IMG/VR virus record: IMGVR_UViG_3300012582_000004
Coordinates: 62,001-126,000 of that record
DNA length: 64,000 bases
Strand: one strand, 5' to 3'
Source: a virus
Of this stretch, positions 1 to 64,000 are shown in pieces (positions within the stretch are counted from its first letter, which is position 1; every line of letters begins with the position of its first letter). A model generated the notes under the pieces. That model did no database searches and had not been told where the DNA came from. It worked only from the letters and a program-made list of their open reading frames with translations. Made by a program: the position numbers and the translations under genes.

Positions 1-740
1 CAGCTTCTAAAGGTATATTACAATTTGATATGTGGAATGTTGTACCATCAAACAGATATAATTGGTATGAATTGAAAGAAGAAATTAAAAAATATGGTTT
101 GAGAAACTCATTAACCACATGTAGTATGCCTACGGCATCAACGGCATCAATTTTCGGAAACGAAGCTTCACAAGAAGTTCAAAGTAGCAATATGTATACA
201 CGTAAAGTTCTTTCAGGCGAATTCATTATAGTAAATAAACATTTAGTTAAAAAATTGTGCGAATTGAATTTATGGTCTGATGAAATGAGACAACAAATTA
301 TTGTTAATAATGGATCTATTCAAAACATTACTTCAATACCTAAAGAAATTAGAGATATTTACAAAACTGTTTGGGAAACTTCTCAAAAAGATGTCATAGA
401 TATGTATGCTAATCGAGGCTCTTTTATCGATCAAACACAATCTATGAATATATTTATGGCTAATCCTAATTATGCCAAATTAACATCAATGCATTTCTAT
501 GGATGGGGTGGTGGAGTAACAAAAAGTTCACTGGATGAAAAATACGGAGCAACACCAGAAAAAGCATTAAAAACTGGTATTTACTATTTAAGAAGTCAGG
601 CTGCTGCTGATGCAATCAAATTTACAATAGATCCCAATATGGTTAAAAGTGTAAAGGTTGATGGGAAAGAATATGATGCGAATGAACAAATGAGTTGTTC
701 AATTGATAATCCTGATGATTGCATTGCATGCGGCTCGTAA
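1..740 (+). CDS. nrdA: Ribonucleotide reductase class I large (alpha) subunit, C-terminal part
   Basis: The reading frame is already open at base 3, so the gene is cut by the left edge and about 246 C-terminal residues are visible. It reduces ribonucleotides to deoxyribonucleotides for phage DNA synthesis together with a beta subunit that must lie outside the window. Diagnostic signatures are MPTASTASIFGNE followed by SSNMYTRKVLSGEF, typical of NrdA/RRM1, the adjacent tyrosines in IYYLRSQ that carry the radical, and a C-terminal CIACGS with the redox-active CxxC pair that is re-reduced by thioredoxin or glutaredoxin. An intrinsic terminator follows directly. The family call is firm; the beta subunit and the N-terminal half cannot be judged from here. 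Confidence 0.95.
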   Translation, partial: ASKGILQFDMWNVVPSNRYNWYELKEEIKKYGLRNSLTTCSMPTASTASIFGNEASQEVQSSNMYTRKVLSGEFIIVNKHLVKKLCELNLWSDEMRQQIIVNNGSIQNITSIPKEIRDIYKTVWETSQKDVIDMYANRGSFIDQTQSMNIFMANPNYAKLTSMHFYGWGGGVTKSSLDEKYGATPEKALKTGIYYLRSQAAADAIKFTIDPNMVKSVKVDGKEYDANEQMSCSIDNPDDCIACGS

Positions 741-748
741 ATGAAAAT

Positions 749-783
749 AAAAAAGGCTTGGAATAAATCTAAGCCTTTTTTAT
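749..783. terminator. Bidirectional intrinsic terminator after nrdA
   Basis: A stem with arms AAAAAAGGCTT and AAGCCTTTTTT encloses an 11-base loop. It has an A-run on the left and a T-run on the right, so it can stop both nrdA from the left and the leftward gene ending at 785. The pairing continues a few bases beyond the GC core. Confidence 0.85.
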
Positions 784-784
784 T

Positions 785-1216
785 TTATACTGTTTCTTCA
801 ATAAAATAATTATCAATGTGTTCAAATAATTCTTTGTTGCAACGATTCTTCATTGTTTTTTTAATTTCAGAATTATCATATTCACCATCATTCAACTCAC
901 TATTACATTGGATATAAAAGTAAGTTTTGTTATCCCTACTACTATGAAAACCAATTGATAGAAGATATTTTTTGAATAGATGATAACTTTCATCAGATTC
1001 AAAATTAGCTTTTAAATCATTTTTAATTTCAACGAGTGAATCAACTGCTAAAATTAGCACAGGATTTACATTACCGCCTCTTAAATCTCTATGTGTGAAA
1101 TCAAGATGTCCAAAATTCTTTGAAAACCACGATAAACCCAATTGTAAGGTTGTTATAGCATTAGCTTTCTCTAAATGAGAATCTCTAATTTGTGCTATTC
1201 TATCAAGTGAATCCAT
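785..1216 (-). CDS. Hypothetical protein (143 aa)
   Basis: No family recognised. The protein is about 143 residues, mixed charged and hydrophobic, with a region around DFTHRDLRGGNVNPVLILAV and an acidic stretch SELNDGEYDN near the C-terminus. I start it at the ATG at 1216 (MDSLDRIAQ). A longer frame opening with a TTG at 1246 would place the coding start inside a well-formed host-type promoter (1236-1267), so the longer form is unlikely. It stands alone on the minus strand between nrdA and a transglycosylase-like gene, and its promoter suggests transcription by unmodified host RNA polymerase, probably early. Confidence 0.7.
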   Translation of the reverse strand: MDSLDRIAQIRDSHLEKANAITTLQLGLSWFSKNFGHLDFTHRDLRGGNVNPVLILAVDSLVEIKNDLKANFESDESYHLFKKYLLSIGFHSSRDNKTYFYIQCNSELNDGEYDNSEIKKTMKNRCNKELFEHIDNYFIEETV

Positions 1217-1235
1217 AATCCCTATTATTATAATA

Positions 1236-1267
1236 CAAAGGTACAAAAAATTGTAGTTAAATACAAA
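1236..1267 (-). promoter_or_regulatory. Bacteroidetes-type promoter
   Basis: On the minus strand TTTG (1264-1267), a 20-base spacer and TACCTTTG (1236-1243) match the Bacteroidetes housekeeping consensus TTTG / TAnnTTTG. The predicted RNA start leaves a leader of roughly 13 bases before the ATG at 1216. Confidence 0.75.
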
Positions 1268-1305
1268 TAAATAGAAGAATAAATCTTCAAAATTATATAT
1301 ACATC

Positions 1306-1917
1306 ATGAAACACATTAAACCGATATACGAATTTTTTAACAGAAAACCTGAATATTGTATAGAAATTACAACAGCTAATATTAAGGATAATTTAAAAAA
1401 TATTGCAAATGCTGTAGTTAAAGCATTAGATTATCTAAGCGATAAAGAGATTGGTGGTAAAGAATTTCTTAAAGAAATAGCAATGACTGAAACTAAACTT
1501 GGAACTGATCCTAATACTAATAGAACAACTGGTAATGCAGGGCGTGGAGTATGGCAAATAGACGAAATTGGGTTTGATGCGACAAAAGATGTAGATTCTC
1601 ATCCAATTTTAAAGAAATATCACGAAAATTTAAAAAGAAATGGAATTGATTGGGATGATGTTGAATGGGATGATTGTAATAAGCTTATTTATGGGGCTAT
1701 AGCAGCTCGACTTTTAATAGCAGTAAAACCATTCAAGATAAATGAAAATCGTGCTTATAGAGCATATCAATGGAAGAAATACTACAATACCAATGATGGT
1801 AAAGGTACAGCCGATGATTATTGGGATAGGGTGAGAGAATGTTATAAAAAGTGTGGATTTTCTGATAAATATGCCAATATAACTTTAGCTCAATACTTGA
1901 AAAGTATTAAAAATTAG
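1306..1917 (+). CDS. Putative lytic transglycosylase / lysozyme-like protein
   Basis: This 203-residue protein probably cleaves peptidoglycan. The catalytic-glutamate pattern of SLT-type lytic transglycosylases is suggested by AMTETKLG (Glu about residue 62), then GNAGRGVWQID around residues 76-86 and a helix YGAIAARLL followed by RAYRAYQWKKYYN. It has no signal peptide. Its N-terminus MKHIKPIYEF resembles the capsid-targeting leaders seen on other proteins here, so it may be a virion-associated enzyme delivered with DNA rather than the late endolysin. The enzyme class is inferred from motif order only; the fold assignment is moderate and an endolysin role is the alternative. Confidence 0.6.
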   Translation: MKHIKPIYEFFNRKPEYCIEITTANIKDNLKNIANAVVKALDYLSDKEIGGKEFLKEIAMTETKLGTDPNTNRTTGNAGRGVWQIDEIGFDATKDVDSHPILKKYHENLKRNGIDWDDVEWDDCNKLIYGAIAARLLIAVKPFKINENRAYRAYQWKKYYNTNDGKGTADDYWDRVRECYKKCGFSDKYANITLAQYLKSIKN

Positions 1918-2136
1918 TATACCAAAAGCTTAATAATAGGATGAATAGTGTACTAATTTTTAATGTGAATGGTATTTCTGAGTATATTTTATTTTTCATT
2001 TTGTCTAATTAAATTGTAAATTTTTTGTGATTTGATTATTGTTTTACAAATATAAGTAAAATATAGAGAAATTAAAAATAATTATTAAAAAAGTTTTTAA
2101 AATATAAACATTTTCTAATTTTTATATAAAAATGGT

Positions 2137-2550
2137 ATGTATTACCACATTACTGATAAAAAATCATTACCCATTCTAAATGAAATTTCTGAAAAATTGT
2201 ACGAAGAGCAATATAAGGAGTTAGCACAAGAAAATTTCTTTTTAACGCAAACAGGAATTATAAATTTGTACAAAATTGATGATGATAGAAAGCTAATAAC
2301 TACAATGCTTTCAACAGTCAATTACCATATGAAATGGAGTGATTTTATTAATTTGTTAAAAGAATATCCAAAAGATAATGAATTTATTTTTATAAAATCT
2401 ATCGAACGTATTAACAATAAGAGAATTAGAATAATTGAAGATTTAATAGACGAAGAGATAAAAGATAAATTTTATAAATTTAGGTTTGTAAAATCTGAGA
2501 TTTGTCCAATTTTACATAGTCCATACTTCAAAAAATCAAAGGAAACCTAA
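2137..2550 (+). CDS. Hypothetical protein (137 aa)
   Basis: No family recognised. It is lysine- and isoleucine-rich and has no membrane segment. The chosen ATG gives MYYHITDKK; another ATG five bases upstream is out of frame. The 219 bases before it carry no gene and no convincing promoter. The topoisomerase genes follow in the same direction after 66 bases, so it may be transcribed with them. Confidence 0.6.
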   Translation: MYYHITDKKSLPILNEISEKLYEEQYKELAQENFFLTQTGIINLYKIDDDRKLITTMLSTVNYHMKWSDFINLLKEYPKDNEFIFIKSIERINNKRIRIIEDLIDEEIKDKFYKFRFVKSEICPILHSPYFKKSKET

Positions 2551-2616
2551 ATTTATTAATATATTATTAAACAAAAATGAAAAACGTAGTAAAATACGTG
2601 AAAATAAGTTTATAAT

Positions 2617-4518
2617 ATGGCTAAGAAGTTGAAAGTTGAAGAAATCTACGAAAAATTATCACAAAGAGAACACGTTTTAAAAAGACCTGATACTTATGTA
2701 GGTTCAATAAGTTCTGTTGAAGAAAAGTTGTATGTTGCTGATGCAGATAATTTACCTAATCCAACTATTAAAAAAGAATTAGTTAAATATAGTCCAGCAT
2801 TCATTAAATTATTTGATGAAATAATTACTAACGCATCAGATCATTACATAAGAACTGGAAAAGTTAAATACATTAAAGTAAATGTAGAACAGGATTGTAT
2901 TACAGTTGAAAATGATGGTCCTGGTATTCCTGTAGAAATGCATAAAAAAGAAAAAGTGTGGGTCCCTGAATTGATATTTTTTAATTTACTTGCAGGTTCT
3001 AATTTTGATGATACTGAACAAAGATTTGTCGGTGGTAGAAATGGTTTAGGTTCTAAATTAACATGTATTTTCTCTAAAAAGTTTATTATTGAAACAGCCG
3101 ATGGTAAGAAAAAATACAAGCAAATTGTAAATGATAATCTTTACCATAAAGTATCCGATAATGATTATAAAGCATATTTCGATGCACATAGTGCACCAAA
3201 AATAGCACCATCTGATAAATCATATACTAAAATAACTTTCTATCCAGATTTTGAAAGATTTGGGATGACTGGTTTCGACAAAGATGTAATGAAAATTTTA
3301 TTGAAGAGAACATTAGATATTGCAGTTTATTGCCCTAAAGCAAAGGTTTCATTTAATGATGAAGTACTTCCAATTAAAACAATGAGGGATTACATGGAAA
3401 TGCATTTACCAGAAGGTGCTGAATTATTCTACGAAAAATTAGATAATGGATGGGAAGTTGGTATTGCTAAATCTCAATCAGAATCATTTGAGCAAGTTAG
3501 TATTGTTAATGGTATTACTACTTATAGAGGTGGTACACATGTTAATTATATTTCTCTTGAAACATCTAAAGATTTAGCTGATATGTTGACAAGAGGAAAT
3601 AAAAAACTTAAAGTATCTTGGGTAGATGTTAAAAATAAATTATTCTTATTCTTAATATGTAGAATACCAAATCCTACATTTGATACACAAACAAAAGAAA
3701 ATTTAACTAATTATATTAATAAAGAAATTCACAATGGTTGTAAACTATCAGAATTATCTTTAAAGAAAATAATGAAATCAGAAATAGTTAAATCAATATT
3801 AGAGGAAATTGAATTAAAAGAATTAAGAGATTTAAATAGACTTCAAAAAAGTTTAGCTTCTGTTAAAGTTGAAAAACTAATTGATGCTAAAGGTAAAGAT
3901 AGAGAATCTTGTATACTTGGAATTTTTGAAGGTGATGCTGCATTAAAAGGTGTTAGGAAAATGAGAGATGATCCTAATAGATTTGGTGCATTTCCACTTA
4001 GAGGAAAATTTCTCAATGTGTCTGAGCTTAATGCATCAACAGTAATTAAGAACGAGGAAGTTAAAAATTTAATATCTGCTGTTGGAATTCAATTAGGTAA
4101 TAAAATAAATGAAAGTACTTTAAGATATGGTAAGATATACATCTATTCTGATGCTGATACTGATGGTGATTCCATTGCATCACTATTGATAAATTTCTTT
4201 TATAAATATTGGCCAGAATTATTTGAACAAGGTAGAATTTATAAAGTACTTACACCATTATTAGTTGCAATTAAAGGGAAAGACAAAAAATATTTTTATA
4301 CACAGGATGAATTTGAAGCTTGGATAACTAAAGTAAATGTTAAACAATGGCTAATTGAATATAAAAAAGGATTGGGTGCATTAGAAGATATTGAATATGG
4401 TTTAATTATAAATGATCCAGTATTAGTTCAACTAACACCTGATAAATTATCTGAAATGAATTTAGATGTTTGGTTTGGTAAAGATTCTGGTAAAAGAAAA
4501 GATAAACTAATGTCATAA
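2617..4518 (+). CDS. DNA topoisomerase II, large subunit (T4 gp39/gp60-like, GyrB-type)
   Basis: ATP-driven strand passage subunit of a phage type II topoisomerase that relaxes DNA for replication. The GHKL ATPase domain occupies the first about 250 residues, with FDEIITNASDH (N box), ENDGPGIP and GGRNGLGSKLT. A transducer domain follows. The TOPRIM domain begins near residue 435 with ILGIFEGDAA and includes SDADTDGD near 512, so the metal-binding acidic residues are intact. At 633 residues it corresponds to T4 gp39 plus gp60 as one uninterrupted protein. The GyrA-type partner follows after 46 bases. A 12-codon open frame (2577-2615) ends two bases before the start and could be a leader peptide, though it may be chance. 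Confidence 0.93.
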   Translation: MAKKLKVEEIYEKLSQREHVLKRPDTYVGSISSVEEKLYVADADNLPNPTIKKELVKYSPAFIKLFDEIITNASDHYIRTGKVKYIKVNVEQDCITVENDGPGIPVEMHKKEKVWVPELIFFNLLAGSNFDDTEQRFVGGRNGLGSKLTCIFSKKFIIETADGKKKYKQIVNDNLYHKVSDNDYKAYFDAHSAPKIAPSDKSYTKITFYPDFERFGMTGFDKDVMKILLKRTLDIAVYCPKAKVSFNDEVLPIKTMRDYMEMHLPEGAELFYEKLDNGWEVGIAKSQSESFEQVSIVNGITTYRGGTHVNYISLETSKDLADMLTRGNKKLKVSWVDVKNKLFLFLICRIPNPTFDTQTKENLTNYINKEIHNGCKLSELSLKKIMKSEIVKSILEEIELKELRDLNRLQKSLASVKVEKLIDAKGKDRESCILGIFEGDAALKGVRKMRDDPNRFGAFPLRGKFLNVSELNASTVIKNEEVKNLISAVGIQLGNKINESTLRYGKIYIYSDADTDGDSIASLLINFFYKYWPELFEQGRIYKVLTPLLVAIKGKDKKYFYTQDEFEAWITKVNVKQWLIEYKKGLGALEDIEYGLIINDPVLVQLTPDKLSEMNLDVWFGKDSGKRKDKLMS

Positions 4519-4564
4519 TAATTACCTAATATAAATATAAAAAATAAAATAATACGTAAAATTT

Positions 4565-5917
4565 ATGACTGTTATAAAAAGAAATATATCTGACTACTTA
4601 GAAAATGAATATAAGAGTTATGCAATGTATGTTATTGAAAACCGTGCTGTACCATCTATTATAGATGGTTTAAAACCAGTTCAAAGAAAAGTTATACAAG
4701 TAGCTAGAAAAACTTGGCGTGGTGTTGAAGGGGAAAAAGAAATGAAAGTATTCCAACTTACTGGTAAAGTTGCTAATGAGTGTTTTTATCATCATGGTGA
4801 TTCTTCTTTAAATGGTGCTATTATTTCAATGGCACAAAGATTTAAAAATAACTTACCTCTTCTTGAAGATAAAGGACAATACGGTTCATTGCGTTCACCA
4901 GAAGCAGCTGCACCTCGTTATATTGGTACAAGATTAACTAAAAATTTTAATTTAGTTTATAAAGATTTTGAATTACTTACATCAAGATTTGAAGAAGGTT
5001 ATGAAATTGAACCACAATATTTTTTACCAATTATACCAACTATTTTAATTAATGGTGGTTCTGGTATTGCTGTAGGATATTCTTCTAATATTTTAAATAG
5101 GAATCCTAAAGAGGTAGTGTCAGCATGTTTAAACTATTTATATGGTAAAAAAATTGGAAAGCTTAAACCATATCAAGAAGAATTTACAGGAACTTATACA
5201 GTAGATAAAGAAAACACTAATAGATGGATTATAAGAGGTTGTTATGAAATATTAAATACAACGACTATAAGAATTACAGAACTTCCACCATCTATGACAT
5301 ATGAAAAATGGGAAAATCTTTTAGATAAATTAGTTGAAGAAAGAAAGATAAGAACATATGAAGATAATGGTAAAGAAAATATTGACTATTCAATTAAAAT
5401 GAGTCGTGAAGATTTGGATAAATTACAAAATGATGAAAATGCATTATTTAATTTATTCAAACTAAGTGAGTCTGTTTCTGAATTTTTTACAACTATTGAT
5501 GAAAATGGCAAACTTAAATTATTTAACAATGCTGAGGAAATTGTACATTATTTTGTTGATTTTAGATTAACTTATTATAATAAGAGAAAGAAGTATCAAA
5601 TTGAAAGATTATCAGAAATAGTTAGAATTATAAATAATCGTGCATTATTTATTCAGTCTATATTAGAAAGTAAAATTATTGTAAATAAGAAATCTAAAGA
5701 TGAAATAATTAAACAAATAATTAAAGTTGGTTTAGAAACTAAAGATGATTCATACGACTATTTATTGGCTATGCCAATTCACGCATTATCAAAAGAAAGA
5801 TGGGAAGCATTAAAAGTTGAATTAAAAGATAGAAAAGAAGATTTAAAAATAATTAAAGCTTCTAAACCTGAAGAAATTTATATAGAAGAGTTAGAAGAAT
5901 TGAGAAAAAAGATATAA
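4565..5917 (+). CDS. DNA topoisomerase II, medium subunit (T4 gp52-like, GyrA-type)
   Basis: DNA breakage-reunion subunit that partners the preceding ATPase/TOPRIM protein. The catalytic tyrosine is Tyr119 in AAAPRYIGTRL, preceded by GQYGSLRSPE; the early segment RAVPSIIDGLKPVQRK matches the GyrA winged-helix start. The length of 450 residues agrees with T4 gp52 and shows that the GyrA C-terminal wrapping domain is absent, as in T4. A coiled, charged C-terminus contains EELEELRKKI. It lies 46 bases downstream of the large subunit in an evident operon. Confidence 0.93.
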   Translation: MTVIKRNISDYLENEYKSYAMYVIENRAVPSIIDGLKPVQRKVIQVARKTWRGVEGEKEMKVFQLTGKVANECFYHHGDSSLNGAIISMAQRFKNNLPLLEDKGQYGSLRSPEAAAPRYIGTRLTKNFNLVYKDFELLTSRFEEGYEIEPQYFLPIIPTILINGGSGIAVGYSSNILNRNPKEVVSACLNYLYGKKIGKLKPYQEEFTGTYTVDKENTNRWIIRGCYEILNTTTIRITELPPSMTYEKWENLLDKLVEERKIRTYEDNGKENIDYSIKMSREDLDKLQNDENALFNLFKLSESVSEFFTTIDENGKLKLFNNAEEIVHYFVDFRLTYYNKRKKYQIERLSEIVRIINNRALFIQSILESKIIVNKKSKDEIIKQIIKVGLETKDDSYDYLLAMPIHALSKERWEALKVELKDRKEDLKIIKASKPEEIYIEELEELRKKI

Positions 5918-5960
5918 ACTTTTTAACGATTCGCATTATAATTAAAAATAAAATAGAAGT

Positions 5961-6131
5961 ATGCCAATAGGTGAAGATAACATAAAGCATTGTTTATGCT
6001 GTAAAAAGAAGGTAATTTCATACGAATTATTTTTTGTTTGTTCCAAATGTGTTAATAAAGGTCATACAGGATGGTTATCTTGTTCTGTGTGTAGCAAAGA
6101 AAAAAAGACTAAAGATACTGATATAAAATGA
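5961..6131 (+). CDS. Small zinc-ribbon-like protein (56 aa)
   Basis: Short gene starting at the ATG at 5961. It has three cysteine pairs: CLCC, CSKC and CSVC, in the layout of a small treble-clef or zinc ribbon, with a basic tail. Its stop overlaps the start of the next gene as ATGA, which supports that it is translated. Function unknown; nucleic-acid or protein binding through zinc is the usual role of such modules. Confidence 0.65.
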   Translation: MPIGEDNIKHCLCCKKKVISYELFFVCSKCVNKGHTGWLSCSVCSKEKKTKDTDIK

Positions 6132-6580
6132 AAAATTTAGTTAAAATTGATTTAAGGACAAAAAGCCATTGGAATAAAACATCCCGTAATTATGAAACAT
6201 TAACACCAGTTAATTTAAAAAAGTTTTTAGAAACTGTTGGTGAGGGAAATCAAGAAAGAATTGATATTTTAAACTATTTTACAACTAAATTTGAATTATT
6301 TGCAATTGATTTAGAAACTTTAGAATTAACGGCTGGTTATACAGCTAAAGAAAGTTATTTAAATGAAGATTACTACAGAAGATTTGAAGAGAATAAATTT
6401 ATTGATTTATCTGATAATATGTTGTACATGGAATATGAATATTTATGTGTGTGGAATGAAAATAAGTTATGGGGAAAGTTAAAAAAAGAGCTTGGTGATG
6501 GATATACAATAAATTGGGAAACGTATCCATTGTGGGGATCTAGGAAAGCTAGAATTGTTGATTTATTATTAGATGATTAA
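6128..6580 (+). CDS. Hypothetical protein (150 aa)
   Basis: No family recognised. The protein is soluble, aromatic-rich and acidic, with LWGKLKKELGDGYTINWETY near the C-terminus. The start is fixed by the ATGA overlap with the preceding zinc-ribbon gene. It is the last gene of the topoisomerase-linked run, and an intrinsic terminator follows 10 bases after its stop. Confidence 0.65.
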   Translation: MKNLVKIDLRTKSHWNKTSRNYETLTPVNLKKFLETVGEGNQERIDILNYFTTKFELFAIDLETLELTAGYTAKESYLNEDYYRRFEENKFIDLSDNMLYMEYEYLCVWNENKLWGKLKKELGDGYTINWETYPLWGSRKARIVDLLLDD

Positions 6581-6590
6581 AAAATAGTTA

Positions 6591-6626
6591 AAGGAGGATT
6601 AAATAAAAATAATCTTCCTTTTTTAT
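6591..6626 (+). terminator. Intrinsic terminator
   Basis: AAGGAGGATT pairs with AATCTTCCTT (one G-T pair) across a 10-base A-rich loop, followed by a T-run. It closes the rightward operon that begins with the topoisomerase genes. Confidence 0.8.
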
Positions 6627-6685
6627 TTTATAAACGATTAGAAAGAGTTAAAAATATTATAAATAAAGAAAAGAATGCTATTAGC

Positions 6686-6853
6686 ATGGATAAAAGTATA
6701 GAATTACTAAAAAGAGAGTTATCATTCATTGAATCTAGAATACTTTTAATAAGACAAGGTAAAGTAAATGAAGTTAAAGGAATTACTCTAAAAGAAGCTT
6801 TGGAATATAAGGATGATTATAAAAAAGCCATTGAAATTTTAGAAAAAAAGTAA
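6686..6853 (+). CDS. Small hypothetical protein (55 aa)
   Basis: A 55-codon frame starting MDKSIELLKR, predicted as two amphipathic helices (a coiled-coil-like hairpin) with lysine-rich ends. It lies 8 bases before the next gene and on the same strand. No function can be assigned. Confidence 0.5.
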   Translation: MDKSIELLKRELSFIESRILLIRQGKVNEVKGITLKEALEYKDDYKKAIEILEKK

Positions 6854-6861
6854 ATATTTTA

Positions 6862-7284
6862 ATGTTTGTAGAAATTGCACCAAAAGAAACTGGTAAAATT
6901 CAAAGATTAGTTAAAGATGCTATTAAATATCTTAATAGTCATCAGAATACCATTATATATTTAATATCTTATTCAGAAGCTCAATCCAATCAAATAAAAG
7001 ATATAATTTTAGAAGAATATAACTGTGATAGTAGTAGAATTATAATTTCTAAATTTATGACAAGAAAAAAAATATCTGGTTCAAGGGTTATAAAAAATTA
7101 TGTGTATGGTTTCGATTTAATGAAAGAAATGGTAAACAATATGAAATATCTTTTTATAGATGATGACGCTTATTATACAACATCTATTGGTACTTATTCT
7201 GATTTTACTAAACAATTAATAACACACTTTAAAAAATCATATAACAGAAAGAAGAAGATTGAAAATATAATTGAAGAAGAATAA
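6862..7284 (+). CDS. Hypothetical protein with degenerate P-loop-like features (140 aa)
   Basis: Not assigned to a family. The order of elements resembles the first half of a RecA-like P-loop domain: an N-terminal PKETGKIQRLV where a Walker A loop would sit (but lacking the GKT/S core), strands TIIYLISYSEAQ, and a late YLFIDDDAYY that looks like a Walker B strand. At 140 residues it is too short for a helicase or terminase. It could be a regulatory remnant. It directly precedes the RNase R-like gene by 16 bases. Confidence 0.5.
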   Translation: MFVEIAPKETGKIQRLVKDAIKYLNSHQNTIIYLISYSEAQSNQIKDIILEEYNCDSSRIIISKFMTRKKISGSRVIKNYVYGFDLMKEMVNNMKYLFIDDDAYYTTSIGTYSDFTKQLITHFKKSYNRKKKIENIIEEE

Positions 7285-7300
7285 AAAATTTTAAAAATAA

Positions 7301-9106
7301 ATGATTAAATATTACGAAGGAATAATATGCGTAGACAAGTTCAAGAAAGCATATTGTCAAGTGAATGAAAAAGAAACTGTTTATATAGCACCAAAATTTT
7401 TAAATAGAGCACTACATGGTGATAAAGTTTTATTGAAAATAAAAGATAACTATGGATTCGTACAAAAAGTTATAGAAAGAAATAAAGTGCATATTACGGG
7501 ACAAATACAAATAATGGATAATGGTGTCGCATTCGTTAAACCATGGATAAATAAATATCAAAAAGATTTTTTTATTAAAAATTCTGACATAAATGAGGCT
7601 AAAGATGGTGATGTTGTAGAAATAGAAGTTAGTGATTGGCCTAAGAAATTTAAATCTCCGATAGCAAAAGTAAAAAAGGTATTATATCATACAACATCTG
7701 AACAAAACTTAATTTATAAGCTTAATTTACCAACTAAATTTCCCGATGGAGTTTTAGAAGAAATTCAAAACATTGAAAATAATATTAAAGAAGAAATTCA
7801 AAACAGAATAGATTTGAGACATCTCAGAGTATTTTCTATTGATCCAAAAGGTTCAAAAGATTTAGATGATGCGCTATCACTTGAAGTAACTGATCATGGT
7901 TATAGGGTTGGTATCCACATAGCCGATGTAACAGCTTGGATGAAACCAGGTACATTACTTGATCAAGAGGCATTCAAACGAGGATGTTCCGTATATTTAC
8001 CAAATACAGTAGTACCTATGATACCACATTCATTATGTGAAAACTTATGTAGTTTATTACCACAGCAAGATAGACTAGCTATATCAGTTATGATTAATTT
8101 TGATAGAGAATGGAATTTATCTGATTATTACATATTTAGAAGTGTTATACACAATAGACATCAATTTACTTACGAAGAAGCCGAAATACATAGAACAAGC
8201 TCAGAATCAGAATATTATAATGAATTAAATATGTTGTATGTAATAGGACAAAAAATAAGAAATCAATATTTTCCAAATGAGTTTGAATTAAAAATGCCTT
8301 ATTTAAAATGGGAATTTGATGAAAATAAAGAACCTGTAAAAATTAAAATAAAAGATAGAATAGCTACTAATGATTTAATACAATCGTGGATGTTAATGGC
8401 TAATTTTTTAGTTACTAAGAAAATAGAGAGTTTGGGTTCATTTCCTTGGGTATATAGAGTCCATCCAGAAATTACTGATGAAAAAATAAATAATATAAAA
8501 GTAGATATTAAGCATTTAAATTTAGAATGGGATGATTCCATAAATATATATGCTAATATAAAGAAATTATTATCATCAGAACGTTCAGATATTGTGTCAG
8601 ATATTCTAATAAAGAAATTTAGACCTGCTTATTATAGCCCTGAAAGAAAAGGACATTTTGCTTTGGGTTCGCATGAATATGCCCACTTTACCTCACCTAT
8701 AAGAAGGTATCCTGATGTAATAATACATAGAATTTTATTAAATGCTTTAGATGGTAAACAAATTTTTTGCGGAAATTTGGAAGATGAATGTAATCATTTA
8801 AGTACATGTGAAAAAATAGCAGATGATGCTGAAAGAACCGCACACCAATTGAATAGTTTAAAATTTATTAAAGATGTCAAATATCCAATGGATGGCACTA
8901 TAACATCTTTTTCTAAGAGAGGTATAACAATAAGAACCGAATTAATGGTTGATGGCTTCATTCATGCTAAAGAACTACCAGCTTATTGGTCGGATGATGA
9001 AAGACGATGGGTAAATGAGCAAAATTGGAAAATTGGTGATATAGTAAGAGTAAAAATAAAGAATTTAGATTGGAATAGAAGAGAAATTGTTCTAAATTTT
9101 GTATAA
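7301..9106 (+). CDS. RNase R/RNase II family 3'-5' exoribonuclease
   Basis: Processive hydrolytic 3'-5' exoribonuclease of the RNB family. Two N-terminal cold-shock-like OB domains cover roughly the first 150 residues. The RNB catalytic domain starts near 175 with FSIDPKGSKDLDDAL, which holds the metal-binding aspartates, continues with GIHIADVTAWM and PMIPHSLCENLCSLLP, and has HFTSPIRRYPDVIIHR near 470. A C-terminal S1 domain closes the protein at IKNLDWNRREIVLNFV. At 601 residues it is shorter than host RNase R. RNase R is rare in phages; it could recycle host mRNA into nucleotides or mature phage RNAs. Host-derived origin is inferred. Confidence 0.92.
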   Translation: MIKYYEGIICVDKFKKAYCQVNEKETVYIAPKFLNRALHGDKVLLKIKDNYGFVQKVIERNKVHITGQIQIMDNGVAFVKPWINKYQKDFFIKNSDINEAKDGDVVEIEVSDWPKKFKSPIAKVKKVLYHTTSEQNLIYKLNLPTKFPDGVLEEIQNIENNIKEEIQNRIDLRHLRVFSIDPKGSKDLDDALSLEVTDHGYRVGIHIADVTAWMKPGTLLDQEAFKRGCSVYLPNTVVPMIPHSLCENLCSLLPQQDRLAISVMINFDREWNLSDYYIFRSVIHNRHQFTYEEAEIHRTSSESEYYNELNMLYVIGQKIRNQYFPNEFELKMPYLKWEFDENKEPVKIKIKDRIATNDLIQSWMLMANFLVTKKIESLGSFPWVYRVHPEITDEKINNIKVDIKHLNLEWDDSINIYANIKKLLSSERSDIVSDILIKKFRPAYYSPERKGHFALGSHEYAHFTSPIRRYPDVIIHRILLNALDGKQIFCGNLEDECNHLSTCEKIADDAERTAHQLNSLKFIKDVKYPMDGTITSFSKRGITIRTELMVDGFIHAKELPAYWSDDERRWVNEQNWKIGDIVRVKIKNLDWNRREIVLNFV

Positions 9107-9108
9107 TA

Positions 9109-9140
9109 TTTGGATTTTTAATTTATTTTTCGTAATTTTG
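9109..9140 (+). promoter_or_regulatory. Bacteroidetes-type promoter
   Basis: TTTG (9109-9112), a 20-base spacer and TAATTTTG (9133-9140) match the host consensus. The ATG of the downstream gene lies 16 bases after the -7 element. Confidence 0.75.
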
Positions 9141-9156
9141 TATAAATTCAAACATT

Positions 9157-9780
9157 ATGTATATATTAGGAAACGCAATCATTTCAAGGATTTTTAGTAC
9201 GCATGGATTTCTTTTTAATGATAAAGGATTATTCTATATCACTGATAGTAAATATAAACGTTATGAAATCCTAATTTCAAATGATGTCAAAAAGATAGTT
9301 GAACTATTGGGTGTAAATTTTGAAGACATTGACAATAAAGATGAAAGTGAATTTTTTAAAACTATGGTTGTTAGCCCGTATTTCAAAGCTAAGAAGTTCA
9401 AAAAAGATATATCAGAAGGAGGTTCTAAACTACTTTCTAATATGGCAGAATTTTTGAAAACTATCGAACATAATATTGAATACCAAAGACTTCAATTAGA
9501 TACAATGTTCGAATTTTTTAAAGAAGAAAAGTTTGAAGAAACATATAAAAAAGCAGTTTCATCTATTGAAAATTTTCATGAAATAAGAAGTAAATTTAGT
9601 GGAAGTGTTATATTAAAACATATTCCTGAATTTGATAAATATCAATTGGGAGAAACGATTCACAATTTTAATCACTCACATTTTTCATCAGACCTTGAAA
9701 GGGATTATTTCTTATTAATATCAAGTGAAGAAGATATTATAAAAGAATTTGTTGAATCTACTAAACAGGAAGCATTTTAA
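9157..9780 (+). CDS. Hypothetical protein (207 aa)
   Basis: No family recognised. The start MYILGNAIISRIF follows a clear host-type promoter. The middle is helical and charged; a distinctive later stretch is GETIHNFNHSHFSSDLERDY. No signal peptide or membrane span. As a single-gene unit with its own host-type promoter and a terminator behind it, it is a reasonable early-gene candidate. Confidence 0.65.
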   Translation: MYILGNAIISRIFSTHGFLFNDKGLFYITDSKYKRYEILISNDVKKIVELLGVNFEDIDNKDESEFFKTMVVSPYFKAKKFKKDISEGGSKLLSNMAEFLKTIEHNIEYQRLQLDTMFEFFKEEKFEETYKKAVSSIENFHEIRSKFSGSVILKHIPEFDKYQLGETIHNFNHSHFSSDLERDYFLLISSEEDIIKEFVESTKQEAF

Positions 9781-9804
9781 AACGATGTTGGGATATATTT
9801 TCTA

Positions 9805-9833
9805 TAAAAAAATAGGTTAAAAACCTCTTTTTT
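9805..9833. terminator. Bidirectional terminator between convergent genes
   Basis: AGGTT pairs with AACCT across a short A loop, flanked by an A-run and a T-run, between a rightward gene ending at 9780 and a leftward gene ending at 9832. Confidence 0.7.
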
Positions 9834-10257
9834 ATTTATTTTTATATGCTACAGCTTGGTTAATCCATACTGTATATCCCATAGCATTATGGTATCCATT
9901 TTCATCTTTTCGACTAGTGCTTTTATTAGTAATTAAAGGAACTTTATACATCACATCATTTAAATTGAATATGATATATATTCTATCAATATTAACTATA
10001 TTTAAGTTGTCTTTATTCTCAATTAAAGTGTTAATTATGTATGTTCTATAAGTATCATCTGTAGATGTACCAAATGTAAACTCTACTTGTGATGATATTG
10101 TAGCAACATTTTTAATTTCACTTATTAAAAATTCTTTAATTTTAGGAAGAAGAAATCTTTTAATTTTTGAAATATGTCTTTTTAATACTGTATCATCAAA
10201 AGCTTGAATGTTGAATTCAAGCGATTCATTAACAGATAAAGATTTAATAAATTTCAT
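9832..10257 (-). CDS. Hypothetical protein with capsid-targeting-like N-terminus (141 aa)
   Basis: The N-terminus MKFIKSLSVNESLEF resembles the T4-type capsid-targeting leader, with VNE as a possible prohead-protease cleavage site. The remainder has no recognised domain: basic helices (HISKIKRFLLPKIKEF) and then strands. It follows another leader-bearing gene by 19 bases on the same strand, consistent with a small operon of head-packaged proteins driven by the late-type motif at 10748-10765. Packaging is an inference. Confidence 0.65.
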   Translation of the reverse strand: MKFIKSLSVNESLEFNIQAFDDTVLKRHISKIKRFLLPKIKEFLISEIKNVATISSQVEFTFGTSTDDTYRTYIINTLIENKDNLNIVNIDRIYIIFNLNDVMYKVPLITNKSTSRKDENGYHNAMGYTVWINQAVAYKNK

Positions 10258-10276
10258 AGTTTATTTTTTATTTTTT

Positions 10277-10732
10277 TTAACTTCTTTTAACTACCATATT
10301 ATTTTCAAACACAACTGTTTTGCTATGTGTACGTAAAAACCATCTACCTTTTACTCTCATTACTTTATATCCTTGTGGAATATATTCATTTATTCTTGCT
10401 AATGTAACATTTGTCTCATAACCACCATTATCCAATTTAAAATCACCTGATGGATAGAATGTTACGATATTAGTTTGGTGTAAACGAATGGCTATTGCAC
10501 CATCATCCAATCTTACTGCATAAGTATTATTAGCTATCTTTTTTCTTTCATTGGATTTACCTTGTAATAAATCATCAAATTTAGCATAATCTTCACCAAT
10601 ATCTTCATCTTCTTCATTTTCATCATCGGATTCTTCATCCTCACTATCATCATCTACGAAACTCTCAGCCGTAAATTTCAAATTTTTATTATATTCAGAA
10701 TTAGTAAATTCTTCAAACTTTTTAATACTCAT
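10277..10732 (-). CDS. Hypothetical acidic protein with capsid-targeting-like N-terminus (151 aa)
   Basis: The protein starts MSIKKFEEFTNSEYN, then has a strongly acidic low-complexity block (about residues 26-48, mostly Asp/Glu/Ser), then a compact C-terminal domain of about 85 residues with regular strands (YAVRLDDGAIAIRLHQTN; GRWFLRTHSKTVVFENN). This layout of a leader, an acidic linker and a globular domain fits an internal head protein. A late-type promoter motif sits 16 bases upstream. The C-terminal domain was not recognised. Confidence 0.65.
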   Translation of the reverse strand: MSIKKFEEFTNSEYNKNLKFTAESFVDDDSEDEESDDENEEDEDIGEDYAKFDDLLQGKSNERKKIANNTYAVRLDDGAIAIRLHQTNIVTFYPSGDFKLDNGGYETNVTLARINEYIPQGYKVMRVKGRWFLRTHSKTVVFENNMVVKRS

Positions 10733-10747
10733 ATAAATATCTTCATA

Positions 10748-10765
10748 TTTTACTTATATATTAAA
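10748..10765 (-). promoter_or_regulatory. Candidate phage late promoter
   Basis: Minus-strand TTTAATATATAAGTAAAA fits the shared motif TTTAATATATAnnnTAAA found before virion-type genes. It precedes the acidic leader-bearing protein. Confidence 0.55.
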
Positions 10766-10825
10766 AAATTTATCGTTTTTTAAAACTTTCAATTTTTATT
10801 TTTCTATAATCGACAAATTAAACAC

Positions 10826-11365
10826 ATGAAAGTCTTAAAAGACATTACCAACTTCTTTATTTTGAAAGATTATCAAGATAAAATTCGAATGACCGCAAAA
10901 GATTTCGGATACATACTATTATTTAAAATATGTATAGCTTACATTTCTGTAATAATAGGAAATTTGCTATTAACATATGTCTTTAAATTGAAAGTAGATA
11001 GTATACATTCTAAAATTGCTATTGGTGAATTATATTACTTAGGAGTTATTTTAGCTCCTATATTAGAAGAACTTTTTTTTAGATTACCACTACTTTTAAT
11101 AAGTATGGTACTTAAAAATTTTAAAATGTTAGTGATGATTTCATATGTTTGTATATCTGTGTTTTTTGGATTAATTCATATTACTAATTATAACAACTTT
11201 TCAAACTATTCAGCTTTAGAAATGTTAGTTATAACATTTCCTCAAATATTAGGAGGTTTTGTATTAGGTTGGGTGTGTTTAAAATATAAATTTGGATTAT
11301 TATGGAGCATTCTTTTACACGCATCATTTAATTTTATAGGAGTTTCACTTTCAGCATTATTATAA
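10826..11365 (+). CDS. CPBP (CAAX/ABI) family intramembrane metalloprotease
   Basis: Integral membrane glutamic-type or metal-dependent protease family with several predicted membrane helices. The three signature motifs are present: EELFFR (Glu81-Glu82), FGLIH about 35 residues later, and LLHASFNF near the C-terminus, so the active site looks complete. The length of 179 residues is at the short end of the family. Homologues act in prenyl-protein processing in eukaryotes and in bacteriocin immunity or signalling in bacteria; the phage role is unknown, with surface-protein cleavage or superinfection exclusion as possibilities. It overlaps the next membrane-protein gene by one base. Confidence 0.85.
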   Translation: MKVLKDITNFFILKDYQDKIRMTAKDFGYILLFKICIAYISVIIGNLLLTYVFKLKVDSIHSKIAIGELYYLGVILAPILEELFFRLPLLLISMVLKNFKMLVMISYVCISVFFGLIHITNYNNFSNYSALEMLVITFPQILGGFVLGWVCLKYKFGLLWSILLHASFNFIGVSLSALL

Positions 11366-11583
11366 TGGAATACATAGGCAAAACTAAAAAAGAAGGTAGA
11401 GATATTACAGTTTACTCTGGACATTTAGCTGGGGTAAGTAATAAAAAGAAATTAAAAAGGATGCTACTTATAGCTTTTATTATACTACTTGTATTAAGTG
11501 TAATAATATTCCCTTATCAAATTGGTAGTGTTATAGGATACTGGGTTTCTGAATTTATAAGTGGTATAAAGAGTCATTTTTAA
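11365..11583 (+). CDS. Small membrane protein (72 aa)
   Basis: The N-terminal half is soluble and basic; a hydrophobic segment LLIAFIILLVLSVIIF follows, then an amphipathic C-terminus. Its start overlaps the stop of the CPBP protease gene (TAATG), so it is probably translationally coupled and may work with the protease in the membrane. No family recognised. Confidence 0.6.
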   Translation: MEYIGKTKKEGRDITVYSGHLAGVSNKKKLKRMLLIAFIILLVLSVIIFPYQIGSVIGYWVSEFISGIKSHF

Positions 11584-11593
11584 TATATTAAAT

Positions 11594-11770
11594 ATGAATA
11601 AACTAATACTCTATATTATTTTTTCTATGTCAGTTATAATATTCGTACAATATAAAGAAAATAAACAAATAAAATTCCATCATAAAAATGAAATCTGTAA
11701 TAAAAATTTAGAGATAAAAAAATTAAAAAATAAATTAATTGAAAAGAATGAAAAAATATCCAAACAATAG
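11594..11770 (+). CDS. Small single-pass membrane protein with coiled coil (58 aa)
   Basis: Frame from ATG 11594. It has an N-terminal hydrophobic segment LILYIIFSMSVIIFV followed by a lysine- and glutamate-rich helix with heptad-like spacing. The layout resembles a very short inner-membrane spanin, but no partner is next to it and it is too short to claim that. Confidence 0.5.
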   Translation: MNKLILYIIFSMSVIIFVQYKENKQIKFHHKNEICNKNLEIKKLKNKLIEKNEKISKQ

Positions 11771-11806
11771 ATAAAACAATTGTATTATAAGTCTATATAA
11801 TTGCAT

Positions 11807-12283
11807 ATGGCATTAAAAGCGGAGAAAAAAATATTTAGAATTATTAAGAAGAAAGTAATTCAGAGAGAAGATGGTAAAGATTATATGGTTAGATATTCTT
11901 TACCCACGTTCAATTGGCTACCATTTTCTCTAAAAATTCATAAAATATTATTAAGCGATGATTTTTGCTTACATGACCACCCGTGGTTATTTTATTCTTT
12001 AATATTGAAAGGTGGTTATTGGGAGCATACACCACCAGTAGATCAACATAAAAATGATATTACAAGTTCTTACAATGGCATAGATAGTGTAAATAAATGG
12101 ATTGGCCCAGGTAGTTTTATAAAAAGACCTGCACATTGGATACATCGTTTAGAAATACCCGAAAATAAACCATGTTGGACATTTGTAATAACGATGAACA
12201 AAAGCAGAGAATGGGGATTTTTTACTAAAAAATTCGGATTTCTAAACTGGAAAAATTACAACTCGGAAGAACATTGTGAATAA
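11807..12283 (+). CDS. Cupin-like metal-binding protein (158 aa)
   Basis: The ATG at 11807 (MALKAEKK) is preferred over a TTG two codons upstream. The core resembles a single cupin barrel: LHDHPW provides the paired histidines, LILKGGYWEH the Gly-rich strand, and RPAHWIHRLE the distal histidine of the second cupin motif. The substrate is not evident; phage proteins of this type are usually annotated only as cupins. It lies between small membrane-protein genes. Confidence 0.6.
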   Translation: MALKAEKKIFRIIKKKVIQREDGKDYMVRYSLPTFNWLPFSLKIHKILLSDDFCLHDHPWLFYSLILKGGYWEHTPPVDQHKNDITSSYNGIDSVNKWIGPGSFIKRPAHWIHRLEIPENKPCWTFVITMNKSREWGFFTKKFGFLNWKNYNSEEHCE

Positions 12284-12296
12284 ATAATTTAATAAT

Positions 12297-12452
12297 ATGG
12301 AAATTTTAAAACTAATATTAGAAAATGCAATAGCGACAATTGCAATAATCTTTTTTACTTCGTTAGGAATTTCGGAGATTGTTTCATCATTTGTATCTGA
12401 AAAATGTAAATGTAAAAAGACTAATAGAAATGAAAAAATCTTAAAATCTTAA
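12297..12452 (+). CDS. Small single-pass membrane protein (51 aa)
   Basis: Frame from ATG 12297. One hydrophobic helix (AIATIAIIFFTSLG) is followed by a basic tail with CKCKK. Its stop lies six bases before the FBPase start, suggesting co-transcription. Function unknown. Confidence 0.5.
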   Translation: MEILKLILENAIATIAIIFFTSLGISEIVSSFVSEKCKCKKTNRNEKILKS

Positions 12453-12458
12453 TTGCCT

Positions 12459-13475
12459 ATGAGCAAATTAAAAACCATCGGACAGTTTATCATAAGCGAA
12501 CAATTACATTTTCCAGATGCTTCTGGTAAATTATCTAGCTTGTTAAATGATATTACTATAGCTGCTAAAATCGTAAATAGTCAAGTAAATAAAGCAGGAC
12601 TAATAAATATTTTAGGCGATGATGGTACTACGAATGTACATGGTGAGTCGGTAAAAAAATTAGATATTTTTGCAAATGAACAGTTTATTAAAGCATTATC
12701 ATCAGGTGGTCAATGTTGTGCTATAGCAAGTGAAGAAAATGAAGATATTATAAATTTAGATGATAGTGGTAAATATGTTGTTTGTATAGATCCACTAGAT
12801 GGTAGTGATGGTGTGACTTACAATTCTATAATAGGAACAATTTTTTCAATTTATAAAAGATTAAGTGATGTTGGAACTAAATCTAATATTAAAGATTGTC
12901 TACAAAAGGGTATAAATCAAGTAGCATCTGGATTCTTTTTATTTGGACCATCCACTATTTTCATTTTGACTACTGGAAATGGTGTTAATGGATTTACTTT
13001 ATATCCTTCTGTGGGAGAATTCTTTTTATCACACCCAAATATAAATATATCTAAAAATGGGAAAATTTATAGCATAAATGAGGGGAATTATTTCAAATTT
13101 CCAATAGGTGTTAAAAAATATATCAAATATTGTCAGAAAGAAGATAAAAGTACTGATAGACCATATACTACTCGTTATATGGGTAGTATGGTAGGTGATA
13201 TATTTAGAACATTGATAAAAGGTGGAATATTTATGTATCCTACTACATCAAGTTATCCCAATGGTAAATTGAGATTATTGTACGAATGTAATCCAATGAG
13301 TTTTATCATAGAACAAGCTGGTGGGATATCAATAAATGAATATGGTAATAGAATAATGGATATTCAACCATCAGAAATTCATCAAAGAACTTCTATATAT
13401 TTAGGTTCTGAAAACATGATAGAAAAAATGAAAGAGTTTATATTAAAGAATAGAAAGATGATAAGTAAACATTAA
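12459..13475 (+). CDS. fbp: Class I fructose-1,6-bisphosphatase
   Basis: Mg-dependent hydrolysis of fructose 1,6-bisphosphate to fructose 6-phosphate, the committed gluconeogenic step that also feeds the pentose phosphate pathway. Motifs of class I enzymes are intact in order: EENED where the usual GEE-type metal ligands lie, IDPLDGSDG with the metal-binding aspartates, IGTIFSIYKR, RYMGSMVGDIFRTL, GGIFMYP, and PNGKLRLLYECNPM followed by EQAGG. At 338 residues it is full length. The ATG at 12459 is preferred to a TTG two codons upstream. This is a very unusual gene for a phage and probably host-acquired; it could redirect carbon toward nucleotide precursors. The loop after DPLDG is shortened relative to cellular forms. 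Confidence 0.93.
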   Translation: MSKLKTIGQFIISEQLHFPDASGKLSSLLNDITIAAKIVNSQVNKAGLINILGDDGTTNVHGESVKKLDIFANEQFIKALSSGGQCCAIASEENEDIINLDDSGKYVVCIDPLDGSDGVTYNSIIGTIFSIYKRLSDVGTKSNIKDCLQKGINQVASGFFLFGPSTIFILTTGNGVNGFTLYPSVGEFFLSHPNINISKNGKIYSINEGNYFKFPIGVKKYIKYCQKEDKSTDRPYTTRYMGSMVGDIFRTLIKGGIFMYPTTSSYPNGKLRLLYECNPMSFIIEQAGGISINEYGNRIMDIQPSEIHQRTSIYLGSENMIEKMKEFILKNRKMISKH

Positions 13476-13609
13476 TTATTTCTTCTGTTATGTTATTTTT
13501 TTAATTTTTACCAATATTATATTTATTTATTTATTTATTTTAGTAGGATATTATTAATATTATTCTTATATTTGTGAAAAATTTAATTAAAGTTAAGAAA
13601 AAGTTAGGA

Positions 13610-13630
13610 ATTAATATATACTTTTTTAAA
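13610..13630 (+). promoter_or_regulatory. Candidate phage late promoter
   Basis: ATTAATATATACTTTTTTAA resembles the shared AATATATA motif and lies about 26 bases before the GNAT gene. A separate TATATTTG at 13567-13574 resembles a host -7 box but lacks a good -33 element. Confidence 0.4.
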
Positions 13631-13655
13631 AACTAAAACTTTTATGATATAAGTA

Positions 13656-14258
13656 ATGAAGGATTTTACTATTAGAGTTGCAACATCAGATGATGAAAAA
13701 CTCGCAAAGACAATTTGTAATGAATACGAAGAGTCTGCAAAAGCAAGGGGAACTGGTATCGCAAAGCGCAATCCAAATTACGTAATTAGTAAAATGAATG
13801 AGGGAAAGGCTGTAATAGCATTTCATAAAGATGGTAGATGGGCTGGTTTTTGTTATATTGAAACATGGGGACATGGTGAATATGTAGCAAATTCAGGTTT
13901 AATAGTTAACCCACTTTTTAGAAAGGGTGGATTAGCAACAGCCATAAAAAATAAAATATTTGAGCTTTCAAGAAATAAATTTCCTGATGCAAAAATATTC
14001 GGAATAACTACAAGTTTAGCAGTTATGAAAATAAATTCAGAATTGGGATATAAACCTGTTACTTTCTCTGAATTAACACAAGATGATGAATTTTGGAAAG
14101 GGTGTCAATCTTGTCCAAATTTTGATATTCTCAACAGAAACAATAGAAAAATGTGTCTGTGTACAGGAATGTTATATACACCTAAAGAAAAAATTGAGCA
14201 GAAAATAAAGAGAGCTTTTAAAAAGTCTTTATCGTTGATGTTCAGCATATTTATATAA
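13656..14258 (+). CDS. GNAT acetyltransferase, Bacteroidetes ArgA-like (arginine pathway)
   Basis: A GNAT-fold N-acetyltransferase. The sequence ARGTGIAKRNPNYV, FCYIETWGHGEYVANSGLIV, IFGITTSLAVMKINSELGY and CQSCPNFDIL..KMCLCTGMLY closely follows my recollection of the roughly 190-residue acetyltransferase next to argG in many Bacteroidetes, thought to act at the first step of arginine synthesis. The acetyl-CoA loop is represented by FRKGGLAT. The close resemblance to the chromosomal type suggests relatively recent transfer from a host. A hydrophobic tail (SLSLMFSIFI) ends the protein. The specific pathway role is inferred from remembered gene context. Confidence 0.8.
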   Translation: MKDFTIRVATSDDEKLAKTICNEYEESAKARGTGIAKRNPNYVISKMNEGKAVIAFHKDGRWAGFCYIETWGHGEYVANSGLIVNPLFRKGGLATAIKNKIFELSRNKFPDAKIFGITTSLAVMKINSELGYKPVTFSELTQDDEFWKGCQSCPNFDILNRNNRKMCLCTGMLYTPKEKIEQKIKRAFKKSLSLMFSIFI

Positions 14259-14260
14259 AT

Positions 14261-14288
14261 AAAAAAGGGCTTTAATAAGCCCTTTTTT
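14261..14288. terminator. Bidirectional terminator
   Basis: AAAAAAGGGCTT pairs with AAGCCCTTTTTT around a short loop between convergent genes. Confidence 0.85.
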
Positions 14289-14289
14289 A

Positions 14290-14643
14290 TTATTTTTCTA
14301 CAGCATTTGTACTCATTAGTAGTTCAGCAAAATATTTCTCATAATTAAGTTCTAATTCAAGAAAATCAATTGTTCTAACATATTTGTTTTCGTTCTTATA
14401 AATTATAATATATGTATCGCCTAAATCGGCACTTGTATAAAAACTTATTGGTCCCATTCTACCAACTTTATAAATTATTTCTTTCGCCTCCGAATAATAT
14501 TCAAGAACAAATTTATCCTTTATATCAATTTCCATAGAAGTTTTAGTTTTAGTAGTGTAATTTCTACCTAAATCTTTTTGATATTTGGGATGCATTTCTA
14601 TTTTTTTTCTGAAATGATGAGTACATACAATATTTATGTCCAT
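14290..14643 (-). CDS. Hypothetical protein (117 aa)
   Basis: No family recognised. It is mixed alpha/beta with MDINIVCTHHFRKKIEMHPKY at the start and a strand-rich middle (DTYIIIYKNENKYVRTIDF). It lies 14 bases downstream of a leader-bearing gene on the same strand and is likely co-transcribed with it from the late-type motif at 15241. Confidence 0.6.
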   Translation of the reverse strand: MDINIVCTHHFRKKIEMHPKYQKDLGRNYTTKTKTSMEIDIKDKFVLEYYSEAKEIIYKVGRMGPISFYTSADLGDTYIIIYKNENKYVRTIDFLELELNYEKYFAELLMSTNAVEK

Positions 14644-14657
14644 ATTTTAATATGTTT

Positions 14658-15227
14658 TTAATATATATCGTCAGTTAACGAGTCCTTTTCATCATCTTTA
14701 AATCTCTTTACATCAGACGTTTTTGATGGAACTTTTAATACAGCAGCTTTTATTTCTTTTATAGTCTTGATTAAGAAGTCTTCATTCATTTTATCAATAG
14801 GAATAACAATTTCCTTTTGTTTAATTATATATTCTCTATCGTAATCATAAACATCAACAGTTAATAAAAGCTTTTCAACTTGTTTTAATCTACCCTGTAT
14901 TTCATGTTCTAAAAATTTAATCTTCCACATATACTCTTTATCGACATCCTCTGCCCAAATACACAATCCTCTTCTTTCTTTAGTAATATCTCTATTTTTA
15001 GCTAATAAAATATTGCTGATTTCTCCATATTTGAACCAATATATTAAATGTCCTCTCAATTCTTCTAAAAATTCTTTAAGTACAACCGCAGAATTTCTAT
15101 CTTGAATTTCTGGTTCTTGATTAACATCTTGATTATCAGATTGTAATGCTTCTGGTGCGGGTGCTATAGCAGATTCATCAGCTTCCTTTATTAAATTATA
15201 CTTCTTAAATTTTACAATATATTTCAT
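14658..15227 (-). CDS. Hypothetical protein with capsid-targeting-like N-terminus (189 aa)
   Basis: Starts MKYIVKFKKYNLIKEADES, where IKE could be a prohead-protease cleavage site, followed by a disordered acidic and proline-rich linker to about residue 45 and a helical domain (EFLEELRGHLIYWFKYGEI; FLEHEIQGRLKQVEKLLL). No known domain was recognised. A near-perfect late-type motif lies upstream. I infer a minor head or internal protein. Confidence 0.65.
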   Translation of the reverse strand: MKYIVKFKKYNLIKEADESAIAPAPEALQSDNQDVNQEPEIQDRNSAVVLKEFLEELRGHLIYWFKYGEISNILLAKNRDITKERRGLCIWAEDVDKEYMWKIKFLEHEIQGRLKQVEKLLLTVDVYDYDREYIIKQKEIVIPIDKMNEDFLIKTIKEIKAAVLKVPSKTSDVKRFKDDEKDSLTDDIY

Positions 15228-15240
15228 TTTTGAGGAAATC

Positions 15241-15258
15241 TTTAGTGTATATATTAAA
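15241..15258 (-). promoter_or_regulatory. Candidate phage late promoter
   Basis: Minus-strand TTTAATATATACACTAAA is a near-perfect copy of the shared motif, 14 bases before the start at 15227. Confidence 0.6.
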
Positions 15259-15322
15259 TTTTGTGGATTTATTTTCTTTTTTGGAATTTTTTTATTATAT
15301 TTGATATGTATAATTTGTTAAT

Positions 15323-15667
15323 ATGTCTGTAATACGTAATTTGTTCTTAGATGATGAAAGGTATCCAAATGATGTCTTTTGGAATGGTGATGTATATAAA
15401 AACAATGAATGGTGTATTGTTCGTAATTTCTTAGAGTTTCAAAATTGGATATTAGAAAATGGAATGCCTGATATATTATCCTATGATAACGATTTGGGTG
15501 GGGAATTAGAAGGATATGATTGTGCTAAATGGTTATGTGAAACTTATTGTGTTGATAATAATATAAGATTGAATAAAATATACGTTCATTCAAAAAATAT
15601 ATCAACAAACCAAAAAATATTGGACTATTGTGCATGGTTCGACAAAAATTTTGATAAATTCTTTTAA
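15323..15667 (+). CDS. Receiver-like protein, cREC (cyclic-phosphate-processing receiver) type
   Basis: A 114-residue stand-alone receiver-fold domain. LFLDDERYP at the N-terminus, a WCIVRNFLEFQNWI helix, DILSYDNDLGG, GYDCAKWL and IYVHSKNIS match the layout of the cREC family, which comparative genomics links to RNA end processing and repair rather than to two-component signalling. No output domain is attached. TATATTTG at 15296-15303 could be a host-type -7 box, but the matching -33 is weak. It immediately precedes the sigma-factor gene. The biochemical role is inferred from family context. Confidence 0.7.
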   Translation: MSVIRNLFLDDERYPNDVFWNGDVYKNNEWCIVRNFLEFQNWILENGMPDILSYDNDLGGELEGYDCAKWLCETYCVDNNIRLNKIYVHSKNISTNQKILDYCAWFDKNFDKFF

Positions 15668-15668
15668 T

Positions 15669-16235
15669 ATGACAGATCAAGAAATTGTTGATAGAATAAA
15701 AGTTGGTGATGATACTGCTGTGTCATATTTATATGATAAGTATTATAAAATGGGAACTAATGTCATTACTAAAAATAATGGTAATGATGATGATGCTAAA
15801 GATATCTATCAAGAAGCTGTCATATTGGTTTGGAAAAAAATAATGGCTGAAAAATTTGTTCTTTCTTCTAAATTAGGTACTTTCTTTTATGGTATATGTT
15901 ATAAATTATGGCTTAAAGAACTTAGTAGAAGAAAAAAATATGAAAATAATGAAAACGAAAAGTCAGAATACATACTCGATAATGACGAATATACAATATC
16001 CTCAATGGAGGATGAGCAAATAAAAGAAGTTATTCGAGAGAATTTAGATAATATTTCAGAATCAGATAGAAATATTTTATTTTATTTTTATATAGAAAAT
16101 AAAACAATGGAGGAGATTAGTAGTATATTAGGATATACTAATCCCGATTCTGCAAAAGTTAAAAAACATAGAGCTAAAGCGGCATTAGCAGAAATAATAA
16201 AAAGCAAATATAAATTTACAGATTTTCTAGATTAA
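15669..16235 (+). CDS. ECF-like sigma-70 family RNA polymerase sigma factor
   Basis: Phage-encoded sigma factor that would direct host RNA polymerase to phage promoters. Region 2 is seen at DDAKDIYQEAVILVWKKI with the following SSKLGTFFYGICYKLWLKELSRRKKY; region 4 is a helix-turn-helix SDRNILFYFYIENKTMEEISSILGY and KVKKHRAKA. At 188 residues it is a typical two-domain ECF form. The ATG at 15669 is preferred to an earlier in-frame start at 15630 that overlaps the upstream gene. It is a good candidate reader of the TTTAATATATA motif found before virion genes; that link is hypothesis. Confidence 0.88.
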   Translation: MTDQEIVDRIKVGDDTAVSYLYDKYYKMGTNVITKNNGNDDDAKDIYQEAVILVWKKIMAEKFVLSSKLGTFFYGICYKLWLKELSRRKKYENNENEKSEYILDNDEYTISSMEDEQIKEVIRENLDNISESDRNILFYFYIENKTMEEISSILGYTNPDSAKVKKHRAKAALAEIIKSKYKFTDFLD

Positions 16236-16239
16236 TAAT

Positions 16240-16635
16240 ATGGTAATAACATTAATAATATTGAGTGTAACAGGTATGTCCCTTCTTTATATGTTTGGTT
16301 ATAAGATAGGTAAAGAAAAAGGAACTAATGAACAAATTTCACTTTTAAATAAAGAAGTCGAATCTGAACAACGAATAGGTGTATTAACCACAAATCTTTT
16401 ATGTGGTGAAGAAACTATCGTAATTAAAGCAGAAGTTAAAGAGATTGCTAAAGGTGATACAAAATGTAAGGTAGAATATACAACATTTCATATTACACCA
16501 ACTAAACACAATAATCAAAACCGATGGGATGCGGTAAAAGAGTATCTTGGTCCTTGGGTAGATTCAAAAAATATAGAGTGGTATGTTGAATATGATACAA
16601 GAAAGCGGAGAATTCAAAGATTTTTAAATAAATAA
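16240..16635 (+). CDS. Hypothetical membrane-anchored protein (131 aa)
   Basis: One N-terminal membrane helix (VITLIILSVTGMSLLYMFGY) precedes a soluble domain of about 100 residues with no recognised family. It starts four bases after the sigma-factor stop, so the two are likely co-transcribed; an anti-sigma role would fit the position but nothing in the sequence shows it. Confidence 0.55.
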   Translation: MVITLIILSVTGMSLLYMFGYKIGKEKGTNEQISLLNKEVESEQRIGVLTTNLLCGEETIVIKAEVKEIAKGDTKCKVEYTTFHITPTKHNNQNRWDAVKEYLGPWVDSKNIEWYVEYDTRKRRIQRFLNK

Positions 16636-16637
16636 TT

Positions 16638-16670
16638 CAAAGCCTTCTTTTTTAGAAGCTTTTTTATTAA
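16638..16670 (+). terminator. Intrinsic terminator
   Basis: AAAG-C-CTTCT pairs with AGAAG-CTTT with one bulged C and is followed by a T-run. It ends the cREC-sigma-membrane protein run. Confidence 0.65.
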
Positions 16671-16721
16671 TTTCAAAACTAATATACATTTTTGTGTATA
16701 AAAAGAAAATGATTTTAATAG

Positions 16722-17891
16722 GTGGAAAATATTATTAATGATGATAAAATATTTTTTAATTTTGTTGAAGCTGGTGGTGGCCCTAAAGTTGAAATACAAG
16801 GTAGTAGTGGAAAGTCCTACAAAGTATCTTATATAAATTCTGAAACTAATGAAACAATTTTCGAAGATATTGTTGTAGCTGGTGGTTTTACAAGAGTAAG
16901 TATTGAATATTTTGTACCTTGGAGATTTTTAATTGAATGTGAAGGACAAGTTATAAAAGATTATACTTTAAGTTTAAAAGATAAGAATGTTCTAATTTCG
17001 ATGGAGAGCTCGGCATTGGGTGATACTTTGGCGTGGGTATCACAAATAGAAAGATTTAGACAGAAATACGGCTGTCATACATTTGTATCTACATTTCATA
17101 ATGAATTATTTAGAGATAGTTATCCAGAACTTACATTTATTGATAGAGGAATACCAGTTACAGGTGTGCATTTAGTTTATAGACTTGGTTGGTTTGGCTC
17201 TGGTCATGCATCAACAAGAAATCCACAGGATTGTCATTCAATTCCATTACAGCAAGTTGCAACTGACATTTTGGGTTTATCATATGAAGAAGTAATTACT
17301 AAAATTAAAAAGGATACTAGACCAGCATTAATACCAGGTAAATATGTTGCTATAACATGCTGTAGTACAGCCGCCCTAAAGTATTACAATAGAGCTGGTG
17401 GCTGGGAAGAAATTGTATCATATTACAAAAAAAGAAATATTAAAGTTGTTATTATAGGTAAAATGCCGAATCATTTAAGAGATGTTATTGATTTGACTGG
17501 TCAGCGACCATATAATGATTTAAAAAATATAATTCAAAATTCGGAATACTTCATTGGTTTAGCTTCTGGTTTAGCTTGGTTGGCAATTTGCTTAGGGAAA
17601 AAAAGCATCACAATATCAGGTATTGTCAAAGACTATGTAGAATTTCAATATGAGAATTATAAAGTTAAAAATCCAGAACACGGAAAATCTGTCTGTCACG
17701 GTTGTATGAGTATTCCAACGCACACATTCCAAAAAAACGACTGGATGTGGTGTCCAACAAATAAGGGAACACCTAAACATTTTGAATGTTCAAAAACTAT
17801 CACATTTGAAATGGTAAAAGAAAAAATAGATGTCGTAGAATTAGATTTAAAAAGAAATATTATTTTGAATCCATTAAATATTGAAGTATAA
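16722..17891 (+). CDS. TibC/AAH-like protein O-heptosyltransferase
   Basis: Glycosyltransferase resembling bacterial autotransporter heptosyltransferases, which add heptose to serines of surface adhesins. Evidence: a short N-terminal beta domain, MESSALGDTLAWVSQIE, HSIPLQQVATDILGL, ITCCSTAALKYYN, a GT-B nucleotide-sugar region IGLASGLAWLAICLGKKSI, and a C-terminal cysteine set CHGCM / WCP / C that in TibC binds iron. The only plausible start is a GTG at 16722, directly after an in-frame TAG, and no early ATG exists. At 389 residues it is full length. A phage could use it to decorate its own fibres or a host surface protein; the acceptor is unknown. Confidence 0.82.
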   Translation: MENIINDDKIFFNFVEAGGGPKVEIQGSSGKSYKVSYINSETNETIFEDIVVAGGFTRVSIEYFVPWRFLIECEGQVIKDYTLSLKDKNVLISMESSALGDTLAWVSQIERFRQKYGCHTFVSTFHNELFRDSYPELTFIDRGIPVTGVHLVYRLGWFGSGHASTRNPQDCHSIPLQQVATDILGLSYEEVITKIKKDTRPALIPGKYVAITCCSTAALKYYNRAGGWEEIVSYYKKRNIKVVIIGKMPNHLRDVIDLTGQRPYNDLKNIIQNSEYFIGLASGLAWLAICLGKKSITISGIVKDYVEFQYENYKVKNPEHGKSVCHGCMSIPTHTFQKNDWMWCPTNKGTPKHFECSKTITFEMVKEKIDVVELDLKRNIILNPLNIEV

Positions 17892-17934
17892 ATTTAATTT
17901 ATCTTCTATATTTTCATCAAATCTAATTATCAAT

Positions 17935-17970
17935 AAATGAATATTGTTATTTTAATAATATTCATTTTTT
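17935..17970. terminator. Bidirectional terminator-like hairpin
   Basis: AAATGAATATT pairs perfectly with AATATTCATTT across an 11-base loop, with a T-run after it, between convergent genes. Confidence 0.6.
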
Positions 17971-17971
17971 A

Positions 17972-18433
17972 CTACTTATTATTTTTAAACCACATTGTAC
18001 CACCTTCATGCTCAGATATTTTTTTAATATCCATTTTAATAAATTCTCTAATTCTAGCAGACATGTTTAATGTAAATTCTTCACATATATTTTTGTAATC
18101 TTCTAAAACATCCACTTCAATTTTAATATTGAAATTTTTAGATTTTTTATTATCAAACTCTATATCAGTTTCTTTTTTATATTCATTACTTTTACTTTCT
18201 TTCTTATCATAAGTTTTATGATAGATAGAATCATCGAAATCCAATGTAGTATAGAAACCTACATGATAATTTTGAATAGTTTCTAAAACTATTTCTCTAG
18301 AATATCCACCCGTTAAAGATTCTATGTATTCTATTATTTCATTTTGTAAATTCATATCGAGTGTAATAAATTTCTCTCGTTCTTTATCGTTTAGGAAAAG
18401 ATCTATGCAACTAATTCTTTTATTTTCTTTCAT
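17972..18433 (-). CDS. Putative ribbon-helix-helix DNA-binding protein (153 aa)
   Basis: The C-terminal part FNIKIEVDVLEDYKNICEEF followed by TLNMSARIREFIKMDI has the strand-helix-helix pattern of Arc/MetJ-type repressors, with the strand expected to contact DNA. The N-terminal half is helical and acidic, with a charged linker. It is a single leftward gene; the sequence upstream of 18433 is AT-rich with a weak CATATATATTTAAAAG motif. The call rests on pattern only and could be wrong. Confidence 0.5.
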   Translation of the reverse strand: MKENKRISCIDLFLNDKEREKFITLDMNLQNEIIEYIESLTGGYSREIVLETIQNYHVGFYTTLDFDDSIYHKTYDKKESKSNEYKKETDIEFDNKKSKNFNIKIEVDVLEDYKNICEEFTLNMSARIREFIKMDIKKISEHEGGTMWFKNNK

Positions 18434-18567
18434 ATATTTATTACTTTTAAATATATATGATTAATTGTATGCTCTCTTATTACTTTTAATTCATTTATTA
18501 TATTATTTCTTTATATTATAAAACTTTTTTGATTTTTATGATATATTTAAAAAAAGAATTATTTTTC

Positions 18568-19089
18568 ATGATAGAAGTCATAGAATACAAAGGAGAACAA
18601 TATCCACTATTTCAAACAACTGGTTTTGCTTCACGTTTTGCATTCCCTTATGCGCAAGAGTTGTGTATTGGTAATGGCTTAGATGTTGGTTGTATGAAAA
18701 AAGAATGGGCATTTCCTGGTAGCATACCTATTGATATATCACTAAATGAATATGATGAAAATGGTAAAATAATAGAAGCTTATAATTTACCAAATGGGCA
18801 ATTTGATTATATTTTTAGTTCTAATATGTTAGAACATGTTCGTGATTGGGTGGAATGTCTAGATTATTGGTTTACAAAAATAAAAGATGGTGGTGTTTTA
18901 TATTTATATTTACCACACTATGATCAAAAATACTGGAGAAGTTGGAACAATAGAAAACATATTCATAACTTATCGTCTAAACTTTTGAGAAATTATCTTG
19001 AAGATAGGGGATGGGATAAAATTTTTATTAGTGGGAAAGATTTAAATTATTGTTTTCACGTGGTAGCACAAAAACCTATTAAAGAATGA
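18568..19089 (+). CDS. SAM-dependent class I methyltransferase
   Basis: Rossmann-fold methyltransferase. GNGLDVGCMK is motif I, IPIDIS corresponds to the acidic motif II, FDYIFSSNMLEHV is motif IV, and GGVLYLYLPHYD the following strand. The length of about 173 residues is small. Related small methyltransferases sit with glycosyltransferases in surface-polysaccharide loci, which fits the TibC-like gene upstream. Two upstream in-frame starts exist (ATG 18538, TTG 18529); I choose 18568 because it gives MIEVIEYKG with no odd leader. The next gene overlaps as ATGA. Confidence 0.8.
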   Translation: MIEVIEYKGEQYPLFQTTGFASRFAFPYAQELCIGNGLDVGCMKKEWAFPGSIPIDISLNEYDENGKIIEAYNLPNGQFDYIFSSNMLEHVRDWVECLDYWFTKIKDGGVLYLYLPHYDQKYWRSWNNRKHIHNLSSKLLRNYLEDRGWDKIFISGKDLNYCFHVVAQKPIKE

Positions 19090-19802
19090 TTAAACAAATA
19101 TGGAGAACTATAATAACAGCAAAAACATATTTGGTGATATTTTTTATAATATCATCTATATTATCATTGCTTATAAGTTTTTCCGAAATTCCTAATTTTA
19201 ATTACAATACACCATTGGGTATGATAGTATTTAGATTGTGTATGTCATATATTTCATCATTTATCTTTTATTTCATTGTAGTACATATACCTAAACAAAA
19301 AGATAGAGATTATATTTATCAATATATTAAAAATGATGTTTGTAATGTAGTTGATTATGGTAAAAATTTATCTAAACATTTAAAAGAAGAAAGTAAAATT
19401 TCTTTTGAAAAATATCCAGATAAGAATAATATTTTAAATATATGTAAATCTGTTAAAAGTGATTCTACTATAAAAAATGAAAAATTATTAGCATTAATGT
19501 TACAATATAAATTAAGGACTTTTGCTGATATTGATGACATTTATTCTAAGATACCTTTTATTGATGGTGAGTTAATATACTTGATTGATAATATAAAAGA
19601 TTGTTTATATTTTGATAGAATTGATAGTTACAATAAAGAAATTCATGGTGATGATTTAGCATACTTTCATATACCTATGATAATGTATTTTGAAAGTATT
19701 AAAGAATTAGATGATTATGTAGATGATAAATTTAAATATTACAAAAGAAGAAAGCCTCTTCCTAAAGAACTAAAAAAATTAATTAAAAAAGGAAATTACT
19801 AA
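19086..19802 (+). CDS. Hypothetical two-span membrane protein (238 aa)
   Basis: Two hydrophobic segments near the N-terminus (YLVIFFIISSILSLLI and LCMSYISSFIFYFIVV) are followed by a cytoplasmic domain of about 150 residues, helical and lysine-rich. No family recognised. It overlaps the methyltransferase stop by four bases and ends one base into the exonuclease start, so it lies inside a tight operon. Confidence 0.6.
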   Translation: MIKQIWRTIITAKTYLVIFFIISSILSLLISFSEIPNFNYNTPLGMIVFRLCMSYISSFIFYFIVVHIPKQKDRDYIYQYIKNDVCNVVDYGKNLSKHLKEESKISFEKYPDKNNILNICKSVKSDSTIKNEKLLALMLQYKLRTFADIDDIYSKIPFIDGELIYLIDNIKDCLYFDRIDSYNKEIHGDDLAYFHIPMIMYFESIKELDDYVDDKFKYYKRRKPLPKELKKLIKKGNY

Positions 19803-20629
19803 TGAAAAACTTTGACTTAAAAAACTTTGACATCGAATTATTACCAAATCTTAAAAAGATGGTATTCGAAAGACCTTTAATTGCATTTGATACTGAGACA
19901 ACGGGTATTAATGTTAATGATGCTGAAATTATAGAAATAAAAGCTATAAAAATATTTCCTGATGGTAGTGTCGATGAATATTATTCATTATTCAATCCAA
20001 AAAATGATATACCATTGGAGGCTAGCAATGTACATGGTTATACAAAAGACAAACTTATTGGTCAACCTGTAATAAAAGATAAAATTGACGAGTTATATAA
20101 TTTTTTTATAGATTGTGATTTATTTGCATTCAATGGGTATAAATTTGATGTACAATTATTAGTGGAAGAATTTCTCAGATGTGGTAAACCATACAACCCA
20201 ATGAAATATAATATTATTGATCCGTATAATATAATGTATAAGAAAGAGCCTCGAAATTTAAGTGGAGTCTATAAAAAATTATTTGGAGAAGAATTAGAAG
20301 ATGCTCATACAGCAACTTCTGATATTTTAGCAGCTCTTAGAATATTTGATAAACAAATAGTTATCTATGATTTACCCATATCAATTAAAGAAGTATCAGA
20401 ATTTGTTAAACATGATATGAATGGTTTCTTAATTTTAGATTTTGATAGCATATTTAAATATGATAGTAATACAAAAGAAATATATTTTAATAAAGGTAAA
20501 CATATAAATAAAAATGTTAAAGAACATAAAGATTATGTTGAATGGGTAATGAATAAATCATTTTATGGAAAACAGACGAAATTTATTGCCAGTAAAATAA
20601 AAAATAAAATTGAATTAGAAAAAGTATAA
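19802..20629 (+). CDS. DnaQ-like DEDDh 3'-5' exonuclease
   Basis: Exonuclease domain of the polymerase III epsilon type in residues about 20-185: FDTETTG (Exo I), FNGYKFD (Exo II) and HTATSDILA (Exo III with the DEDDh histidine). The C-terminal about 85 residues (from SEFVKHDMNGFLI) resemble the appended domain found in exodeoxyribonuclease-like stand-alone members. Probably acts in DNA repair, recombination or primer processing. The start overlaps the preceding stop by one base; a hairpin follows the stop. Confidence 0.9.
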   Translation: MKNFDLKNFDIELLPNLKKMVFERPLIAFDTETTGINVNDAEIIEIKAIKIFPDGSVDEYYSLFNPKNDIPLEASNVHGYTKDKLIGQPVIKDKIDELYNFFIDCDLFAFNGYKFDVQLLVEEFLRCGKPYNPMKYNIIDPYNIMYKKEPRNLSGVYKKLFGEELEDAHTATSDILAALRIFDKQIVIYDLPISIKEVSEFVKHDMNGFLILDFDSIFKYDSNTKEIYFNKGKHINKNVKEHKDYVEWVMNKSFYGKQTKFIASKIKNKIELEKV

Positions 20630-20637
20630 TATAAAGA

Positions 20638-20668
20638 AATCCCTATACAATCTAATCGTATAGGGATT
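20638..20668. terminator. Hairpin between exonuclease gene and tRNAs
   Basis: AATCCCTATAC pairs perfectly with GTATAGGGATT across a 9-base loop. The T-run is weak in both directions, so it may be a terminator or an RNA-processing or stability element at the 3' end of the leftward tRNA transcript. Confidence 0.5.
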
Positions 20669-20688
20669 CTTATTCAAACACAAAAATG

Positions 20689-20765
20689 TGGTAGCCCATG
20701 CAGGATTCGAACCTACGTTTACAATCTGAATAGAAAGTCGTCCTAAGCCACTAGACGAATGGGCC
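20689..20765 (-). tRNA. tRNA-Glu-like gene with expanded 8-nt anticodon loop (CCA encoded)
   Basis: The minus strand folds as a cloverleaf: acceptor GGCCCAT/ATGGGCT (1:72 pair is G-U), D arm GTCT/GGAC, T arm GTAGG-TTCGAAT-CCTGC, discriminator A and an encoded CCA. The D arm is nearly that of bacterial tRNA-Glu. The anticodon arm is 18 rather than 17 bases: ACTTT, loop CTATTCAG, ATTGT, with two U-U mismatches. A TTC anticodon is present but is preceded by an extra A instead of U33. Charging and decoding cannot be told from sequence. Confidence 0.75.
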
Positions 20766-20778
20766 AAATGGAAGGTCA

Positions 20779-20829
20779 GGGAGTCGGATGCGTACATCCT
20801 TAGACATGAAATATAATATATAAACTCCC
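20779..20829 (-). ncRNA. Structured 51-nt tRNA-like element between the two tRNAs
   Basis: On the minus strand a 7-bp closing stem GGGAGTT/GACTCCC directly abuts a hairpin GGATG-TACG-CATCC, as acceptor and T stems do in a tRNA, but only 23 bases remain for everything else and the T loop is four bases. It is too short for a normal tRNA. It may be a decayed or shortened tRNA, a spacer structure for RNase processing, or chance. Confidence 0.35.
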
Positions 20830-20836
20830 CTCCTTG

Positions 20837-20911
20837 TAGCGTGTGCGGGATTCGAACCACACGTTTTTTACCTGAATAGATAATCGTCCTGAGCCTCTAG
20901 ACGAACACGCC
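20837..20911 (-). tRNA. Second tRNA-Glu-like gene with 8-nt anticodon loop (no CCA)
   Basis: Acceptor GGCGTGT/ACACGCT, D arm GTCT/GGAC, anticodon arm ATTAT-CTATTCAG-GTAAA with the same eight-base loop as the neighbouring tRNA, and a T stem GTG(T)GG/CCCGC with one bulged T, loop TTCGAAT. Discriminator A; the CCA is not encoded. It is two bases longer than canonical, one from the anticodon loop and one from the bulge. Shared loop sequence shows the pair are paralogues; this copy could be degenerate. Confidence 0.65.
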
Positions 20912-20991
20912 ATTTAATTTATTTGAAGTTTTCAGATTCAGGGGGTTCAGCTACTTAGTTTCACTTCCTTACCTAACTTTAAACTTCCTTA

Positions 20992-21022
20992 CAAAGTTAA
21001 TACTTTTTTTTCAATTTATCAA
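20992..21022 (-). promoter_or_regulatory. Bacteroidetes-type promoter, proximal to tRNAs
   Basis: Minus-strand TTG (20020-end region, 21020-21022), 20-base spacer and TAACTTTG (20992-20999). The -33 is TTG rather than TTTG. It points into the tRNA genes. Confidence 0.55.
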
Positions 21023-21083
21023 GTTTTTTTGAAGATTTATTTTCAACTTTTTATTCTTTTATATTTCCGTCTGAAATACAATA

Positions 21084-21114
21084 CAAAGTTAAGAAATTTA
21101 CTTGAAATAACAAA
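21084..21114 (-). promoter_or_regulatory. Bacteroidetes-type promoter, distal to tRNAs
   Basis: Minus-strand TTTG (21111-21114), 19-base spacer and TAACTTTG (21084-21091) match the consensus exactly. Together with the proximal copy it forms tandem promoters for the tRNA unit. The 248 bases between the second tRNA and 21160 otherwise hold only short direct repeats of CACTTCCTTAC / AACTTCCTTAC type. Confidence 0.75.
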
Positions 21115-21159
21115 ACATTTCATAAAAAAAAACTACAAATAAAAACACATTCTATAACT

Positions 21160-21894
21160 ATGTCTATTTTAATAGTAGTCCCTGTTTTTAACAGAAAGAA
21201 AATCACCGAGTTAAGTTTATATCAAACTAATAGATATAAAGGTGATGGAAATAAACTTGTAGTATATAATGATCACTCTACTGAATATGATAATGAATTT
21301 CTATCGGAATATTGCGATGAAGTAATAACAATGCCTAAAAAAATGGGTGTTCAACATTTAAGATGGCATCATTTAAGAAGCTTTTTAAATCAAGATGAAT
21401 ACCAATACTTATATTTAACTGATAGTGATGTTATACATGACCCTCAATACATAACAAAACTAAAAGAGTACTATGGTAAATATATGTTAAATGATGGTAA
21501 GAAAATGCCTGTATGTTTATATAATACTATATATCATATGAATCAAGGGAACACATTAAGTGAGAATGGCATTATCCTATTAAGAAAAACTGCGCCTGGT
21601 GTGTCGATGTTCTTTAATAAAGAAATGGTTAAGCAAATTGTTAATAGTTTAGACAATTTAGGTAAAGATCCAGATTATGGTTGGGATTATTTTCCAAATC
21701 AATTTTTAAAAATTCCTTATATAACAAGCAATACATCATATTTAGAACACTTCGGGGCAAATGGCTTACATTCATATGAAGGAAGAGCTGGTATGGATAA
21801 AGATAGAGCAATTAATCCAACGGAGTATTTACAAGCAATAAGAGAGACAGTCATAAATTATATATTATTTAATGGTGAAAAGCCTATTTTATGA
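21160..21894 (+). CDS. Glycosyltransferase family 2-like protein
   Basis: GT-A fold glycosyltransferase: N-terminal SILIVVPVFNRKKI, YNDHSTEYDN and the metal-binding DxD in YLTDSDVIHD near residue 90. At 244 residues it is a bare catalytic domain without membrane segments. Possible roles are modification of phage DNA, virion proteins or host surface glycans. It heads a rightward run of small genes, overlapping the next by four bases. Confidence 0.85.
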   Translation: MSILIVVPVFNRKKITELSLYQTNRYKGDGNKLVVYNDHSTEYDNEFLSEYCDEVITMPKKMGVQHLRWHHLRSFLNQDEYQYLYLTDSDVIHDPQYITKLKEYYGKYMLNDGKKMPVCLYNTIYHMNQGNTLSENGIILLRKTAPGVSMFFNKEMVKQIVNSLDNLGKDPDYGWDYFPNQFLKIPYITSNTSYLEHFGANGLHSYEGRAGMDKDRAINPTEYLQAIRETVINYILFNGEKPIL

Positions 21895-22181
21895 ACAATA
21901 ATGAATTAATATGTTATGCTAAATTTTTTATTCTACAATTAGAATATAAGAAAAGTATGTCAAATAATGAAACAAAAGTTAAGATTGACACTATAATAGG
22001 GGATATGAATAATGATGTTATTCCTGATATATCTAGAATAAAATCAAAGAGATACATTATTGAATATGGTGAAATTATACAAGATTTTGCTACAGAATAT
22101 GGAATAAATATTCCATCATTTGTAAACATGGAATGGAAACCAATCTATAGAAACATGATTATAAATGATATACTAAATTAA
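21891..22181 (+). CDS. Hypothetical protein (96 aa)
   Basis: No family recognised. It is an all-soluble, mostly helical protein. The ATGA overlap with the glycosyltransferase stop sets the start and indicates coupled translation. Confidence 0.55.
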   Translation: MNNNELICYAKFFILQLEYKKSMSNNETKVKIDTIIGDMNNDVIPDISRIKSKRYIIEYGEIIQDFATEYGINIPSFVNMEWKPIYRNMIINDILN

Positions 22182-22204
22182 AAGTGTATAAAAAATGAAT
22201 TTTT

Positions 22205-22648
22205 ATGATTAAAACATATAGATTAAAAAAAGAATATCCAGGACATAATATAGGAGATATGTTATATAAACCATCGGATGATTCGACATATTATGATTGG
22301 GATGTAGAACCATTTACAAAAGTTCCAATTGAAATTGTAGAAAATCACTCAGAATTCTTTGAAGAAGTAATTAATAATTGGAAAATGGGAGATAAGATTT
22401 ATTTTCTATCTGTGTCTGGTGAGATAATAGATGAAAATTTTGATTCAACTAGGCATATACCGTTAATTTATTGGGGAAATGCTTTCAGAGATGAAAATGA
22501 AGCCAAATGGTATCAAATACAATTTGCTAAATTAATAGATGGGGAGGATAGTATAGTGATAAATAAAAAAGATATTCTTCCAATTTTTTTAGCTTTACAA
22601 GATAACGATATAGAAAAAGCTAAATCATTAATTAAAAATTATTTATAA
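22205..22648 (+). CDS. Hypothetical phage protein (147 aa)
   Basis: No function assigned. The segment GDKIYFLSVSGEIIDENFD and later WGNAFRDENEAKWYQIQFAK has the form of a small phage family in which a GNxFxxxxEA motif recurs; the role of that family is unknown to me. It sits one base before the next small gene. Confidence 0.6.
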   Translation: MIKTYRLKKEYPGHNIGDMLYKPSDDSTYYDWDVEPFTKVPIEIVENHSEFFEEVINNWKMGDKIYFLSVSGEIIDENFDSTRHIPLIYWGNAFRDENEAKWYQIQFAKLIDGEDSIVINKKDILPIFLALQDNDIEKAKSLIKNYL

Positions 22649-22649
22649 A

Positions 22650-22835
22650 ATGGGAACAAAAACAGAATTTACGAAATTAGAAGCTATTGAATATTTGTGT
22701 GATAATGGATCCAACTCAAACGAATGGTCGGAGGCTGGTATGTATCATATGATAAGTGAAATAGTAAAGAGTGAAACCGAAGTTTTCACTAAAGATTATC
22801 TTGACAGTAGAATTAAAATTGCTGACGAGTTTTAA
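22650..22835 (+). CDS. Small hypothetical protein (61 aa)
   Basis: Short acidic helical protein starting MGTKTEFTKLEAIEYL. It lies between the preceding gene and the NusG-like gene, 16 bases from the latter. No function recognised. Confidence 0.5.
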   Translation: MGTKTEFTKLEAIEYLCDNGSNSNEWSEAGMYHMISEIVKSETEVFTKDYLDSRIKIADEF

Positions 22836-22851
22836 AAAATAATAATACTAA

Positions 22852-23412
22852 ATGGAAAAGGTTAAAACAACAAAGTGGTATGCATTAAAAGTTACTGCAA
22901 ACCAAGAAAGAAAAGTAAAAGAATATTTAGATAAAGAAATTAAAATTTACAATCTGTCTGATTGGATAATACAAGTAGTTGTGCCAACAGAAAAAATATT
23001 AACTCTTAATAAACAAACTGGTAAAAAGATAGTTAGAGAAAAACTTGTTATGCCAGGATATTTATTTGTTAATGCTGATTTAAATAATGGTGAGATAGGA
23101 CCAATTTTAGAAAATGTACCAGGTGTGTATGGTTTCTTATCAATGAAAGAAGGCAAATTATCTAAAATACCACAGCCTATTAAAGATAGAGAAGTTGAAA
23201 GATTCTTAGATATTAAAGAAGATATTGATGTTGTATGGGATAAATTTCAAGTTGGTGAAAAAGTTAAAATTCTAGAAGGTCCTTTTAGTTCATTTCAAGG
23301 AGTTATTGAAAATATAGATTCTGCTAAAAATAAACTTAATATTATGGTAGCTATCTTCCAAAGACAAACACCAGTTGAAGTATTATTTTCACAAGTAGAA
23401 AAAGTAATATAA
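22852..23412 (+). CDS. NusG-like transcription elongation/antitermination factor
   Basis: The two NusG domains are visible. The NGN domain begins KWYALKVTANQERKVKEYL and includes VMPGYLFVNADL and NVPGVYGFL; the KOW domain is VGEKVKILEGPFSSFQGVIE with VEVLFSQVEKV at the end. At 186 residues it has the size of cellular NusG or a RfaH/LoaP-type paralogue. It would bind host RNA polymerase and promote elongation through phage operons. NusG homologues are uncommon in phages. Whether it replaces host NusG or acts at selected operons is not visible. Confidence 0.92.
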   Translation: MEKVKTTKWYALKVTANQERKVKEYLDKEIKIYNLSDWIIQVVVPTEKILTLNKQTGKKIVREKLVMPGYLFVNADLNNGEIGPILENVPGVYGFLSMKEGKLSKIPQPIKDREVERFLDIKEDIDVVWDKFQVGEKVKILEGPFSSFQGVIENIDSAKNKLNIMVAIFQRQTPVEVLFSQVEKVI

Positions 23413-23432
23413 TTTATTTTAATAATATTTTT

Positions 23433-23729
23433 ATGGAAGAAAAAGCAATGGTTAGTACGGAATTTAACGATGATAAAATACCACTAAAAAATAAATACGC
23501 AACAATTCTTGAAGATTACAAAGCTGTGTTAGAAATGTATAATAAAATTCTTTCTACTAAAGAAGAATTAGAATGTATTCATACATCCGATGGTGCTAAA
23601 ATTCATCCATTAAATAGAAAAGAAGATATTCTTATATTTAATCATAATGATAAAACGATATATTTTGAAAATATGTCAGATAGAAACATTTTTAAGTTTA
23701 AATCATATTTTATTATGAAATTACAATAA
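23433..23729 (+). CDS. Hypothetical protein (98 aa)
   Basis: No family recognised. Helical N-terminal half (YATILEDYKAVLEMYNKIL), then strands. Last gene of the run that includes the NusG-like factor; a terminator begins six bases after its stop. Confidence 0.55.
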   Translation: MEEKAMVSTEFNDDKIPLKNKYATILEDYKAVLEMYNKILSTKEELECIHTSDGAKIHPLNRKEDILIFNHNDKTIYFENMSDRNIFKFKSYFIMKLQ

Positions 23730-23734
23730 AATAT

Positions 23735-23764
23735 AAAAAAAGCCTCTCAATTGAGGCTTTTTTT
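23735..23764. terminator. Bidirectional terminator
   Basis: AAAAAAAGCCTC pairs with GAGGCTTTTTTT around TCAATT; outer bases extend the pairing to about 18 bp, overlapping the end of the leftward gene at 23763. Confidence 0.88.
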
Positions 23765-24047
23765 ATATTTCTATTTCTAAAAATCTTCTTAAAAAATATC
23801 TTCGTATAAATTTTAATTTTAATTTTTTAAGCATCCATTGCTTTTTATTTTTAGAAGTTAATTTCCAATTTGGGTATCTTATATCACCCTCGTATGTTTC
23901 ACCATACCATTTAGTATCATTATTTTCACCACAATGATAACAACAATGACTACAAGAAATTTCTTTTATATGCTCTAAATTCTTTTTATAGAGTTTATTA
24001 AAAACATATGAATTTATAGTTTCTTTTAATTCTTGGTATATTCTCAT
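23763..24047 (-). CDS. Small cysteine-rich basic protein (94 aa)
   Basis: Contains a tight cysteine/histidine cluster CSHCCYHCG that could bind zinc, followed by a very basic C-terminal tail (KKLKLKFIRRYFLRRF). Nucleic-acid binding is a guess from this composition. Single leftward gene between two rightward units. Confidence 0.55.
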   Translation of the reverse strand: MRIYQELKETINSYVFNKLYKKNLEHIKEISCSHCCYHCGENNDTKWYGETYEGDIRYPNWKLTSKNKKQWMLKKLKLKFIRRYFLRRFLEIEI

Positions 24048-24196
24048 AATCTTTAAGTAATCTTAAAGATACTATTTATAAATTATCATTATAAATTTTT
24101 AAGTATTAAATGTTTTATTTTTAATAAAAAATATTTACACATTTTTTAAAACAAAAAATATCTAAAGAGAGAGATATTTATAGTATAGATACTTTT

Positions 24197-24529
24197 ATGA
24201 AAACTATTTATCTTATAAAATCGGAATCACCATCAGGTGATATATCATTCAAAATTGGTATTACTGGTAGAAATCCACAAAAAAGACTTTCCGAATTACA
24301 GATAGGTACTCCAGATAATTTACATATTATATGTACATTCGAATCTAAATATGGTAATCTTTTAGAATCTACTTTACACAATCGATTTAACATGGGAAAT
24401 ATTCATGGTGAATGGTTTTCCTTAACTGATGATGAATTGAAAAATTTTCTGAATACCTGTTATAAAATAGAGAGTAATTTAAAAATAATGCATGAAGAAA
24501 ATACATATTTTCAATCCAAAAAACGTTAA
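24197..24529 (+). CDS. T5orf172/MUG113-type GIY-YIG-like protein (110 aa)
   Basis: The T5orf172 variant of the GIY-YIG fold: TIYLIKSES, FKIGITGRNPQKRLSELQ, then LLESTLHNRF and GEWFSL. This is the whole domain with no DNA-binding partner. Such stand-alone domains are common in phages and may be nucleases or have lost activity; I cannot decide from sequence. Confidence 0.78.
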   Translation: MKTIYLIKSESPSGDISFKIGITGRNPQKRLSELQIGTPDNLHIICTFESKYGNLLESTLHNRFNMGNIHGEWFSLTDDELKNFLNTCYKIESNLKIMHEENTYFQSKKR

Positions 24530-24616
24530 TTTCGTCATTTTAAGACTATTTTTTAAAATAATTAAGCAAAAGTAAAACTTTAGACATTTTTATTAGTATA
24601 TGTTGTAAAAATTTAG

Positions 24617-24624
24617 TATTTTTG
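24617..24624 (+). promoter_or_regulatory. Possible host-type -7 element close to start codon
   Basis: TATTTTTG fits TAnnTTTG and ends four bases before the ATG at 24629, which would make the mRNA nearly leaderless. No TTTG lies at the right spacing upstream, so this is weak. Confidence 0.3.
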
Positions 24625-24628
24625 TATC

Positions 24629-25135
24629 ATGAGTGGTATAGTTAGGTTATGTATTTTTGATTTTGATGGTACATTAATATCGAGTCCAGAACCAACTGAA
24701 GAAAATAAAAAATTATGGGAAACCGTACACGAAAGGAAATGGCCACATAAAGGTAATGGTTGGTGGACAAAAGAAGAATCATTATGTTTAAAAACATTCG
24801 ATATTAAAACAATAGAACATGTTAAATATGATGCTTTAGATAGAATAAATGATGTAAATGCATATACAGTTCTTTTAACTGGTAGGATGCCAAAATTTCA
24901 GAAAATGATAAAAGAAATTTTAAGAAAAAATGGCATACCATACTTTAATGCATATTATTTTAATGATTCTCATAGAACATTAGATTTTAAATTAAAAGTA
25001 ATAGAACAATTAAAAAATGAATTCCCATCTGTCATAGAATTTGAAATGTGGGAAGATAGAGTAGAGCATATTCCATCATTCGTAGAATGGGGAGAAATAA
25101 ATTATGGTAAAAACTTTAAAATAAATATCATATGA
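24629..25135 (+). CDS. HAD-superfamily phosphatase, Swiss-Army-Knife (RNA-repair-like) type
   Basis: HAD motif I CIFDFDGTLISSPEP, a following GWWTKEESL, motif II LLTGR, and a late acidic motif EMWEDRVEHIPSF correspond to the HAD domain of the so-called Swiss Army Knife RNA-repair proteins. It is the single domain (168 residues), without ligase. A substrate such as a 2'-phosphate, 3'-phosphate or protein phosphate is possible. It overlaps the next gene by four bases. The RNA-repair link is based on family context, not on proven activity. Confidence 0.72.
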   Translation: MSGIVRLCIFDFDGTLISSPEPTEENKKLWETVHERKWPHKGNGWWTKEESLCLKTFDIKTIEHVKYDALDRINDVNAYTVLLTGRMPKFQKMIKEILRKNGIPYFNAYYFNDSHRTLDFKLKVIEQLKNEFPSVIEFEMWEDRVEHIPSFVEWGEINYGKNFKINII

Positions 25136-25425
25136 AAATTTTCTCAGTATTTAAGAATTTCTTCGGAAACATAAAAGAAGAATTTGATGAAATCGAAAAT
25201 TTATTCATCAAAGAAGAAATAACTTGTATTAACAAGTTTAAAGAGATGGTTTCTTCTATAACGTTGATAGAGTCCTTTGAAGTTATTGATGATGTTTTAA
25301 ATCTTACAATTATAACAGAAGATGAAGATGATGAAGAAGAAGTAATTCAATTCAGTGCAAGTCTTAAAGAAGTTGAGCTTAAAGATTATTATAATAAAAT
25401 AGTTAAAGAAATAATAAACGCATGA
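25132..25425 (+). CDS. Hypothetical acidic protein (97 aa)
   Basis: Strongly acidic middle (TEDEDDEEEVIQF) between helical flanks. Overlaps both neighbours by four bases, so it is embedded in a coupled operon between the HAD protein and the rhomboid protease. No family recognised. Confidence 0.55.
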   Translation: MKIFSVFKNFFGNIKEEFDEIENLFIKEEITCINKFKEMVSSITLIESFEVIDDVLNLTIITEDEDDEEEVIQFSASLKEVELKDYYNKIVKEIINA

Positions 25426-26270
25426 GATTTTTAAAAAACTTATTCAAAAGAAATCCAAATAGATTTAAGAAAACTAAATGGGATGATTTAATTGCTGATA
25501 ATCCATTCTCTAAAAAGAATAAAAATAGTGCAAATTCTTATTCAAATAGCATACCTAAATCAGTGCTTCAAATTATAGGAATAAACGTAGCAGTATTTTT
25601 ACTATTATGGATTTGTGAAATTGCTTTACCTATGACATGGTATCAAATGATTGTTAAAATGCTTGCTGTTCCTACAGATATAGAAATATTATATAAACCT
25701 TGGACTGTAATAACATCAGCATTTACGCATTTATCTTTTGGTCATATATTAGGAAATATGTTAGCTATATTTTTCATAGCACCTTATTTCAAAATGGCAT
25801 TCATAGATAAACAAATATGGAATTTATATTTATTGGGACATTTTGTAGGGATATTCTTTTCAATAGGAATTAATATTCTTATATTTGATGATCACGGGAT
25901 GGCTTTAGGTGCATCGTGTGGTGTGTCAGCATTAGTAGCTGGTGTATGTTTTAAATTTCCACAAATGCCAGTGAATATATTTTTTATTAACACAACACTT
26001 AAATGGTTAATTGCTATTTATGTAATACAATCAATATTCATGTTATTCTCACCTAATATGGTTGGTGGTATTGGACATTTATTTGGAATGTTATTAGGTG
26101 TATTGTATGTTCATTTATTAACAAAAAATATAGAAATAGGAAAAATATTTGATTCAATTACTAAATTAAAAATTAAAAAAACAGGTAAAGGTATTAAATA
26201 CGTTTCAATGTATAGTGAAAAATCAGAAAATTCAATTAAAAATATAATTAACAAAAACTTCAAAAAATAA
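25422..26270 (+). CDS. Rhomboid-family intramembrane serine protease
   Basis: Six-helix rhomboid core preceded by a charged cytoplasmic N-terminus of about 45 residues. FTHLSFGHILGNM supplies the HxxxHxxxN motif, GASCGVSAL holds the nucleophile Ser165, and GGIGHLFGMLLG holds the catalytic His219. The usual GxSG appears as GASC-G, with cysteine directly after the serine, which is unusual. It would cleave membrane proteins within or near their transmembrane segment. A phage-encoded rhomboid is rare; it could process a host receptor, a phage lysis protein or an exclusion factor. Overlaps the peptidase gene by one base. Confidence 0.9.
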   Translation: MRFLKNLFKRNPNRFKKTKWDDLIADNPFSKKNKNSANSYSNSIPKSVLQIIGINVAVFLLLWICEIALPMTWYQMIVKMLAVPTDIEILYKPWTVITSAFTHLSFGHILGNMLAIFFIAPYFKMAFIDKQIWNLYLLGHFVGIFFSIGINILIFDDHGMALGASCGVSALVAGVCFKFPQMPVNIFFINTTLKWLIAIYVIQSIFMLFSPNMVGGIGHLFGMLLGVLYVHLLTKNIEIGKIFDSITKLKIKKTGKGIKYVSMYSEKSENSIKNIINKNFKK

Positions 26271-27337
26271 TGAGCGAGATTAAAGAATTGTTTTTAAAAC
26301 TTACGGAATATACTATACCATTCGGAAAAGAAGAATCATTAGAGCCTATTTTACCAACTGGATTTAAAAGAGATAAAATAGGAAACTATTATTATGAAAT
26401 AGGCGAATCTGAAACTCTTTTTACAACACATTTAGATACTTATTCAGATAAGTATGAAAAAGTTGTTCATAAATTTTATAAAAAGGATGGTACACCTTGC
26501 GAAAAAGACGAAGCTGATATTATTGCCACTGATGGAAAAACTATTTTAGGTGGCGATAATAAAGCGGGTTGTACTATTTTAATCAATATGATTAATAATA
26601 AAATTCCAGGCGTTTACTATTTTTTTTTAGGAGAAGAACCGATTTTATCGGGGGGCGTTTGGGGAAGTACACAAGCATTAAAAGCAAATCCAGAATACTT
26701 TAAAAGATTTAAAAGAGCTATTGCATTTGATAGAAGAGAAATGGGATCAGTTATTACTCGTCAAATGGCTAGAAACTGTTGTTCTACAGAATTTACAGAT
26801 GCAATTATAAAAGAATTAGCTGGACAAGGATTGTCATTTAAAAAGGATCCAACGGGATATTATACTGACAGTGGTGTTTTTATGGATGTAATACCAGAAG
26901 TAACAAATCTATCAGCAGGTGTGTGGAATGAACACTCACCCAAAGAATTTTGCTCTATAAAATATCTCGAAAAAGTAGCCGAGGCGGCTTTACATGTTAA
27001 TTGGGAATCATTACCTGTTGTTAGAAAAGCATTTAAAAATGTACCAATTAAAAAAGGAAACTTTGTAACAAAATTTGTAGATGTTAAAAAAACAAAGAAA
27101 ACATTCAACATTATAAATAATTTTCTTGAAATGTATGGATATTTATGTATTAATGTAGAAGATTATGAACCTGAACACGAAATGGTTTTCTCACAATGGC
27201 ATAATGAATCTGAAATTATAATAAAATTTAAAGACGATTCTGTTATTTACGAAGATCAAGAAATACCAGTAAAAGATTTTATTTTGATGTTAGATCCAGA
27301 AGCAGACTTAGAAGAAATATTTAATCCTGAAAAATAG
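26270..27337 (+). CDS. Zinc-dependent peptidase of the M42/M28/M20 type
   Basis: The five ligands of a dinuclear-zinc aminopeptidase/deacylase are in order: His54 with Asp56 in TTHLDT, Asp96 in GGDNKAG, the Glu pair 122-123 in GEEP, Asp154 in FDRRE and His222 in WNEHSPKE. The fold is therefore likely catalytically complete. A C-terminal extension of about 100 residues is acidic and unrecognised. It is translationally linked to the rhomboid gene, so the two may act in sequence on the same substrates. The exact family and substrate are uncertain. Confidence 0.8.
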   Translation: MSEIKELFLKLTEYTIPFGKEESLEPILPTGFKRDKIGNYYYEIGESETLFTTHLDTYSDKYEKVVHKFYKKDGTPCEKDEADIIATDGKTILGGDNKAGCTILINMINNKIPGVYYFFLGEEPILSGGVWGSTQALKANPEYFKRFKRAIAFDRREMGSVITRQMARNCCSTEFTDAIIKELAGQGLSFKKDPTGYYTDSGVFMDVIPEVTNLSAGVWNEHSPKEFCSIKYLEKVAEAALHVNWESLPVVRKAFKNVPIKKGNFVTKFVDVKKTKKTFNIINNFLEMYGYLCINVEDYEPEHEMVFSQWHNESEIIIKFKDDSVIYEDQEIPVKDFILMLDPEADLEEIFNPEK

Positions 27338-27338
27338 T

Positions 27339-27398
27339 ATGAAAATTTTAAAAGAAAAAGAATCTTCTGCTGGTATTAATCCAAATGAATTAGAATAA
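27339..27398 (+). pseudogene. Fossil copy of part of the neighbouring coiled-coil gene (19 codons)
   Basis: A 19-codon frame whose residues ESSAGINPNEL are identical to part of the protein encoded on the opposite strand at 27424-27651. It comes from the 36-base inverted copy at 27357-27392. Probably not a functional gene. Confidence 0.55.
27357..27392 (+). repeat. Inverted repeat, left arm (36 bp exact)
   Basis: Exactly matches the reverse complement of 27553-27588. After the exact block the similarity resumes once one codon is skipped. The arms flank a terminator and the 3' end of the leftward gene. Confidence 0.9.
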
Positions 27399-27425
27399 AA
27401 AAAAGGGCTTAAAGCCCTTTTTTTT
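27396..27425. terminator. Bidirectional terminator
   Basis: AAAAGGGCTT and AAGCCCTTTT arms with A- and T-runs, between the peptidase gene and the leftward gene at 27424. Confidence 0.88.
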
Positions 27426-27651
27426 ATTCATCAAAATCTCTTGCCCTACTCAATACACCATCAATAGACTTTGCTAAATCTACGGGTATTTGATGTCCTC
27501 TACAGCGTTCTAATAAATGTCTCATATCAGAAGCAACACCTAGTAATTCTATTAATTCATTTGGATTAATACCAGCAGAAGATTCTTTAAGTTCTTTATG
27601 AAGTCTTGCATTTTCTAACTTTAAATATTCTAACTCATAATTTTTATCCAT
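27424..27651 (-). CDS. Small coiled-coil protein (75 aa)
   Basis: N-terminal heptad-rich helix (YELEYLKLENARLHKELKE), then ESSAGINPNELIELL and a C-terminal helix with arginine-rich MRHLLERCRG. No function recognised. Part of it has been copied in inverted orientation just beyond its terminator. Confidence 0.6.
   Translation of the reverse strand: MDKNYELEYLKLENARLHKELKESSAGINPNELIELLGVASDMRHLLERCRGHQIPVDLAKSIDGVLSRARDFDE
27553..27588 (-). repeat. Inverted repeat, right arm (36 bp exact)
   Basis: Partner of 27357-27392; lies within the coding region of the leftward coiled-coil gene and is presumably the source copy. Confidence 0.9.
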
Positions 27652-27669
27652 GTGTGTTTAATAAATTTT

Positions 27670-28215
27670 TTACAATAATATAAAAAAAAGTACTATGGCT
27701 AATGTAACAACATTAGTACCAATTAGAGTTTTTACTGTACCATTTTTTCTTTTTATCTTTCCTTCTTGTTTTTGAATAATTTCATCTTTTTTTGTACTTA
27801 TTTCTTCGTATTTAGCAATAGTTTTTTTATCATTTGATAAAATCTGTTCATCATTCTTTATAATTTCATTAGCTTTAGCATTTTCTAATATTAAAGAATC
27901 GGTAATATTTTTACATTGTTTATCTTTTTCTTCCATTATTATAATTTTTGTGCTAAGTGCATCAACTTTTTCCGCATCAATCAAACCTTTTTCAAGACAT
28001 TTTGCTATTTCTTTAGCTTTACCAGTTTCCCAAATCCAATAAGTTTTACCTGTTATAGAATCTTTAACTACTTTATCTGGTGTAATATCTTCAACGATTG
28101 GTGTTTGTGTGTCTTGGACAATATTATTTGTTGTGTTTTCTACGCTGTTCGTAGTCTGCGAAAAACTGATGTAGCTGCTTGTCATTAAAATTAGTAATAT
28201 TATCAATTTTTTCAT
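27670..28215 (-). CDS. Exported coiled-coil protein with C-terminal membrane anchor (outer spanin-like)
   Basis: A Bacteroidetes-style signal peptide MKKLIILLILMTSSYISFSQ, a periplasmic region with long coiled coil (about residues 80-155) and a C-terminal membrane helix VVTLAIVLFFILL. There is no lipobox cysteine, so it is not a classical lipoprotein. Its first about 95 bases overlap the end of the upstream gene in another frame, as Rz1 does with Rz. I read the pair as envelope-disrupting lysis proteins; a unimolecular-spanin-like topology is possible. ATGs at 28215 and 28221 are both possible starts. Confidence 0.6.
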   Translation of the reverse strand: MKKLIILLILMTSSYISFSQTTNSVENTTNNIVQDTQTPIVEDITPDKVVKDSITGKTYWIWETGKAKEIAKCLEKGLIDAEKVDALSTKIIIMEEKDKQCKNITDSLILENAKANEIIKNDEQILSNDKKTIAKYEEISTKKDEIIQKQEGKIKRKNGTVKTLIGTNVVTLAIVLFFILL

Positions 28216-28534
28216 ATTCATTATTTATTTTTTCTAAAATATCATTTTGCTTTTTAATTTCTTCATTGAGACTATCCATTTTTTGTTGCATTATTGGAAT
28301 TCTTTTTTCTATAGCTTCTTTATCTCTTTTAAGGATTTGATTTTGTCCTTCAAATTTATTATTAGCATCTTTTAATACTTGAATTTCAGTTTCTTTTTTA
28401 TTAATATACTTATATCCCTTTTTAAGAAAACCATTAATTGGTAATGATGGAACTAAACATGTTAGAAACACACCAAAAAAGAAACATACCATATATTTCC
28501 AATACTTCTTTATAAAATTTGTTAAAAATAACAT
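28124..28534 (-). CDS. Inner-membrane spanin-like protein (Rz-like)
   Basis: One N-terminal membrane helix (MVCFFFGVFLTCLVPSLP) then a long coiled coil (KETEIQVLKDANNKFEGQNQ onward) and a C-terminal NDKQLHQFFADYEQ, the topology of i-spanins. The 136-residue size fits. Its 3' end overlaps the start of the exported partner gene. No endolysin or obvious holin lies adjacent, so lysis function is inferred from topology and gene overlap. Confidence 0.65.
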   Translation of the reverse strand: MLFLTNFIKKYWKYMVCFFFGVFLTCLVPSLPINGFLKKGYKYINKKETEIQVLKDANNKFEGQNQILKRDKEAIEKRIPIMQQKMDSLNEEIKKQNDILEKINNEYEKIDNITNFNDKQLHQFFADYEQRRKHNK

Positions 28535-28535
28535 A

Positions 28536-28835
28536 TTATTTCTTTAAATTTTCCTTTATATAGTTAACTTCATCATCTACCCAAGAATTATTTCCTGAAT
28601 ATAAAGTGGATTTAAGTTTATCTAATAAAGTAAGCTTTTCTTTTAAATATGTTTCTAACATAAGATTTTTGATGCTATTTACAAATTCAACATTAGATTT
28701 AATAATAATATTTTTGCTTGCGGCTTGTGGATCATTATCAACTATAATATCCAATGATTCTATCAATTTATCTATTTTCTCTTCAAATGATAGAGAATCG
28801 TGTGTTGATTCATTAATTTGACTAAATTTTTTCAT
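28536..28835 (-). CDS. Hypothetical protein with capsid-targeting-like N-terminus (99 aa)
   Basis: Begins MKKFSQINESTHDSLSF; INE followed by Ser is a good match to the T4-type leader cleavage motif. The rest is helical, without recognised domain. A clear late-type promoter motif lies 15 bases upstream, and the spanin-like pair follows immediately, so all three are likely late genes. Confidence 0.65.
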   Translation of the reverse strand: MKKFSQINESTHDSLSFEEKIDKLIESLDIIVDNDPQAASKNIIIKSNVEFVNSIKNLMLETYLKEKLTLLDKLKSTLYSGNNSWVDDEVNYIKENLKK

Positions 28836-28850
28836 TTTAAGGTTATTTAT

Positions 28851-28870
28851 TTTAGTTATATATATTTTTA
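28851..28870 (-). promoter_or_regulatory. Candidate phage late promoter
   Basis: Minus-strand TAAAAATATATATAACTAAA carries the AATATATA-like core and the CTAAA tail seen at 38822 and 61426. It precedes the leader-bearing gene and the spanin pair. Confidence 0.5.
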
Positions 28871-28893
28871 TAAATTTCCTTAAAAATCAATTA

Positions 28894-29307
28894 TTAGTTC
28901 ATATAAGGAAAGAAGAATTTACTCTCGATACTAGCATTTTCATCAGAATCAGATCCGTGTACAGCATTAGCTTCCATACTTTTTGCAAATAGATTTCTAA
29001 TAGTACCTGGTTCAGCATTAGCTGGATTTGTTGCACCAACTAATTTACGATAATCAGCGACAGCATTTTCTTTTTCGAGTACAAATACTACAATATTTCC
29101 ACTTGACATATAATTAGTTAAATCATTGTAAAATGGTCTTTCTTTGTGAACTTCGTAGAATTTACCAGCATCTTCAATAGTAAGATTTGTCATTTTCAAA
29201 TCTACTATTTTAAAACCTTCATTCTCTATCATTTTTAGTATTGCATCAACGTGTCCATCTTTTACTGCATCTGGCTTAATCATTGAAAATGTTCTATTTG
29301 TCTCCAT
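28894..29307 (-). CDS. ndk: Nucleoside diphosphate kinase
   Basis: Transfers the gamma phosphate from NTPs to NDPs through a phospho-histidine, completing dNTP supply with the ribonucleotide reductase. [25 protein letters not shown] and the active-site His117 in [12 protein letters not shown] are present, and the length of 137 residues is standard. It precedes the aldehyde dehydrogenase gene's 3' side on the same strand. Phage Ndk is uncommon and likely host-derived. Confidence 0.95.
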
Positions 29308-29329
29308 ATTTTTTATTTTTGTATCGTCT

Positions 29330-29350
29330 ATAAGCTATAATACAGCTTAT
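29330..29350 (-). terminator. Hairpin between aldehyde dehydrogenase and ndk
   Basis: ATAAGCT pairs with AGCTTAT across seven bases in the 57-base gap. It lacks a T-run on the minus strand, so it may be an RNA stability or attenuator hairpin instead of a terminator. Confidence 0.35.
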
Positions 29351-29364
29351 TATTATAAGTGTTA

Positions 29365-30879
29365 TCATATATCAAATTTTATTCCTTGAGATAATGGTAA
29401 TTCTTTACTGTAATTTATAGTATTTGTTTGTCTTCTCATATATACTCTCCAAGCATCCGAACCAGATTCAAATCCACCACCAGTTTCCTTATGTCCACCA
29501 AATGCGCCACCAATTTCTGCACCAGATGTTCCAATATTAATATTTGCTATACCACAATCAGAACCCCAAGCAGATAGAAACATTTCAGATTCTCTAATAT
29601 CTGTTGTAAATAATGATGATGATAATCCTTGTTTTACATCATTTTGAATTTCAATAGCATTAGTAATATCACCTTTATATTTCATTAAATATAGTATTGG
29701 CACAAATGTTTCTTTTTGTACAATATCATAACGATTTTCTGCTTCAACTATTGCTGGATAAACATAATTCTCATAAAGATGTCTTCCACCAACAATTAAT
29801 CTACCACCTTCGTGTTCAACTTTAAATATAGCATCTTTAAAAGAATTGACAGCATCCATATCAATTAATGGTCCTACTAATGTATCTTCTTTTAGAGGAT
29901 TACCAATTCTTATATTTTTATATACTTCTACTAACTTCGATTTAACTTCTGAATACACATCTTCGTGTACAATCAACCTTCTTGTTGTTGTGCATCTTTG
30001 CCCAGCAGTGCCAACTGCGCTAAAAGCCACCGCTCTAATTGCTAAATCTAAATCAGCTTTATTAGAGATAATAATAGCATTATTACCACCCAATTCTAAA
30101 ATTGTTTTACCAAATCTATCAGCAACAGCTTTACTAACAATTCCACCCATTCTCGTAGAACCTGTAGCAGACACTAACGCAATTCTTCTATCATTAGCAA
30201 TTAAAGAACCTATTGTAGCATCACCATTAACTAATGAAAATATACCTTCTGGTAATTTATTTTTTACCAATACTTGTTTTATAATATTTTGACAAGCAAT
30301 GGCGGTTAAAGGAGTTTTTTCACTTGGCTTCCATACACATACATTACCACAAACGGCAGCTATCATAGCATTCCAAGCCCATACAGCAACAGGGAAATTA
30401 AATGCTGAAATAATACCAACTATACCAAGTGGATGCCACTGTTCATATATTCTATGCTCAGGACGTTCGGAATGCATAGTCAATCCATATAATTGTCTAG
30501 ATAAACCGACAGCAAAATCACATAAGTCAATCATCTCTTGTACTTCACCTAAACCCTCTTGAAGAATTTTGCCCATTTCTAAAGAAACTAACATACCCAA
30601 AGCTTCCTTATTCTTCCTTAATTCATCACCAATTTGGCGAACAATTTCACCTCTCTTAGGTGCTGGTATAGTTCTCCATATTTTGAATGCTTTCTCAGCT
30701 TCTTGTATAACTCTTTCGTAATGACTTTCATTTGCCATACATACAGATGCTATAACTTCATTATTAATGGGAGATTTAATAACTTTTTCGTTATCCGAAT
30801 ACTCATGTATTAAACCTGTACTTGAACATGGATTTACTTTAGCTATTTCTAATTGATTTAAAACTTCTTTTATTACCAT
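29365..30879 (-). CDS. Aldehyde dehydrogenase, ALDH7/antiquitin type (aminoadipate-semialdehyde/piperideine-6-carboxylate dehydrogenase-like)
   Basis: NAD-dependent oxidation of an aldehyde to the acid. The full 504-residue ALDH fold is present: ISAFNFPVAVWAWN, KPSEKTPLTA, the cofactor strand SATGSTRMG, the general base in LELGGNNA and the nucleophile in GTAGQRCTTTRR, then QKETFVPILY and GGAFGGHKETGGG. The pattern, including AEIGGAFGGHKETGGGFESG and SDAWRVYMRRQTNTINY, matches ALDH7 rather than generic ALDH. In cells this acts in lysine catabolism or detoxification. It is intact and highly bacterial-looking, so probably a recent acquisition; a phage role is unexplained. Confidence 0.93.
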   Translation of the reverse strand: MVIKEVLNQLEIAKVNPCSSTGLIHEYSDNEKVIKSPINNEVIASVCMANESHYERVIQEAEKAFKIWRTIPAPKRGEIVRQIGDELRKNKEALGMLVSLEMGKILQEGLGEVQEMIDLCDFAVGLSRQLYGLTMHSERPEHRIYEQWHPLGIVGIISAFNFPVAVWAWNAMIAAVCGNVCVWKPSEKTPLTAIACQNIIKQVLVKNKLPEGIFSLVNGDATIGSLIANDRRIALVSATGSTRMGGIVSKAVADRFGKTILELGGNNAIIISNKADLDLAIRAVAFSAVGTAGQRCTTTRRLIVHEDVYSEVKSKLVEVYKNIRIGNPLKEDTLVGPLIDMDAVNSFKDAIFKVEHEGGRLIVGGRHLYENYVYPAIVEAENRYDIVQKETFVPILYLMKYKGDITNAIEIQNDVKQGLSSSLFTTDIRESEMFLSAWGSDCGIANINIGTSGAEIGGAFGGHKETGGGFESGSDAWRVYMRRQTNTINYSKELPLSQGIKFDI

Positions 30880-30989
30880 ATACCGTAAGATTTTTAATTA
30901 TAGATAAATTGATTATTAAAGTTTGATATTTTTAAAACTTTTATCATTTTTTTCCTAATAATTAAAAACCAATATAAATCACTATTGTT

Positions 30990-31376
30990 ATGAAACTGTA
31001 CATATTATTAATACTATTGTTAACATCTATTACATGCTTTGGTCAAAAATATTGGGATCAAAATCATTTTTATCACACAAAAGGTGGTGAAATGAAGCAT
31101 TGTGATTCCGTTTCAGTTGAATTAATTCCACTAAAAAATTGTAACTGTGAGCACGAACAAAACGCCAATAATAAAGATCCATTTGCACCAATTCAACCGT
31201 TTATAGAACATACTTGTGTTGAAAAACGTTACACTAAACATTGTAAAAAAGCTGTATGGGTTAGTAAATCTGGTGAAAAAGATGTTCATATTTGGAATGG
31301 TAAATATTGGATTTTAATGAGTTCCAAAGGAATTTATTGGTATTATTACTGGGAGAAATATACAGAAATTCTTTAA
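30990..31376 (+). CDS. Exported cysteine-rich protein (128 aa)
   Basis: Signal peptide MKLYILLILLLTSITCFGQ with a Bacteroidetes-type FGQ end. The mature part has eight cysteines, including NCNCEHE, and an aromatic C-terminus (GIYWYYYWEKYTEIL), suggesting disulfide bonding in the periplasm or at the surface. No family recognised. It diverges from the aldehyde dehydrogenase gene. Confidence 0.65.
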   Translation: MKLYILLILLLTSITCFGQKYWDQNHFYHTKGGEMKHCDSVSVELIPLKNCNCEHEQNANNKDPFAPIQPFIEHTCVEKRYTKHCKKAVWVSKSGEKDVHIWNGKYWILMSSKGIYWYYYWEKYTEIL

Positions 31377-31378
31377 AG

Positions 31379-31410
31379 TTTGCAAAATTGAGCATTTTTT
31401 TGTATATTTA
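31379..31410 (+). promoter_or_regulatory. Possible Bacteroidetes-type promoter
   Basis: TTTG (31379-31382), a 20-base spacer and TATATTTA (31403-31410), one mismatch from TAnnTTTG, before the 2H phosphoesterase gene. Confidence 0.45.
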
Positions 31411-31427
31411 TACAAAATTAATATTTA

Positions 31428-31874
31428 ATGAAAAAGAGAATCGAAATATTGTATGATACATTAAAAAATCCTTATATAGGTGTTAAATATTATCCGTATG
31501 AGCTTGGTGCATATTTAACATTATTTAAAAAATTTCTTAATGATGATAAAATACACGATTTTTATTCTTTAAATAGAATAAATAGAGATGGTGAAAATTT
31601 TCATATAACTTTATTTATTGTTCCTGAATATAATTTTAAGAAAGAAGTATTAGATGATTATATAAATATTGAAGTTGATATTAATATAATTGGAATAGGG
31701 CGTGTCGAAGAAGATGATAATGAAGCATTCTATTTAATTGTTGATTCTTTTGATTTAAATAATATTAGAATTGAAAATGATTTCGAATATAAAGATTTAC
31801 ATATTACTTTAGGATTCAAAGAAAAAGATATATTCATACCAAAAGGATTGGATACAGTGGTACTTAAATTATGA
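31428..31874 (+). CDS. 2H phosphoesterase-like protein (148 aa)
   Basis: The two HxT motifs of the 2H superfamily are present: FHITLF (His59, Thr61) and LHITLGF (His125, Thr127), separated by 66 residues as expected. These enzymes open 2',3'-cyclic or other cyclic phosphates, ligate or cleave RNA ends, or in phages degrade cyclic oligonucleotide signals (Acb1 of T4 is a 2H enzyme that defeats CBASS). The size matches single-domain members. It begins a three-gene overlapping run. Which substrate it uses cannot be told from the sequence. Confidence 0.75.
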   Translation: MKKRIEILYDTLKNPYIGVKYYPYELGAYLTLFKKFLNDDKIHDFYSLNRINRDGENFHITLFIVPEYNFKKEVLDDYINIEVDINIIGIGRVEEDDNEAFYLIVDSFDLNNIRIENDFEYKDLHITLGFKEKDIFIPKGLDTVVLKL

Positions 31875-32233
31875 GAAAACTATATGATAGATTAAAAATA
31901 CTAAAGGATAATCAAGAATTTATTTCCGATTTTGTTATTTATTTAAATGAACAAGAAAATTGGAAATCATCACTCGAAAACTATGAAATAAATGATAAAA
32001 TCATAGTTAAAGAGTGTAATTTTACTATAGTAAATGAAAATCATAGAGAATCTCTAACAGCTATCATTGAAGTATTTAAAATAGGAGATAATAAAAAATC
32101 CAATTATACTTATTGTTTATTTAATATAGATGTAAATGGTGAATTAAGTTCTAATATAGTTGAAAACTTAGAAATATTTTTCATTGATATGACATCAATC
32201 ATTAGAAAGCATAGAATAACATACTTCATATGA
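31871..32233 (+). CDS. Hypothetical protein (120 aa)
   Basis: No family recognised. Overlaps the 2H phosphoesterase stop and the next start by four bases each, implying coupled expression and perhaps a shared pathway. Confidence 0.55.
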   Translation: MRKLYDRLKILKDNQEFISDFVIYLNEQENWKSSLENYEINDKIIVKECNFTIVNENHRESLTAIIEVFKIGDNKKSNYTYCLFNIDVNGELSSNIVENLEIFFIDMTSIIRKHRITYFI

Positions 32234-32766
32234 TGAGATTAAATAATAAAAACTTTAGAGAGATTTTTTTCAAAATTGATGCTGATAATATTAATGATTT
32301 AAAAAATGAAATATTGAATATATTTAAAATAAATAATATATCATCATCTTACTATTTTAGAACATGGTTTAATTTACCTATTAATAAACATAGAAATATT
32401 AGCGGATATGTAAAAAATCCATTTGAAGCACCATCTATTAATCAATTAACAGGTATTGTTCAATTTTTGCATTTTTCTAAAATTGATGGATTGCCTCTAT
32501 TTTTTGCATATCAAACACCCGTAGATTTTTCGGGAATACAACCTAATATGGATGTGAATAATAATACTTTAGGGCTAACAGAAAATATTATAATTGGTTT
32601 TAGTTCAAAATTAGAGTCTAATAAAATTATAGACAGTAATTATCAAATAGGAAATTTAAACAACGTTAAAGTATTACTTGCTAGTTTACTTGAATCTGAT
32701 TATCCTAATGATACTTTTAATCTAAAAAATAGAAGTGATAGAATAGAAAATTTATTAGAAGATTGA
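32230..32766 (+). CDS. Hypothetical protein (178 aa)
   Basis: No family recognised. Alpha/beta protein with YYFRTWFNLPINKHRNISGY and a later LPLFFAYQTPVDFSG. Last gene of the overlapping run with the 2H enzyme. It ends exactly where the convergent gene ends, with stop codons abutting and no terminator between. Confidence 0.55.
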   Translation: MMRLNNKNFREIFFKIDADNINDLKNEILNIFKINNISSSYYFRTWFNLPINKHRNISGYVKNPFEAPSINQLTGIVQFLHFSKIDGLPLFFAYQTPVDFSGIQPNMDVNNNTLGLTENIIIGFSSKLESNKIIDSNYQIGNLNNVKVLLASLLESDYPNDTFNLKNRSDRIENLLED

Positions 32767-33411
32767 TTATTTCTCTACATTTCTTTCGATGTAAAGTCCT
32801 ATAGTTTTCACTAAACTACTTAAATCGTCTAATTCCACAGTAGTTGGTTTATCTAAATATTTAAATGTTAATTTAAATTTTTCATCATTTTCTTTTCTCA
32901 AATCAAGTATAATATCACTTTTGTTATTAACATTGAATTTAAAATCCATGCTTAACTTTTGACAAGGTATTACAACGAATTCTGGATGATAATCAAATTC
33001 ATACACTGAGTATCCTTCTATTTTATTTTCGAAAAAATAATTATTAATAGTTTGTTCTGGTGATACCATAAGTTCACTTAATGCTAATATATTTTCTCCA
33101 AATTTATTCTCAGAAAAAATTCTGTTTATTTTGGATTCAAGTTCATCTAAATTTGCAAATTTTAATAATCTATATTTACAATTTAAATCATAAAGATATA
33201 AGAATTCAAGCGAACGTAAATTTTCTTTATTTTCATCAAGCTTAAAAATAAAGCGAGTGTGTATAATAAGAGTAGTATCATTAGTTAGCTTATGAAAATT
33301 CAAAATCCAGTTCCAACCATTTTTATCCTTTTCGATAACGGCTTTAAATCTATAAAGATGTGTATCTTCAAAAATTATTTTTATTCTCTCTTGTAATTCT
33401 ACCCAAGTCAT
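32767..33411 (-). CDS. Hypothetical protein (214 aa)
   Basis: No family recognised; strand-rich with a possible repeated layout in its two halves. Its start overlaps the stop of the bS21 gene (TAATG on the minus strand), so it is coupled to bS21 translation, and any role in translation or virion assembly is open. Confidence 0.55.
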   Translation of the reverse strand: MTWVELQERIKIIFEDTHLYRFKAVIEKDKNGWNWILNFHKLTNDTTLIIHTRFIFKLDENKENLRSLEFLYLYDLNCKYRLLKFANLDELESKINRIFSENKFGENILALSELMVSPEQTINNYFFENKIEGYSVYEFDYHPEFVVIPCQKLSMDFKFNVNNKSDIILDLRKENDEKFKLTFKYLDKPTTVELDDLSSLVKTIGLYIERNVEK

Positions 33412-33599
33412 TAATCGTTGTCTTTAAATTTTTGTTGAACATAAATAGCTTTAAGCTTCTTAGTTCTTTTTTTAACAGATGATTTTTCAAAAGCCTGTCT
33501 TGCTCTTAATTCTTTTATAACTCCAACTTTTTCAAATTTTCTTTTGAATTTTTTAAGAGCTTTATCTATATTACCATCTTTTATTTCTATAATTAGCAT
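33411..33599 (-). CDS. rpsU: Ribosomal protein bS21
   Basis: MLIIEIKDGNIDKALKKFKR, then KFEKVGVIKELRARQAFEK and a basic tail KKRTKKLKA identify bS21, 62 residues, the normal size. bS21 binds at the 3' end of 16S rRNA on the small subunit platform. In flavobacteria bS21 helps sequester the anti-Shine-Dalgarno sequence, so a phage copy could change which mRNAs are initiated. Phage bS21 genes are known from some large phages. It follows the 906-residue virion gene by 20 bases and shares its direction, which implies late expression. Confidence 0.93.
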   Translation of the reverse strand: MLIIEIKDGNIDKALKKFKRKFEKVGVIKELRARQAFEKSSVKKRTKKLKAIYVQQKFKDND

Positions 33600-33619
33600 G
33601 ATTGTATTTATTTTTTATA

Positions 33620-36340
33620 TTAAAATCTTTCTGTTTTAAAATGTTCTATTTCTATCAAATATTTTTCGCTTATTGTTGTAGATACTCTATCAATATTAGT
33701 AATAGTAATAGTATATCCCGTATTTATTCTAAATGACATTGGTTGAGTGAAATATGAACCATCTAATTGATATTCATTACTAATACCAGCTTGATCATCA
33801 TTTACCAATCTGAATATTTCTGCAAAATCTGGTAATGTTGAATCTGATGTTATTTGTAAATTGAATGTATTGTTTACAATTTCTCCAACTATAGGATATT
33901 GTCCAGAAATATCAACTTTTGTTGTTTTATAAATTATATTAAAATTTTCGAGTGTAATAACATCACCAACTTTAAATGCATTTGTTTGAAGAGGTTTTAT
34001 TCCAATCGAAATAAAATAATTATCTGTTATTTTTTTAATTGATATCACTTCTGGTGTAAATGTTGATGGTATAGAATTCCATCTTTTCGAAATACCATCC
34101 GTTATTATATTGGCATTTAAATTTTTATCAATTGGTAAATCAATAGTTTTTGTTAATTTATAACCAGCTATATTATCAACGTTATCAACTAATTTAGTAA
34201 GCATACTTATATTAAGCTGTTTATTAAATTGAGCATCTTTTGGATAAATTTTAAATACCGCAGATTGTCTATAATCTAAATCTCTATCTAAAACTATATT
34301 AAGAGGCTTACCTAAATTTACATCCGATGTATCATCATTTATAATATTAATCATAAAATCTTTTCCTGATGGGACTATTAACTTGTAATTAATAATTGTA
34401 TTATTTTGATTATTATAAAGCGTACTCACTGGTAATTGTTGAATTAAGCCAAATCTCGAATCCTTACTATCTAATATAAGTAATGGTGGATTTACCGTTT
34501 CATCGACAGTAACTTTGATAGTTTCAGAATCTTTTATTTGATGTCTTTTATATAAATTTAGTAAAGTGTATAGTGAATCAATTCTGAAATTAATATCTCT
34601 AACATCAGTTTGGGTATAAAGAAGAGATTTTAAATTAGCTAATTCTTCCTGAAATGTAGATAAATTAACTGCTAAGGATAAGAAAATATCATTTGTTTTA
34701 GCAATCCTTAACATTACTTCATTAAATAAGTCAAAACCAAAAATTGAATATACTTTTTGTGGATCGAATGCTTCAATTATATTATCATTATTGATATTAA
34801 AGTTTAAGTTAATATTAAATTGATATGATAAACCATCTTGTTTACCATTAGATACCAATTTTTTATAAGTTTCTATTTTATTATCTACTGCTGGATTAAC
34901 AAATGTGAGTCCGTATAAATTAATTCCAAAATTAGTGCCATTAGATTTAGTTTTATCTTCTACTTGATAATACCATAATATAACGTTGAATTCGAAATCT
35001 TTAGGTGGTAAATTATTAAAACTTTGGGCGTTTAATTCGTCAAAATTTTTAGAAACTTTACCTGGTAAGTTCATTTTGATATAATGTGAATAATCAAAAT
35101 CAACGCCCAAACCATCTATATTAGAACCATCAAACTCTGGATATACAAAAGGAGCTTCAGCAACTCTTGTTTTTTTTCTATTGGTTTCAGTAATACCAAA
35201 ATAGTCTCCTCTTTTTCTATCAGCTGCGCCAGCAGAATTTATATACTTCTGATCAACATCGAAATATGCGTATTGATCACCTGGAAATAATTCTGGATTT
35301 AATACAATTGGAGATTCTGATAATTCACCACCTATAATTTCAGGTTGATCTTGACTCGGAAGAATTGGATATTGATTACCTGGTCCATAATTTTTATCAG
35401 AACTAATTCTGAATAGAATATCAGGTGTCTGACCATTTTGATCGGGTATATAAGCAACCACTTCAGTATATGATCGATTTGCCATTTGAACATTGTTTAC
35501 AGAGCTAATTTCACCAATGTATTGAACTACTTGTTGATATTTTAATTGTAATGATACAACAGCGAAATTATTCCAAAATATAGGTTCAGTTTGACTAACT
35601 ACTATTCTAATAACATCATTTTTATTATTTTCATTTGCTGAAGTATCTACTGTATTAACTAAGAATTCTCTTGAAATACCACCATCGAATATTTGAAATG
35701 TTCCTTCACTTGTTAAAATAATAGTATCCGATGGTTTTATAGTAGTACTTGAAGCAATCGTAATTTCATATACCTTTAAGAAATTTCCTAATGTTTCTGG
35801 ATCTGGTACTAAATCACCAGTATCTACAATATTAGATACATTATATTTAATAACACTTCTTTCTTTCCATAAATATTCTTTAAAATAATCATCTGGTGCA
35901 TTATCATTTATTGCAAATTCTGTAGAATCAACATATTCATCATTTGGTATAGCAGGTTCAAATTGCATAGCACCAGTTTTTCTTAACCATTTCCAAAAAA
36001 TCTTTTCTGATGTAGTTTGTATTTCATTAGGATCATAAAAATAAGTATTATTATTTATTTTAGATTCACGTATTACTGATTCTTGATTAGCAACATAATT
36101 TCTCAATGAATTTACTAATAAATCACCCATATCTGTAATAACATTAAAAGACTCTGTATTGAACTGTTCAGGATTTGTAAAATCCATTTTTGATAAATCT
36201 AAATTTAATAACATAAATTTAGAAAAATTCATGTGATAATTCTCATTTTGATGAGATGCTGAAATGTCTTCTGATGCACCTGGAACAACATAAGTAGTAT
36301 ACCCCTGATTTTTAAGAAATTTGTAAAGAGGAGTTGCCAT
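33620..36340 (-). CDS. Large virion structural protein, probably baseplate wedge (906 aa)
   Basis: No single domain recognised with certainty. The size, beta-rich composition, late-type promoter upstream, and the nearby baseplate J/gp6-like gene support a baseplate or tail component; a T4 gp7-like wedge role is the nearest positional guess. Features include NVITDMGDLLVNSLRNYVAN near residue 65, a conserved-looking EKIFWKWLRKTGAMQFEPA near 113 and multiple immunoglobulin-like strand stretches in the C-terminal half. bS21 lies directly downstream. Confidence 0.65.
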   Translation of the reverse strand: MATPLYKFLKNQGYTTYVVPGASEDISASHQNENYHMNFSKFMLLNLDLSKMDFTNPEQFNTESFNVITDMGDLLVNSLRNYVANQESVIRESKINNNTYFYDPNEIQTTSEKIFWKWLRKTGAMQFEPAIPNDEYVDSTEFAINDNAPDDYFKEYLWKERSVIKYNVSNIVDTGDLVPDPETLGNFLKVYEITIASSTTIKPSDTIILTSEGTFQIFDGGISREFLVNTVDTSANENNKNDVIRIVVSQTEPIFWNNFAVVSLQLKYQQVVQYIGEISSVNNVQMANRSYTEVVAYIPDQNGQTPDILFRISSDKNYGPGNQYPILPSQDQPEIIGGELSESPIVLNPELFPGDQYAYFDVDQKYINSAGAADRKRGDYFGITETNRKKTRVAEAPFVYPEFDGSNIDGLGVDFDYSHYIKMNLPGKVSKNFDELNAQSFNNLPPKDFEFNVILWYYQVEDKTKSNGTNFGINLYGLTFVNPAVDNKIETYKKLVSNGKQDGLSYQFNINLNFNINNDNIIEAFDPQKVYSIFGFDLFNEVMLRIAKTNDIFLSLAVNLSTFQEELANLKSLLYTQTDVRDINFRIDSLYTLLNLYKRHQIKDSETIKVTVDETVNPPLLILDSKDSRFGLIQQLPVSTLYNNQNNTIINYKLIVPSGKDFMINIINDDTSDVNLGKPLNIVLDRDLDYRQSAVFKIYPKDAQFNKQLNISMLTKLVDNVDNIAGYKLTKTIDLPIDKNLNANIITDGISKRWNSIPSTFTPEVISIKKITDNYFISIGIKPLQTNAFKVGDVITLENFNIIYKTTKVDISGQYPIVGEIVNNTFNLQITSDSTLPDFAEIFRLVNDDQAGISNEYQLDGSYFTQPMSFRINTGYTITITNIDRVSTTISEKYLIEIEHFKTERF

Positions 36341-36353
36341 ATTTTATATATTA

Positions 36354-36371
36354 TTTATAGTATATATAAAA
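36354..36371 (-). promoter_or_regulatory. Candidate phage late promoter
   Basis: Minus-strand TTTTATATATACTATAAA is followed by TAAT, so it also contains a T4-late-like TATAAATA. It lies 14 bases before the 906-residue virion gene. Confidence 0.55.
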
Positions 36372-36386
36372 TCCAATACATTTCAA

Positions 36387-37436
36387 ATGAATATTAAAAA
36401 CAAAGAATTTATAGAAAAAGCTAATAAAATACATAATAACAAATATGATTATTCATTAATTAATTATGTTAATAACAGAACAAATATTAAAATAATTTGC
36501 TCTATACACGGAGAATTTGAACAAATTCCAGATAAACACACAAACAGAAAACAAGGATGTCCTAATTGTAGCCCAACAAAAAAAATAACACATGAGTACT
36601 TTTTATCAGAAACTAAAAAAAAATATGATAATTTATTTAAATATACTAATTTAAATTTTAAACATTCGCATGATTACATTAAAATAATTTGTTCTAAACA
36701 TGGTGAATTTAAAGAAAAACCTTATATTCATTTAAAAAGAAATACTTGCATAGGTTGTAAAAAAATAATTGTTCTTAATAGATACATCGAAGAATGTCAA
36801 GAAATACACAACAACAAATACGATTACTCTTTAGTAAAATATACTAATTGTTATAATAAAGTTGATATTATATGCTCAGAACATGGTATTTTTAAACAAG
36901 CATTACATTCTCATAAACAAGGACATGGATGTACTAAATGTGGAATTAGTATCAAATATGAAGGTTACAACTTTATAGAAAAGGCTATTAAAATACACAA
37001 TAATATATATGATTATTCATTGGTTGAGTATAAAAATAATACAATTAAAGTTAAAATTATATGTACAAAACATGGTATTTTTGATCAACAACCAGTATCC
37101 CATTTAATGGGACACGGTTGTCCAAAATGTAAATCTTCTAAAGGAGAAAAACAAATACAAAAATTTTTAGATGATAATGAAATAGAATATAATTATCAAT
37201 ATATAATAAATTTCAATAATAAAAAATATTTATATGATTTCCATTTACCTGAGCATAATTTATATATTGAATATGATGGCGAACAACATTTTAAACCAGT
37301 TAAATATTTTGGCGGATTAAATAAATTTTTACAAAGAATTAATAACGATTTTCAAAAAGATAAGTATTGTATATTAAATGATGTAAATTTATTAAGGATA
37401 CCATATTGGGAAATTATTAATATAGAAAAAACATAA
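36387..37436 (+). CDS. Homing endonuclease: four DUF723-type zinc repeats plus Vsr/EDxHD-like nuclease
   Basis: Four repeats of about 60 residues (roughly 5-60, 66-122, 128-184, 193-248), each with IHNNKYDYSL-like, IICxxHGxF and a CxxC or GC-x-KC, match the DUF723 pattern, likely DNA recognition. The C-terminal domain (about 255-345) has GEKQIQKFLDDN, YDFHLPEHNLYIEYDGEQHF and LLRIPYWE, the layout of Vsr-like or EDxHD homing nucleases. It is free-standing, on the opposite strand from its neighbours, inserted between virion-type and small genes. The second repeat has diverged most. Its 3' end lies inside a 34-bp perfect inverted repeat. Confidence 0.85.
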   Translation: MNIKNKEFIEKANKIHNNKYDYSLINYVNNRTNIKIICSIHGEFEQIPDKHTNRKQGCPNCSPTKKITHEYFLSETKKKYDNLFKYTNLNFKHSHDYIKIICSKHGEFKEKPYIHLKRNTCIGCKKIIVLNRYIEECQEIHNNKYDYSLVKYTNCYNKVDIICSEHGIFKQALHSHKQGHGCTKCGISIKYEGYNFIEKAIKIHNNIYDYSLVEYKNNTIKVKIICTKHGIFDQQPVSHLMGHGCPKCKSSKGEKQIQKFLDDNEIEYNYQYIINFNNKKYLYDFHLPEHNLYIEYDGEQHFKPVKYFGGLNKFLQRINNDFQKDKYCILNDVNLLRIPYWEIINIEKT

Positions 37437-37498
37437 GAAATTATTATATTTTATTCTGTTTTATAATAAAATATAATAATTTCTTATGTTTTTTCTAT
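37422..37498. repeat. 34-bp perfect inverted repeat across convergent gene ends (terminator-like)
   Basis: 37422-37455 is the exact reverse complement of 37465-37498 with a 9-base loop. It spans the stop of the homing endonuclease (37434-37436) and of the leftward PIN/NYN-like gene (37484-37486), so both proteins end in IEKT. It is AT-rich with no GC core, so termination may be secondary to its origin. Confidence 0.92.
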
Positions 37499-37855
37499 TC
37501 TATAACACTTTCTACCATGTTGATTTATGTATTTAATTACACCATCATATCCTTTATCTTTAGATAAAACATAGAAAATTGTATCTTTGTCTGTAATTTT
37601 ATTAAATTCTCCAAGAAGATAACACAAATGGAAGTCTAAGTTATTTCTACCTTCTGATGCTATTTTTATCCACGTTAGATTAGTTCCTAGTTCTTGTGTT
37701 CTTTTAACTAGTTCAAAAGGTATTCTATTTTGAAAACTTCCTACCAACATGAATATTTTAACATTGTCCAGTTTAATTTTATCTACATTTAGTTGATGTA
37801 TATTTTCTAAATCAACAAATAAATATTTTGGCTTACATTCCTTTACTCTTATCAT
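37484..37855 (-). CDS. PIN/NYN-like putative ribonuclease (123 aa)
   Basis: YLFVDLENIHQLN gives the first acidic residue of the NYN/PIN-like fold, NLDFHLCYLLGE the central aspartate, and FYVLSKDKGYDGVIKYI the last acidic cluster with the typical DKGY. The domain fills the whole protein. Such proteins cut RNA in toxin, tRNA or RNA-quality systems; here no antitoxin is adjacent. Its C-terminal residues are encoded in the 34-bp inverted repeat shared with the homing endonuclease. Confidence 0.7.
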   Translation of the reverse strand: MIRVKECKPKYLFVDLENIHQLNVDKIKLDNVKIFMLVGSFQNRIPFELVKRTQELGTNLTWIKIASEGRNNLDFHLCYLLGEFNKITDKDTIFYVLSKDKGYDGVIKYINQHGRKCYRIEKT

Positions 37856-37916
37856 ACCCTTCTTAGTTTCTTACTTATTAATATAAAAAAGTATTTTGTT
37901 TTAAAAAATGAAACAG

Positions 37917-38093
37917 TTATTTAAGTAATAATATCAACAATTCATTGAGAAAATATAATACACAGAAAAATATTACACCTACTATAATACCAAACATGAA
38001 ATTTCCTATGCCTCCACAAAAGGCAACACCGAACAACGCAAATAATATTGAAGAAATTAGCATTAACACAAAAAACTCTTTAATTTTTTCCAT
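37917..38093 (-). CDS. Small two-helix membrane protein, holin-like (58 aa)
   Basis: Frame from ATG 38093. Two hydrophobic helices (VLMLISSILFALFGVAFCGG and MFGIIVGVIFFCVLYFLNEL) with a charged N-terminus (MEKIKEFF) give the topology and size of a small class II holin. It sits in the leftward run behind the host-type promoter at 38747. Holin function is a guess from topology alone. Confidence 0.5.
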   Translation of the reverse strand: MEKIKEFFVLMLISSILFALFGVAFCGGIGNFMFGIIVGVIFFCVLYFLNELLILLLK

Positions 38094-38104
38094 TATTTTA
38101 TAAT

Positions 38105-38524
38105 TTAAGATTTTAACATTCCTAGTATTTTTACAGAAGTAATAAATAATAAATTCTGAACGGACATTTCACCAACTTCGGAATATCTATTATCACTTAT
38201 CCATTCTTTAACTGCTTTTTTGTGATAAGTTTCTGCTAAAACCACAGCTAATTCAAGAGATTCTAATTTATTGATTTCTATCTGAATAGCAGATAGATTC
38301 TTATTCTTATTTAAAATATCGTATGCCACTTCTGCATAAAAAGATACTAAATTTTCATTAGATGCTGTAAGCTCTATGAGTTCTTCCATAGAAACATTAT
38401 TCTTCCCAATAAAACTTACAACATCGTCAATATATTCATTTTTCATGAAGCCAACTCCTTCTGAATCATTATGTTCAGATATAAGATAATTAATAAATTT
38501 TTGCAATTTTTTTTCAAAACTCAT
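38105..38524 (-). CDS. Hypothetical helical protein (139 aa)
   Basis: All-helical, acidic, no family recognised. It starts two bases from the preceding gene's stop and precedes the small membrane protein, so it is part of the same leftward operon. Confidence 0.55.
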   Translation of the reverse strand: MSFEKKLQKFINYLISEHNDSEGVGFMKNEYIDDVVSFIGKNNVSMEELIELTASNENLVSFYAEVAYDILNKNKNLSAIQIEINKLESLELAVVLAETYHKKAVKEWISDNRYSEVGEMSVQNLLFITSVKILGMLKS

Positions 38525-38526
38525 AT

Positions 38527-38718
38527 TTAATCAATGTTTTGTGCGTTTAAAAAGTCTTCCTGATTTTTGAATTCAAATGTTGATATAATTATAATTGGTT
38601 GTTGCATTTCTTCTACTAAACTTTTAAGTGATGGGAATTTTTCGGATGCTTTGAAATATGTTCCAAAACCACCACCTAAAGCATTTTTATATGCGTAAGA
38701 AAACATAAAATATCTCAT
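38527..38718 (-). CDS. Small hypothetical protein (63 aa)
   Basis: First gene of a leftward run of at least four genes. MRYFMFSYAYKNALGGGFG then LKSLVEEMQQPIIIISTFEF; no family recognised. It has a consensus host-type promoter with a leader of about 20 bases, so it is likely expressed early. Confidence 0.6.
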   Translation of the reverse strand: MRYFMFSYAYKNALGGGFGTYFKASEKFPSLKSLVEEMQQPIIIISTFEFKNQEDFLNAQNID

Positions 38719-38746
38719 ACTATATCTTTAAATTCTTAAACATGTA

Positions 38747-38778
38747 CAAATATAAGATATTTTATATAATTTTCCAAA
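38747..38778 (-). promoter_or_regulatory. Bacteroidetes-type promoter
   Basis: Minus-strand TTTG (38775-38778), 20-base spacer and TATATTTG (38747-38754) match consensus exactly, 29 bases upstream of the 63-residue gene. Confidence 0.78.
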
Positions 38779-38821
38779 CTTTTAAAAGAAAAAACATTTT
38801 AATTTTGTAAGACAAAAAATA

Positions 38822-38837
38822 TAATATATAACTAAAA
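38822..38837 (+). promoter_or_regulatory. Candidate phage late promoter
   Basis: TAATATATAACTAAAA precedes the gp6-like baseplate gene by 13 bases. A TAATTTTG at 38800 resembles a host -7 box but no -33 element is in place. Confidence 0.55.
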
Positions 38838-38850
38838 TCTTTGCGATTAA

Positions 38851-40596
38851 ATGAATCTTAAATTTATTGAGGTTAAATTTCAAACATTAAAGACTGAAAT
38901 TAATGACTTTATCAAGAAAACATACAATAAATCCGATGTTTTATTATCAGCAAGCGATCCTTACGGACATATTTTAGGTGCAATTGAGATGATTTTTAGT
39001 TCATCTTTACTTTATTTAAAGAATGTAACTGCTCAATTTGATATTAACAACCCAAAGAATACTAATGGTAAAATGATAAAAGCCTTAGCGAGAGTTGGTG
39101 GGTATAATCCTGGGAGAGCTATAAGTGCTACTGGTACTCTCACATTACAATTAAAACCTGGCATAGATATTTTAGAAGAAATTCCTGGTGGTGAAATCAC
39201 TATTTTACATGGATCTAAAATAACTAACAAAAGTAATAATTTAGATTATTATATTGATTTAGGTATAGAAAAAGCGTCTTACTTATTGAGTCATAATACT
39301 AAATATTTTTTACCTGTGGTTCAAGGTAAAGTAGAGACATTTCCATTTACTGGAACTGGTGAACAACTACAGTCATTTTCGGTAGATTTGCCTAATGGGC
39401 AATCACCTGAACAATTTAGAATAACTGTTAAGGTTGATGGACAAATATGGAGTATAAAAGACCATTTATATGATATACTTACAGATGAAGAAGCTTGTGT
39501 TGTACGAACTGGTATTAATGGTGGATTAGATATTTATTTTGGAACAGGGTTTTTTGGAAAAATACCAGGTATAAGTGATGAAATAGAAGTTAGATATGTT
39601 GTGTCAGATGGTTCATTAGGTAATATTCCACATAAATTAGTTAATGATTGGACATTTACTGACGAACTTTTTGATAAATTTGGAACACCTGTTGATATTG
39701 AAAAAAACTTTAATGTATTTATAGAAAATGAAGTGAGTATGGGTGGCGATTCAGAAAATCCATTATTTACAAAAGCTATATTACCACATGTTTCAAGAAA
39801 CTTTGTTTTAGCAAGACCTGAACAATATATTTTCCATTTAAAGAGATTAAATGTATTTTCTCAAATTGATGCTTATACAACAGAAAAAGGAACTGATAAT
39901 GATGATGGGAATGATAAAGATGATTCTGTAGTATATTTATTTTTAATTCCTGATATTGCATTATTTCTACAAGGTGGTACATCATATTTTGATTTAGATT
40001 TAAATGCTTTTATTTTAGAACAATTTGAAAAAGATAAAGTTGAGAGATATTTAAGAACACAAGGTACTATAGGTTTAGGTAATGCTGTTAAAATTATTGA
40101 TCCTATAATTAGGAAATATATTATTAATATTCATTTAAGAATTTTTGAAGATGCTAATGAAGATAATATTAGAAGTGAAATTAGTAGTAACCTTAGCTCA
40201 TACTTTGGAACTTTAGTAAGGAGAGGTATTATTCCTAAATCAGACATTATTAGAATTATAGAAGAGATTGATGGTGTTGACTCAATAGATTGTAGTTTTA
40301 TATCGGAATCAAATGAATCATATCATTTAAGCTTTGAAAAATATAAACAAAGTATAATGAGAAACAATCCAAAAGCTAATCCATTAACTATCAAAATGAC
40401 TGGTTATGATCCAAATAGAGTAATTGGATTAGATCCTAAACTTGGTGATATTCTTTATAATAAGAATGAATTACCTATCATAAGAGGTGGATTTAGAACT
40501 AGAAATGATATTTATTATAATGAAACACCAAACAGTAAAGGACTAAGCTCAATTAACATAGAAATACTTGGCATTAGTAAAAGAACGATGTTTTAA
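38851..40596 (+). CDS. Baseplate wedge protein, baseplate J / T4 gp6-like
   Basis: Structural wedge subunit of a contractile tail baseplate. The N-terminus has SDPYGHILGAIEMIFSSSLL and NTNGKMIKALARVGGYNPGR, the J-like middle has ISDEIEVRYVVSDGSLGNIP, and the C-terminal part has IIDPIIRKYIINIHLRIFED followed by SNLSSYFGTLVRRGIIPKSD and IEEIDGVDSIDCSF, the gp6/gpJ signature in which a final domain closes the iris. At 581 residues it is close to T4 gp6. It starts a rightward late block. Confidence 0.85.
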   Translation: MNLKFIEVKFQTLKTEINDFIKKTYNKSDVLLSASDPYGHILGAIEMIFSSSLLYLKNVTAQFDINNPKNTNGKMIKALARVGGYNPGRAISATGTLTLQLKPGIDILEEIPGGEITILHGSKITNKSNNLDYYIDLGIEKASYLLSHNTKYFLPVVQGKVETFPFTGTGEQLQSFSVDLPNGQSPEQFRITVKVDGQIWSIKDHLYDILTDEEACVVRTGINGGLDIYFGTGFFGKIPGISDEIEVRYVVSDGSLGNIPHKLVNDWTFTDELFDKFGTPVDIEKNFNVFIENEVSMGGDSENPLFTKAILPHVSRNFVLARPEQYIFHLKRLNVFSQIDAYTTEKGTDNDDGNDKDDSVVYLFLIPDIALFLQGGTSYFDLDLNAFILEQFEKDKVERYLRTQGTIGLGNAVKIIDPIIRKYIINIHLRIFEDANEDNIRSEISSNLSSYFGTLVRRGIIPKSDIIRIIEEIDGVDSIDCSFISESNESYHLSFEKYKQSIMRNNPKANPLTIKMTGYDPNRVIGLDPKLGDILYNKNELPIIRGGFRTRNDIYYNETPNSKGLSSINIEILGISKRTMF

Positions 40597-40598
40597 CG

Positions 40599-42470
40599 AT
40601 GAAGTATATTAAGAATTTTAGTGATAAACTTTTTGAGAATCTTATTTTAGAAAAAGAACTTATCATAAGTGATAAATTAAAAGATATTCTTAAGAAAATG
40701 AGGCATCCATTTGCATCATTAATATTATCTAAGCTTGGTGAAGATTTAGTTGATAGTTCATATATAGATATTGACAAAGAACCTGGTATGATTAATTATA
40801 TTCCTTATAATAAAGAAATTGACTTCCATACTAAGAAAGAGTTAACTGAGCCTGATAAGTGGATTAAAAGTAGAACTAAACAGCCTATAGCTAGAGTTAT
40901 TAAACCAATATTATCAAAGTTGAATATAATATTCAACGAATCAGATATTGAAAAATTTGTAAATGAATATAAGTCATTACAGAAACCATCTAAATTTATT
41001 TTAGCCGAAGGTAAAGATATAATTAAATATTATTCAGAAAGAAACTATTCACATGATAATGAAGAAAGTTCGAGTTTAACACATAGTTGTATGAGATATG
41101 ATGATGCTGGAAAATATCTTTCAGTATACGTAAATAATCCAAATGTAAAATTAGTTGTAATGCTTGATGAATATAATAAAGTTTCTGGTAGAGCAGTATT
41201 GTGGTTAAATGCAACAGCAAATGACAAACCGTGTATTTTTATGGATAGAATCTATACCGCTAAACAAGCATATGAAGAATCATTTAAAAATTATGCTATA
41301 AGTAATAATTGGTGGTTTAAAGTTTATCAAAGAGCATCTGATGATGATATAACTAATGGTAAAGATTCGATAATTAATGCAAAAATTAGAGTTGTTATAC
41401 CAAATGATGATTGGAATCATATTAAAAAACCATATATGGACACACTTCCATATTTAAAAGAGGAGTTTGTAAATAATAAATTTGCATATACATTAAGTAA
41501 TTTTGCAGGAAATACTGATTGGAAAGAAATGTGGACAAATCAAGACGGTGCTTGTACAAAAAGTACTAATTATGAAAGTTCTGAAATGGAAATGAATCTA
41601 ATTTCATCTGAATTAGAATTAGATATTTCTAAATTAGTGCCACAAAAATCAAAAGGTGTGTATCAATACGGAAATGCTAAATATTGGATAACTCCTTTAG
41701 AAAATGCTAAGAAAAGATGTGTAACTAAATTAATGAAAGATGATAATTGGAAAAGATTTGCTACTGTTAAAACTTTATCAAAAAGATATGACTATTTAAT
41801 AAGAAATCAAGTTAGTGAAAAAGTTAAGGATGATATAAAAGAGTCACCAGAAAAATATATTAAATTATTATATGATACTTTAACTCCTTTTTATTGGGTG
41901 AGTAGTTTAACATCAAATATTGTAGATGGTGATAAAAAGGAATTCCTTTCTATTATATTAGAAGGTTTATTAGTAAATAAAACTATTTATAATAAATTTA
42001 TAAATTTAATGCATTCTGAATTATATACATTTTATAATTTTGGTGAAATCATTGATAATTTAAAAGAATTTTCAAAAGAAAATGTAACTAAAATTGTAGA
42101 CTTATATAATGGACATGATACAAAAAGATTGAGACAATTTATAATTGATAAATTTGAGAACAAAAATAAGCCAGATAATAAATTTAATAAATTTGTTGTT
42201 GAAACTTTACCGAGAGAGCAATTAATAGCTGAATTAGATGATACTCTTTTCATTGAATATAATTATATTCAAATTGCTAAAATAAATTCTGAATTTTTTG
42301 ATGAAGAGAAATTTATGCAAGATGTTTATAAAGATGTTAAAAATTCTAAATATAGTTTAAAATGGACATGTGAACTTTTAGCAAGATTTGAAGAAATTAG
42401 AGCAAATGTTATATCTACTGATGGTGTTGAGATTATTATTTCAGGAAAATGTATTTACAGAATAAAATAA
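40599..42470 (+). CDS. Paralogous large protein A of unknown function, capsid-targeting-like N-terminus (623 aa)
   Basis: First of three related large proteins here. It starts MKYIKNFSDKLFENLILEKE, resembling a head-targeting leader. The shared core (about residues 140-270) contains HSCMR (Cys164), then SVYVNNPNVKLVVML, SGRAVLWLNA, FMDRIYTAKQAYEESF and NNWWFKVYQ. The conserved Cys-Arg, Gly-Arg-Ala, Asp-Arg-Ile-Tyr and Trp-Trp residues look like an enzymatic or ligand site. The C-terminal half is helical and divergent. It starts two bases after the gp6-like stop. It may be a late, head-packaged effector; function unknown. Confidence 0.7.
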   Translation: MKYIKNFSDKLFENLILEKELIISDKLKDILKKMRHPFASLILSKLGEDLVDSSYIDIDKEPGMINYIPYNKEIDFHTKKELTEPDKWIKSRTKQPIARVIKPILSKLNIIFNESDIEKFVNEYKSLQKPSKFILAEGKDIIKYYSERNYSHDNEESSSLTHSCMRYDDAGKYLSVYVNNPNVKLVVMLDEYNKVSGRAVLWLNATANDKPCIFMDRIYTAKQAYEESFKNYAISNNWWFKVYQRASDDDITNGKDSIINAKIRVVIPNDDWNHIKKPYMDTLPYLKEEFVNNKFAYTLSNFAGNTDWKEMWTNQDGACTKSTNYESSEMEMNLISSELELDISKLVPQKSKGVYQYGNAKYWITPLENAKKRCVTKLMKDDNWKRFATVKTLSKRYDYLIRNQVSEKVKDDIKESPEKYIKLLYDTLTPFYWVSSLTSNIVDGDKKEFLSIILEGLLVNKTIYNKFINLMHSELYTFYNFGEIIDNLKEFSKENVTKIVDLYNGHDTKRLRQFIIDKFENKNKPDNKFNKFVVETLPREQLIAELDDTLFIEYNYIQIAKINSEFFDEEKFMQDVYKDVKNSKYSLKWTCELLARFEEIRANVISTDGVEIIISGKCIYRIK

Positions 42471-42471
42471 C

Positions 42472-42490
42472 TAATATATAGTGAGTAAAA
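42472..42490 (+). promoter_or_regulatory. Candidate phage late promoter
   Basis: TAATATATAGTGAGTAAAA precedes paralogue B by 11 bases. Confidence 0.5.
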
Positions 42491-42501
42491 CTTAAAAGAT
42501 T

Positions 42502-44535
42502 ATGAACGAATTAATTCAATTAATTAACATTTTAAATGGACTTGTAGAAGAAAAAGAAATCGTTCTTGGTCCAACTCTTATCAAAAAATTAAAGGCTATG
42601 GATAGCCCTATTGCAAAATTCATTTTAGATTGTGCTGTTGAAAAACTTGACTTAGACGTCGATTATTCATTTGTTGAATTTGATGAACAAGATGCAATGG
42701 TATCTCTTCTTAAAAATAGATGGGAGGATGAAGTCGGCAAAGATATATTCACTTCAAAAAGAAGAGAAAAGATGAAAATAAGCCGTTTAATTATGGCTTT
42801 AACTGTTAAGAAAGGTATTAAATTTCCAGAAAAAGAAATTGAAGAATTTGTTAATCAATATAAATCTTCACAAAAGAAATTTGAATTTAGAGAAATAGAA
42901 GGTAGAGAAATAAAAGAATGGTATAATGAAAGAAATTATACTAATGATAGGGATGGGAATCCGTCTCTACACAATTCTTGTATGAGATTAGCAGAGACAC
43001 AAAGCTACTTTACTGTTTATATGGAAAGCCCCAATGTTAGATTATTAGCATTGATTGATAATGACACAAATAAATTAATGGGTAGAGCTATTGTATGGAA
43101 AAATGCACATATGGATGGTGTTGGTGAAGTAACTTATATGGATAGAGTTTATACCGCTAAACAAGCATATGAAAATTTATTTAAAGATTATGCTAAATCT
43201 AAAGGTTGGTGGTTTAGAGTAGTTCAAACAAATCAAGATATGACAATTACAAATGGTACTGAAAAAAAATCAAACTGGATAATTGATTGTCAAATTGCGG
43301 ATTTAGATTGGTCGCGTTATAATAAACCTTATATGGATTCATTAAAATATATGACATATATGAGAAAGAATGGAAGATATGTTCCTGTAATGACAAATAA
43401 TTCAAATAACTATAAAGAATTGTGGCAATCAACATCAGGTTCGGGTACAACAAATAATAATTATGTCAGTGAGCACGAAAGACTACTATCAGTAGCTAGA
43501 GCTTTAGGTATTGATCAAGCATCATTAAAAGTATCCGATAATGATGAAAAAATAATAGTGCGTGATGATGGTGTTGATTTTGCATCATATTCTATGCAAG
43601 AATTGCAATTAGTTGGTGCTATAAAATTTATAGAAAAAGATAAAATAAGAGACATCGATCCTGCCAATTATATAAACATTATTCCTAATCGTGAAATTTG
43701 GGAAAAACTTAGTGAAATGTCGGTTGATGTTATAGTAGATAAATTAGTAGAATTTGAAAAATATATTAATAAACAAAATGGTGTTAATTTATTAATTGAT
43801 ATTAGTACAGATGAAGAAATTCTTAGACAATTCAAATATTATTTAAATAAAAGATATGATGATGTACTTCATTATTTAATGAAAAATGCTAAACCAAATT
43901 TAGAAAGATTTGTAGAATCTGCATCGAAATCAAAAGTAAATAAGAAAAAAATAGTTAAAGAAAGTATAGATGATGATAACGATGAAGATGATGTTAAAAA
44001 TGATACTAAAGGTGTGATACAAAAAGGTGATATAAATGAGCCAGTATCATTAGATAACTTATTAAAACAAACAGAAGTTAATATTCAACATATGGTGGAC
44101 TTTTATGAAAAAAGTAAAGCTAACAAAGATGTATGTATATCATTTTTAAAACATAAAATTGCTCGTTTAAAAATAAGATTTTTCTTGAAGAAATTTGGTA
44201 AAGATGATGATAAAAGAAAACGTTTGGTTATAGAACAAGTTATACCAGCATTATCAAACAGTATGCAACCATTAGAGTTTGTAAAAAATTATCTTAAAAT
44301 TTCTAATAAAGAATTCTTCAAAATAATTAGTGAAAATTTAAATAGAAATATTATTGAAAGAGTTGCAATGAACACTCTTCAAAATAATCCTGACGTTAGA
44401 AAAGAACTATTATCTATCGATAATAGAGAATTGAGAAGTGGTAATTACTATATCTATAAAGTTAAAGATGATGATAAAAAGGAAGGTGATGTGGAAATTA
44501 AGAAACGAGGACCAGGCAGACCCAGAAAAAAATAA
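42502..44535 (+). CDS. Paralogous large protein B of unknown function (677 aa)
   Basis: Second member of the family. The core has NSCMRLAETQSYFTVYM (Cys160), MGRAIVWKNA, YMDRVYTAKQAYENLFKDYA and KGWWFRVVQ, in the same order and spacing as A. After residue 480 it gains an acidic linker (SIDDDNDEDDVKND) and ends with a basic RGPGRPRKK, an AT-hook-like tail that could bind AT-rich DNA. It lacks the leader of A. Its stop lies in the 52-base palindrome at 44533. Confidence 0.7.
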   Translation: MNELIQLINILNGLVEEKEIVLGPTLIKKLKAMDSPIAKFILDCAVEKLDLDVDYSFVEFDEQDAMVSLLKNRWEDEVGKDIFTSKRREKMKISRLIMALTVKKGIKFPEKEIEEFVNQYKSSQKKFEFREIEGREIKEWYNERNYTNDRDGNPSLHNSCMRLAETQSYFTVYMESPNVRLLALIDNDTNKLMGRAIVWKNAHMDGVGEVTYMDRVYTAKQAYENLFKDYAKSKGWWFRVVQTNQDMTITNGTEKKSNWIIDCQIADLDWSRYNKPYMDSLKYMTYMRKNGRYVPVMTNNSNNYKELWQSTSGSGTTNNNYVSEHERLLSVARALGIDQASLKVSDNDEKIIVRDDGVDFASYSMQELQLVGAIKFIEKDKIRDIDPANYINIIPNREIWEKLSEMSVDVIVDKLVEFEKYINKQNGVNLLIDISTDEEILRQFKYYLNKRYDDVLHYLMKNAKPNLERFVESASKSKVNKKKIVKESIDDDNDEDDVKNDTKGVIQKGDINEPVSLDNLLKQTEVNIQHMVDFYEKSKANKDVCISFLKHKIARLKIRFFLKKFGKDDDKRKRLVIEQVIPALSNSMQPLEFVKNYLKISNKEFFKIISENLNRNIIERVAMNTLQNNPDVRKELLSIDNRELRSGNYYIYKVKDDDKKEGDVEIKKRGPGRPRKK

Positions 44536-44584
44536 AGTAATAAAAAAGCCCTTTAAAATTTTAAAGGGCTTTTTTATTACTTTA
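44533..44584. terminator. Perfect 52-nt palindrome, bidirectional terminator
   Basis: Each 26-base half is the exact reverse complement of the other, with core AAGCCCTTT/AAAGGGCTT. It includes the stop codons of both convergent genes (44533-44535 and 44577-44579). Confidence 0.9.
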
Positions 44585-46397
44585 TTTTGTATATGTAATG
44601 TCTGAGAATATTGTGTTCTCGCTCATCAATTGATAGTAATTTTTTTCTTTGCACATCTTTAATTTGATTTTCAATCAAATCTACTAAATTAATATATCTC
44701 TCTATTTTTTTATATTTATCTGTTGTAAATGATTTTTCAATAAAATCTAATACATCAATACATAATGATGAATTTACCAACATATCAATAATATTAGAAT
44801 CAGTATAATCATCTAAAGATATTTCACTAAAAAATCTTTGTTTTATTTCGGTAGTACCATATTCTTCTAAAAACATTCCAACTACTTCATATAAAGCTTT
44901 TCTTGAATTAGTATTATCATTATCATAACCATATTCAATAATTTTACAATTTAATTCATTAAACTCATTAAGCTGAGTCCAACTACTAAATAGGTATGGT
45001 GCAGATGTTACAACTTGTGAAAAACCAAATTGTGAATGTTGAAATTTATCAGTAAGTCTTCTATAATAATCTCTATTTGTTATAAATGGTCTGACTAAAT
45101 TTAAAAATTCTTCTCTGCTTAATTTTGTGAAAATTCTTACGTAGTTATTTTTATCTTTCTTTAAAGTTGACCAAAATTTATCCTTATTTTCACGAACATA
45201 TTTAATTAATTCATTTTTATAATTTCTGTAAAAGTCACTACTTAAATTTGGAAACTTTAACTGAAATTTTACAATATTTTCAAATGGATTTTTTAAAAAT
45301 ATACTTTTTACAGAATAATTTAATTCATCACCGCTATTAAAAATTTGGTATGATTCTTCACCAATTGAATATGTATTATTATCAATTTTTATAAAATCAT
45401 TAATATTTTTGTTAAGTACTTGTGCAAGAGAAAATGGTTTATCCAATGGATGTGAATAACTATGATTAATAACAACATTACTTTGGTGATCACCAAAGCT
45501 TTGTCTATGTGCAAGAGTATCGTTATTATTTGTTAAAAATAATCCATATGTACCATCACTCTTAGGTAAAAATTTCATTAGTCTTAGTGAATCAACATAA
45601 GGACTTTTAACATTATAATTATAGTTAACATCTGTTCTAATTTCGGCTATTAAAAGTGGTTTTAATTGTTGTGTTATACCATTGGTTATTTCTGGATTTT
45701 CATTACCTTGTCTTATTTTAAACCACCATCCTCTTGCTGTAGCATACTGTTTGAATTTTTCAACAATTGAATCATTGATAGAATAAATTCTATCCATATA
45801 AGTTCCAACAGCACCATTAATTAGAATGCCATTCCAAATTAACGCTCTTCCTTCAACTTTTCCATCATCATTTAATAATGCAAGAACACCAACAACTTGT
45901 GAATTTTCCGTATATAAAGTGAACCATTCTTGACATTTATCAAATCTCATACAAGAATTCAATAGAGAACACCCAGATGATGAATATGATGAGTTTTTAT
46001 TATATGTACTTTCATTGTAATATTTACCAAAGTCTTTACCGTGAGATAATATAAAATTACCATTATCTCTAGCACATCTATATTTATTTACAAATATTTC
46101 AATTTCGGCATCTGTAAATTCAATATTTTTACTTTGTAATATTGATCTTACGACTCTACCGATTTTAACACTTGTTCTAACTTTAACTTTCCATTTTTCT
46201 TCCTCTGATAATCCATCTTCTTTATTTATGGGAAGATAGCTGAATATTGTAGTATCTGTTTCGGAATCAATGTAGCTAAATTTTAAATCCAATACATCTT
46301 CTTTGGAATTCAAATCCAATAAAATAATAGAAATTTTATCATTAATACGTCTCAAAGTAGAAATTAATGAATTTCCTAAAATAATTTTCTTACTCAT
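44577..46397 (-). CDS. Paralogous large protein C of unknown function (about 606 aa)
   Basis: Third family member, on the opposite strand. Core: LLNSCMRFDKCQEWFTLYTE, EGRALIWNG, YMDRIYSINDSIVEKFKQYA and RGWWFKIRQ. I start at ATG 46397 (MSKKIILG), since the longer frame begins with a TTG at 46460 and a TATATATGAAAT-type motif lies in between; alignment with A and B shows the family normally has about 14 more residues, so the TTG start remains possible. Function unknown. Confidence 0.68.
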   Translation of the reverse strand: MSKKIILGNSLISTLRRINDKISIILLDLNSKEDVLDLKFSYIDSETDTTIFSYLPINKEDGLSEEEKWKVKVRTSVKIGRVVRSILQSKNIEFTDAEIEIFVNKYRCARDNGNFILSHGKDFGKYYNESTYNKNSSYSSSGCSLLNSCMRFDKCQEWFTLYTENSQVVGVLALLNDDGKVEGRALIWNGILINGAVGTYMDRIYSINDSIVEKFKQYATARGWWFKIRQGNENPEITNGITQQLKPLLIAEIRTDVNYNYNVKSPYVDSLRLMKFLPKSDGTYGLFLTNNNDTLAHRQSFGDHQSNVVINHSYSHPLDKPFSLAQVLNKNINDFIKIDNNTYSIGEESYQIFNSGDELNYSVKSIFLKNPFENIVKFQLKFPNLSSDFYRNYKNELIKYVRENKDKFWSTLKKDKNNYVRIFTKLSREEFLNLVRPFITNRDYYRRLTDKFQHSQFGFSQVVTSAPYLFSSWTQLNEFNELNCKIIEYGYDNDNTNSRKALYEVVGMFLEEYGTTEIKQRFFSEISLDDYTDSNIIDMLVNSSLCIDVLDFIEKSFTTDKYKKIERYINLVDLIENQIKDVQRKKLLSIDEREHNILRHYIYKIK

Positions 46398-46593
46398 GTT
46401 TGATTTAAATTGAATTAATATTTGATAGAATATTTCATATATACTATTGAATATCAACAATATATATTATTGACAATATTAAATGAGCCTTTTTGATAAT
46501 TTAAAATACCCATTAATACCTTTAATTTTAACAAAGATAGTTAATATGTTTATATAAAACAAGAAATGTATAAAAAAATTTATATATAGTTTT

Positions 46594-46854
46594 ATGGGAT
46601 TACATAAAGATAAAGAATTACAAGAGCTATACTTTTTAAAGCATAGAAAAGATAATCCTCTTCATAGACACTTTCCTTGGGAAGATAGTCTTTTAAAGAA
46701 TACTACCTCAACTTATATATGGAAAAATCCTATAATGAATACATTTTTAACAAAAATTGAGAAGATATTAGTATTAATGGTTGAAAAAATGAATGTTGCG
46801 AGAAACTTTTTTAACTATACCGTAGATAAATATTATAATGACCATTGGGGTTAA
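46594..46854 (+). CDS. Hypothetical protein (86 aa)
   Basis: Short basic protein starting MGLHKDKELQELYFLKHRKD, with a helical, partly hydrophobic centre. No family recognised. TTTATATATAGTTTT just before the ATG resembles the late-type motif but leaves almost no leader. Confidence 0.55.
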   Translation: MGLHKDKELQELYFLKHRKDNPLHRHFPWEDSLLKNTTSTYIWKNPIMNTFLTKIEKILVLMVEKMNVARNFFNYTVDKYYNDHWG

Positions 46855-46918
46855 AAATATTTACACTCTTTTAAAACAAATTCTATAGAATTTACTATAA
46901 TTAAAAAAGAATTATAAT

Positions 46919-47485
46919 ATGAGAGTTGATCACATGGCTTTTAGGGTAGCAGATAAAGAAAAAACTGCTAAATTTTTCATAGAATGTTTTGGCTATAGAT
47001 TAGCCGAAGATTTACCAGATGGATTTGATATTACATTTGAAGATAATACTACAGCTAAATGTTTAGTATTATTACCACCAGAAAAAGCTATAGGTGGTGC
47101 TAATTTACCATGGTTAACATATATGACAGATTTTGATAAGAAGTTAGGACAAGAATATCATTTAGCTCCTGAAATATTTATATCGCAAGGTTCGCCTGGT
47201 TCTGTAGTTGATGAATGGGTTAAAAAAAGACAAGTGTATGGTGGAGCACTTTTACACCATATCGCATATCAAGTTGATTCGGTTGAACTAAAAATGAAAG
47301 AATGGCAAGAAAAAGGATATGCTGAATTTACTACAGAAAAACCTTTAACATGCCCAGGTCTTACTCAAGTATTTACTAAACCATCCGAACTTACAGGTAT
47401 TATATATGAATTTATTGAAAGAGAGTCGCACGGTTTCTGTAAAGAGAATGTAAAAGACTTGATGAATTCTACTAAAGGACTATAA
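46919..47485 (+). CDS. VOC-fold protein resembling 4-hydroxyphenylpyruvate dioxygenase
   Basis: Vicinal-oxygen-chelate protein of 188 residues made of two beta-alpha-beta-beta-beta modules. Candidate metal ligands are His5 in VDHMAF, His124/125 in LLHHIAYQV and Glu in IIYEFIERESHGFC. The C-terminal ERESHGFCKENV resembles the end of the catalytic domain of HPPD, though the protein is half its size. It may be a dioxygenase, a glyoxalase-like detoxifier or an antibiotic-resistance-type protein. A terminator follows. Confidence 0.72.
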   Translation: MRVDHMAFRVADKEKTAKFFIECFGYRLAEDLPDGFDITFEDNTTAKCLVLLPPEKAIGGANLPWLTYMTDFDKKLGQEYHLAPEIFISQGSPGSVVDEWVKKRQVYGGALLHHIAYQVDSVELKMKEWQEKGYAEFTTEKPLTCPGLTQVFTKPSELTGIIYEFIERESHGFCKENVKDLMNSTKGL

Positions 47486-47493
47486 ATGACTTT

Positions 47494-47520
47494 GGGGACT
47501 TTTGTGTCCCCTTTGTTTTT
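47494..47520 (+). terminator. Intrinsic terminator
   Basis: GGGGAC pairs with GTCCCC across six bases, followed by TTTGTTTTTT, just after the VOC gene. Confidence 0.88.
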
Positions 47521-47606
47521 TATTTATATCAAGTTGAGATTTTATACATCAATTTTAATCCCGAACTATCAATATTTTTATCAACATTATAAAACAAAGA
47601 ATTATT

Positions 47607-47624
47607 TTTTTATATATAGTAAAA
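47607..47624 (+). promoter_or_regulatory. Candidate phage late promoter
   Basis: TTTTTATATATAGTAAAA precedes the 130-residue gene by 15 bases and resembles the motif at 42472. Confidence 0.45.
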
Positions 47625-47639
47625 GTCTTTTTATATTAA

Positions 47640-48032
47640 ATGTCAGAAAAAAGTGTTGCTAAAAAATTTGGACGTGTAGTTAAACTACCTAAAAATTACG
47701 ATGCTGTAAAATTCATGGAAAATGTTAAAATTCCAAGAAATAAATTATGGTATGTTCTTGTAGAAAAACAGCAAGCATCAGATCCAACAGAAGAATTACA
47801 CATGATTAAATATAACCAAGATGGTGTCAATCTTAATCAATTTGTTGCAGAATTAAAATCATATTATTTGACTAAATTCAAAGATGATAAAAAAATGACG
47901 GCTGTGATAGAAAAAATTACAGTTAAAGGTAATGAAAAATTTTCCATTATTCAAAATATTCCAACACTTGAAATTGATGGTGAAAAATTAATAAGTAAAA
48001 TAACTAAAGACTTAATTAAATTATTAAAATAA
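47640..48032 (+). CDS. Hypothetical protein (130 aa)
   Basis: Small basic alpha/beta protein: AKKFGRVVKLPKNYDAVKFM, then NKLWYVLVEKQ and a lysine-rich C-terminus. No function known to me. Single gene between a late-type motif and a terminator, so probably a separate, well-expressed unit. Confidence 0.6.
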   Translation: MSEKSVAKKFGRVVKLPKNYDAVKFMENVKIPRNKLWYVLVEKQQASDPTEELHMIKYNQDGVNLNQFVAELKSYYLTKFKDDKKMTAVIEKITVKGNEKFSIIQNIPTLEIDGEKLISKITKDLIKLLK

Positions 48033-48060
48033 AAAAAAGCCCATCTAGGGCTTTTTTATT
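48031..48060. terminator. Bidirectional terminator
   Basis: AAAAAAGCCC pairs with GGGCTTTTTT around ATCTA, between convergent genes. Confidence 0.87.
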
Positions 48061-48310
48061 AACTTTCAACTATTATAAAAATATTGATATCATCAATAAA
48101 ATGTATTGAATCTGCACACATAGTTCTTGATAGAGCCTCTAAATATTCATATGCTTTCTTCATTTTTTGACTATAAATCTTAATTTCAGTTAAAATAAAC
48201 TCTTGTTTAAATAGATTTTCTTCATTTCTCAGAATAACATCTTTTGAGTAGATTGAATTTTCAAGTTTTGTTATAATAGCATATAATTCTTCTTTATACG
48301 ATTTAGCCAT
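48059..48310 (-). CDS. Hypothetical protein (83 aa)
   Basis: Helical, acidic, no family recognised. Separated from the upstream leftward gene by 63 AT-rich bases. Confidence 0.5.
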   Translation of the reverse strand: MAKSYKEELYAIITKLENSIYSKDVILRNEENLFKQEFILTEIKIYSQKMKKAYEYLEALSRTMCADSIHFIDDINIFIIVES

Positions 48311-48373
48311 AATTTTCTCATTTCTTTAAATATATGTAAAAATAATAAATAATACAAATAAAAGTATAAAAAA

Positions 48374-48679
48374 TTATTTCTCCATTTTTTCTATTAAATC
48401 GCGACATTCTATACATTTTTCATAATCTTCAACTTCTATGAATTTATTTAGGCATTTTTTTAAAGGTGATATTAACTTAGTTCTACTTACTTTAACATTA
48501 TAAAGAATACCTTCCAAGTGAACATAAAAAAGTGTCAGAGTCTCCATATCAGTTTCTATATGATTTTTTATTTTATTATAAACATAATTATTAATTGTTG
48601 AAACATCATCAGTTAAAGCTTTATTAATGTCCTCAACTGAGTCAAAAACATAGGTATCTAATTTTTTTGAATAGTACAT
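48374..48679 (-). CDS. Hypothetical protein with UVR-like C-terminal motif (101 aa)
   Basis: The last about 35 residues (KCLNKFIEVEDYEKCIECRD) have the helix-turn-helix hairpin pattern of the UVR motif found in UvrB, UvrC and in McsA-like adaptor proteins, where it mediates protein contacts. The rest is helical. Follows the gp5-like gene region on the same strand. Assignment is tentative. Confidence 0.5.
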   Translation of the reverse strand: MYYSKKLDTYVFDSVEDINKALTDDVSTINNYVYNKIKNHIETDMETLTLFYVHLEGILYNVKVSRTKLISPLKKCLNKFIEVEDYEKCIECRDLIEKMEK

Positions 48680-48723
48680 ATAATTCCTTTTATTTATGTA
48701 TTTATTATTTTTATAATCTGTTT

Positions 48724-50205
48724 TTAAATTGCAACAGGTGCAGTAACTATTATAGTAGCATCATAAATCCAGTGTGAAAATTGTTGATTTCCATCACCAT
48801 CTCTACCTGCTAATCTCCATTTATATGTTCTACCATTTTTAACAAGCCAATCTAAAATTTGAACATTAACATTATCAAGTAATTTATTACCATTTAAATA
48901 ATTTATTAATGGTTCTGTTGCAGAATTTTTAATTAAATCAACGCCCCAATATAATTCTATTTGATTTGCAAAACCAAATGGATCTTTACCTGGTTCTGGT
49001 GAGCGAGGCCCAAACTGTTCTCTAATATTTTGTTGTCTTTCAAAATTTTGATAGCCTTTACTAACAGTAATATTACTCCATGTTGATTGTTTAGTCGAAT
49101 GATAGGCATCTAACCATTTATCGAGTGATGTAGCAACTTCATCAATTAAATATTTCTGTTCACCATCAGGAAAAGCTTTCTGTCCATATTTACTTATAGT
49201 TAATTTATTAACATCCAATCTACCATTTTCATTACCATCAAATGGTTTTACAACTTTTTGTAGTTCTTCATTTGTAGGATTTGGTGGTAAATTGGAATTT
49301 GCTAAATTTTTAGATATGTTTGTACCTGGTACACCTTTACCTGTTTCAGCAGATGGTGGTCTTTCTTCTGCTGTATATCCTCTTGATTCTGGTGTTTTTT
49401 TATTTTCTTGATATCTAGAATTCCAAGTATCTCCTAATTGAGCTTTATCAAATTGTCTTGTTTGAGCTTTTACTTGTTTATCATCCACTACATATACATG
49501 ATCTGATAAAAAAGTATCTTTTAATTTTCTATGTGTTAAGTATTCATTTAAACATTGCAATAAACCTGGATTAGGTATTACTGGAGCACCCAAATTGCCG
49601 AGATATGGACCACCTTTACTACCCATTAAATTCTCAACTAATGAATCAAACCATTTAAGCCATTTTTCACCAAGCATAATTCTTTCATATGCTTCATCTG
49701 TCCCTAAATATAATTTAGCATTATTATCTCTTAAATTTAGAGCCATATTTCCATCTGGATCAATATTAATGTTTGATTTTACATAATCAAACATTACACC
49801 CATTTCTATATCATGAAAATATTGATGTTTATCATCATATGTAACAGCATAGAAGTTTTTATAAGAATCATCACTCAATGAATTTAATTTTTCTTGTAAA
49901 TTAAAATTATAGTGTTCTGTACTATCATAAATAGGTTTATAATAATCACCCTCTAAAAATGTAATTCTAACTACTTTTTCTAAAGCAGGTGTAAAAAATG
50001 TATTTCCTCTACCATCTAAAGTTGGACTTGCCCACGGAATATCCTGTGTCGATATACTATTTGGTTCACCATTTTTACCATGAAATCTTTCAATTCTGGC
50101 TTTAATTCTACCCTTTTTTTTACCAGTAATACCGCTTCCATTAATATCAATAGCTTCTACTATTGCTAAAAAACTTTTACTTAGTAGATCATCCTTATTT
50201 ATCAT
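48724..50205 (-). CDS. Baseplate hub/spike protein, gp5/gpV-like OB fold with degenerate M15-like C-terminal domain
   Basis: The N-terminal about 120 residues (FLAIVEAIDINGSGITGKKK, IPWASPTLDGRGNTFFTP, VVRITFLEGDYYKPIYD) form the gp5/gpV-type OB domain that sits below the tail tube tip. A helical linker and a disordered Pro-rich segment follow. The C-terminal about 150 residues have a D-Ala-D-Ala peptidase-like order (SKGYQNFERQQNIREQF, DPFGFANQIEL, SHWIYD) but the first ligand positions of M15 are not conserved, so it may be a binding domain rather than an active enzyme. It lies three bases from the upstream hub gene. Confidence 0.72.
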   Translation of the reverse strand: MINKDDLLSKSFLAIVEAIDINGSGITGKKKGRIKARIERFHGKNGEPNSISTQDIPWASPTLDGRGNTFFTPALEKVVRITFLEGDYYKPIYDSTEHYNFNLQEKLNSLSDDSYKNFYAVTYDDKHQYFHDIEMGVMFDYVKSNINIDPDGNMALNLRDNNAKLYLGTDEAYERIMLGEKWLKWFDSLVENLMGSKGGPYLGNLGAPVIPNPGLLQCLNEYLTHRKLKDTFLSDHVYVVDDKQVKAQTRQFDKAQLGDTWNSRYQENKKTPESRGYTAEERPPSAETGKGVPGTNISKNLANSNLPPNPTNEELQKVVKPFDGNENGRLDVNKLTISKYGQKAFPDGEQKYLIDEVATSLDKWLDAYHSTKQSTWSNITVSKGYQNFERQQNIREQFGPRSPEPGKDPFGFANQIELYWGVDLIKNSATEPLINYLNGNKLLDNVNVQILDWLVKNGRTYKWRLAGRDGDGNQQFSHWIYDATIIVTAPVAI

Positions 50206-50208
50206 ATA

Positions 50209-52842
50209 CTATATATTATCACCACCCTTATTCTTCTTCAAATAATCTTTAAAAGATTTCAAATCTGAAAATTTATCTGGTTGAATATATTTATGATCAA
50301 CCGTTGGATTTACATCTTCATTAGGATATGTTATTGATTTTTTTGTATTAGAATTTATATCTTCGTTAGGATCATTAATTTTAGTATTTATGGATTGGTT
50401 AACATTTTCAGACGGCTTTTTTATTTCGCCTTTACCTTCCATTAAATCTTCTTTCGGTGATTTAATATCATGTTTTACAACACCATTTAAATCTTCTTTT
50501 GGTGCGATAAACTTATGATTTATTTTATCATTCAAATCAACTACTTTACCATTATTATCAGGATTAGTAATTACATCTCCTTTTGGATTTTGTAAATTTT
50601 CGTTTGGTGATTTAATATCATGTATAATATCAAGGTTTACATCTTCATTAGGATTTACATATTTAAAGTTTTTAACTGGATTTACATCTTCATTAGGATT
50701 TACATATTTAAAGTTTTTAACTGGATTTACATCTTCATTAGGATTTACATATTTAAAGTTTTTAACTGGATTTACATCTTCTACAGGAGTTGTAATATTA
50801 TGTCCAGTAGAAGGTTGTAAATTTTCATTAGGATTTACAAATTTATAATTTTTATCTGGGTGTAAGTCTTCATTTGGTTGAACTGATGTATATTTATATT
50901 TCGTATTTGTATAAGCATCTGTTGTACCACTTACTAATACTTTGCCTTCATCATTGTTTTTATTAACAAATAAAGGATTATTAATATCTAAAATTATAGA
51001 TGATTTAGGATTCTTATTTGAATTATAAATGTATGTTGCACTACTTGGTATGCCTGCTACATTGGCTATAATACCGCTATCATTAACATTATAACTAAAT
51101 TCTGGAGTATCAGTTAGAGGTGTTTGAATACTCATATTAGTTTTAACTTCTCTCACATTCTTAGGTTTATTATTTACATATCCTAAGTCAATTGTTTTTT
51201 TAAAAACTTTATTTTGTAAAAAACTCCTTACTGATCCACCAATGTTAGTATTTATTTGATTCTTTAGAGATTGAACACCATCACTAACCACTTGAGCACC
51301 AGCTTTAACAGCATTATTTCCTATTGTCTTGGCAAATCTGCCCAAAGCTGTATCATTATTATCATTTATAAGTAACCCTCTATTTTTAAGAACATCTAAT
51401 TTTTCACCCAAACCAGGTTCTTTTCCTATATTATTAGTTGAATATTCTCTTTTTTGTGTGTTTTTGCCGCCATATCTAGTTTTACTTAAAAACACTTCAT
51501 TATTAGTTAAATTTGGTGAGAAGTATTTATCGCCTAATATAAATTTATTATAATTTGAATCATATAATGCGGAATAAAAAATTCTATTTACCTTTCTATA
51601 TTTTATCTTCATTTGTAATGAAGAATAATCAGTATTTATTCCATTAAATCCACCAATTGTTAAGCTTGATGGATTTAAACTTTGTGGGAAAAAGAATTCA
51701 CAGTCTTTCAATTCATAAATTACTCTTGAATAATTATTTCTGATAGCATCTCTTAAATTATCATCGACACTTGTATGTCTTGTAAAATTTCTAATATCTG
51801 AAATTTTAATATACAAATTAAATCTTAATAAATTTTCTGGTATTAACTTTTTACCCATATTATAAGAATATGTTAAATTTCTATAAAGAAATGCCATTCT
51901 ATTTGAATACATTCTTACATCTTCATTTAAAGTGAATGTTAATGATTCTTGTTCAGTACCAAACATTCTATCTTCGCTTGATTTATAATCAACAAATAAA
52001 TTATCAAGTTTATCTAACCCATCAACTTTAAAAACATAATGGTTTTTAAATATTCTTGTTTTATATTCATTACCATCAAGTGTTTCTGGACTTTCAAAAA
52101 TGTTAGTAATTGAGTTTTTAAATTCATTGTAATAATCCAAAGCATACGACAATTCTCTATGTATTGGTTTATAATTAGTTATAAAGTCTGTTAGATTTGA
52201 TGGTGCTGTAACTGTTTGACTATTGTCTGGTGATTCACCAGCCTTCCTACCACTACTTGTCTCCACATCACCTATAAATAATGGTGATGTCATATCCAAT
52301 CTAAAGCTAACACTTAGTATAGTAGGATCTTCTATAGTATCTAAAATTGATAATAATTTAGTAGTCCCCTCTACATCAGAACTTAAATCATTATCCAAAT
52401 AATACCAATATTTAAATGAATATGCGTTTTTATCTACTAACTGATCTAGATTTATTTTCCATTTAGTACCAACGTTATATAAATTAATAGCACTAATACC
52501 AGCATCCCATAGATTACCATTATATGTGTCTTGTAAAATTCTTGATATGGAATCTTTATTTATATTGTCTATACTTACATCTGTTGTAAGAAACTCTGAG
52601 TTGTTGTACTTATTTCTTTCAGATTTAGGTTTTAATTTATCTGCTATTGATTGAATAGCACCATTTGCAAAATTGACACCGCTATTAAAAATATTATTAG
52701 CAGCATCAGCCAATCCACCAAACGTTTTACTACCTTGGCCAAATAAATTTTTCTCATTATTTTTCCCAATATCCTTTTTTAGTGGTAAACTGTTTTCGTC
52801 TTGGGTGTATAAATTTTTTTTAGGTGTATCGTTAGTGGCCAT
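50209..52842 (-). CDS. Large baseplate hub / tail-tube-related protein with C-terminal 15-residue repeats (877 aa)
   Basis: Residues about 70-480 have a tail-tube or hub-like character (KDCEFFFPQSLNPSSLTIGG, SSLQMKIKYRKVNRIFYS). From about residue 650 to the end there are some 13 tandem 15-residue units with consensus xxPNEDVNPxxxxxx; three are identical in DNA (50641-50775). The repeats may form an extended or solenoid stalk and probably vary in number among relatives. It is directly upstream of the gp5-like gene, supporting a place in the central hub. No T4 orthologue is certain. Confidence 0.68.
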   Translation of the reverse strand: MATNDTPKKNLYTQDENSLPLKKDIGKNNEKNLFGQGSKTFGGLADAANNIFNSGVNFANGAIQSIADKLKPKSERNKYNNSEFLTTDVSIDNINKDSISRILQDTYNGNLWDAGISAINLYNVGTKWKINLDQLVDKNAYSFKYWYYLDNDLSSDVEGTTKLLSILDTIEDPTILSVSFRLDMTSPLFIGDVETSSGRKAGESPDNSQTVTAPSNLTDFITNYKPIHRELSYALDYYNEFKNSITNIFESPETLDGNEYKTRIFKNHYVFKVDGLDKLDNLFVDYKSSEDRMFGTEQESLTFTLNEDVRMYSNRMAFLYRNLTYSYNMGKKLIPENLLRFNLYIKISDIRNFTRHTSVDDNLRDAIRNNYSRVIYELKDCEFFFPQSLNPSSLTIGGFNGINTDYSSLQMKIKYRKVNRIFYSALYDSNYNKFILGDKYFSPNLTNNEVFLSKTRYGGKNTQKREYSTNNIGKEPGLGEKLDVLKNRGLLINDNNDTALGRFAKTIGNNAVKAGAQVVSDGVQSLKNQINTNIGGSVRSFLQNKVFKKTIDLGYVNNKPKNVREVKTNMSIQTPLTDTPEFSYNVNDSGIIANVAGIPSSATYIYNSNKNPKSSIILDINNPLFVNKNNDEGKVLVSGTTDAYTNTKYKYTSVQPNEDLHPDKNYKFVNPNENLQPSTGHNITTPVEDVNPVKNFKYVNPNEDVNPVKNFKYVNPNEDVNPVKNFKYVNPNEDVNLDIIHDIKSPNENLQNPKGDVITNPDNNGKVVDLNDKINHKFIAPKEDLNGVVKHDIKSPKEDLMEGKGEIKKPSENVNQSINTKINDPNEDINSNTKKSITYPNEDVNPTVDHKYIQPDKFSDLKSFKDYLKKNKGGDNI
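50641..50775 (-). repeat. Three perfect tandem 45-bp repeats within the hub gene
   Basis: Units at 50641-50685, 50686-50730 and 50731-50775 are identical and each encode one 15-residue repeat containing NEDVNPVKNFKYVNP. Diverged units extend the array to about 50250-50890. Confidence 0.95.
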
Positions 52843-52860
52843 TAAGTTTTAACCTTAATA

Positions 52861-52880
52861 TTTTAATATATATATTAAAA
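52861..52880. promoter_or_regulatory. Divergent palindromic late-type promoter
   Basis: TTTTAATATATATATTAAAA is a perfect 20-base palindrome between the divergent hub gene (52842, minus) and the OmpA-like gene (52895, plus). Both strands carry the late-type core. Confidence 0.55.
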
Positions 52881-52894
52881 TGTTTCAACTTTAA

Positions 52895-54403
52895 ATGATG
52901 GAATACTTCTTTAATTATGACTATTTTAGAATAAATGAAGCTGATGATAATAAAGGGCTTAAAGCAAGTCTTAATAATAATATTGGAAATAATGTATCTA
53001 ATGTAGATAATACAAAAATAGCTGATGCGCCAATAAATACTGCTGGTACAGATGGTACATCGGGTACTAATATAATTGAAAGTACTGATGAGACATCTTT
53101 AAATAATAAAATTCAAGAATGGAATACATTATATTCACAAGCATTTAAATTCCAAAACGATATGCCCAAAGACGTTAACTCTAAAGTTGATTTAACTAAT
53201 ATAGGACAAAAGAACCCTAATAATGACACTCAAATAACAGATTATAATAATAGTTTATTAGCTAAAGTAAGGGATGGTATAATTAAAATAGCAGAATTAC
53301 TTACAAGTAAAAATGGTGACAGCTTTATGTTTAAAGGTAGGACAATAAATATAGTTGGACACACAAGTTCACCAGCTAAACCAGAATATAATATAATTTT
53401 GGCAAAAAGAAGATCTGATTTTGTTATTAATGCTATAAAAAGTGCAATGAATACGATATTAAAAAATTCAGCGAAACCAGAAGATATTGTATCATTTGTT
53501 TCTGCACCTAAAGGAGAAACAGAATTAATTATCAGAAATGATACACAAAGTGGTGATGCTATATTAAATACTAATAATAAAGAGATTGAGGGTAGCATTG
53601 ATGTTAAACAATACCAAACACCAGAACAAAAGCAGGGATTGAATAGAAGGGTTGTAATAGGCTTAGATAAGTTTCCTATTAGGTATAATCAACCAGAGAA
53701 AGAAATTATTTCTAGCAGTACTGATATACCTATTATAAATCCTACGGATGTTAAATTTAATACCGATAGTTATATCTTAACATCAAAAAGCGATTCTATT
53801 TTAACTAATTTTGCGAATGAAATTTTAGAAGCTATTAAAAATAATAGTAATTTAACTGACATATATATTTGTTCGCATTCACATAAAGCTAAAGAAGAAG
53901 ATCCTAATGATATAATAGATCAAGAAAATAAAATATTCTACATAAGTTTAAATAGAGCGGTATCGGTTAAAAACTTTTTACAAAACAGGGGAATAAAAAT
54001 CAAATATCACTTAATTCCATGTTCATATTTAATACCTAAAGGAAATAGCGCAGACGAAAATAAAAGAGTTGAAATATATTTCAACGAAAATAATGATGTT
54101 AAAAAAGCTAAAAATGCATTTAATCAATTATCTAAAAAATATGGTATTGAAAATAATAATGGTGAATATGATGCTGATAGAATACTTACCAATAAAGTTT
54201 TAAGAAAAGATATCATCACTAATATAATTGCTTGTATGAAAGAAGGTGTAAAAGAAAAATGGATACCTTTAGAATTATGGTATGATGAATATGGTACTAA
54301 TGAAGATAATTTAAAGGCATATAAGAAAGAGTTGGAAAATACTGTATCTAAATATGGTAAAAATAAATACTCGGTAGAAGATTTTGTCTACATAAAGAGA
54401 TAA
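52895..54403 (+). CDS. Virion-associated protein with two OmpA-like domains and capsid-targeting-like N-terminus (502 aa)
   Basis: Starts with two ATGs, then YFFNYDYFRINEADDN, in which INE matches the T4-type leader cleavage pattern. Two peptidoglycan-binding OmpA-like modules follow a low-complexity linker: the first (about 100-260) has INIVGHTSS and GLNRRVVIGL, the second (about 270-385) has PTDVKFNTDSYILTSKSD, IYICSHSHKA, LNRAVSVKNFLQNRGI and NKRVEIYF. A helical domain ends the protein. It sits among baseplate genes and probably contacts the host cell wall or organises head contents. Confidence 0.75.
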   Translation: MMEYFFNYDYFRINEADDNKGLKASLNNNIGNNVSNVDNTKIADAPINTAGTDGTSGTNIIESTDETSLNNKIQEWNTLYSQAFKFQNDMPKDVNSKVDLTNIGQKNPNNDTQITDYNNSLLAKVRDGIIKIAELLTSKNGDSFMFKGRTINIVGHTSSPAKPEYNIILAKRRSDFVINAIKSAMNTILKNSAKPEDIVSFVSAPKGETELIIRNDTQSGDAILNTNNKEIEGSIDVKQYQTPEQKQGLNRRVVIGLDKFPIRYNQPEKEIISSSTDIPIINPTDVKFNTDSYILTSKSDSILTNFANEILEAIKNNSNLTDIYICSHSHKAKEEDPNDIIDQENKIFYISLNRAVSVKNFLQNRGIKIKYHLIPCSYLIPKGNSADENKRVEIYFNENNDVKKAKNAFNQLSKKYGIENNNGEYDADRILTNKVLRKDIITNIIACMKEGVKEKWIPLELWYDEYGTNEDNLKAYKKELENTVSKYGKNKYSVEDFVYIKR

Positions 54404-54405
54404 TT

Positions 54406-54903
54406 TTAATTTGCCATTAATATAACATTATAAACATCTTTTCCATCATAAATAGTAAAATATCCAAAATTTTCTATATTTTCTCTAAGCATTGCGAGAT
54501 TATGACTATTTGAACTTTTGTAAGATTCTAATATATTTTTTTCAATAGAATTTAATCTATGATTTGCAACATTTAAATATACTACACAATTTTCTTTACA
54601 TACGTAATTGGGATAAGCATTATTCGGTATATACCCTACTTTATATACTCTATTATATGGTGTTGTATAATTAGGATTGGAATTATTATGCCCCCCTTCA
54701 TTGTGTTGTAAATAATTGTAATCGCATTGTAGTTTAGCAGCTTTTTCTAATGTTTCATCATATTTCAATTGATTTAACCCTTTAGATGATCTATAATCAT
54801 TCAAAAGTCTTAAAAATTCATATTTATCCCCATAATTAGAAGTCTGAGAAAAACTTACTAAAAAACAGGAGGTTAAAATTAATATTAATAGACTCATTTT
54901 CAT
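54406..54903 (-). CDS. Secreted CAP (SCP/PR1)-domain protein (165 aa)
   Basis: Signal peptide MKMSLLILILTSCFLVSFSQ, then a CAP fold: FLRLLNDYRSSKGLNQLKYD, LEKAAKLQCDYNYLQHNEGG and LAMLRENIENFGYFTI. In bacteria and fungi CAP proteins act extracellularly, often as hydrolases or lipid or cell-wall binders. A phage copy is unusual. The consensus host promoter immediately upstream places the RNA start at about the first ATG, so the transcript may be leaderless or use the ATG at residue 3. Confidence 0.72.
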   Translation of the reverse strand: MKMSLLILILTSCFLVSFSQTSNYGDKYEFLRLLNDYRSSKGLNQLKYDETLEKAAKLQCDYNYLQHNEGGHNNSNPNYTTPYNRVYKVGYIPNNAYPNYVCKENCVVYLNVANHRLNSIEKNILESYKSSNSHNLAMLRENIENFGYFTIYDGKDVYNVILMAN

Positions 54904-54907
54904 AATA

Positions 54908-54939
54908 CAAAGATATAAAGAATTGTATCATTATGCAAA
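54908..54939 (-). promoter_or_regulatory. Bacteroidetes-type promoter
   Basis: Minus-strand TTTG (54936-54939), 20-base spacer and TATCTTTG (54908-54915), directly before the CAP gene start. Confidence 0.72.
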
Positions 54940-54941
54940 TT

Positions 54942-55643
54942 TTATTTGTCTTTTTTATATGTTCTACTTTTATCAAGTGTGTAATGCCTCATTTTCAATA
55001 AATCAGAATCTTTTCTATGTTCTTTTTTAGGCTCTTCTGTATCAATTTTAATTCCTGATGGTTCTAATTTTCTATCAATTGCATCAAATGCTGTAATATT
55101 AAAATTTGGTAATTTAGTTTCAATGTATTCACCTTTCATCATTCTAAATAATACTTTTGTAGAATCCGAAAAAGGAACTACTTTAAATTCTAATTTTTCT
55201 GGAATTCTAATGCTTGAAAGATTTTCTAACTTACATTTGATTATTATTTTATCAAATTTTTCTATTTCAAAAAGAACTTTACACAAAGCTTTTACAGCTT
55301 CGGTTGCATACCCTTTCCCAGCATATCTAGTATCAATCCAATAACCAATCTCTTTTCCCTTACTCTTTCCAGCATTCCAATGATGCACTCCAATATTACC
55401 AATAAAATTATTATCTTTATCAAAAATAGCATATTTATTATCTGAATCCAAATCAAAATTACCTCTGAATCGTCTCACAACTTCTATATTCCCATCAATA
55501 TCCGTAGGGTGACTTTTAACCCATAGCATCCAAGGTTCAAATTCATTTATACTATGTTTGACTGCATCCATATACTTAGAAACGTCCATTAAATCATAGC
55601 ACCTAATTACGAGTCTTTCGGTAATAATTTTATATGTTTTCAT
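54942..55643 (-). CDS. GNAT acetyltransferase, RimJ/RimL-like (233 aa)
   Basis: RimJ/L-type N-acetyltransferase fold: TERLVIRCYDLMDVSKYM, IGNIGVHHWN, GKEIGYWIDTRYAGKGYATE (acetyl-CoA loop) and KIIIKCKLENLSSIRI. A C-terminal basic extension of about 50 residues is not part of the family. Could acetylate a protein N-terminus, an aminoglycoside-like compound or a small molecule. It lies seven bases after the HTH gene and is probably co-transcribed from 55970. Confidence 0.8.
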   Translation of the reverse strand: MKTYKIITERLVIRCYDLMDVSKYMDAVKHSINEFEPWMLWVKSHPTDIDGNIEVVRRFRGNFDLDSDNKYAIFDKDNNFIGNIGVHHWNAGKSKGKEIGYWIDTRYAGKGYATEAVKALCKVLFEIEKFDKIIIKCKLENLSSIRIPEKLEFKVVPFSDSTKVLFRMMKGEYIETKLPNFNITAFDAIDRKLEPSGIKIDTEEPKKEHRKDSDLLKMRHYTLDKSRTYKKDK

Positions 55644-55650
55644 TTAACTA

Positions 55651-55887
55651 TCAGATTTTAATACAAACTTCTTTGTATCCAAACACTTTTAAATATGACA
55701 TAATTGTTGGCAATGTAGGTTGGTAGCTTGGATTGTTTCTTTCAATTCTACTTAAATGTGGAGCATCAGTACCCATTATTTTAGCTAATGAAACCAATGT
55801 CATACCATTCTTTTTTCGAATATTTCTCAATTGTGTACCAACAGGCTCGGTTTTTTCTACATCGAAAATCATTTTTCCTTCGTTCAT
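55651..55887 (-). CDS. XRE-family helix-turn-helix regulator (78 aa)
   Basis: LRNIRKKNGMTLVSLAKIMG and TDAPHLSRIERNNPSYQPTL give the classic Cro/C1-type five-helix HTH. The protein is only the DNA-binding domain, so it probably dimerises through it and regulates the adjacent operon. Expressed from a consensus host promoter 83 bases upstream, which suggests early control of the GNAT/CAP module. Confidence 0.88.
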   Translation of the reverse strand: MNEGKMIFDVEKTEPVGTQLRNIRKKNGMTLVSLAKIMGTDAPHLSRIERNNPSYQPTLPTIMSYLKVFGYKEVCIKI

Positions 55888-55969
55888 GTGATTTTATTTA
55901 ATTGGTAGTAATTCAATAAAATATGCAATCAATCTAATATTTAGAAAATAGTATTTTTGAATTATAATA

Positions 55970-56000
55970 CAAATATAACCAAAAAATATTAAAAAACAAA
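55970..56000 (-). promoter_or_regulatory. Bacteroidetes-type promoter
   Basis: Minus-strand TTTG (55997-56000), 19-base spacer and TATATTTG (55970-55977). It precedes the HTH-GNAT-CAP module and gives a leader of about 75 bases in which no clear structure is seen. Confidence 0.75.
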
Positions 56001-56009
56001 AAATATTTA

Positions 56010-57353
56010 TTAAACTTCAAAATTATTAACTGATAATTCCCTTTTAACCATTTTAATTTCTTGTTTTAATCCTATTTCTGGCGAATACCTGAAATTTATA
56101 GCTGTGATAAGCCAACCACCAGATAATCTATTATTTAATGATTCCTGTCCAACAGTGTTTTCGAAAATAGACACTATTATCTTTTGAAATTTAATAAAAT
56201 TAAAATTGGGATATTTCATAGTAATTGTCATTGAAACTTTACCCAATTCTTCTAAATTGGATTTATTTAATAATGAAGCATAATTATAATGTACATGTGT
56301 ATTATCAATATCTAAAGGTGGTAAATATTCTTTTTTTATATTAGTTTGAAAAAATCCATCAGTTTTATTATCTTTGGGAAAACTCTTTAATATTATTCCT
56401 TTTCCATCGGTGTTTGTTTCTAATGTAAATTTTAAATCCGTACCAGCCTTTTCGCCCCAGTTTCCAGTTTTATCATAATAGAATAATTCTGTTCTATAGC
56501 CATTCTTTAAACTTATTTTTGTAGATTTATTAGATACTTTATAATCTTCAAATACTATATTCCAATCACTTTTAGCAAATGAATCATTAACTAAATATAA
56601 ATCATCAACTCTTTGCATATTTTCTTCATTACTAGATATCATTGATGTTAAAATACCTTTTAATTCCTTAGCATTTTCTTTAAGCTCAGTCTCAACTTCT
56701 ATAAAATTCAAATTATAATAATAATCTATAAATGTTGTAAAAAATGAAGATTCATCTTTAAAAGATTTTTCAGTAACATCTTGTATGAATTTATAATTTT
56801 CTATACCTGGATTGATCCAATTCATTACATCATCAGTAGAAGATATATTAGTATTAAATCCTAGTTTAATTTTAGATGATAACTCTTTCAAAGTATTAAA
56901 ACTACTTTTTCTACTAAATGATTGTACATTTTGTAAATATAAACCATCAACATTAGGAAGTCCTTGTATATAAAATAATTTTTCTGCTTCTAAAAAAGAG
57001 AAATCAACAATTTTAAAATCCATTCTGATAGGTCTTAATGCTGGTGATGAATTACTATCTTTTGTTCTTGAATCTAAATATATTGATATTATAGTATTAT
57101 CCATTGCGAATGCATCTTTATACATAATATTAAATGTATCTTTAAAATATATTCTAAGACGAGGAAAAAATCCATCAGTATCTAAGTAAAAACTATTTAT
57201 AAGTTTTGGATTTATTAAAATACCATTATACCACACTAAAGGTACTTTACCAAGACTAATTAAATCCCCTTGTAAAAGTTCTTGTGAACCATTTGCAGCA
57301 TCTATTTCAATAGTATATACTCCAATATTAGGACTTGCTGTATTTTTAATCAC
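56010..57353 (-). CDS. Baseplate hub protein, T4 gp27-like
   Basis: Ring component of the central hub that holds the gp5-like spike. The segment FNTLKELSSKIKLGFNTNIS, TDDVMNWINPGIENYKFIQD and SSFFTTFIDYYYNLNFIEVE matches the gp27/gpD tube-like core; the C-terminal part has HVHYNYASLLNKSNLEELGK and SGGWLITAINFRYSPEI. The length of 447 residues fits T4 gp27. It begins with GTG at 57353 since no ATG occurs early in the frame, and overlaps closely with the upstream gene. Confidence 0.72.
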   Translation of the reverse strand: MIKNTASPNIGVYTIEIDAANGSQELLQGDLISLGKVPLVWYNGILINPKLINSFYLDTDGFFPRLRIYFKDTFNIMYKDAFAMDNTIISIYLDSRTKDSNSSPALRPIRMDFKIVDFSFLEAEKLFYIQGLPNVDGLYLQNVQSFSRKSSFNTLKELSSKIKLGFNTNISSTDDVMNWINPGIENYKFIQDVTEKSFKDESSFFTTFIDYYYNLNFIEVETELKENAKELKGILTSMISSNEENMQRVDDLYLVNDSFAKSDWNIVFEDYKVSNKSTKISLKNGYRTELFYYDKTGNWGEKAGTDLKFTLETNTDGKGIILKSFPKDNKTDGFFQTNIKKEYLPPLDIDNTHVHYNYASLLNKSNLEELGKVSMTITMKYPNFNFIKFQKIIVSIFENTVGQESLNNRLSGGWLITAINFRYSPEIGLKQEIKMVKRELSVNNFEV

Positions 57354-57355
57354 TT

Positions 57356-57970
57356 TTATTGATTAATTTTCTTTATATATCTGTTAACTAAAACTCTTTC
57401 AATAGTATCTGGTTGTATATCTGTTAATGGTCCTGGTAATGCTATAGGTGTCTCAGGTGCAATATTTGGATTTTTAAATAAATTTGGTGCTATCTTTATT
57501 TTATTATTATCAATAACTATTTGAGGTGAATTTGATGGTAAAACAGAAGGTGGTAAAGCATCAGTTCTATTAACAATTCCCCTAGCATTGGGGTCTTTCT
57601 TTCTCTTCTTTAAAACATTTAATAAATCAGATTTAACTTTACTTAATAGTTCTTCTATTCCGCTTTGTCTTATAACTTCAGAAACTTTTAATAATCCTTC
57701 CGCATCAGAATCAGTACAGAAAAATAATACATCACCTTCTCTTATAGAAAATGGATTCATAATATTATTCAATTGGCATAATGTACCAACAAATTTTGTA
57801 GTATTATAAATATCATTAGATACTAAGTCTAATCTCATATTATGTTTTCTATCACAAACAAAAACACTTAAATTTACTTGATTGCCATTATAAGTTGTAA
57901 TAAATAAATTATATAAACCTGTTGTAGTATCTAATTCTAATTCTGCTAAATATTCATAACCTATGGTCAT
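57356..57970 (-). CDS. LysM-like baseplate wedge protein, T4 gp53-like (204 aa)
   Basis: A LysM-like fold is suggested by MRLDLVSNDIYNTTKFVGTL, CQLNNIMNPFSIREGDVLFF, the usual arrangement in gp53-type wedge subunits (start-up helix, NNxxNPFSI, GDVL). The second half is a linker rich in proline and asparagine (NSPQIVIDNNKIKIAPNLF) that may reach adjacent wedge proteins. Located between the tube-like and gp27-like genes on the same strand. Confidence 0.72.
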   Translation of the reverse strand: MTIGYEYLAELELDTTTGLYNLFITTYNGNQVNLSVFVCDRKHNMRLDLVSNDIYNTTKFVGTLCQLNNIMNPFSIREGDVLFFCTDSDAEGLLKVSEVIRQSGIEELLSKVKSDLLNVLKKRKKDPNARGIVNRTDALPPSVLPSNSPQIVIDNNKIKIAPNLFKNPNIAPETPIALPGPLTDIQPDTIERVLVNRYIKKINQ

Positions 57971-57978
57971 TTTTAAAA

Positions 57979-59523
57979 TTACTTTTTTGGTATTGTGGGT
58001 GTTGGTGATGATGGTGTATTAGTATCAGAAATATACTGATCATAATCAGGATTCATTCGCCAATCTTCATAAATATAGACGCGGCCTCTACCCGCATTAA
58101 ATATTCTTTCTAATTCGTTCCTACCTCTATGTCTTGCAGATTTGAGCGTGTATGTACAAGTAAATGTATTTGGAAAATCATTATATCCCAATTCTTTTCC
58201 CAATTCAAGTTTAGATGACTCTACAATTAAATCACCACATGATACAATAGGGTTTTTTGGATTACCTATAGTAACATGCCATGTACCAGAAGGCATACCA
58301 GTATCATATGCTAATGCACCTTTTAACGATTCTCTATATGTACTTATAAATTGTTTTATTGCTTTATCAGTAACTTTAGATAAAGTACCCGATGGATTTT
58401 TTGCTATATTAGAAACATTAGCTATAATTTCATTTGATGTTTTTGTATAAGTATCTTTTACCTTACTAAAAAATTCCTTCATAGCTTTTTCAAAATTTTC
58501 AAAATTTATTTGAAATTCACCATTAATTAAATTTGTAATTAATTCGTTATTAGTTAAAAATTTAATAGGGTATTTAAACTCTGACACAGATGTGCCCATT
58601 CTTAAAGAATTTGAAATTAAATCTATTATAGCAATACCTGGATCAACATTATTGATATATCTCATTTCATATTCAAAGCTTAAACTTGGAAAAGATATGC
58701 TACTTACAATATTAGCTTTACCTGGACCAGTACTTCTTTTTTTAGAACCTGTAACTAAATTTGGATTACCTTCTATTGATCTTCCTAAAAATTCAACACC
58801 ATCTATTCTAACAAAATCACCACCCAATGTATCTAATAATGCACCTAAAATAGAACTGTCGAAGTTATTACTGCCAGTTTTTATAGAATTTCCACCTTTT
58901 ACATCTTTTTCAATTTGAGAGAATGCATCTGATATTGGACCACTATCTTCCCATCCTTCATTAAATGTTAATGATAACGGTGTTTCATCTGGTTTTAACC
59001 ATGTTATCATTGTAGCTAAAGGTTGAGTATATAAATAAGCATTTGAATTTGTATTACTATTCTTAACTTGAAAATCAAATAAATTATCTGGTACACCATT
59101 TTTAAATCTTCTTAGTATAATTAATCTATTATTAGGAAAATAGCCTATATTTCTACAATACACAAAATCTTGATACCTTAATTGAAGTGATGGATATTTT
59201 TCACTCCATTTTACTAAATGTTGAATAGACAACCCATCAGTTTCATCAATTTCCGTATCACCTTCTACTGGTACATTTAATTGTGTTATCTTATTAGGTA
59301 TAAATTTACCACTAGCATCTCTTTTAAAATCTTCCCATGGTTCATTTCTTACATATCTCGCATAATCTATAATAGCATTTCTTTGGAATAATGATTTATT
59401 ACCACTTAAATTTATAGTGCCTGATGATGAATTACCATTTCTAGATAAATTCTTTTTAATTTGGTCACCACTTAAATTATCATTAAAGTCAAATTTGCCT
59501 AAATCAGATAAACTATCAGCCAT
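57979..59523 (-). CDS. Tail-tube/baseplate-tube-like protein (T4 gp48/gp54-type), 514 aa
   Basis: The C-terminal about 120 residues carry a tube-like core: GTWHVTIGNPKNPIVSCGDL, KELGYNDFPNTFTCTYTLKS, RGRNELERIFNAGRGRVYIY. Upstream are a long N-terminal region with LVKWSEKYPSLQLRYQDFVY, and a helical region (about 330-400). Size and position next to gp53- and gp27-like genes fit a protein that starts or caps the tail tube. Which T4 protein it equals cannot be settled here. A late-type motif precedes it. Confidence 0.68.
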   Translation of the reverse strand: MADSLSDLGKFDFNDNLSGDQIKKNLSRNGNSSSGTINLSGNKSLFQRNAIIDYARYVRNEPWEDFKRDASGKFIPNKITQLNVPVEGDTEIDETDGLSIQHLVKWSEKYPSLQLRYQDFVYCRNIGYFPNNRLIILRRFKNGVPDNLFDFQVKNSNTNSNAYLYTQPLATMITWLKPDETPLSLTFNEGWEDSGPISDAFSQIEKDVKGGNSIKTGSNNFDSSILGALLDTLGGDFVRIDGVEFLGRSIEGNPNLVTGSKKRSTGPGKANIVSSISFPSLSFEYEMRYINNVDPGIAIIDLISNSLRMGTSVSEFKYPIKFLTNNELITNLINGEFQINFENFEKAMKEFFSKVKDTYTKTSNEIIANVSNIAKNPSGTLSKVTDKAIKQFISTYRESLKGALAYDTGMPSGTWHVTIGNPKNPIVSCGDLIVESSKLELGKELGYNDFPNTFTCTYTLKSARHRGRNELERIFNAGRGRVYIYEDWRMNPDYDQYISDTNTPSSPTPTIPKK

Positions 59524-59534
59524 TTGTTTAAATA

Positions 59535-59553
59535 CTTTTTTTTATATATTAAA
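59535..59553 (-). promoter_or_regulatory. Candidate phage late promoter
   Basis: Minus-strand TTTAATATATAAAAAAAAG, 12 bases before the tube-like gene start; the tail after the core differs from other copies. Confidence 0.5.
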
Positions 59554-59602
59554 TAAAACATTGATGTTAATTTTAGCTATAATAACAGAAAAATAGAATA
59601 TC

Positions 59603-59860
59603 ATGAAAACATACGATGAAATGAACTCCTATATAGGGGAATTATGTGAATATAGTAAATCTCTATCGGATTTAACTATAGATGAATTAAATGAGTTCAT
59701 TAACAACTTTACAATCTTAGAAAAAGGTGAGAAAATGCTTTTACTTGAAATGATTATAGATAACATATCAGAAACAGAATTAAAAAATAAAACTTATTAT
59801 ACATTCCTTCAAAATGAAGAGATTGTGTCATTATTGAGAGAAATGTTGGATGAGTTGTAA
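59603..59860 (+). CDS. Hypothetical protein (85 aa)
   Basis: Acidic helical protein, no family recognised. An isolated rightward gene inside the leftward baseplate cluster. No obvious promoter beyond AT-rich sequence. Confidence 0.55.
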   Translation: MKTYDEMNSYIGELCEYSKSLSDLTIDELNEFINNFTILEKGEKMLLLEMIIDNISETELKNKTYYTFLQNEEIVSLLREMLDEL

Positions 59861-59877
59861 TGGTAAAATAAAAAAAA

Positions 59878-60279
59878 TCAATAATTCTTTATAATTTGAG
59901 AGTGAGAAAAAGAATCCAATTCTTCTAATACCGTATTTAACCAATTGGTCCCTACAAATTCTTCAAAAAATAAAAGTAAATTAAAATTTTGTTCTTCTGA
60001 CAAAACATTCTTTAACTCTAAAAGTTTTATAACATCTAATTGAGGGTTATAAAAATTTGGAATATAATAAACATCTTTCTTTTTTTCTTTGGCGAGTTGA
60101 ATTTTCTTCCATATTAAAACTTTAAAAAAAGCAATCGCGTCAGAATCATCAACATTAATTTTTTCTTCTTCTAAAATTTTCTTAATGTCAATAACATACT
60201 TATTTCTTATTTTATTTACTTTAAAATACTTATCAATTTTCTTCCTTGTTTTAACAAAGCATAAATAAAAAGACGACAT
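59878..60279 (-). CDS. Hypothetical protein (133 aa)
   Basis: Basic N-terminal half (VKTRKKIDKYFKVNKIRNKY), helical and acidic C-terminal half (SEEQNFNLLLFFEEFVGTNW). No family recognised; resembles an isolated lid or assembly-chaperone-like helical domain. It follows a small gene by three bases on the same strand. Confidence 0.55.
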   Translation of the reverse strand: MSSFYLCFVKTRKKIDKYFKVNKIRNKYVIDIKKILEEEKINVDDSDAIAFFKVLIWKKIQLAKEKKKDVYYIPNFYNPQLDVIKLLELKNVLSEEQNFNLLLFFEEFVGTNWLNTVLEELDSFSHSQIIKNY

Positions 60280-60282
60280 ATA

Positions 60283-60441
60283 TTACTTTGTAATTATTTT
60301 TTTAAATACAGAAGTAATATCAATATTATAATTAATTTTCATACCGTATTTATCTTTAATTCTGTCCTTCGTAGCTATTTCTCCAAGATTTTTTTTATAA
60401 CCAAATTGGAAAGATAGTACACAATTTTGTAATTTTAACAT
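60283..60441 (-). CDS. Small hypothetical protein (52 aa)
   Basis: Frame from ATG 60441 encodes MLKLQNCVLSFQFGYKKNLG and a basic C-terminus. It fills the gap between two leftward genes with short spacers, which supports it being real. Function unknown. Confidence 0.5.
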   Translation of the reverse strand: MLKLQNCVLSFQFGYKKNLGEIATKDRIKDKYGMKINYNIDITSVFKKIITK

Positions 60442-60473
60442 ATGTTATATATCCGCAATTATTGCGTCTCTGA

Positions 60474-61412
60474 CTATTTTATTAAAAATGTAAATGTGTT
60501 TTTTACTGGTATTGCATTAGATACTTTTTCTATTTCTATTGTTCTGTATCCCTCTTCAAAACCTAAATCTAAAGGCAATTCTGTTTTACCAGCTTCTAAA
60601 GTAAATATTTTATTCTGCCCTTTTATACGTATTTCGATATTCTTTAATGATGGACTTCCTATCTTAACCCGTAATGGATCAGGTAATAAAATTAACTCTG
60701 GTGCATAATTAGCTCTAGTTAAAGATTGTGTAAATAAAATATGCCCTTCAACACAAACATTGAAAGTTTTAGTATTTTCCCAAATATAAGGCAATTCTGT
60801 TTGTCCCTTTGATATTAAAAAATCATTGCTATTTACGGATATAACCAAATCATAATTACATGGTTTATTAAGTCTCACACCATATGTCATTTTAGTCAAT
60901 CTATTAGGGAATTTTTCATAATCAATAACCATATTAGAATATAAAACGCCATTTATTCTAAAATTAATAACTTTATAATCATTAATTAAATAATGAAAAA
61001 TATGAGATGATACTGAACGGTTTACTTCTACAACTTTATTAATATCACCGTCTATAACAATTTTATGTGTAGATTTAATATTGTTTATATTTAATTGTAA
61101 TGTTATTACACCCTTTAAATAAGACAATATCGGGTATATTTCTACAAATTCTTTTTGTTTTAATTCTGTTGTTAACGATAGATTAAATATAATAGATTCA
61201 TTTTTTTCTTTAACAAATATTTTATAATCTGTATTATCATCTATCACATTAATATCAAATTCTATTTGCTGATTTAATCTTACAAAAGATATCTCAGTCT
61301 TAGAATTATTAATTATCAAAAAGATTTTAATATTTTCTAATAAGGGGCTGTCCTTTAACAAACATATATGATTTACACCATAATAAATATTAGAATTTTC
61401 TATACTCCACAT
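60474..61412 (-). CDS. Hypothetical beta-rich virion-type protein (312 aa)
   Basis: Strand-rich throughout with weak internal repetition of about 100 residues (each ending in a KGQTELPY- or AGKTELPL-like turn). No cysteine clusters or enzymatic motifs. A near-perfect late-type promoter and its place downstream of the WxxG-repeat protein gene suggest a tail or fibre component. Confidence 0.6.
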   Translation of the reverse strand: MWSIENSNIYYGVNHICLLKDSPLLENIKIFLIINNSKTEISFVRLNQQIEFDINVIDDNTDYKIFVKEKNESIIFNLSLTTELKQKEFVEIYPILSYLKGVITLQLNINNIKSTHKIVIDGDINKVVEVNRSVSSHIFHYLINDYKVINFRINGVLYSNMVIDYEKFPNRLTKMTYGVRLNKPCNYDLVISVNSNDFLISKGQTELPYIWENTKTFNVCVEGHILFTQSLTRANYAPELILLPDPLRVKIGSPSLKNIEIRIKGQNKIFTLEAGKTELPLDLGFEEGYRTIEIEKVSNAIPVKNTFTFLIK

Positions 61413-61425
61413 TTAAAATTTGTTA

Positions 61426-61443
61426 TTTAGAGTATATATTAAA
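61426..61443 (-). promoter_or_regulatory. Candidate phage late promoter
   Basis: Minus-strand TTTAATATATACTCTAAA, the best example of the shared motif together with 15241, 14 bases before the virion-type gene. Confidence 0.6.
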
Positions 61444-61488
61444 AAAATAATTATTAATAGAAAAAAATGTCTTATATCATCTATTCTC

Positions 61489-64000
61489 TTATTCACCATA
61501 GATACCATTATCTACAACACCATTTAAGAATATACCACCTTTCCATAATCCATTTGAAAATAATCCCATATCAAATATACCACCCAACCATGTTCCATTT
61601 GACCAATGTGAAACCACAAATGGGCCTTCTACATAACCTAAGTTAGTTAATGCTATTGATTCTTTAGTAAACGAAATTTCATTTACTAATGTATAATCAT
61701 AACAAGAAGGAAGAGGTGTTGGTGATGGTGGTGAAACCGATGGCACTAAATTTGTTGTGATTAGAATTGTATAATCATCAATTATATCTATAACTTCATG
61801 TTTTACTGGTTTAGTATTATACCCCAAATCTTCTGCTTTAGAATCAACAACATCTGTAATAATTGGATTACCTATTATCGTAAAACTATTCTTTAATCCA
61901 TTTATTGTTTTAAAGTAGTGTGGTTTCTTGAATTTTATTTCAATTGTTCCACCATATACTAAATAGAAAGATTCTATTTCCATATCAGATAACCAATAAC
62001 CATTATACCATACGCCATTATTAAAACGTCCCATTTTCCAAATACCACCATAGAAATCACCTTTATCCCACACACCGTTATACCATGTAGAATTTGCATA
62101 ATTAATGGATGCTATAGTTTTACCATTTACATCAATAGTTAATCCTGAATGGAATTCACCACCTTTCCACCAACCATATTCCCATATTGCTTTATGTAAT
62201 AAAGATGCTTTAGTACCAAATCTTGATTTAACTCTAACTGTTTGATCCCAAATACCATTTTCCCAAACACCATTTTCAAAATCTCCACCAAGCCATGTTC
62301 CATAATGCCATATAGACGGGAACATTGATTCTGAGAAAGTTCCTGATAACCATGTTCCTCCAAAAAATTCACCCCCCATAAATGTACCATTGTACCATGT
62401 ACCATCAAGAAATTGACCATTGTACCATAATCCATCATATCTATTTCCTTTATTAAATGTACCATTGTACCACGTGCCATTATAAAAATTACCTGAACCA
62501 AATAATCCTTTATACCAAATTGAATTTGATGCATCATCACCTGGTATAACTTCAATTAAGTTAAAATTATTAATTGTTCTATATGAATAAAAATCACCTT
62601 TTATCCATTCAATATTAAATGCTCTACCTGAATACCATGTACCATCTTCCCAAATTCCACATAACCAATCACCTTGATACCAAACAAGTCCTTTATCATT
62701 TTCTCCAATAATAGCATTGCGCATATCAGCATTTAATATCCAGTAATATTTCTTCTCTAGTTGTTGTAATGTTAAACCATCGACTAAACGATAATTATAC
62801 TTTTCAATGTCAATATTTTTTAATATTAATCTATTCGAATCAACACCTAAATTTTTAGGCTCTACTGATATTGCTTTCTTAAATATTTTATCAATACCTA
62901 ATTCGTGTAAATCAACTGGGCGATAATATAAATTAGGATCAGTTTTCCAATCTATAATATTTATATTCCAATCGCTATCATTATCTAAATACACAACAGC
63001 AGATATATTATTTCTAATGTTAACATCATTTAAAATATATGGTGCGTATGCTGTAGCAGTCTTAGTTTGATTAAAATATGAATTATTAAAGAATTCTACA
63101 CCATTTGTTCCACCATTTGGTAATGGGAACATTAAATCATCTGTAAATTCTAAGTCTTGACTTATTTCTTTTAGTGTATTTCTAGTTCTTAAAGAAACTG
63201 TCGTAGATGAATCATGTAATTTATTTTCTAATTCATAATTAAAATGTAATACATATCTCTTTTTATCAGGATACTTAGAATAAGATATTATTTCTATTTT
63301 AGATAAATATGTTCTTCTAACTGATTTAGCACCTCTTACAATATCAATGAATGTACCTGGTACAAAATTTAATGCATCTATTAAATCATTACCTATATAA
63401 ATTTTATTACCTACAATAGTAAATTCTTTGAATTCATTTAGATTATTTCTTAATAAATTATTATATGTGAAATTATGTGATGGCAAATTAAACGAGTAAT
63501 TTTCATCGAATATTGGATTAATATTATTCAAGAATGATATTAAATCATACTTAGGACCATACACGACATCTTCACTATAAGCTATAGGATAGATAGTTTC
63601 TGAACCATTAATACCAACTTTTAAATAAGATTCTAAATTGTAATATTTAGTTAAATCATTTACAAATCCTTCGACATAAATATTATCAGATTTATTAACA
63701 TCGAGTATATATGACTGTGCTAACAAATGTTCAGAAAATACTTCTTCTAAATGAAGTAAATTACCATTAAAATAATTTAAGTTTTTTAATAATAATTTAG
63801 AGCCATAACGAGCATCTTCTATAATATCTTGTTCAAATAATGTCCATAAAGTTATCGTTTGATTAACTACATTGTAATCTCTAACAATAAAATTATCACT
63901 CAATATTAATATACCACATTCAACTTGTATATCATTTAATGTTGATGTTGGTAATACATTTTCAGCTTCGTAATTATTAATAGTTAACAAAACAACATTC
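61489..64000 (-). CDS. Large virion protein with GxWxxG pentad repeats, 5' end outside the window
   Basis: The frame is open to the right edge, so the N-terminus is missing; at least 836 residues are visible. The first about 450 residues are a mixed alpha/beta virion domain. From about residue 440 come roughly 30 five-residue units of the form G-x-W/F-x-x, for example GTWYNGTFNKG and GGTWLSGTFSE, interrupted once by a globular insert near residue 680-760. The regular glycine and aromatic spacing predicts a beta-helical or MORN-like stalk, as in tail fibres. The repeated DNA is rich in ACCATGTACC-type words. Confidence 0.72.
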   Translation of the reverse strand, partial: NVVLLTINNYEAENVLPTSTLNDIQVECGILILSDNFIVRDYNVVNQTITLWTLFEQDIIEDARYGSKLLLKNLNYFNGNLLHLEEVFSEHLLAQSYILDVNKSDNIYVEGFVNDLTKYYNLESYLKVGINGSETIYPIAYSEDVVYGPKYDLISFLNNINPIFDENYSFNLPSHNFTYNNLLRNNLNEFKEFTIVGNKIYIGNDLIDALNFVPGTFIDIVRGAKSVRRTYLSKIEIISYSKYPDKKRYVLHFNYELENKLHDSSTTVSLRTRNTLKEISQDLEFTDDLMFPLPNGGTNGVEFFNNSYFNQTKTATAYAPYILNDVNIRNNISAVVYLDNDSDWNINIIDWKTDPNLYYRPVDLHELGIDKIFKKAISVEPKNLGVDSNRLILKNIDIEKYNYRLVDGLTLQQLEKKYYWILNADMRNAIIGENDKGLVWYQGDWLCGIWEDGTWYSGRAFNIEWIKGDFYSYRTINNFNLIEVIPGDDASNSIWYKGLFGSGNFYNGTWYNGTFNKGNRYDGLWYNGQFLDGTWYNGTFMGGEFFGGTWLSGTFSESMFPSIWHYGTWLGGDFENGVWENGIWDQTVRVKSRFGTKASLLHKAIWEYGWWKGGEFHSGLTIDVNGKTIASINYANSTWYNGVWDKGDFYGGIWKMGRFNNGVWYNGYWLSDMEIESFYLVYGGTIEIKFKKPHYFKTINGLKNSFTIIGNPIITDVVDSKAEDLGYNTKPVKHEVIDIIDDYTILITTNLVPSVSPPSPTPLPSCYDYTLVNEISFTKESIALTNLGYVEGPFVVSHWSNGTWLGGIFDMGLFSNGLWKGGIFLNGVVDNGIYGE

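What the first reader, a model, noticed from the sequence alone, without database searches (positions are those of the whole stretch)
40599..46397. Three adjacent large paralogues with a conserved SCMR / GRA / DRIY / WW core
Proteins of 606-677 residues share an ordered set of invariant motifs that looks like an active site, yet no known family comes to mind. One has a head-targeting-like leader, another an AT-hook-like basic tail, and the third is on the opposite strand. About 9% of the window is spent on them. They might be injected effectors comparable in role to T4 Alt/Mod.
Basis: partly seen in the sequence, partly recalled or inferred. Interest (0 to 1): 0.75.

Follow-up and report, generated by a model that had tools for sequence, protein, structure and literature searches.

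The report
Phage GNAT-like protein family with leaders
Three neighbouring proteins of a giant phage belong to a large, unnamed family of acetyltransferase-shaped proteins that in several unrelated phages is paired with a metal-dependent peptidase, and about half of the sampled members carry a T4-like tag that probably loads them into the virus head for injection into the host.

Summary
Three real paralogues (623, 677, 606 aa) share an ordered core with no useful Pfam, PHROG or PDB sequence match. They are 3 of 14 copies in a 636-kb phage; 735-, 642- and 635-kb phages carry about 7-17 each, and Cellulophaga phages and Thermus phage TSP4 one each. The core is modelled confidently (pLDDT 94). All 50 listed PDB fold matches are GNAT-superfamily proteins, but the best TM is 0.46 and the acetyl-CoA loop is missing, so I call it GNAT-like, not an acetyltransferase. 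The gene is paired with an intact di-metal M20/M28-type peptidase in Cellulophaga and Thermus phages and, through more distant relatives, KP34-like phages; some of these peptidases carry the family's own N-terminal modules, and both genes are multiplied in huge phages. Of 134 distinct members 70 (against 33 of 1008 other ORFs) carry a leader with the spacing of the T4 capsid-targeting sequence, usually followed by a gp21-like cleavage site; the genome encodes an S77-like prohead protease. The injected-effector idea is thus credible for leader-bearing members, but for the window's own copies the leader is degenerate (P1, P2) or absent (P3). Substrate and chemistry are unknown.

The parts
40599..42470 (+). 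P1, 623 aa, GNAT-like family member
40599..40652 (+). P1 degenerate leader MKYIKNFSDKLFENLILE ending in a gp21-like (L/I)xE site
   Evidence: does not pass the strict pattern; LILE|K at the family's fixed offset
40653..40976 (+). P1 N-terminal N and M modules (ISDKL...; IARVI...FVNEYKS)
   Evidence: also found on peptidases of marine huge-phage contigs
40986..41534 (+). P1 GNAT-like core, residues 130-312, with SCMR, GRA, DRIY, WW and PYMD
   Evidence: AF2 pLDDT 94.2; Foldseek hits all GNAT
42502..44535 (+). P2, 677 aa, family member; degenerate leader, AT-hook-like C-terminal tail at 44497-44532
42877..43425 (+). P2 GNAT-like core
   Evidence: alignment A7
44577..46397 (-). P3, 606 aa, family member without leader; starts at the N module (MSKKIILG)
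45507..46064 (-). P3 GNAT-like core
   Evidence: alignment A7
26270..27337 (+). phrog_4191-type M20/M28-like peptidase, 355 aa, homologue of the partner peptidase (not adjacent here)
   Evidence: LR756504.1:466750-467523, E 3.8e-52; ORF

Best explanation
P1-P3 belong to a large phage family with a GNAT-like core, a two-part N-terminal module and variable C-terminal tails. The core most likely transfers an acyl or aminoacyl group to a host or phage protein early in infection, probably without the usual acetyl-CoA loop, and works with a dedicated di-metal M20/M28-type peptidase that trims or reverses the modification. In huge phages the family has multiplied, and many copies carry a T4-type capsid-targeting leader that the prohead protease cuts during head maturation, so the mature protein is packaged and injected; leaderless copies such as P3 act only after expression. 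Shown by computation: the family, the predicted fold, the missing acetyl-CoA loop, the peptidase pairing and co-expansion, the leader statistics, an S77-like protease gene. Inferred: enzymatic activity, donor, substrate, order of action with the peptidase, actual packaging.
For: Confident model and GNAT-only PDB fold hits. Neighbouring peptidase in phi40:1, phi38:1, Calle_1 and TSP4 and beside the distant relatives in KP34, VP93, Khlen, KpV48, DE18, fHeKpn01. Metal ligands HxDT, GxD, EE, DR, H conserved in 97-100% of 31 peptidases; 5 of 15 peptidases within 1 kb of a family gene in W02-W05 against 0.71 expected, p=2e-4. Same N+M modules on peptidases, including two not used to build the model. 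Peptidase co-expansion 8/6/5/4 in four huge phages. Leader 70/134 vs 33/1008, and 18/758 N-termini vs 2/1886 internal Met; same spacing in T4 ipII/ipIII; fixed cleavage-like site in 40 of 53; S77-like protease.
Against: TM-scores at most 0.46. No [RQ]xxGx[GA] loop in register in any of 91 rows, so the core may be inactive. No experimental activity known. In the window's own genome family genes and peptidases are not adjacent. P1 and P2 leaders fail the strict pattern and P3 has none. S77 matches are below Pfam's cut-off. gp037 of Cellulophaga phages is not labelled structural.
Confidence: 0.45

Rival explanations
1. Non-enzymatic: the GNAT-like core is a dead or binding-only domain, and the family are diversified, partly packaged binders or anti-defence inhibitors, in the manner of T4 internal proteins.
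For: Acetyl-CoA loop missing; many divergent paralogues with variable tails; T4 internal proteins are a diverse set of injected defence proteins sharing only the targeting sequence (PMC3012670).
Against: Ten residues, several polar or charged (C, R, D, Y), are invariant across 91 diverse rows, and the partner peptidase keeps its metal ligands.
Confidence: 0.22
2. Small-molecule or nucleotide metabolism: the core acylates an amino acid or nucleotide and the M20/M28-type peptidase is a deacylase or aminopeptidase acting on the same pathway.
For: M20 enzymes include N-acyl amino acid deacylases (general knowledge); neighbours in phi38:1 are replication and metabolism genes.
Against: Expansion to 14-17 divergent copies with variable tails and leaders suits host-protein targets better than one metabolite.
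Confidence: 0.17
3. Ordinary acetyl-CoA dependent protein acetyltransferase, like phiKMV-type Rac, with an atypical loop.
For: Fold hits are GNAT acetyltransferases; phage GNATs acting on host RNA polymerase are known (PMC7552054, PMC7824862).
Against: Canonical loop replaced mostly by TxxDSD.
Confidence: 0.1
4. The leader is not a packaging signal: it is a conserved N-terminal segment with another role, and the proteins are never in the virion.
For: No virion proteomics exist for these phages here; of 8 other leader-bearing proteins scanned, 7 had no Pfam hit and one was methyltransferase-like; gp037 not labelled structural.
Against: Same spacing as T4 ipII/ipIII, including positions that matter for targeting and processing; cleavage-like site at a fixed distance; S77-like protease in all four huge phages.
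Confidence: 0.28

Closest known systems
GNAT superfamily (e.g. RimI 7n1l, SpeG 4jly, 1wk4)
   Same: Predicted core topology; all 50 listed PDB fold hits in two searches
   Different: TM at most 0.46, about 10% identity, no acetyl-CoA loop motif, invariant SCM, DRxY and PYxD not part of the GNAT signature
phiKMV-type Rac (predicted phage acetyltransferase causing RNA polymerase alpha cleavage)
   Same: Predicted GNAT-type phage protein acting on the host (PMC7552054)
   Different: No leader or peptidase gene partner seen in what I read; sequence relation not tested
T4 internal proteins IPII/IPIII and Alt
   Same: Leader spacing identical to ipII/ipIII and a gp21-like site
   Different: Mature proteins not homologous; Alt is an ADP-ribosyltransferase; packaging not shown here
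phrog_6980 / phrog_13313 (KP34 gp10-like early proteins of Autographiviridae, unknown function)
   Same: SCM...RA...R/I-x-Y...PYxD in order, CxxC-rich tails and the same adjacent peptidase
   Different: No significant single-sequence match; profile comparison E 2.2e-4 but probability 21%

Membership tests
GNAT superfamily | GNAT fold | tested here: inconclusive
   All 50 listed PDB hits are GNAT, best E 2e-4, but TM at most 0.46
GNAT superfamily | Acetyl-CoA loop [RQ]xxGx[GA] after strand 4 | tested here: not met
   One regex match in 91 rows, and that one off-register
GNAT superfamily | Acyl-CoA binding or transfer activity | not testable with these tools
   Needs biochemistry
ADP-ribosyltransferases (T4 Alt/ModA/ModB) | ART sequence or fold match | tested here: not met
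   None among listed matches
T4-type capsid-targeted internal proteins | N-terminal targeting sequence with T4 spacing | tested here: met
   For the family: 70/134; for the window proteins: P1 and P2 degenerate, P3 none
T4-type capsid-targeted internal proteins | Prohead protease in the same genome | tested here: inconclusive
   S77 match E 4.4e-6 below Pfam cut-off, in a protein with GEFDHP and SSRA motifs
T4-type capsid-targeted internal proteins | Presence in the virion | not testable with these tools
   No proteomics for these phages; fHeKpn01 gp12/gp13 detected but with carry-over
phrog_4191 M20/M28-type peptidase (partner, also at window 26270-27337) | Di-metal ligands HxD, D, EE, D, H | tested here: met
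   97-100% conserved in 31 sequences

The most novel reading that the evidence does not exclude
A widespread, undescribed phage modification system: a GNAT-fold transferase that does not use the canonical acetyl-CoA site, partnered with a dedicated di-metal peptidase that can share its recognition modules, and turned in huge phages into a set of capsid-targeted effectors injected ahead of gene expression.
Probability: 0.27. Interest if true: 0.85.

Novelty: new variant of a known kind. Interest (0 to 1): 0.62.

Why it matters
It gives an identity to a family that occupies 14 genes in one of the largest phage genomes and recurs, directly or as distant relatives, in cultured phages (phi38:1, TSP4, KP34). 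The peptidase partner makes its chemistry testable, and the leader plus cleavage site gives a sequence rule for listing candidate injected proteins of huge phages that cannot yet be cultured.

Tried and rejected
Pfam, PHROG and PDB sequence searches gave nothing useful; antibody light-chain PDB hits at E 0.04 are chance. A scan of cellular genomes with one pattern found no relative, which does not prove absence. DnaJ-type zinc fingers were suspected from CxxCxGxG repeats, but no Pfam match passed. The N and M modules were sought on other proteins; in the loci held only family members (including two short fragments) and peptidases carry them. Peptidase adjacency does not hold in the window's own genome.

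Full report
Where it is. Window 40000-62000 is 100% identical to LR756504.1 (636,363 bp, uncultured phage) at 480399-502399; the window itself lies in a 347,857-bp virus record.

What is there. The three ORFs exist as stated and are paralogues. A profile of them finds 14 copies in the 636-kb phage, about 17 in the 735-kb phage, about 7-8 each in the 635- and 642-kb phages once fragments are merged, and one each in the Cellulophaga phages. Two IMG/VR scans brought in many more, giving 134 distinct cores. Thermus phage TSP4 has one at E 1e-28. Ten residues are invariant over 91 diverse rows: Y145, S163, C164, Y177, R198, W202, D216, Y219, P278, D281 in P1 numbering.

Fold. AlphaFold2 gave pLDDT 90.6 for P1 residues 1-330 and 94.2 for the core alone. 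All 50 PDB hits listed are GNAT-superfamily proteins in both searches, best E about 2e-4. TM-scores stay at or below 0.46, and the acetyl-CoA loop is absent in register from every row, its place mostly taken by TxxDSD. I therefore claim a GNAT-like fold, not an acetyltransferase.

Distant relatives. BFVD fold matches led to Autographiviridae proteins. KpV48_08, KP34 gp10, VP93 gp6, Khlen gp37 and Lull_008 carry SCM, (A/G)R(A/G), RxY or IYG, and PYxD in order. A profile comparison aligned 176 columns collinearly at E 2.2e-4 but probability 21%: homology is likely, not proved by this test alone. TSP4, a clear family member, is intermediate in sequence (ARAILW, GRIYAQ, PYVD).

Peptidase partner. 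The family gene is beside a phrog_4191 peptidase in phi40:1, phi38:1 and Calle_1 and beside the homologous hydrolase in TSP4; the distant relatives sit beside the same peptidase in KP34, VP93, Khlen, KpV48, DE18 and fHeKpn01. Its metal ligands are conserved. The four huge phages have 8, 6, 5 and 4 such peptidases. In W02-W05, 5 of 15 lie within 1 kb of a family gene against 0.71 expected, p=2e-4 by random placement. Several peptidases of marine huge-phage contigs begin with the family's N and M modules; two of them, L029 and L090, were not used to build that model. In the window's own phage the two gene families are not adjacent; one peptidase copy lies in the window at 26270-27337.

Leader. 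The pattern [FY]xx[FY][ILVM]xE shortly after the start Met is present in 70 of 134 family members and 33 of 1008 other ORFs of the same loci (a set that includes spurious frames), and in 18 of 758 predicted proteins of the 636-kb phage against 2 of 1886 internal Met positions. T4 ipII and ipIII match the same spacing and are the only 2 of 194 ORFs in 98 kb of T4 to do so; none of 112 phi38:1 ORFs does. In T4 IPIII, residues 4 and 7 matter for targeting and 8 and 10 for processing (PMC9026906). In 40 of 53 leader-bearing rows an [LI]xE|[SAGK] site sits at one fixed offset before the N module, and fully leaderless members start near that point. S77-like protease matches occur in all four huge phages; in this one the protein lies beside a 563-aa protein whose start resembles T4 gp23 by my reading. 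P1 and P2 have degenerate leaders; P3 has none.

How it probably works. The best explanation is a transferase with a peptidase partner acting on proteins early in infection, with many copies pre-loaded in the head in huge phages. Donor, substrate, order of action and packaging are inference.

Limits. The leader pattern was defined on this family and its genome and then checked on T4 and phi38:1. IMG/VR loci are related to one another, although identical cores were merged, so the counts are not independent events. The fHeKpn01 particle list includes RNA polymerase, nucleases and endolysin, so virion presence of gp12 and gp13 is weak evidence (PMC7291057). The absence of gp037 from the labelled structural proteins rests on the record annotation, not on the raw MS data.

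Noticed in passing
LR756504.1 (loci L153-L184): At least 18 predicted proteins, most apparently unrelated to this family, start with a T4-like leader such as MKNIQSFKEFLNES or MSFIKKFNDFLNES: a candidate list of packaged proteins. One (213251-214366) looks like a chance match.
   Followed up: partly
L022, L029, L033, L043, L049, C-terminal tails: Long runs of DnaJ-like CxxCxGxG repeats (up to 12) follow the core in many relatives; no Pfam match passed.
   Followed up: partly
L012, L029 relatives; KP34 gp10; KpV48_08: Tails carry repeats of the type WSDYHxxYVxxxDV, sometimes with CxxC, shared between huge phages and KP34-like phages.
   Followed up: no
LR756504.1:185342-187636: S77-like prohead protease domain fused to a long region with repeated (N/S/G)YxEY(I/L/V)AE units.
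   Followed up: no
window 29365-30879: Full-length aldehyde dehydrogenase (Pfam Aldedh, E 1e-126) in a phage genome.
   Followed up: no
window 52895-54403: 502-aa protein with OmpA-family domain (E 1.9e-11).
   Followed up: no
window 36387-37436 and 46919-47485: A DUF723/DUF4379 treble-clef protein and a glyoxalase-family protein flank the region.
   Followed up: no
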